From assembly GCA_947451735.1 (NCBI GenBank), contig CANGAY010000009.1, positions 1 through 10,469 on the forward strand: a stretch of 10,469 nt of DNA. Reading direction: 5' to 3'. The DNA comes from Actinomycetota bacterium. Its GTDB lineage: Bacteria; Actinomycetota; Thermoleophilia; Miltoncostaeales; Miltoncostaeaceae. The notes beneath the pieces were generated by a model. It did no database searches and was not told the DNA's origin. It saw only the letters and a program-made list of their open reading frames with translations. This document shows positions 1 to 10,469 of this stretch, one piece after another (within the stretch, counting starts at the first letter, position 1; every line of letters starts with the position of its first letter). A program made the translations under genes and the position numbers.

Positions 1-953
1 TACCCCTTGGCGCAGCGCATCTGGAACTGCACCACGGTCGGGTTCTTGGCCCTCGTGAGCGTCATCGCAACCATGCCGCCGTTGTTGCCCTTCGGCGTCA
101 TCGTCACGTTCACGAGCGAACGGTCCTTCCACTTGGGCGACATGTGGTTGGCCGGAAACTCCTGGACGGTGTAGGCGAGCTTGCCCTTGCGCACCATGCC
201 TGCGGGGCAGGTGCGGGTGTCGGTGCGCGTGACGTTCGTCTTCAGGGCGTACTCACGCGCGAGCGATGCCTTGCCCTTGGCGGTGTCGACGATGTCGAGC
301 TTTTTGTCGCGGATGCGCACCGGGGCGGCGTGTGCCACCTGGGCTGAGGACCGCTCCATCGAGTGCGATGCGCGCTCAAAGTTGGTGTTCCCGGACGCGG
401 TTGCGCCCGCAGAATTCACGCACGCGATGGCGGCCTGCCAGTAGCCGCTGCCGCCGGTGTTGCTCACAGTCGCGCCACCCGTGCCGTACTGCTGGGCACC
501 AGTGTTGCCCGTCGTCACGCTGCCGGTCCAGGCCCACTGATCGAGGTTTGCGCTCCCACTTCCGGTCTGCCATCCGATGGTGTTCCACGGGTCATTGCCG
601 GAATCGGTGCTCGCCAGTGCGTACCACTCGGGACTGTTGACGTATGCCTGTCCATCGAGGCTCCACGAGAGCCCCGGCGATCCTCCGGGGGCGTTGTTGG
701 AGCAACTGATCTGCTGGTTCTGGGTGTAGTCCTGATTGATCTGAATCCAGCCGGTCACTGACTGCATGCAGAAGGTGCCGATCTCGGTGCCGGCCATGGA
801 TGGCGTCCACGACTCCTGCGCGACGCCACACGTGCCCGAGCCGTTATCGCCCCAGTTCGATGAGTTGGCCGAGGCGCTGCTCGCACCAATCGCCAGGGCG
901 CCGAGTGCAAGTGGGATGGCGGTAAGTGCCACGCGGGTCCGCATCGTCGTCAT
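1..953 (-). CDS. Secreted two-domain protein, array copy 1 (3' edge at window boundary)
   Basis: Third gene of a tandem paralog array in transcription order; family not recognised. The reading frame is open from ATG at 953 to the left edge. The last two bases read TA in frame, so with the missing base the codon is probably a stop; the protein would be 317 residues, exactly the length of copy 2. A Sec signal peptide covers residues 1-29 (basic MTTMRTR start, hydrophobic core, ASA/N cleavage). The mature N-terminal domain (about 30-190) has Cys42, 62, 84 and 178 and the motifs WGDNGS, GWIQIN, TQNQQISCSNN and SLDGQAY. A charged linker (about 191-212, FERASHSMER) leads to the conserved C-terminal domain (213-317; Cys249, Cys314). 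There is no C-terminal anchor or sorting motif, so a freely secreted or cell-surface-associated protein with disulfides is inferred. Start choice: AAGGAG at 962-967 lies 8 nt upstream of ATG. An internal ATG at residue 4 is possible but worse placed. Confidence 0.85.
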   Translation of the reverse strand, partial: MTTMRTRVALTAIPLALGALAIGASSASANSSNWGDNGSGTCGVAQESWTPSMAGTEIGTFCMQSVTGWIQINQDYTQNQQISCSNNAPGGSPGLSWSLDGQAYVNSPEWYALASTDSGNDPWNTIGWQTGSGSANLDQWAWTGSVTTGNTGAQQYGTGGATVSNTGGSGYWQAAIACVNSAGATASGNTNFERASHSMERSSAQVAHAAPVRIRDKKLDIVDTAKGKASLAREYALKTNVTRTDTRTCPAGMVRKGKLAYTVQEFPANHMSPKWKDRSLVNVTMTPKGNNGGMVAMTLTRAKNPTVVQFQMRCAKG

Positions 954-961
954 GAGGGGTT

Positions 962-967
962 CTCCTT
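962..967 (-). promoter_or_regulatory. Shine-Dalgarno of array copy 1, fused to stop codon of copy 2
   Basis: Read on the minus strand, TAAGGAG contains both the TAA stop of copy 2 (966-968) and an AAGGAG Shine-Dalgarno, 8 nt before the ATG of copy 1. A ribosome terminating on copy 2 sits directly over this site, so reinitiation or translational coupling is likely (inference). The same arrangement recurs at 1928-1934. Confidence 0.8.
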
Positions 968-1919
968 ACGCCTTTCCGCAGCGCATCTGGAACTGCACCA
1001 CGGTCGGGTTCTTGGCCTTGGTGAGCGTCATCTCAACGATGCCGCCGTTCTTGCCCTTCGGCGTCATCGTCACGTTCACGAGGGAACGGTCCTTCCACTT
1101 GGGTGCCTTGTGGTTGGCCGGGAACTCCTGGACGGTGTAGGCGAGCTTGCCCTTGCGCACCATGCCTGTGGGGCAGGTGCGGGTGTCGGTGCGCGTGACG
1201 TTCGTCTTCAGCGCGTACTCGCGGGCAAGCGATGCCTTGCCGTGTGCCGTGTCGACGATGTCGAGCTTCCTGTCGCGCACGCGCGTGCGCGCGGTGTGTG
1301 CCACCTGCGTGGAGGGCCGCTCAAACGCGTGCGACCTGCGCTCGAAGCTTCCCTGCCCCGAGGCGCTTGCGCCCGCGGCGTTGACGCACGCGATGGCGGT
1401 CTGCCAGTAGCCGTTCCCGCTGAGGTTGGTCACCGACGCGCCACCCGTGCCGTATTGCCCGGAGGCCGTATTGCCCGTCGTCGTCCCACCGTTCCACGTC
1501 TCCTCGCGGAGGTACGCGCTGCCGCCGTTGCCGCTCTGCCATCCGACGTTGTCGTAGTCATCGCTCGACAGTTCGTGCACCCCATAGCCCAGCGCATACC
1601 AGGGCCCTGCGTTGTCATACGCCTGCCCATCGAGGCTCCACGAGAGCCCCGATGAGCTGTCGTTGTTGGAGCAGCTGATCTGCTGGTTCTGCGTGGCGTA
1701 GGAGTTGATCTGAATCCAGCCGGTCACCGACTGCATGCAGTAGGTGCCGAGCTCCGGGTCCGGGGAGCCGGGCCACGACGACTCGACGAAGTAGCAGGTC
1801 TGCGAGCCGTTATCGCCCCACTGGTTGGTGTTGGCAGACGCGCTGGTTGCGCCAACCGCAAGGGCGCCAAGCGCGAGAGGAAGTGCGGCAAGTGCCGCGC
1901 GGGTACGCATCTTCGTCAT
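966..1919 (-). CDS. Secreted two-domain protein, array copy 2
   Basis: Complete middle member of the tandem family, 317 residues, function unknown. Signal peptide 1-29 (MTKMRTR start, cleavage ASA/N30). N-terminal domain about 30-190 with Cys42, 61, 83 and 178. It carries the family motifs WGDNGS, CMQSVTGWIQIN, TQNQQISCSNN, GLSWSLDGQAY, QYGTGGA and GYWQTAIACVN. A linker rich in Arg, Glu and His (SFERRSHAFER) is followed by the C-terminal domain 213-317 with Cys249 and Cys314. By hand alignment the C-terminal 105 residues match copy 1 at 93 positions and copy 3 at 96, whereas the mature N-terminal part matches copy 1 at only roughly 55-60%. The mature N-terminal domain is rich in Asn, Gln, Ser, Thr, Gly and Trp, as in extracellular beta-rich proteins; a binding or surface-layer role is only a guess. 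The stop TAA forms part of the next gene's Shine-Dalgarno. AAGGAG at 1928-1933 supports the ATG at 1919. Confidence 0.93.
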   Translation of the reverse strand: MTKMRTRAALAALPLALGALAVGATSASANTNQWGDNGSQTCYFVESSWPGSPDPELGTYCMQSVTGWIQINSYATQNQQISCSNNDSSSGLSWSLDGQAYDNAGPWYALGYGVHELSSDDYDNVGWQSGNGGSAYLREETWNGGTTTGNTASGQYGTGGASVTNLSGNGYWQTAIACVNAAGASASGQGSFERRSHAFERPSTQVAHTARTRVRDRKLDIVDTAHGKASLAREYALKTNVTRTDTRTCPTGMVRKGKLAYTVQEFPANHKAPKWKDRSLVNVTMTPKGKNGGIVEMTLTKAKNPTVVQFQMRCGKA

Positions 1920-1927
1920 GAAGGGGT

Positions 1928-1933
1928 CTCCTT
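1928..1933 (-). promoter_or_regulatory. Shine-Dalgarno of array copy 2, fused to stop codon of copy 3
   Basis: TAAGGAG on the minus strand holds the stop of copy 3 (1932-1934) and the AAGGAG site of copy 2, again with 8 nt to the ATG and a 12-nt intergenic gap. The near identity with the 954-968 junction shows that the junction was duplicated together with the gene. Confidence 0.8.
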
Positions 1934-2897
1934 ATGCCTTGGCGCAGCGCATCTGGAACTGCACCACGGTTGGGTTCTTGGCCCGGGTGAGGGTCATCTC
2001 AACCCTGCCGGCGTTCTTGCCCTTGGGCGTCATCGTGACGTTCACCAGTGACCGGTTCTTCCACTTCGGCGACTTGCCGTTGGCCGGGAACTCCTGGACG
2101 GTGTAGGCGAGCTTGCCCTTGCGCACCATGCCCGTGGGGCAGGTGCGGGTGTCGGTGCGCGTGACGTTCGTCTTGAGCGCGTACTCACGGGCAAGCGATG
2201 CCTTGCCCTTGGCCGTGTCGACGATGTCGAGCTTCCTGTCGCGGGCGCGCGGGGCGGAGGCGTTGGCCACATGCGTGGAGCGGCGCTCCATCGAGTGCGC
2301 GGTGCGCTCATACGGCGACTGCCCGGACTGGGTCGCGCCTGCGGCGTTCACACAGGCGATGGCGGTCTGCCAATAGCCATCATCACTCCAGTTGGTCACC
2401 GAAGCGCCACCGGCACCGTACGCCCCCGTGGCCGTGCTGCCGGTCGTCACGCCGCCGCTCCACGCCTCACCAGTGAGGGATGCGTTCCCGCCGTTGCCGG
2501 TCTGCCAACCAATGTTGTTGTACGGGCCGCCGGCGTCGGGGTCGCCACTGCCGCTGTACGCCAGCGCGTACCAAGGGCCCGCATCGACGTACGACTGCCC
2601 ATCAAGACTGTACGAGAGCCCCGACGAACTGTCGTTGTTGGCGCAGCTGATCTGCTGGTTCTGGGTCGTGAGCCCGTTGATCTGAATCCAGCCCGTCACC
2701 GACTGCATGCAGTAGGTGCCGAGTTCTGCATTGGCCTGGGTACCCGGGTACCACATCCCCTCGGCATACGTGCAGGTGGTCGAACCATTGTCGCCCCACT
2801 GCTGTGAGTTGGCCGAGGCGCTGGTGGCACCAATCGCGAGGGCGCCGAGGGCAATTGGCAGCGCGATCCACGCGGAACGGGTCAACAGCGGGCGCAT
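1932..2897 (-). CDS. Secreted two-domain protein, array copy 3 (first gene of the array)
   Basis: First array member in transcription order, 321 residues, function unknown. Signal peptide 1-29 (MRPLLTR start, hydrophobic core, ASA/N30). N-terminal domain about 30-196 with Cys42, 63, 85 and 182. Linker PYERTAHSMERRSTHVANAS, then the conserved C-terminal domain 217-321 with Cys253 and Cys318. All six cysteines align with those of the other two copies, and none of the three proteins has an extra one. The frame is open further upstream into prmC, to 3059. I chose ATG 2897 because only this start gives a proper N-terminal signal peptide equivalent to those of the siblings, and because AAGGA at 2904-2908 sits 6 nt before it. 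It lies 61 bp downstream of prmC with a hairpin between, so it may be read through from the translation operon or have its own promoter, which I could not identify. Confidence 0.92.
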   Translation of the reverse strand: MRPLLTRSAWIALPIALGALAIGATSASANSQQWGDNGSTTCTYAEGMWYPGTQANAELGTYCMQSVTGWIQINGLTTQNQQISCANNDSSSGLSYSLDGQSYVDAGPWYALAYSGSGDPDAGGPYNNIGWQTGNGGNASLTGEAWSGGVTTGSTATGAYGAGGASVTNWSDDGYWQTAIACVNAAGATQSGQSPYERTAHSMERRSTHVANASAPRARDRKLDIVDTAKGKASLAREYALKTNVTRTDTRTCPTGMVRKGKLAYTVQEFPANGKSPKWKNRSLVNVTMTPKGKNAGRVEMTLTRAKNPTVVQFQMRCAKA

Positions 2898-2903
2898 TGG
2901 GGG

Positions 2904-2908
2904 TCCTT
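2904..2908 (-). promoter_or_regulatory. Shine-Dalgarno deciding the start of array copy 3
   Basis: AAGGA on the minus strand lies 6 nt before ATG 2897. This favours the 321-residue product over a 375-residue reading that would overlap the end of prmC by about 100 nt and bury the signal peptide inside the protein. Confidence 0.75.
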
Positions 2909-2918
2909 GGAAGGGGAA

Positions 2919-2947
2919 CGGTCGCCGCCAGTAGAGCAGCGCGACCG
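2919..2947 (-). terminator. Hairpin between prmC and array copy 3 (possible weak terminator or attenuator)
   Basis: Perfect 7-bp arms CGGTCGC (minus-strand 2947-2941) and GCGACCG (2925-2919) enclose a 15-nt loop. No U-tract follows; the next minus-strand bases are TTCCCC. It starts 11 nt after the prmC stop. It could attenuate read-through from rpmE-prfA-prmC into the array, stabilise the 5' end of an array transcript, or be chance in a GC-rich sequence. Confidence 0.35.
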
Positions 2948-2958
2948 GATGCCTGCAA

Positions 2959-3810
2959 CTAGGTGCGGTGCGCCGCGACCGCACGCACGATTCCCGCGAG
3001 ATCCGGCCGGGTGACGCACTGGGCGAAACCGCCCGCCTCGAGCATCTCACCCACCGCATCTGCCTGCCCCTGCCCCACCTCCAGAACGATCAGTCCGCCC
3101 GGCTCAAGGACGCCTGCGGCCTCCGCGATGACCCGCGCGTGATCCTCGGTGCCGACGGGCCCAGACACCAGGGCCTCTTCGGGTTCGTGCCGCAGGGCGG
3201 GAAACCGCTCGAGATCCTCCGGCACCAGATACGGCGGGTTGCTCACCACGACGTCGAAGCGCTCGCCGGCGACCGCAGTCATGCCGTCGCTCTGCAGCAG
3301 GCGCACGCGGTCGGCGAGCGCTGAGTTGGCGGCCAGGTTGCGCTCGGCCACCGCGAGGGCCGCGGGGCTCCGCTCGAGACCGACGACGGTCACGTCGGGG
3401 CGCTGGTCGGCCACCGACAGCGCGATGGCCCCTGAGCCGGTGCCCCAGTCGACCATGCGTGCGCCCTGCGGGGCCATCTCGACGAGGAGGTCGACGATCA
3501 CCTCTGTGTCGGGACGCGGCACCAGCACGTCGGGGGTCACCTCGAGTTCGAGCCGCCCGAACGATCGCGTGCCGGTGATGTGGGCGACGGGCACCATCTC
3601 ACCCCGACGCGCGACCAGCGCACGGCAGGCCCCCAGTTCATCGGGCGTGAGCGGCCGGTCGCCCTCGGTGTAGAGCGCGATGCGCTCGAGCCCCAGCGCG
3701 TGGCCGATGAGGATCTCGGCATCGAGCCTCGGGGTGTCCGACCCCTTGCCCTCCAGCCACGTGGTCGAACGCTGAAGCACTTCCGTGATGGTCAGTACTT
3801 CAGTTGACAC
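2959..3810 (-). CDS. prmC: Peptide chain release factor N5-glutamine methyltransferase PrmC/HemK
   Basis: A cytoplasmic SAM-dependent enzyme that methylates the glutamine of the GGQ loop in release factors. The protein has 283 residues, normal for the family. An N-terminal helical substrate-recognition region (about 1-90) is followed by VPRPDTE (97-103), the SAM-binding glycine motif DWGTGSGAIAL (121-131) and the catalytic NPPY (191-194), which clamps the glutamine amide. The start is GTG at 3810, 14 nt after the prfA stop, with a weak GAGG upstream. The next in-frame Met is at residue 72, inside the conserved fold, so it is not an alternative. Its neighbour prfA encodes its substrate, a classical arrangement. 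NPPY is shared with other N-methyltransferases, but length, N-terminal domain and context specify PrmC. Confidence 0.96.
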   Translation of the reverse strand: MSTEVLTITEVLQRSTTWLEGKGSDTPRLDAEILIGHALGLERIALYTEGDRPLTPDELGACRALVARRGEMVPVAHITGTRSFGRLELEVTPDVLVPRPDTEVIVDLLVEMAPQGARMVDWGTGSGAIALSVADQRPDVTVVGLERSPAALAVAERNLAANSALADRVRLLQSDGMTAVAGERFDVVVSNPPYLVPEDLERFPALRHEPEEALVSGPVGTEDHARVIAEAAGVLEPGGLIVLEVGQGQADAVGEMLEAGGFAQCVTRPDLAGIVRAVAAHRT

Positions 3811-3824
3811 CGGGGTGCGCCTCG

Positions 3825-4919
3825 TCAGTCGTTACTGGCAGCGGCCAGGTCGGCCTCCTGCTGCTCGAGCAACAGGCGGCGCTCCTCGCCCTGCAGGGCG
3901 TCGGTGATGGCCTGCAACTGGCCCTGCAGCACTTGCTCCTTCAGGGGGATCGTCACGCCGATGCGGTGATCGGTCACGCGGTTCTGCGGGTAGTTGTAGG
4001 TGCGCACCTTCTCGGAGCGGTCGCCGCTGCCCACGTGTGCCTGACGCGTACTGCGCAGCGCGGCCTCCTGCTCGGCCTGCGCCTTCTCGAGCAACCGGGC
4101 GCGCAGCACGCGCATGGCGCGCTCCTTGTTCTGAAGCTGACTCTTCTCGTCCTGCATCGACACCACGACGCCCGTGGGGATGTGCGTGATGCGCACGGCC
4201 GAGTCGGTGGTGTTCACGCTCTGGCCACCCGGGCCGCTGGATCGGTACACGTCGATCTTCAGGTCGTTCTGGTCGATGGTCACATCAACCTCGTCGGCCT
4301 CGGGCAGCACGGCGACCGTGGCGGTCGAGGTGTGGATGCGCCCCTGGCTCTCGGTGGCCGGCACGCGCTGCACGCGGTGCACGCCGCCCTCATGCTTGAA
4401 CACGCTGAACGCGCCCTCGCCCTTGACGGCGAAGGTGGCCTCCTTCAGGCCACCGGCGTCGGCCTCGCTCACGTCGAGCAGTTCAACCTTGTAGCCACGG
4501 GCGGTGGCATAGCGCTGGTAGATGTCGAGCAGGTCGCGCGCGAACAGCGCGGCCTCTTCCCCGCCGGTGCCGCCACGGATCTCGACGATGACATCGCGGG
4601 CGTCGTTGGGGTCGGGCTCCACCATGGCCGTGCGGATGAGGGGCTCCAGCTCCTCCACCTCGGCCTCGGCTTCCTTCAGCAGCGCGCGGAAGTCCTCGTC
4701 CTCGCCCTCGGTCAGCATCTCGCGGGCCTCGGCCGCGCGGCCCGACGCATCGCGCCAGCGCGCCGACAACTGGGCGGCCTCCTCCAGACCCGCATACCTG
4801 CGGGTGAGGTCGGCGTACCGCTTGCGATCGCTCGCGACGTCGGGGTCCGACAGCGCCTGCGACAGCTCGGCACGCGTGCGCTCGACCTGGGAGACCAGGC
4901 CCTCGACGCCGCCGCTCAT
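3825..4919 (-). CDS. prfA: Peptide chain release factor 1 (RF1)
   Basis: Terminates translation at UAA and UAG in the ribosomal A site. The protein has 364 residues, the usual length. The helical N-terminal domain (about 1-100) is followed by the decoding domain with PAT at 187-189, the RF1 tripeptide; RF2 would have SPF. The peptidyl-transferase-centre loop is GPGGQ (229-233), and Gln233 is the expected PrmC target. The lysine/arginine-rich C-terminal domain is intact. ATG at 4919 lies 9 nt after the rpmE stop without a strong Shine-Dalgarno, which suggests translational coupling to rpmE. The prmC gene follows after 14 nt. The stops seen in this window are a mixture of TAA, TAG and TGA. Confidence 0.97.
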
Positions 4920-4928
4920 GTCAGTTGG

Positions 4929-5135
4929 CTACTGCTGCGCCTGCTGGCGCTTGCGGTTGAAGCGCTCCACGCGGCCACCGGTGTCCACCAGCTTCTGCTT
5001 GCCGGTGTAGAAGGGGTGGCACTGCGAGCAGATCTCCACGCGGATCTCGGGGGTCGTCGACCGGGTCTTGAACTCGTTGCCGCACGTGCAGCTGACGGTG
5101 GCGACGACGTACTCGGGGTGAATCTCGGCCTTCAC
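4929..5135 (-). CDS. rpmE: 50S ribosomal protein bL31, zinc-binding type
   Basis: Structural protein of the large ribosomal subunit, 68 residues from a GTG start at 5135. The cysteines at 16, 18, 37 and 40 (CTC and CSQC) form the zinc-ribbon set of the C+ paralog, as opposed to the zinc-independent form made under zinc starvation. HPFYTGKQK and DTGGRVERF are family signatures. The frame stays open upstream to 5234, but that extension (MCDGCGRG onwards) has no counterpart in bL31. The purine-rich GAGAGGGA just before GTG supports the short start. Gene order rpmE-prfA-prmC is common in Gram-positive-type genomes; the rho gene often found upstream in actinobacteria is absent here, replaced by etfA and a hairpin. 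A promoter should lie in 5136-5197, but I found no convincing -35/-10 pair. Confidence 0.95.
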
Positions 5136-5197
5136 GTTCCCTCTCGATGCTCTCGTTGTGCGTGGCCCGTCCGGTGCCACGGAGGCGGCATGATAGC

Positions 5198-5221
5198 GCG
5201 GCCGGGGCGAACCCCGGCCGC
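5198..5221 (-). terminator. GC-rich hairpin downstream of etfA
   Basis: Perfect 10-bp arms GCGGCCGGGG and CCCCGGCCGC enclose a 4-nt loop that reads TTCG on the minus strand. It starts 22 nt after the etfA stop and lies 62 bp before the rpmE start, the right place to end the etfBA transcript. There is no U-run after it, which is common for actinobacterial terminators. The stem is symmetrical, so strand assignment rests on gene context. Confidence 0.65.
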
Positions 5222-5243
5222 AGCCATCACACACGCACGATGA

Positions 5244-6218
5244 CTAGCCCTGGCGGGACTTCACCAGGTCGGTGAGCTTGGGGACGATGTCGAACAGGTC
5301 GCCCACCACGCCAAGGTCCGCAAACTGGAAGATGGGCGCGTCCTCGTCCTTGTTGATCGCGATGATCACGTCGGACGTCTGCATGCCCACCTTGTGCTGC
5401 ACGGCGCCGGAGATGCCGCAGGCGATGTACAGGTTGGGAGACACGGTCTTGCCGGTCTGCCCCACCTGGTTCGGGTGCGGGTACCAGCCGGCGTCGACCG
5501 CGGCGCGCGAGGCACCCACGGCGGCACCGAGTGCCGAGGCGAGCGCCTCGACAGTGGCGAAGTTCTCAGGTGCGCCCAGACCGCGGCCACCGGAGACGAT
5601 GATGCTGGCCTCTTCCAGACCGATCTTGCCGGCCTCGGCGGGCTTGCGGGCCGTCACCTTGGCGGCCAGCGCGGCGTCGGAGATCTCCGGCGTCACCGTG
5701 ACCACCTCGGCGGAGCCACCCGACTCGGATGCGGCGAACGAGTTGGGGCGCACCAGCGCGATCTGCGGGCCACCATTCCACTCGGCGTCCACGAGGTTCT
5801 GACCACCGAAGGCCGGTCGGCGGGCACGGAGCGCGGAGCCGTTGGCCGAGAGATCGATGGAGTCGCTGTTCAGGCCGGCGCCGAGGCGGGCGGCAAGCGC
5901 AGCGGCGATGTCACGGCCGAGGGCCGTGCCGCCCACGAGGATGGCCGAGAAGTCGTTCTCGCCCTGCAGCTTCGCGATGACGTCGACGTGCGGTGCGGCA
6001 AGACCGGTGCCGAGCGCCTCATTGTCGGCGACGAACACCTTCTCGGCGCCGTAGGCGCCGAGGTCACCGGCATTGCCGGAGATGCCGGAGCCGGCGACCA
6101 GCGCGGTCAGCGGGCCGCCGAGGGAGTCCTTGAGTTCGCGTGCCTTCGAGAGAGTCTCGAGGCTCACGCGACGGAAGTTGCCGCCCGAGTTCTCGGCGAC
6201 GACGAGGATGCCTGCCAT
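5244..6218 (-). CDS. etfA: Electron transfer flavoprotein alpha subunit
   Basis: With EtfB it forms the soluble FAD-containing heterodimer that accepts electrons from acyl-CoA and related dehydrogenases and passes them to ETF:quinone oxidoreductase. It has 324 residues. The N-terminal adenine-nucleotide-hydrolase-like domain starts MAGILVVAE. The C-terminal FAD domain shows SGGRGLG (209-215), VGQTGK (252-257), the ETF-alpha signature LYIACGISGAVQH (263-275) and INKDEDAPIF (288-297). ATG at 6218 is preceded by AAAGGAA at a good distance. It follows etfB by 30 nt and ends before a strong hairpin, so etfB-etfA is the end of a transcription unit. No N-terminal ferredoxin-like extension and no linked bcd or fixCX genes are present, so the ordinary respiratory ETF fits better than a bifurcating or nitrogen-fixation form. 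Confidence 0.96.
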   Translation of the reverse strand: MAGILVVAENSGGNFRRVSLETLSKARELKDSLGGPLTALVAGSGISGNAGDLGAYGAEKVFVADNEALGTGLAAPHVDVIAKLQGENDFSAILVGGTALGRDIAAALAARLGAGLNSDSIDLSANGSALRARRPAFGGQNLVDAEWNGGPQIALVRPNSFAASESGGSAEVVTVTPEISDAALAAKVTARKPAEAGKIGLEEASIIVSGGRGLGAPENFATVEALASALGAAVGASRAAVDAGWYPHPNQVGQTGKTVSPNLYIACGISGAVQHKVGMQTSDVIIAINKDEDAPIFQFADLGVVGDLFDIVPKLTDLVKSRQG

Positions 6219-6248
6219 GTGCTGGGTTCCTTTCGGTCCGAGGAGCGG

Positions 6249-7031
6249 TTAGATGAGCTTCTTCTCGACGAGGTAGTCGAAGATGACCTGGGCGCCGTTG
6301 CCCTCATCCTTGACCACCTGGCCGGCGGTGCGTGCCGGGGGCGTCTCGATGCCCACGACCTTGGTCTTGGCCCCGGCCTCGCCCACGTCACCGGCACCCA
6401 GGCCGATGTCGCCGAGCGACTTGACGTCCTGCGGCTTCTTCTTGGCACCCATGATGCCCTTGAGCGACGGGTAGCGCGGCTCGTTGATGGCCTTGGTCAC
6501 GGAGACCACGGCGGGCAGCGGGGCCTCGACGGTGTCGATGCCGTCGTCGCTCTGGCGCTCGACGGTGATGGAGCCGCCGTTGACGGCCAGGCTGTTGGCC
6601 GAGGTCACCCAGGTGCGGCCACTGACCTCACCGAGGGTGGCGGCCAGCACGCCCGAACGGGCATCCGTGCTCTCGGAGCCCAGCAGCACCAGCTCGGCGC
6701 CGGTCTCCTCGATGGCCTTGGCCAGGGCACGCGCGGTGCCCAGGTAGTCCGACCCGGCCGCGGCGGCGTCCGACACCAGCACGAGGCGGTCGGCACCCAT
6801 GGCAAGACCCTGACGCAGGGACTCCACGGCCTTCTCCGGACCGAGCGAGACGAGGATCACCTCGTCGGCGGTACCGGCTTCCTTGAGGCGAACCGCCTCC
6901 TCGACCGCGTACTTGTCGAACTCATTGAGCATGCGGTCGCCCTCGTCACGGACGAGGCGGAAGGTGCTCGGGTCAATCCGCTTCTCAGCGGTGGTGTCCG
7001 GCACCTCTTTGACGCAGACGGCGATCTTCAC
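6249..7031 (-). CDS. etfB: Electron transfer flavoprotein beta subunit
   Basis: Partner of EtfA; in this family beta binds AMP and contacts the dehydrogenase through a recognition loop. It has 260 residues from a GTG start at 7031, preceded on the minus strand by AGGAG 9 nt upstream. MKIAVCVKEVPDT is the typical N-terminus. Residues 159-180 carry the ETF-beta signature (RQSDDGIDTVEAPLPAVVSVT), followed by the recognition-loop region with RYPSLKGIMGAKKKP (186-200). The stop is TAA, 30 nt before etfA. An 83-nt gap separates it from the upstream enoyl-CoA hydratase gene. Co-transcription with that gene is plausible, because both belong to acyl-CoA oxidation. Confidence 0.96.
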   Translation of the reverse strand: MKIAVCVKEVPDTTAEKRIDPSTFRLVRDEGDRMLNEFDKYAVEEAVRLKEAGTADEVILVSLGPEKAVESLRQGLAMGADRLVLVSDAAAAGSDYLGTARALAKAIEETGAELVLLGSESTDARSGVLAATLGEVSGRTWVTSANSLAVNGGSITVERQSDDGIDTVEAPLPAVVSVTKAINEPRYPSLKGIMGAKKKPQDVKSLGDIGLGAGDVGEAGAKTKVVGIETPPARTAGQVVKDEGNGAQVIFDYLVEKKLI

Positions 7032-7114
7032 GAAGACGGGCTCCTGGAAGTGTTCGTTCTACCGGGGATCAACGGCCGGTGACACTACCAGCGCCTTGGG
7101 CGTTTGCGGGGGGT

Positions 7115-7894
7115 CTACTGACCCCGATCGGCAACGGCCCAACCCGGGGGGCGCTTCTCGAGGAAGGCGGTCATGCCCTCCCTGCGCTCGGGGTTGTCGA
7201 ACTGGCGCGCGAAGGCGGCGGCCTCGGCGTCGAGCAGCGGGTCGCGGTCGCCGAGCGCCCCGTGCACCAGCTGCTTCGACAGTGCGACGGCCGACGGCGA
7301 CTTGGTGGCGATCTCGTCGCCCAGTGCCACCGCGGCGTCCAGCAGTTCGTCGGCGGGGTGCACGGCGGTCACGAGCCCCGCGGCCAGCGCCTGATCGGCG
7401 GTGACCATGGCGCCGGTGAGGATCATCTGCATGGCGAAGCCCTCGCCCGTGATGCGCGGCAGCCGCTGCGTGCCACCCCACCCGGGCGGGATGCCCAGCG
7501 CCACCTCGGGCTGCGCCAGTTTGGCGCCGTCGGCCGCGATGCGGATGTCGCACGCGAGCGACACCTCGCACCCGCCACCGAGCGCGAACCCGTTGATGGC
7601 CGCGATGACCGGCACCGACAGGGCCTCGATGTCGCGGCACAGCCCGTGCCCCTTGGCGGCGAAGGCCAGCGCGGCGTCGTGGTCCATCTTCACCATCTCG
7701 GTGATGTCGGCACCGGCGCAGAACGCGCGGCCCGCGCCGGTGAGCACCACGGCGCGCACCTGCGGGTCGTTGGCCGCCGCGTCCAGGGCCACCCGCAGCT
7801 CGTCAATCATGTCGGGCGAAAGCGCGTTGAGCGCCTCCTGCCGGTCGAGCACCAGGATCTGGACCGACCCCCGGCGTTCGAAGACGATGCCCAC
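7115..7894 (-). CDS. Enoyl-CoA hydratase / crotonase family protein
   Basis: Crotonase-fold enzyme, probably adding water across 2-enoyl-CoA in fatty-acid or related acyl-CoA degradation. It has 259 residues, normal size. CAGADI (59-64) and GFALGGG (102-108) build the CoA pocket and oxyanion hole. Glu110 (in GGGCEVSLACDIRIA) and Glu130 (in QPEVALGI) occupy the positions of the two catalytic glutamates of classical hydratases, which favours hydratase over isomerase or other crotonase reactions. The exact substrate cannot be read from sequence, so no gene symbol is given. The start is GTG at 7894, separated by a single base from the TAG stop of the cobalamin-binding protein, which implies translational coupling. 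etfB follows 83 nt after its stop. Confidence 0.93.
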   Translation of the reverse strand: MGIVFERRGSVQILVLDRQEALNALSPDMIDELRVALDAAANDPQVRAVVLTGAGRAFCAGADITEMVKMDHDAALAFAAKGHGLCRDIEALSVPVIAAINGFALGGGCEVSLACDIRIAADGAKLAQPEVALGIPPGWGGTQRLPRITGEGFAMQMILTGAMVTADQALAAGLVTAVHPADELLDAAVALGDEIATKSPSAVALSKQLVHGALGDRDPLLDAEAAAFARQFDNPERREGMTAFLEKRPPGWAVADRGQ

Positions 7895-7895
7895 G

Positions 7896-8291
7896 CTAGG
7901 CGGCCACGCGCGACTCGAGGAACGTCACCATGTCGTCAACGGGTGCGCCCGGGGTGTACACCGCGGCCACGCCCAGCCCGCGAAGCTCCTCGGCGTCGTC
8001 GGTGGGGATGGTGCCGCCCACGATCACCAGCACGTCGTCGGCCCCCTCGGCGGCCAGCAGCTCCATCACGCGGGGCACCAGCGTCATGTGCGCGCCGGAC
8101 AGGATGGAGAGGCCCACCGCGTCGGCGTCCTCCTGCACCACGGTGGCCACCACCTGCTCGGGCGTCTGGTGCAGGCCCGTGTAGATGACCTCCATGCCGG
8201 CGTCCCGCAGCGACCGGGCCACGATCTTGGCGCCGCGGTCATGACCATCAAGACCGGGCTTGGCGATGACAATGCGAATTGGTCGTCCCAT
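7896..8291 (-). CDS. Stand-alone cobalamin-binding domain, small subunit of an acyl-CoA mutase
   Basis: A 131-residue Rossmann-like B12-binding domain matching the C-terminal domain or small subunit of methylmalonyl-CoA mutase and relatives (for example 2-hydroxyisobutyryl-CoA mutase). The base-off/His-on motif DxHxxG is D15-G-H17-D-R-G20, His17 being the lower cobalt ligand. SxL is S62-I-L64 and the GG pair lies at 92-93 in VGGTIP. The N-terminus RIVIAKPGLDGHDRG is highly typical. The catalytic TIM-barrel subunit is not in this window and must be encoded elsewhere if the protein forms a mutase. ATG at 8291 lies 15 nt after the upstream stop with no Shine-Dalgarno. The TAG stop is 1 nt from the next gene's GTG. 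Which acyl-CoA is rearranged cannot be told from this domain alone. Confidence 0.93.
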   Translation of the reverse strand: MGRPIRIVIAKPGLDGHDRGAKIVARSLRDAGMEVIYTGLHQTPEQVVATVVQEDADAVGLSILSGAHMTLVPRVMELLAAEGADDVLVIVGGTIPTDDAEELRGLGVAAVYTPGAPVDDMVTFLESRVAA

Positions 8292-8299
8292 GGGCGGGC

Positions 8300-8305
8300 A
8301 GGATA
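8300..8305 (-). promoter_or_regulatory. Possible -10 element for a leaderless transcript of the B12-binding gene
   Basis: TATCCT on the minus strand lies 8 nt before ATG 8291, fitting the TANNNT spacing to a start site at or next to the A of ATG. The gene has no Shine-Dalgarno. A poor -35-like ATGACC sits at 8325-8330 with a 19-bp spacer. Weak evidence. Confidence 0.25.
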
Positions 8306-8306
8306 C

Positions 8307-9458
8307 CTACTGCGCGGGAACGCCGGTCATGGCGGTGACCCCGTACTGGGGATCGGACCACTGCACCGCGCACGGCGTGGAGCCATCGGCCGGGCACAGC
8401 GAGATGACGCCCTGGGCCCGCTGCGCGGTGACGGTGCCCTGCCCCACCCAGATGCCCGCTGCTGACGGCACCACCGCGGTGACGGCGCTCTCGGCGGCCT
8501 CGATGGGCGAGTCGGCCGGTGCCGGCGGGGGCGCGGGAAGCGCGATGGGCGTGCACGAGGCGTCGCACCGCAGTAGGCGCCCCACCTTGCCGTCCGCGTC
8601 CGGCGCGTCGAGCGAGAGCCCGGCGTACACGGTGTTGGCACCCGGAAGCGCGGCAACCGATCGCACCTGTGCCCCGGGCACCGTGGTCACCGTGGTGCAG
8701 CGGCCGCGCGACGGACCGGCCAGCGGGCACGACAGCACCGCGCCCGCATCCGTGCCGGCGAACACACGGGTGGTGCCGTTGCTGTCAACCGACAGCACGC
8801 CGGACCCGGCCCTGGCGAAGGTGGTGCACAGGCTGAGCGACGCGCCGCCGGTGGTGCACGAGAGAATGCGTCCGTCGTCGAGGCCCGCGTAGAGGGTGCC
8901 CTTGGCGAGCACGAGCGACGCCACGTAGGCGTTTGGCCGCGGCGTGCCCACGTTGCGGCAGGCACCGCCTGCGGTGGCCTGCGGGCAGCGCCAGATGTCG
9001 CCACTGCTGCCGCCGTCGAAGCCGCCGTTTGTCCCCACGTACACGGAGGGCGTCGCATCCTTCGCCGCCGCGGCATCGGCGGCGATGGCGGTGATGCCCG
9101 GGATCTTCCCGATCGCGTCGCAACTCACGGCCCGGTCGGGATCGCAGGTGAGCAGTTCACCCGTGAACACGCCCACCAGCAACTTGCCATCGGACACCTG
9201 CATGCTGCGCACGGGGCCCATCGCCCCATTGTTGGCGTCGCACGATGCGCTGCCCGCGGCACCGCACCGCAGCAGATCGGGCTTGCCGCCGCGGCCCGAC
9301 TGGGCCGCGGCAACGATGCCGTCGAGCGCCGGTGCGCCCACCACGCCCGCCGCGGCGCGCGTGGTGGCACCCGCATCGGACGACGAACCGCAGCCCGCGG
9401 CGATGAGTCCCGTGGTGGCAACCAGCATCAGGCCAATGGAAAGAAGGGCACGCCGCAT
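8307..9458 (-). CDS. Lipoprotein with predicted seven-bladed beta-propeller, one Cys pair per blade
   Basis: Not a family I recognise. The 383-residue protein starts at ATG 9458 with AGGAG about 8 nt upstream. Signal sequence 1-22 ends in IAAG/C23, a plausible lipobox followed by GSSS, so it is probably an outward-facing lipoprotein. Residues about 46-383 contain seven degenerate repeats. Most have a [VLI][YFW]xG strand, then a strand ending in LLxC or IxxC, and a second Cys 4-10 residues later. The Cys pairs are 65/73, 105/113, 158/167, 201/211, 244/254, 298/302 and 355/363; there are no unpaired cysteines apart from Cys23. Seven repeats with WD/PQQ-like spacing suggest a closed propeller with a disulfide pinning one turn in each blade (inference). 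Propellers of this sort usually bind ligands or proteins; no catalytic motif is visible. It is upstream of the B12/crotonase/etf genes by 15 nt and divergent from pepA. Confidence 0.85.
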   Translation of the reverse strand: MRRALLSIGLMLVATTGLIAAGCGSSSDAGATTRAAAGVVGAPALDGIVAAAQSGRGGKPDLLRCGAAGSASCDANNGAMGPVRSMQVSDGKLLVGVFTGELLTCDPDRAVSCDAIGKIPGITAIAADAAAAKDATPSVYVGTNGGFDGGSSGDIWRCPQATAGGACRNVGTPRPNAYVASLVLAKGTLYAGLDDGRILSCTTGGASLSLCTTFARAGSGVLSVDSNGTTRVFAGTDAGAVLSCPLAGPSRGRCTTVTTVPGAQVRSVAALPGANTVYAGLSLDAPDADGKVGRLLRCDASCTPIALPAPPPAPADSPIEAAESAVTAVVPSAAGIWVGQGTVTAQRAQGVISLCPADGSTPCAVQWSDPQYGVTAMTGVPAQ

Positions 9459-9495
9459 CGATCAGCTCCTGGATGAGGGGCGGGGGGGTTGCGGA

Positions 9496-9501
9496 ACCAT
9501 A
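9496..9501 (-). promoter_or_regulatory. Possible -10 element for the propeller lipoprotein
   Basis: TATGGT on the minus strand fits TANNNT and would place a transcript start near 9489, about 30 nt ahead of the ATG at 9458 and upstream of its Shine-Dalgarno. No good -35 at 16-19 bp was found; TTCAAC at 9523-9528 is 21 bp away. It overlaps one copy of the repeated 9-mer described separately. Confidence 0.3.
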
Positions 9502-9550
9502 CCCACGCGCGTGGCGGTGGGTGTTGAATGGCACCGCGCCACATACCCAC
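9498..9550. repeat. Repeated 9-mer and inverted repeats in the divergent promoter region
   Basis: CATACCCAC occurs at 9498-9506 and again at 9542-9550, 44 bp apart (about four helical turns). Between them, GTGGGT at 9517-9522 is an inverted partial copy pairing with ACCCAC at 9501-9506, and CACGCGCGTG at 9504-9513 is a perfect 10-bp palindrome. The placement between two divergent genes fits an operator, but no known regulator motif was recognised and chance is not excluded. Confidence 0.35.
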
Positions 9551-9570
9551 CGACGAATGGACACCGCAGC

Positions 9571-10469
9571 ATGGACGTCACCAAGAGCCGCACCGCCGAC
9601 CCCTCCCGCATCCGCGCCGACGTCGTGGTCATCCCCGTGGCCGACCCCCCGGGCACGCCGGCCGGACCCCTTGCGCAGGTCGACTCCGCGCTGGGCGGCC
9701 TCGTGTCGGCGGTCATCAAGGACGGCGAGGTCACCGGCAAGGCTGGTCAGGTGCGCGTGCTGCACAGCCGTGGCGACATCCCGGCCAAGCGCGTGCTGCT
9801 CGTGGGAGTGGGTGCCGACCCCGACCGCGCCGCATGGAGTGCGGCCGGTGCGGCTGCTGCCCGCACCGCCCGCGACCTGGGCGCAACCAAGGCGGCCCTC
9901 GTGGCGGGCGACGACGTGGACGCGGGCGACCTGCGCGCCATGGCCGAGGGCCTCGCCACCGGCGCGTGGCGGCTGCAGGGATTCCGCTCGGGCAAGGGCG
10001 ACGGCACGCAGGGGCGTCCGTCGCAGATCGCCGTGGCGGGCAACATCACCCCGAAGGACGCCGCCCGGGTGCAGGCCACCGCGGAGGCCATCTCGCTGGC
10101 GCGCGAACTGGCCGAGACCCCGGCCAACCACATGACCCCCACCATCCTCGCCAAGCGCGCCGAGACGGTGGCCGCGGGGTCGCGCAACCTCAGCATCGAG
10201 GTGCTGGGGCCGCGCGAACTGACGCGGCTGAAGGCCGGCGGGCTGCTTGCCGTGGCCCAGGGCTCGGCCGAGCCGCCGCGCATGATCGTCATGCGCTACC
10301 GCCCGCCGAAGGGCGTGAAGAAGGGTCGCGAGGTGCTGGGCCTGGTGGGCAAGGGCGTCACCTTCGACAGCGGCGGAATCTCCATCAAGCCCTCCGCCGG
10401 TATGGAGGAGATGAAGATGGACATGGCGGGTGGCGCAGCCGTCATCGCCGCCATGGGCCTGATCGCCGA
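9571..10469 (+). CDS. pepA: Leucyl aminopeptidase, M17 family (3' end beyond window)
   Basis: Cytosolic metallo-aminopeptidase that removes N-terminal residues from peptides with two metal ions. The first 299 residues are in the window; a full M17 protein is about 480-500 residues, so roughly the last 40% is missing. The N-terminal macro-like domain runs from 1 to about 165. Then ETPANHMTP (182-190) leads into the catalytic domain with GKGVTFDSGG (260-269) and MKMDMAGGAAV (281-291). Lys261, Asp266 and Asp284 match metal ligands and Lys273 the catalytic lysine of E. coli PepA. The remaining DTDAEGR-type ligands lie beyond the edge. ATG 9571 is my start; its Shine-Dalgarno is weak. An in-frame GTG at 9511 would add 20 residues without resemblance to PepA. 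It is divergent from the lipoprotein gene and the only plus-strand gene. Confidence 0.95.
   Translation, partial: MDVTKSRTADPSRIRADVVVIPVADPPGTPAGPLAQVDSALGGLVSAVIKDGEVTGKAGQVRVLHSRGDIPAKRVLLVGVGADPDRAAWSAAGAAAARTARDLGATKAALVAGDDVDAGDLRAMAEGLATGAWRLQGFRSGKGDGTQGRPSQIAVAGNITPKDAARVQATAEAISLARELAETPANHMTPTILAKRAETVAAGSRNLSIEVLGPRELTRLKAGGLLAVAQGSAEPPRMIVMRYRPPKGVKKGREVLGLVGKGVTFDSGGISIKPSAGMEEMKMDMAGGAAVIAAMGLIA

Follow-up and report, generated by a model that had tools for sequence, protein, structure and literature searches.

The array of three tandem genes described here looks like a natural surface-display repertoire, with the N-terminal half of the encoded proteins apparently exchanged between gene copies and between species. 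It lies at the left end of the window, the 10,469-nucleotide stretch of DNA that was analysed in whole. New observations on its paralogs are a charge polarity, with an acidic Lys/Arg-poor N-domain and a basic C-domain, and an apparent mosaic evolution with sharing of copy A between species. Based on the charge polarity, the conflict between N- and C-domain trees, the near-identity of A with copy 3 of genome G014, the presence of N-domains behind both signal-peptide types, and the presence of LytR-CpsA-Psr ligases, the paralogs are tentatively read as wall-held secreted display proteins, whose basic C-domain would sit on the anionic wall and whose exchangeable acidic N-domain would point outward; we give this reading slightly less than an even chance.

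The secreted paralogs are encoded by three consecutive minus-strand genes of 317, 317, and 321 aa (A, B, and C), with the following features:

3-953 (listed as 1..953), minus strand: paralog A, 317 aa, probably the last copy; its stop is truncated after "TA" by the end of the contig
402..866, minus strand: variable N-domain of A, residues 30-184; Lys/Arg = 0, pI 4.05
3..317, minus strand: constant basic C-domain of A, pI 10.5
954..965, minus strand: 12-bp spacer from B to A, GGAGAACCCCTC, containing a ribosome-binding-like GGAG
966..1919, minus strand: paralog B, 317 aa
1368..1832, minus strand: variable N-domain of B, residues 30-184; 1 Lys/Arg, pI 4.05
1752..1793, minus strand: hypervariable stretch 1 of B, residues 43-56, by column entropy; a putative loop, from its variability
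1545..1595, minus strand: hypervariable stretch 2 of B, residues 109-125, length 7-23 across 105 members; likewise a putative loop
1455..1508, minus strand: hypervariable stretch 3 of B, residues 138-155, by column entropy; likewise a putative loop
969..1283, minus strand: constant basic C-domain of B, residues 213-317, pI 10.4
1920..1931, minus strand: 12-bp spacer from C to B, GGAGACCCCTTC
1932..2897, minus strand: paralog C, the first copy, 321 aa from the ATG at 2897; first-position signal-peptide type
2334..2810, minus strand: variable N-domain of C, residues 30-188; Lys/Arg = 0, pI 4.05
1935..2249, minus strand: constant basic C-domain of C, pI 10.9
2959..3810, minus strand: prmC (PrmC_N match; synteny), the conserved upstream neighbour marking the slot

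GGAG precedes each later copy within the 12-bp spacers. Upstream of the array are prmC, prfA, a short ORF (4929-5234) read as a putative rpmE, two ETF genes, and an enoyl-CoA hydratase gene, and a sigma-70 scan of positions 1-3900 found no promoter-like site. Exactly three copies, all in tandem, were found in the window's own genome (64.5% complete). The contig does end at the "TA" of the paralog A stop, as the initial annotation had stated, but its further suggestion that the array may continue is disfavoured: the array probably ends at three, since the corresponding slot in relatives holds one to three copies followed by glyA, and the match of copy A in G014 is the final copy there. Assembly duplication was ruled out because the N-domains of the paralogs share only 62-69% identity, and their C-domains 89-91%.

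The layout first proposed for the three proteins was found in each of them. After a signal peptide predicted by eye to end at ASA/N30 come the N-domain (about 155 residues; conserved cysteines C42, C61, C83, and C178 in B numbering), a linker that varies, and the C-domain (about 105 residues; conserved cysteines C249 and C314). An alignment of 28 sequences showed no change at any of the six cysteines, and in one of 74 sequences each was invariant or conserved to at least 90%; exactly six cysteines occurred after residue 25 in 99 of 105 aligned members. The proposed division into a constant and a variable domain also held across the 105 members, where mean pairwise identity was 75% in the C-domain and 57% in the N-domain. 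Entropy and length changes were concentrated in residues 43-56, 109-125, and 138-155 and in the linker; the N-domain thus consists of three variable stretches on an invariant frame that includes W34, Q77, Q79, W172, Q173, and N180.

The charge polarity was quantified on the 105 aligned members. The N-domain had a pI of 4.07 (sd 0.21) and a mean of 0.79 Lys+Arg over its roughly 155 residues, while the C-domain had a pI of 10.79 and a mean net charge of +16.7. The polarity was kept in diverged members that are about 25% identical to the array branch, as all 11 tested carried 1-3 Lys+Arg in the 160 residues of the N-domain and a C-domain of pI 11.7-12.0. As a control, 113 ORFs from 16 sequences were called by codon-position GC, which makes the calls approximate. 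A minimum of 0-2 Lys+Arg in any stretch of 150 residues was reached by the 18 family members recovered and by only one of the 95 other ORFs, a pentapeptide-repeat protein; nine of the 18 were flagged as family by script and nine assigned by reading, and copy 1 of G014 was missed by the ORF picker. The median of this count among ORFs not labelled as family by the script was 10. Such charge segregation, kept across members of only about 25% identity, would also suit a self-assembling matrix or fibre, in which acidic N- and basic C-domains bind head to tail and polymerise into a coat or filament without an outside ligand, N-domain variation being drift or phage escape. However, a head-to-tail interface should constrain the N-domain surface, whereas the three stretches vary freely, two of them by many residues in length, and self-assembly is considered unlikely.

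The initial annotation recognised no known family for the paralogs, and none was matched convincingly here. A, B, and C gave no Pfam match at E up to 1; in the 74-member alignment, one or two members matched Pfam and NCBIfam entries, though weakly, and PDB yielded two matches, also weak (E 0.56-0.58); PHROGs gave one weak match (E 0.2), and PADLOC gave none in seven proteins. No paper on this family was found by title or abstract start among open-licence papers. A full-length protein search recovered 99 homologs, none of which has a precomputed Pfam domain; 91 are at least 285 aa long, and all 91 align over both domains. None of the N-terminal partners of the C-domain was foreign: all 94 proteins from a C-domain search, whose candidates were limited to 0.55-1.75 times the query length, had also been recovered with the 99 homologs, so that the variation lies within one N-domain family. 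A profile search with five diverged members found at least eight proteins among the best 8000 candidates scored. A secreted enzyme, inhibitor, or nutrient-binding protein, with paralogs differing in specificity, could account for the W, Q, and N residues of the invariant frame, but no catalytic motif was recognised by eye, no convincing family or PDB sequence match was obtained, and the extreme Lys/Arg depletion is left unexplained by such a function, which we regard as rather improbable.

All sequences come from metagenome bins or metagenome proteins. Within the class, members occurred in 14 of 399 sampled genomes, from two genera (g1 and g28) of two families; within the order, in 11 of 42, all of one genus; and in the second genus, in 3 of 17 genomes (3 of 146 in its family). 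Across the phylum, 3 of 396 sampled genomes gave matches, one being a weak 51-residue match (E 6.3e-4) regarded as chance, and strong profile matches among the sampled genomes were confined to two genera of one class. The carriers are probably lake-dwelling and are uncultured; one appears to come from Erken, a lake listed in PMC8121793, and this habitat is presumed for the others.

The slot layout in relatives is prmC, one to three copies, and glyA. At least one copy adjoined prmC or glyA in 7 of the 20 genomes of the genus, with three copies in the window and in G014, two in G016, one in G003, and, as lower bounds, at least two in G010, at least one in G004 (split over two contigs), and at least one in G019 (at a contig edge); G017 retains an N-terminally truncated remnant. 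In 9 of the 20 genomes, prmC and glyA lie side by side, their match ends 82-127 bp apart, and no family match was found; G008 has a 467-bp gap, also without one, and no prmC match was obtained in G002 and G005. A tree of prmC from 17 genomes placed the seven carriers (counting the remnant) apart from ten non-carriers with a support of only 66, which is consistent with a single gain at the slot. The whole slots of G014 and G016 contain copies with 12-bp spacers and that of G003 a single copy, each followed by glyA about 90 bp on, and no room is left for a further gene between copies and glyA.

This lack of room bears on the suggestion of interbacterial factors in the initial annotation, which gained little support. 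A secreted effector or bacteriocin, with its basic C-domain docking on target walls and its variable N-domain as the active part, would agree with paralogs that are secreted, cysteine-bearing, variable, and recombining, and polymorphic toxins are likewise secreted, with one constant and one variable part. Unlike polymorphic toxins, the array proteins vary as one N-domain family on a fixed frame and have no toxin family match; moreover, the slots of G014, G016, and G003 leave no place for a cognate immunity gene, no PADLOC match was obtained, and Pfam matches were only weak. An effector role is therefore considered improbable.

Conflicting N- and C-domain phylogenies, as expected of a recombining surface-antigen family, were obtained from 14 sequences: the N data rejected the C tree (AU p 1.9e-44), the C data rejected the N tree (p 4.6e-5), and a PHI-type permutation test for recombination, in our own implementation, gave p 0.003. 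In the C tree, copies group by species clade, not strictly by genome, with G014 copy 3 within the window's clade, while the N tree pairs copies across species (G014_1/G016_1, G014_2/G016_2, C/G010_1, and A/G014_3). Between A and G014 copy 3, dS (Nei-Gojobori, on short segments) was 0.08 in the N-domain and 0.14 in the C-domain vs. 0.45-0.86 in five flanking genes. Their N-domains are 98% identical in DNA. Over residues 27-210, the two copies differ at ten scattered codons, eight of them synonymously. The C-domain DNA of G014 copy 3 is 92, 90, and 85% identical to that of A, B, and C, vs. 80 and 81% to G014 copies 1 and 2. Copy C and G010 copy 1 look vertically inherited, with dS of 0.35 (N), 0.21 (C), and 0.19-0.49 (flanks).

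The C-domain dS was lower than the N-domain dS in all six within-genome pairs computed, which come from four genomes and leave out the G205 pairs and the G014 pairs with copy 3: 0.19 vs. 0.69 for A/B, 0.26 vs. 0.96 for B/C, 0.31 vs. 0.84 for A/C, 0.32 vs. 0.54 for G014_1/2, 0.25 vs. 0.80 for G016_1/2, and 0.39 vs. 1.85 for L023_1/2. The same was found in two of three cross-genome pairs (0.21 vs. 0.35 for C/G010_1 and 0.20 vs. 0.68 for B/G014_3). The low C-domain dS may reflect within-genome gene conversion, exchange within clades, or slower synonymous change; because of the cross-genome pairs and the clade-wise C tree, it is described as putative exchange or homogenisation within clades, not as proven gene conversion. 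In the single-gene branch, the N-domain was better conserved than the C-domain in 15 of 17 pairs with N-domains at least 84% identical, but more distant pairs mostly favoured the C-domain (e.g., 65 vs. 78 for L011/L058), which limits the contrast with the array branch to close relatives. The N-domains gave no direct sign of positive selection, with dN below dS in all nine comparisons, and diversification may thus proceed by exchange of standing alleles rather than by rapid new substitution. A diversity-generating retroelement is probably not involved, as no reverse transcriptase (RVT_1) was found in the 11 genomes with family members, several of which are incomplete bins.

Since all sequences come from metagenomes, the window's contig ends at copy A, and the metagenome proteins P0001 and P0003 share 100% of the N-domain and 74% of the C-domain, the mosaic could be an artefact of assemblers joining unrelated N- and C-domains at conserved C-domains, and some mosaic proteins, above all short-contig ones such as P0003, may be chimeras; as a general explanation this is very doubtful, given that G014 copy 3 is enclosed in an 18-kb contig, with another copy on one side and glyA on the other, that it differs from A at scattered codons, and that the dS gap between domains recurred in all four genomes with within-genome pairs computed.

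First-position copies in four genomes carry an MRPP/MRPL..RS signal peptide (looser in G014) and six later copies another, MTxxRTRAA-like kind, while in the second genus the signal peptides of array positions do not differ. The N-domains of P0001-P0003 are 94-97% identical to that of B and lie behind the first-copy type, and P0066 carries the N-domain of G016 copy 1 (99%) behind a 55%-identical signal peptide. Of 15 N-domain clusters, a single one contained both types, that of B and P0001-P0003, which are metagenome proteins without a known location; 41 of 105 signal peptides were left unclassed, and N-domain exchange between array positions is suggested by this cluster.

In the wall-display reading, the array would be a small unit, with 12-bp spacers and GGAG before later copies, for secreted two-domain display proteins. 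Judged from the signal peptide alone, these would be exported; the six cysteines would form disulfides, and the basic C-domain would hold the protein non-covalently on anionic wall polymers, although it could equally bind DNA, polysaccharide, or another cell. The N-domain would face outward and may bind, or shield against, a varying phage, grazer, neighbour, or surface. N-domain alleles could move between copies and species by homologous recombination, for which the conserved DNA of the signal peptide and C-domain would be the anchor, possibly via natural transformation. LytR-CpsA-Psr ligases, which attach anionic wall polymers, were found in all eight genomes tested. They also occurred in 7 of 14 control genomes and in G018, a genome in which the family was not matched. 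ComEC-type Competence matches were present in 7 of the 8 (missing in the incomplete own genome) and in 10 of 14 controls. The surface structures or binding repertoires proposed initially would fit the charge polarity and the mosaic history, which, together with the signal peptide, are evident at the level of sequence. A bolder proposal, which we doubt more than we believe, is an undescribed charge-bipolar display class of small-genome lake actinobacteria, in which a Lys/Arg-free N-domain with diversified loops, mounted on a constant basic wall anchor, would serve as an exchangeable module for recognition or escape, with alleles circulating between species via one fixed slot, as a repertoire that resembles antigenic variation but involves no host.

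Secreted paralogs that combine a constant with a variable part and exchange cassettes are familiar chiefly from pathogens exposed to immunity. Recombining surface-antigen families such as Campylobacter fetus sap and Neisseria opa combine constant DNA ends, a variable part, and recombination. The array paralogs similarly share constant ends and a variable part and are apparently diversified by recombination, but their carriers appear to be environmental bacteria, not host-adapted pathogens, and only three tandem copies were found in the own genome, at 64.5% completeness. The closest functional parallel would be the Lactobacillus S-layer proteins (SA/SlpA, CbsA, and L. brevis SlpA). In L. brevis S-layer proteins, one part is conserved and of high pI and the other more variable and acidic (PMC2571106), and a positively charged domain that binds teichoic acid is described in PMC11181022. 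The array family shares the secreted two-part plan of a conserved basic part, which binds the wall in Lactobacillus, and a variable rest, in that a signal peptide (by eye), a conserved basic part, and a variable part were found. Unlike the Lactobacillus proteins, it has six conserved cysteines, an N-domain almost without Lys/Arg, tandem genes, and copies common to different species. With no convincing match to S-layer families or solved S-layer proteins in Pfam, NCBIfam, and PDB, the parallel is one of working alike, not homology, and wall binding or a lattice is predicted at most.

Because the array occupies one slot in actinobacteria that are uncultured and probably live in lakes, and its variable half almost lacks positive charge, the drivers of surface diversity in free-living bacteria (phages, grazers, and neighbours) become testable, at a small locus with a clear empty-site comparison in the genomes with adjacent prmC and glyA. 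The protein family that it defines has no convincing counterpart in the searched libraries. The diverged branch consists of single genes outside the slot in G006, G012, G013 (two loci), and G014. Because pentapeptide-repeat genes occurred in all 14 genomes tested (1-76 matches each), a pentapeptide-repeat partner is kept as a lead only; such a gene was absent upstream at G012:C116, G013:C88, and G006:C19 (G390 and G349 being outside this count), and secreted-looking ones lay directly upstream on the same strand at three non-slot loci (G013:C73, G014:C66, and G205:C178).

Variation at the slot between prmC and glyA was also seen in two congeners that lack an intact copy of the family there:

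L032, 1350-1721 (G017): N-terminally truncated family remnant in the slot
L049, 2340-2810 (G008): prmC-to-glyA gap of ~467 bp, family match absent

The metagenome protein P0097 (176 aa) is likewise an N-terminally truncated remnant of the family, and the sequences of this protein and the G017 remnant suggest decay through loss of the N-domain. The ~467-bp gap of G008 is possibly a decayed insert.

Inspection by eye found TTGCAG-17 bp-TCTACT directly past the prmC stop (window 2930-2958), with counterparts in the congeners G016 (TTGTGC-17-TCTACT, spacing identical to that of the window) and G014 (TTGACG-17-TACCGT). Judged from these motifs, the 2930-2958 candidate may be the array's own promoter; a consensus sigma-70 scan of window 1-3900 did not call this site.

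At the other end of the array, internal copies read TAAGGAG, while the last copies read TAG TACTCGC before glyA (G014), and the point of divergence is the base where the contig stops. By sequence, it looks as if the assembly halted at a branch from strains differing in copy number. Window 1-2, 'TA', is the exact contig end.

The MAG proteins P0101 (G014), P0021 and P0092 carry the source label 'Acidobacteria bacterium' (KGQ95, KGR19), which is probably wrong. G014 is listed in the genus of the window's genome, and P0021 and P0092 share 62% and 56% identity, respectively, with copy B, the middle paralog.

One further window gene was noted:

window 8307-9458: 383-aa gene, lipoprotein-like start, several cysteine-bearing stretches

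Pfam offered no convincing family for its product, the best match having E 0.059.

At three loci of relatives, a secreted-looking pentapeptide-repeat gene lies immediately upstream of a family member:

L035, 7686-8678: pentapeptide-repeat gene
L081, 6045-7049: pentapeptide-repeat gene
L076, 4618-5367: pentapeptide-repeat gene

In the L035 pentapeptide-repeat protein, Lys/Arg are also very scarce.
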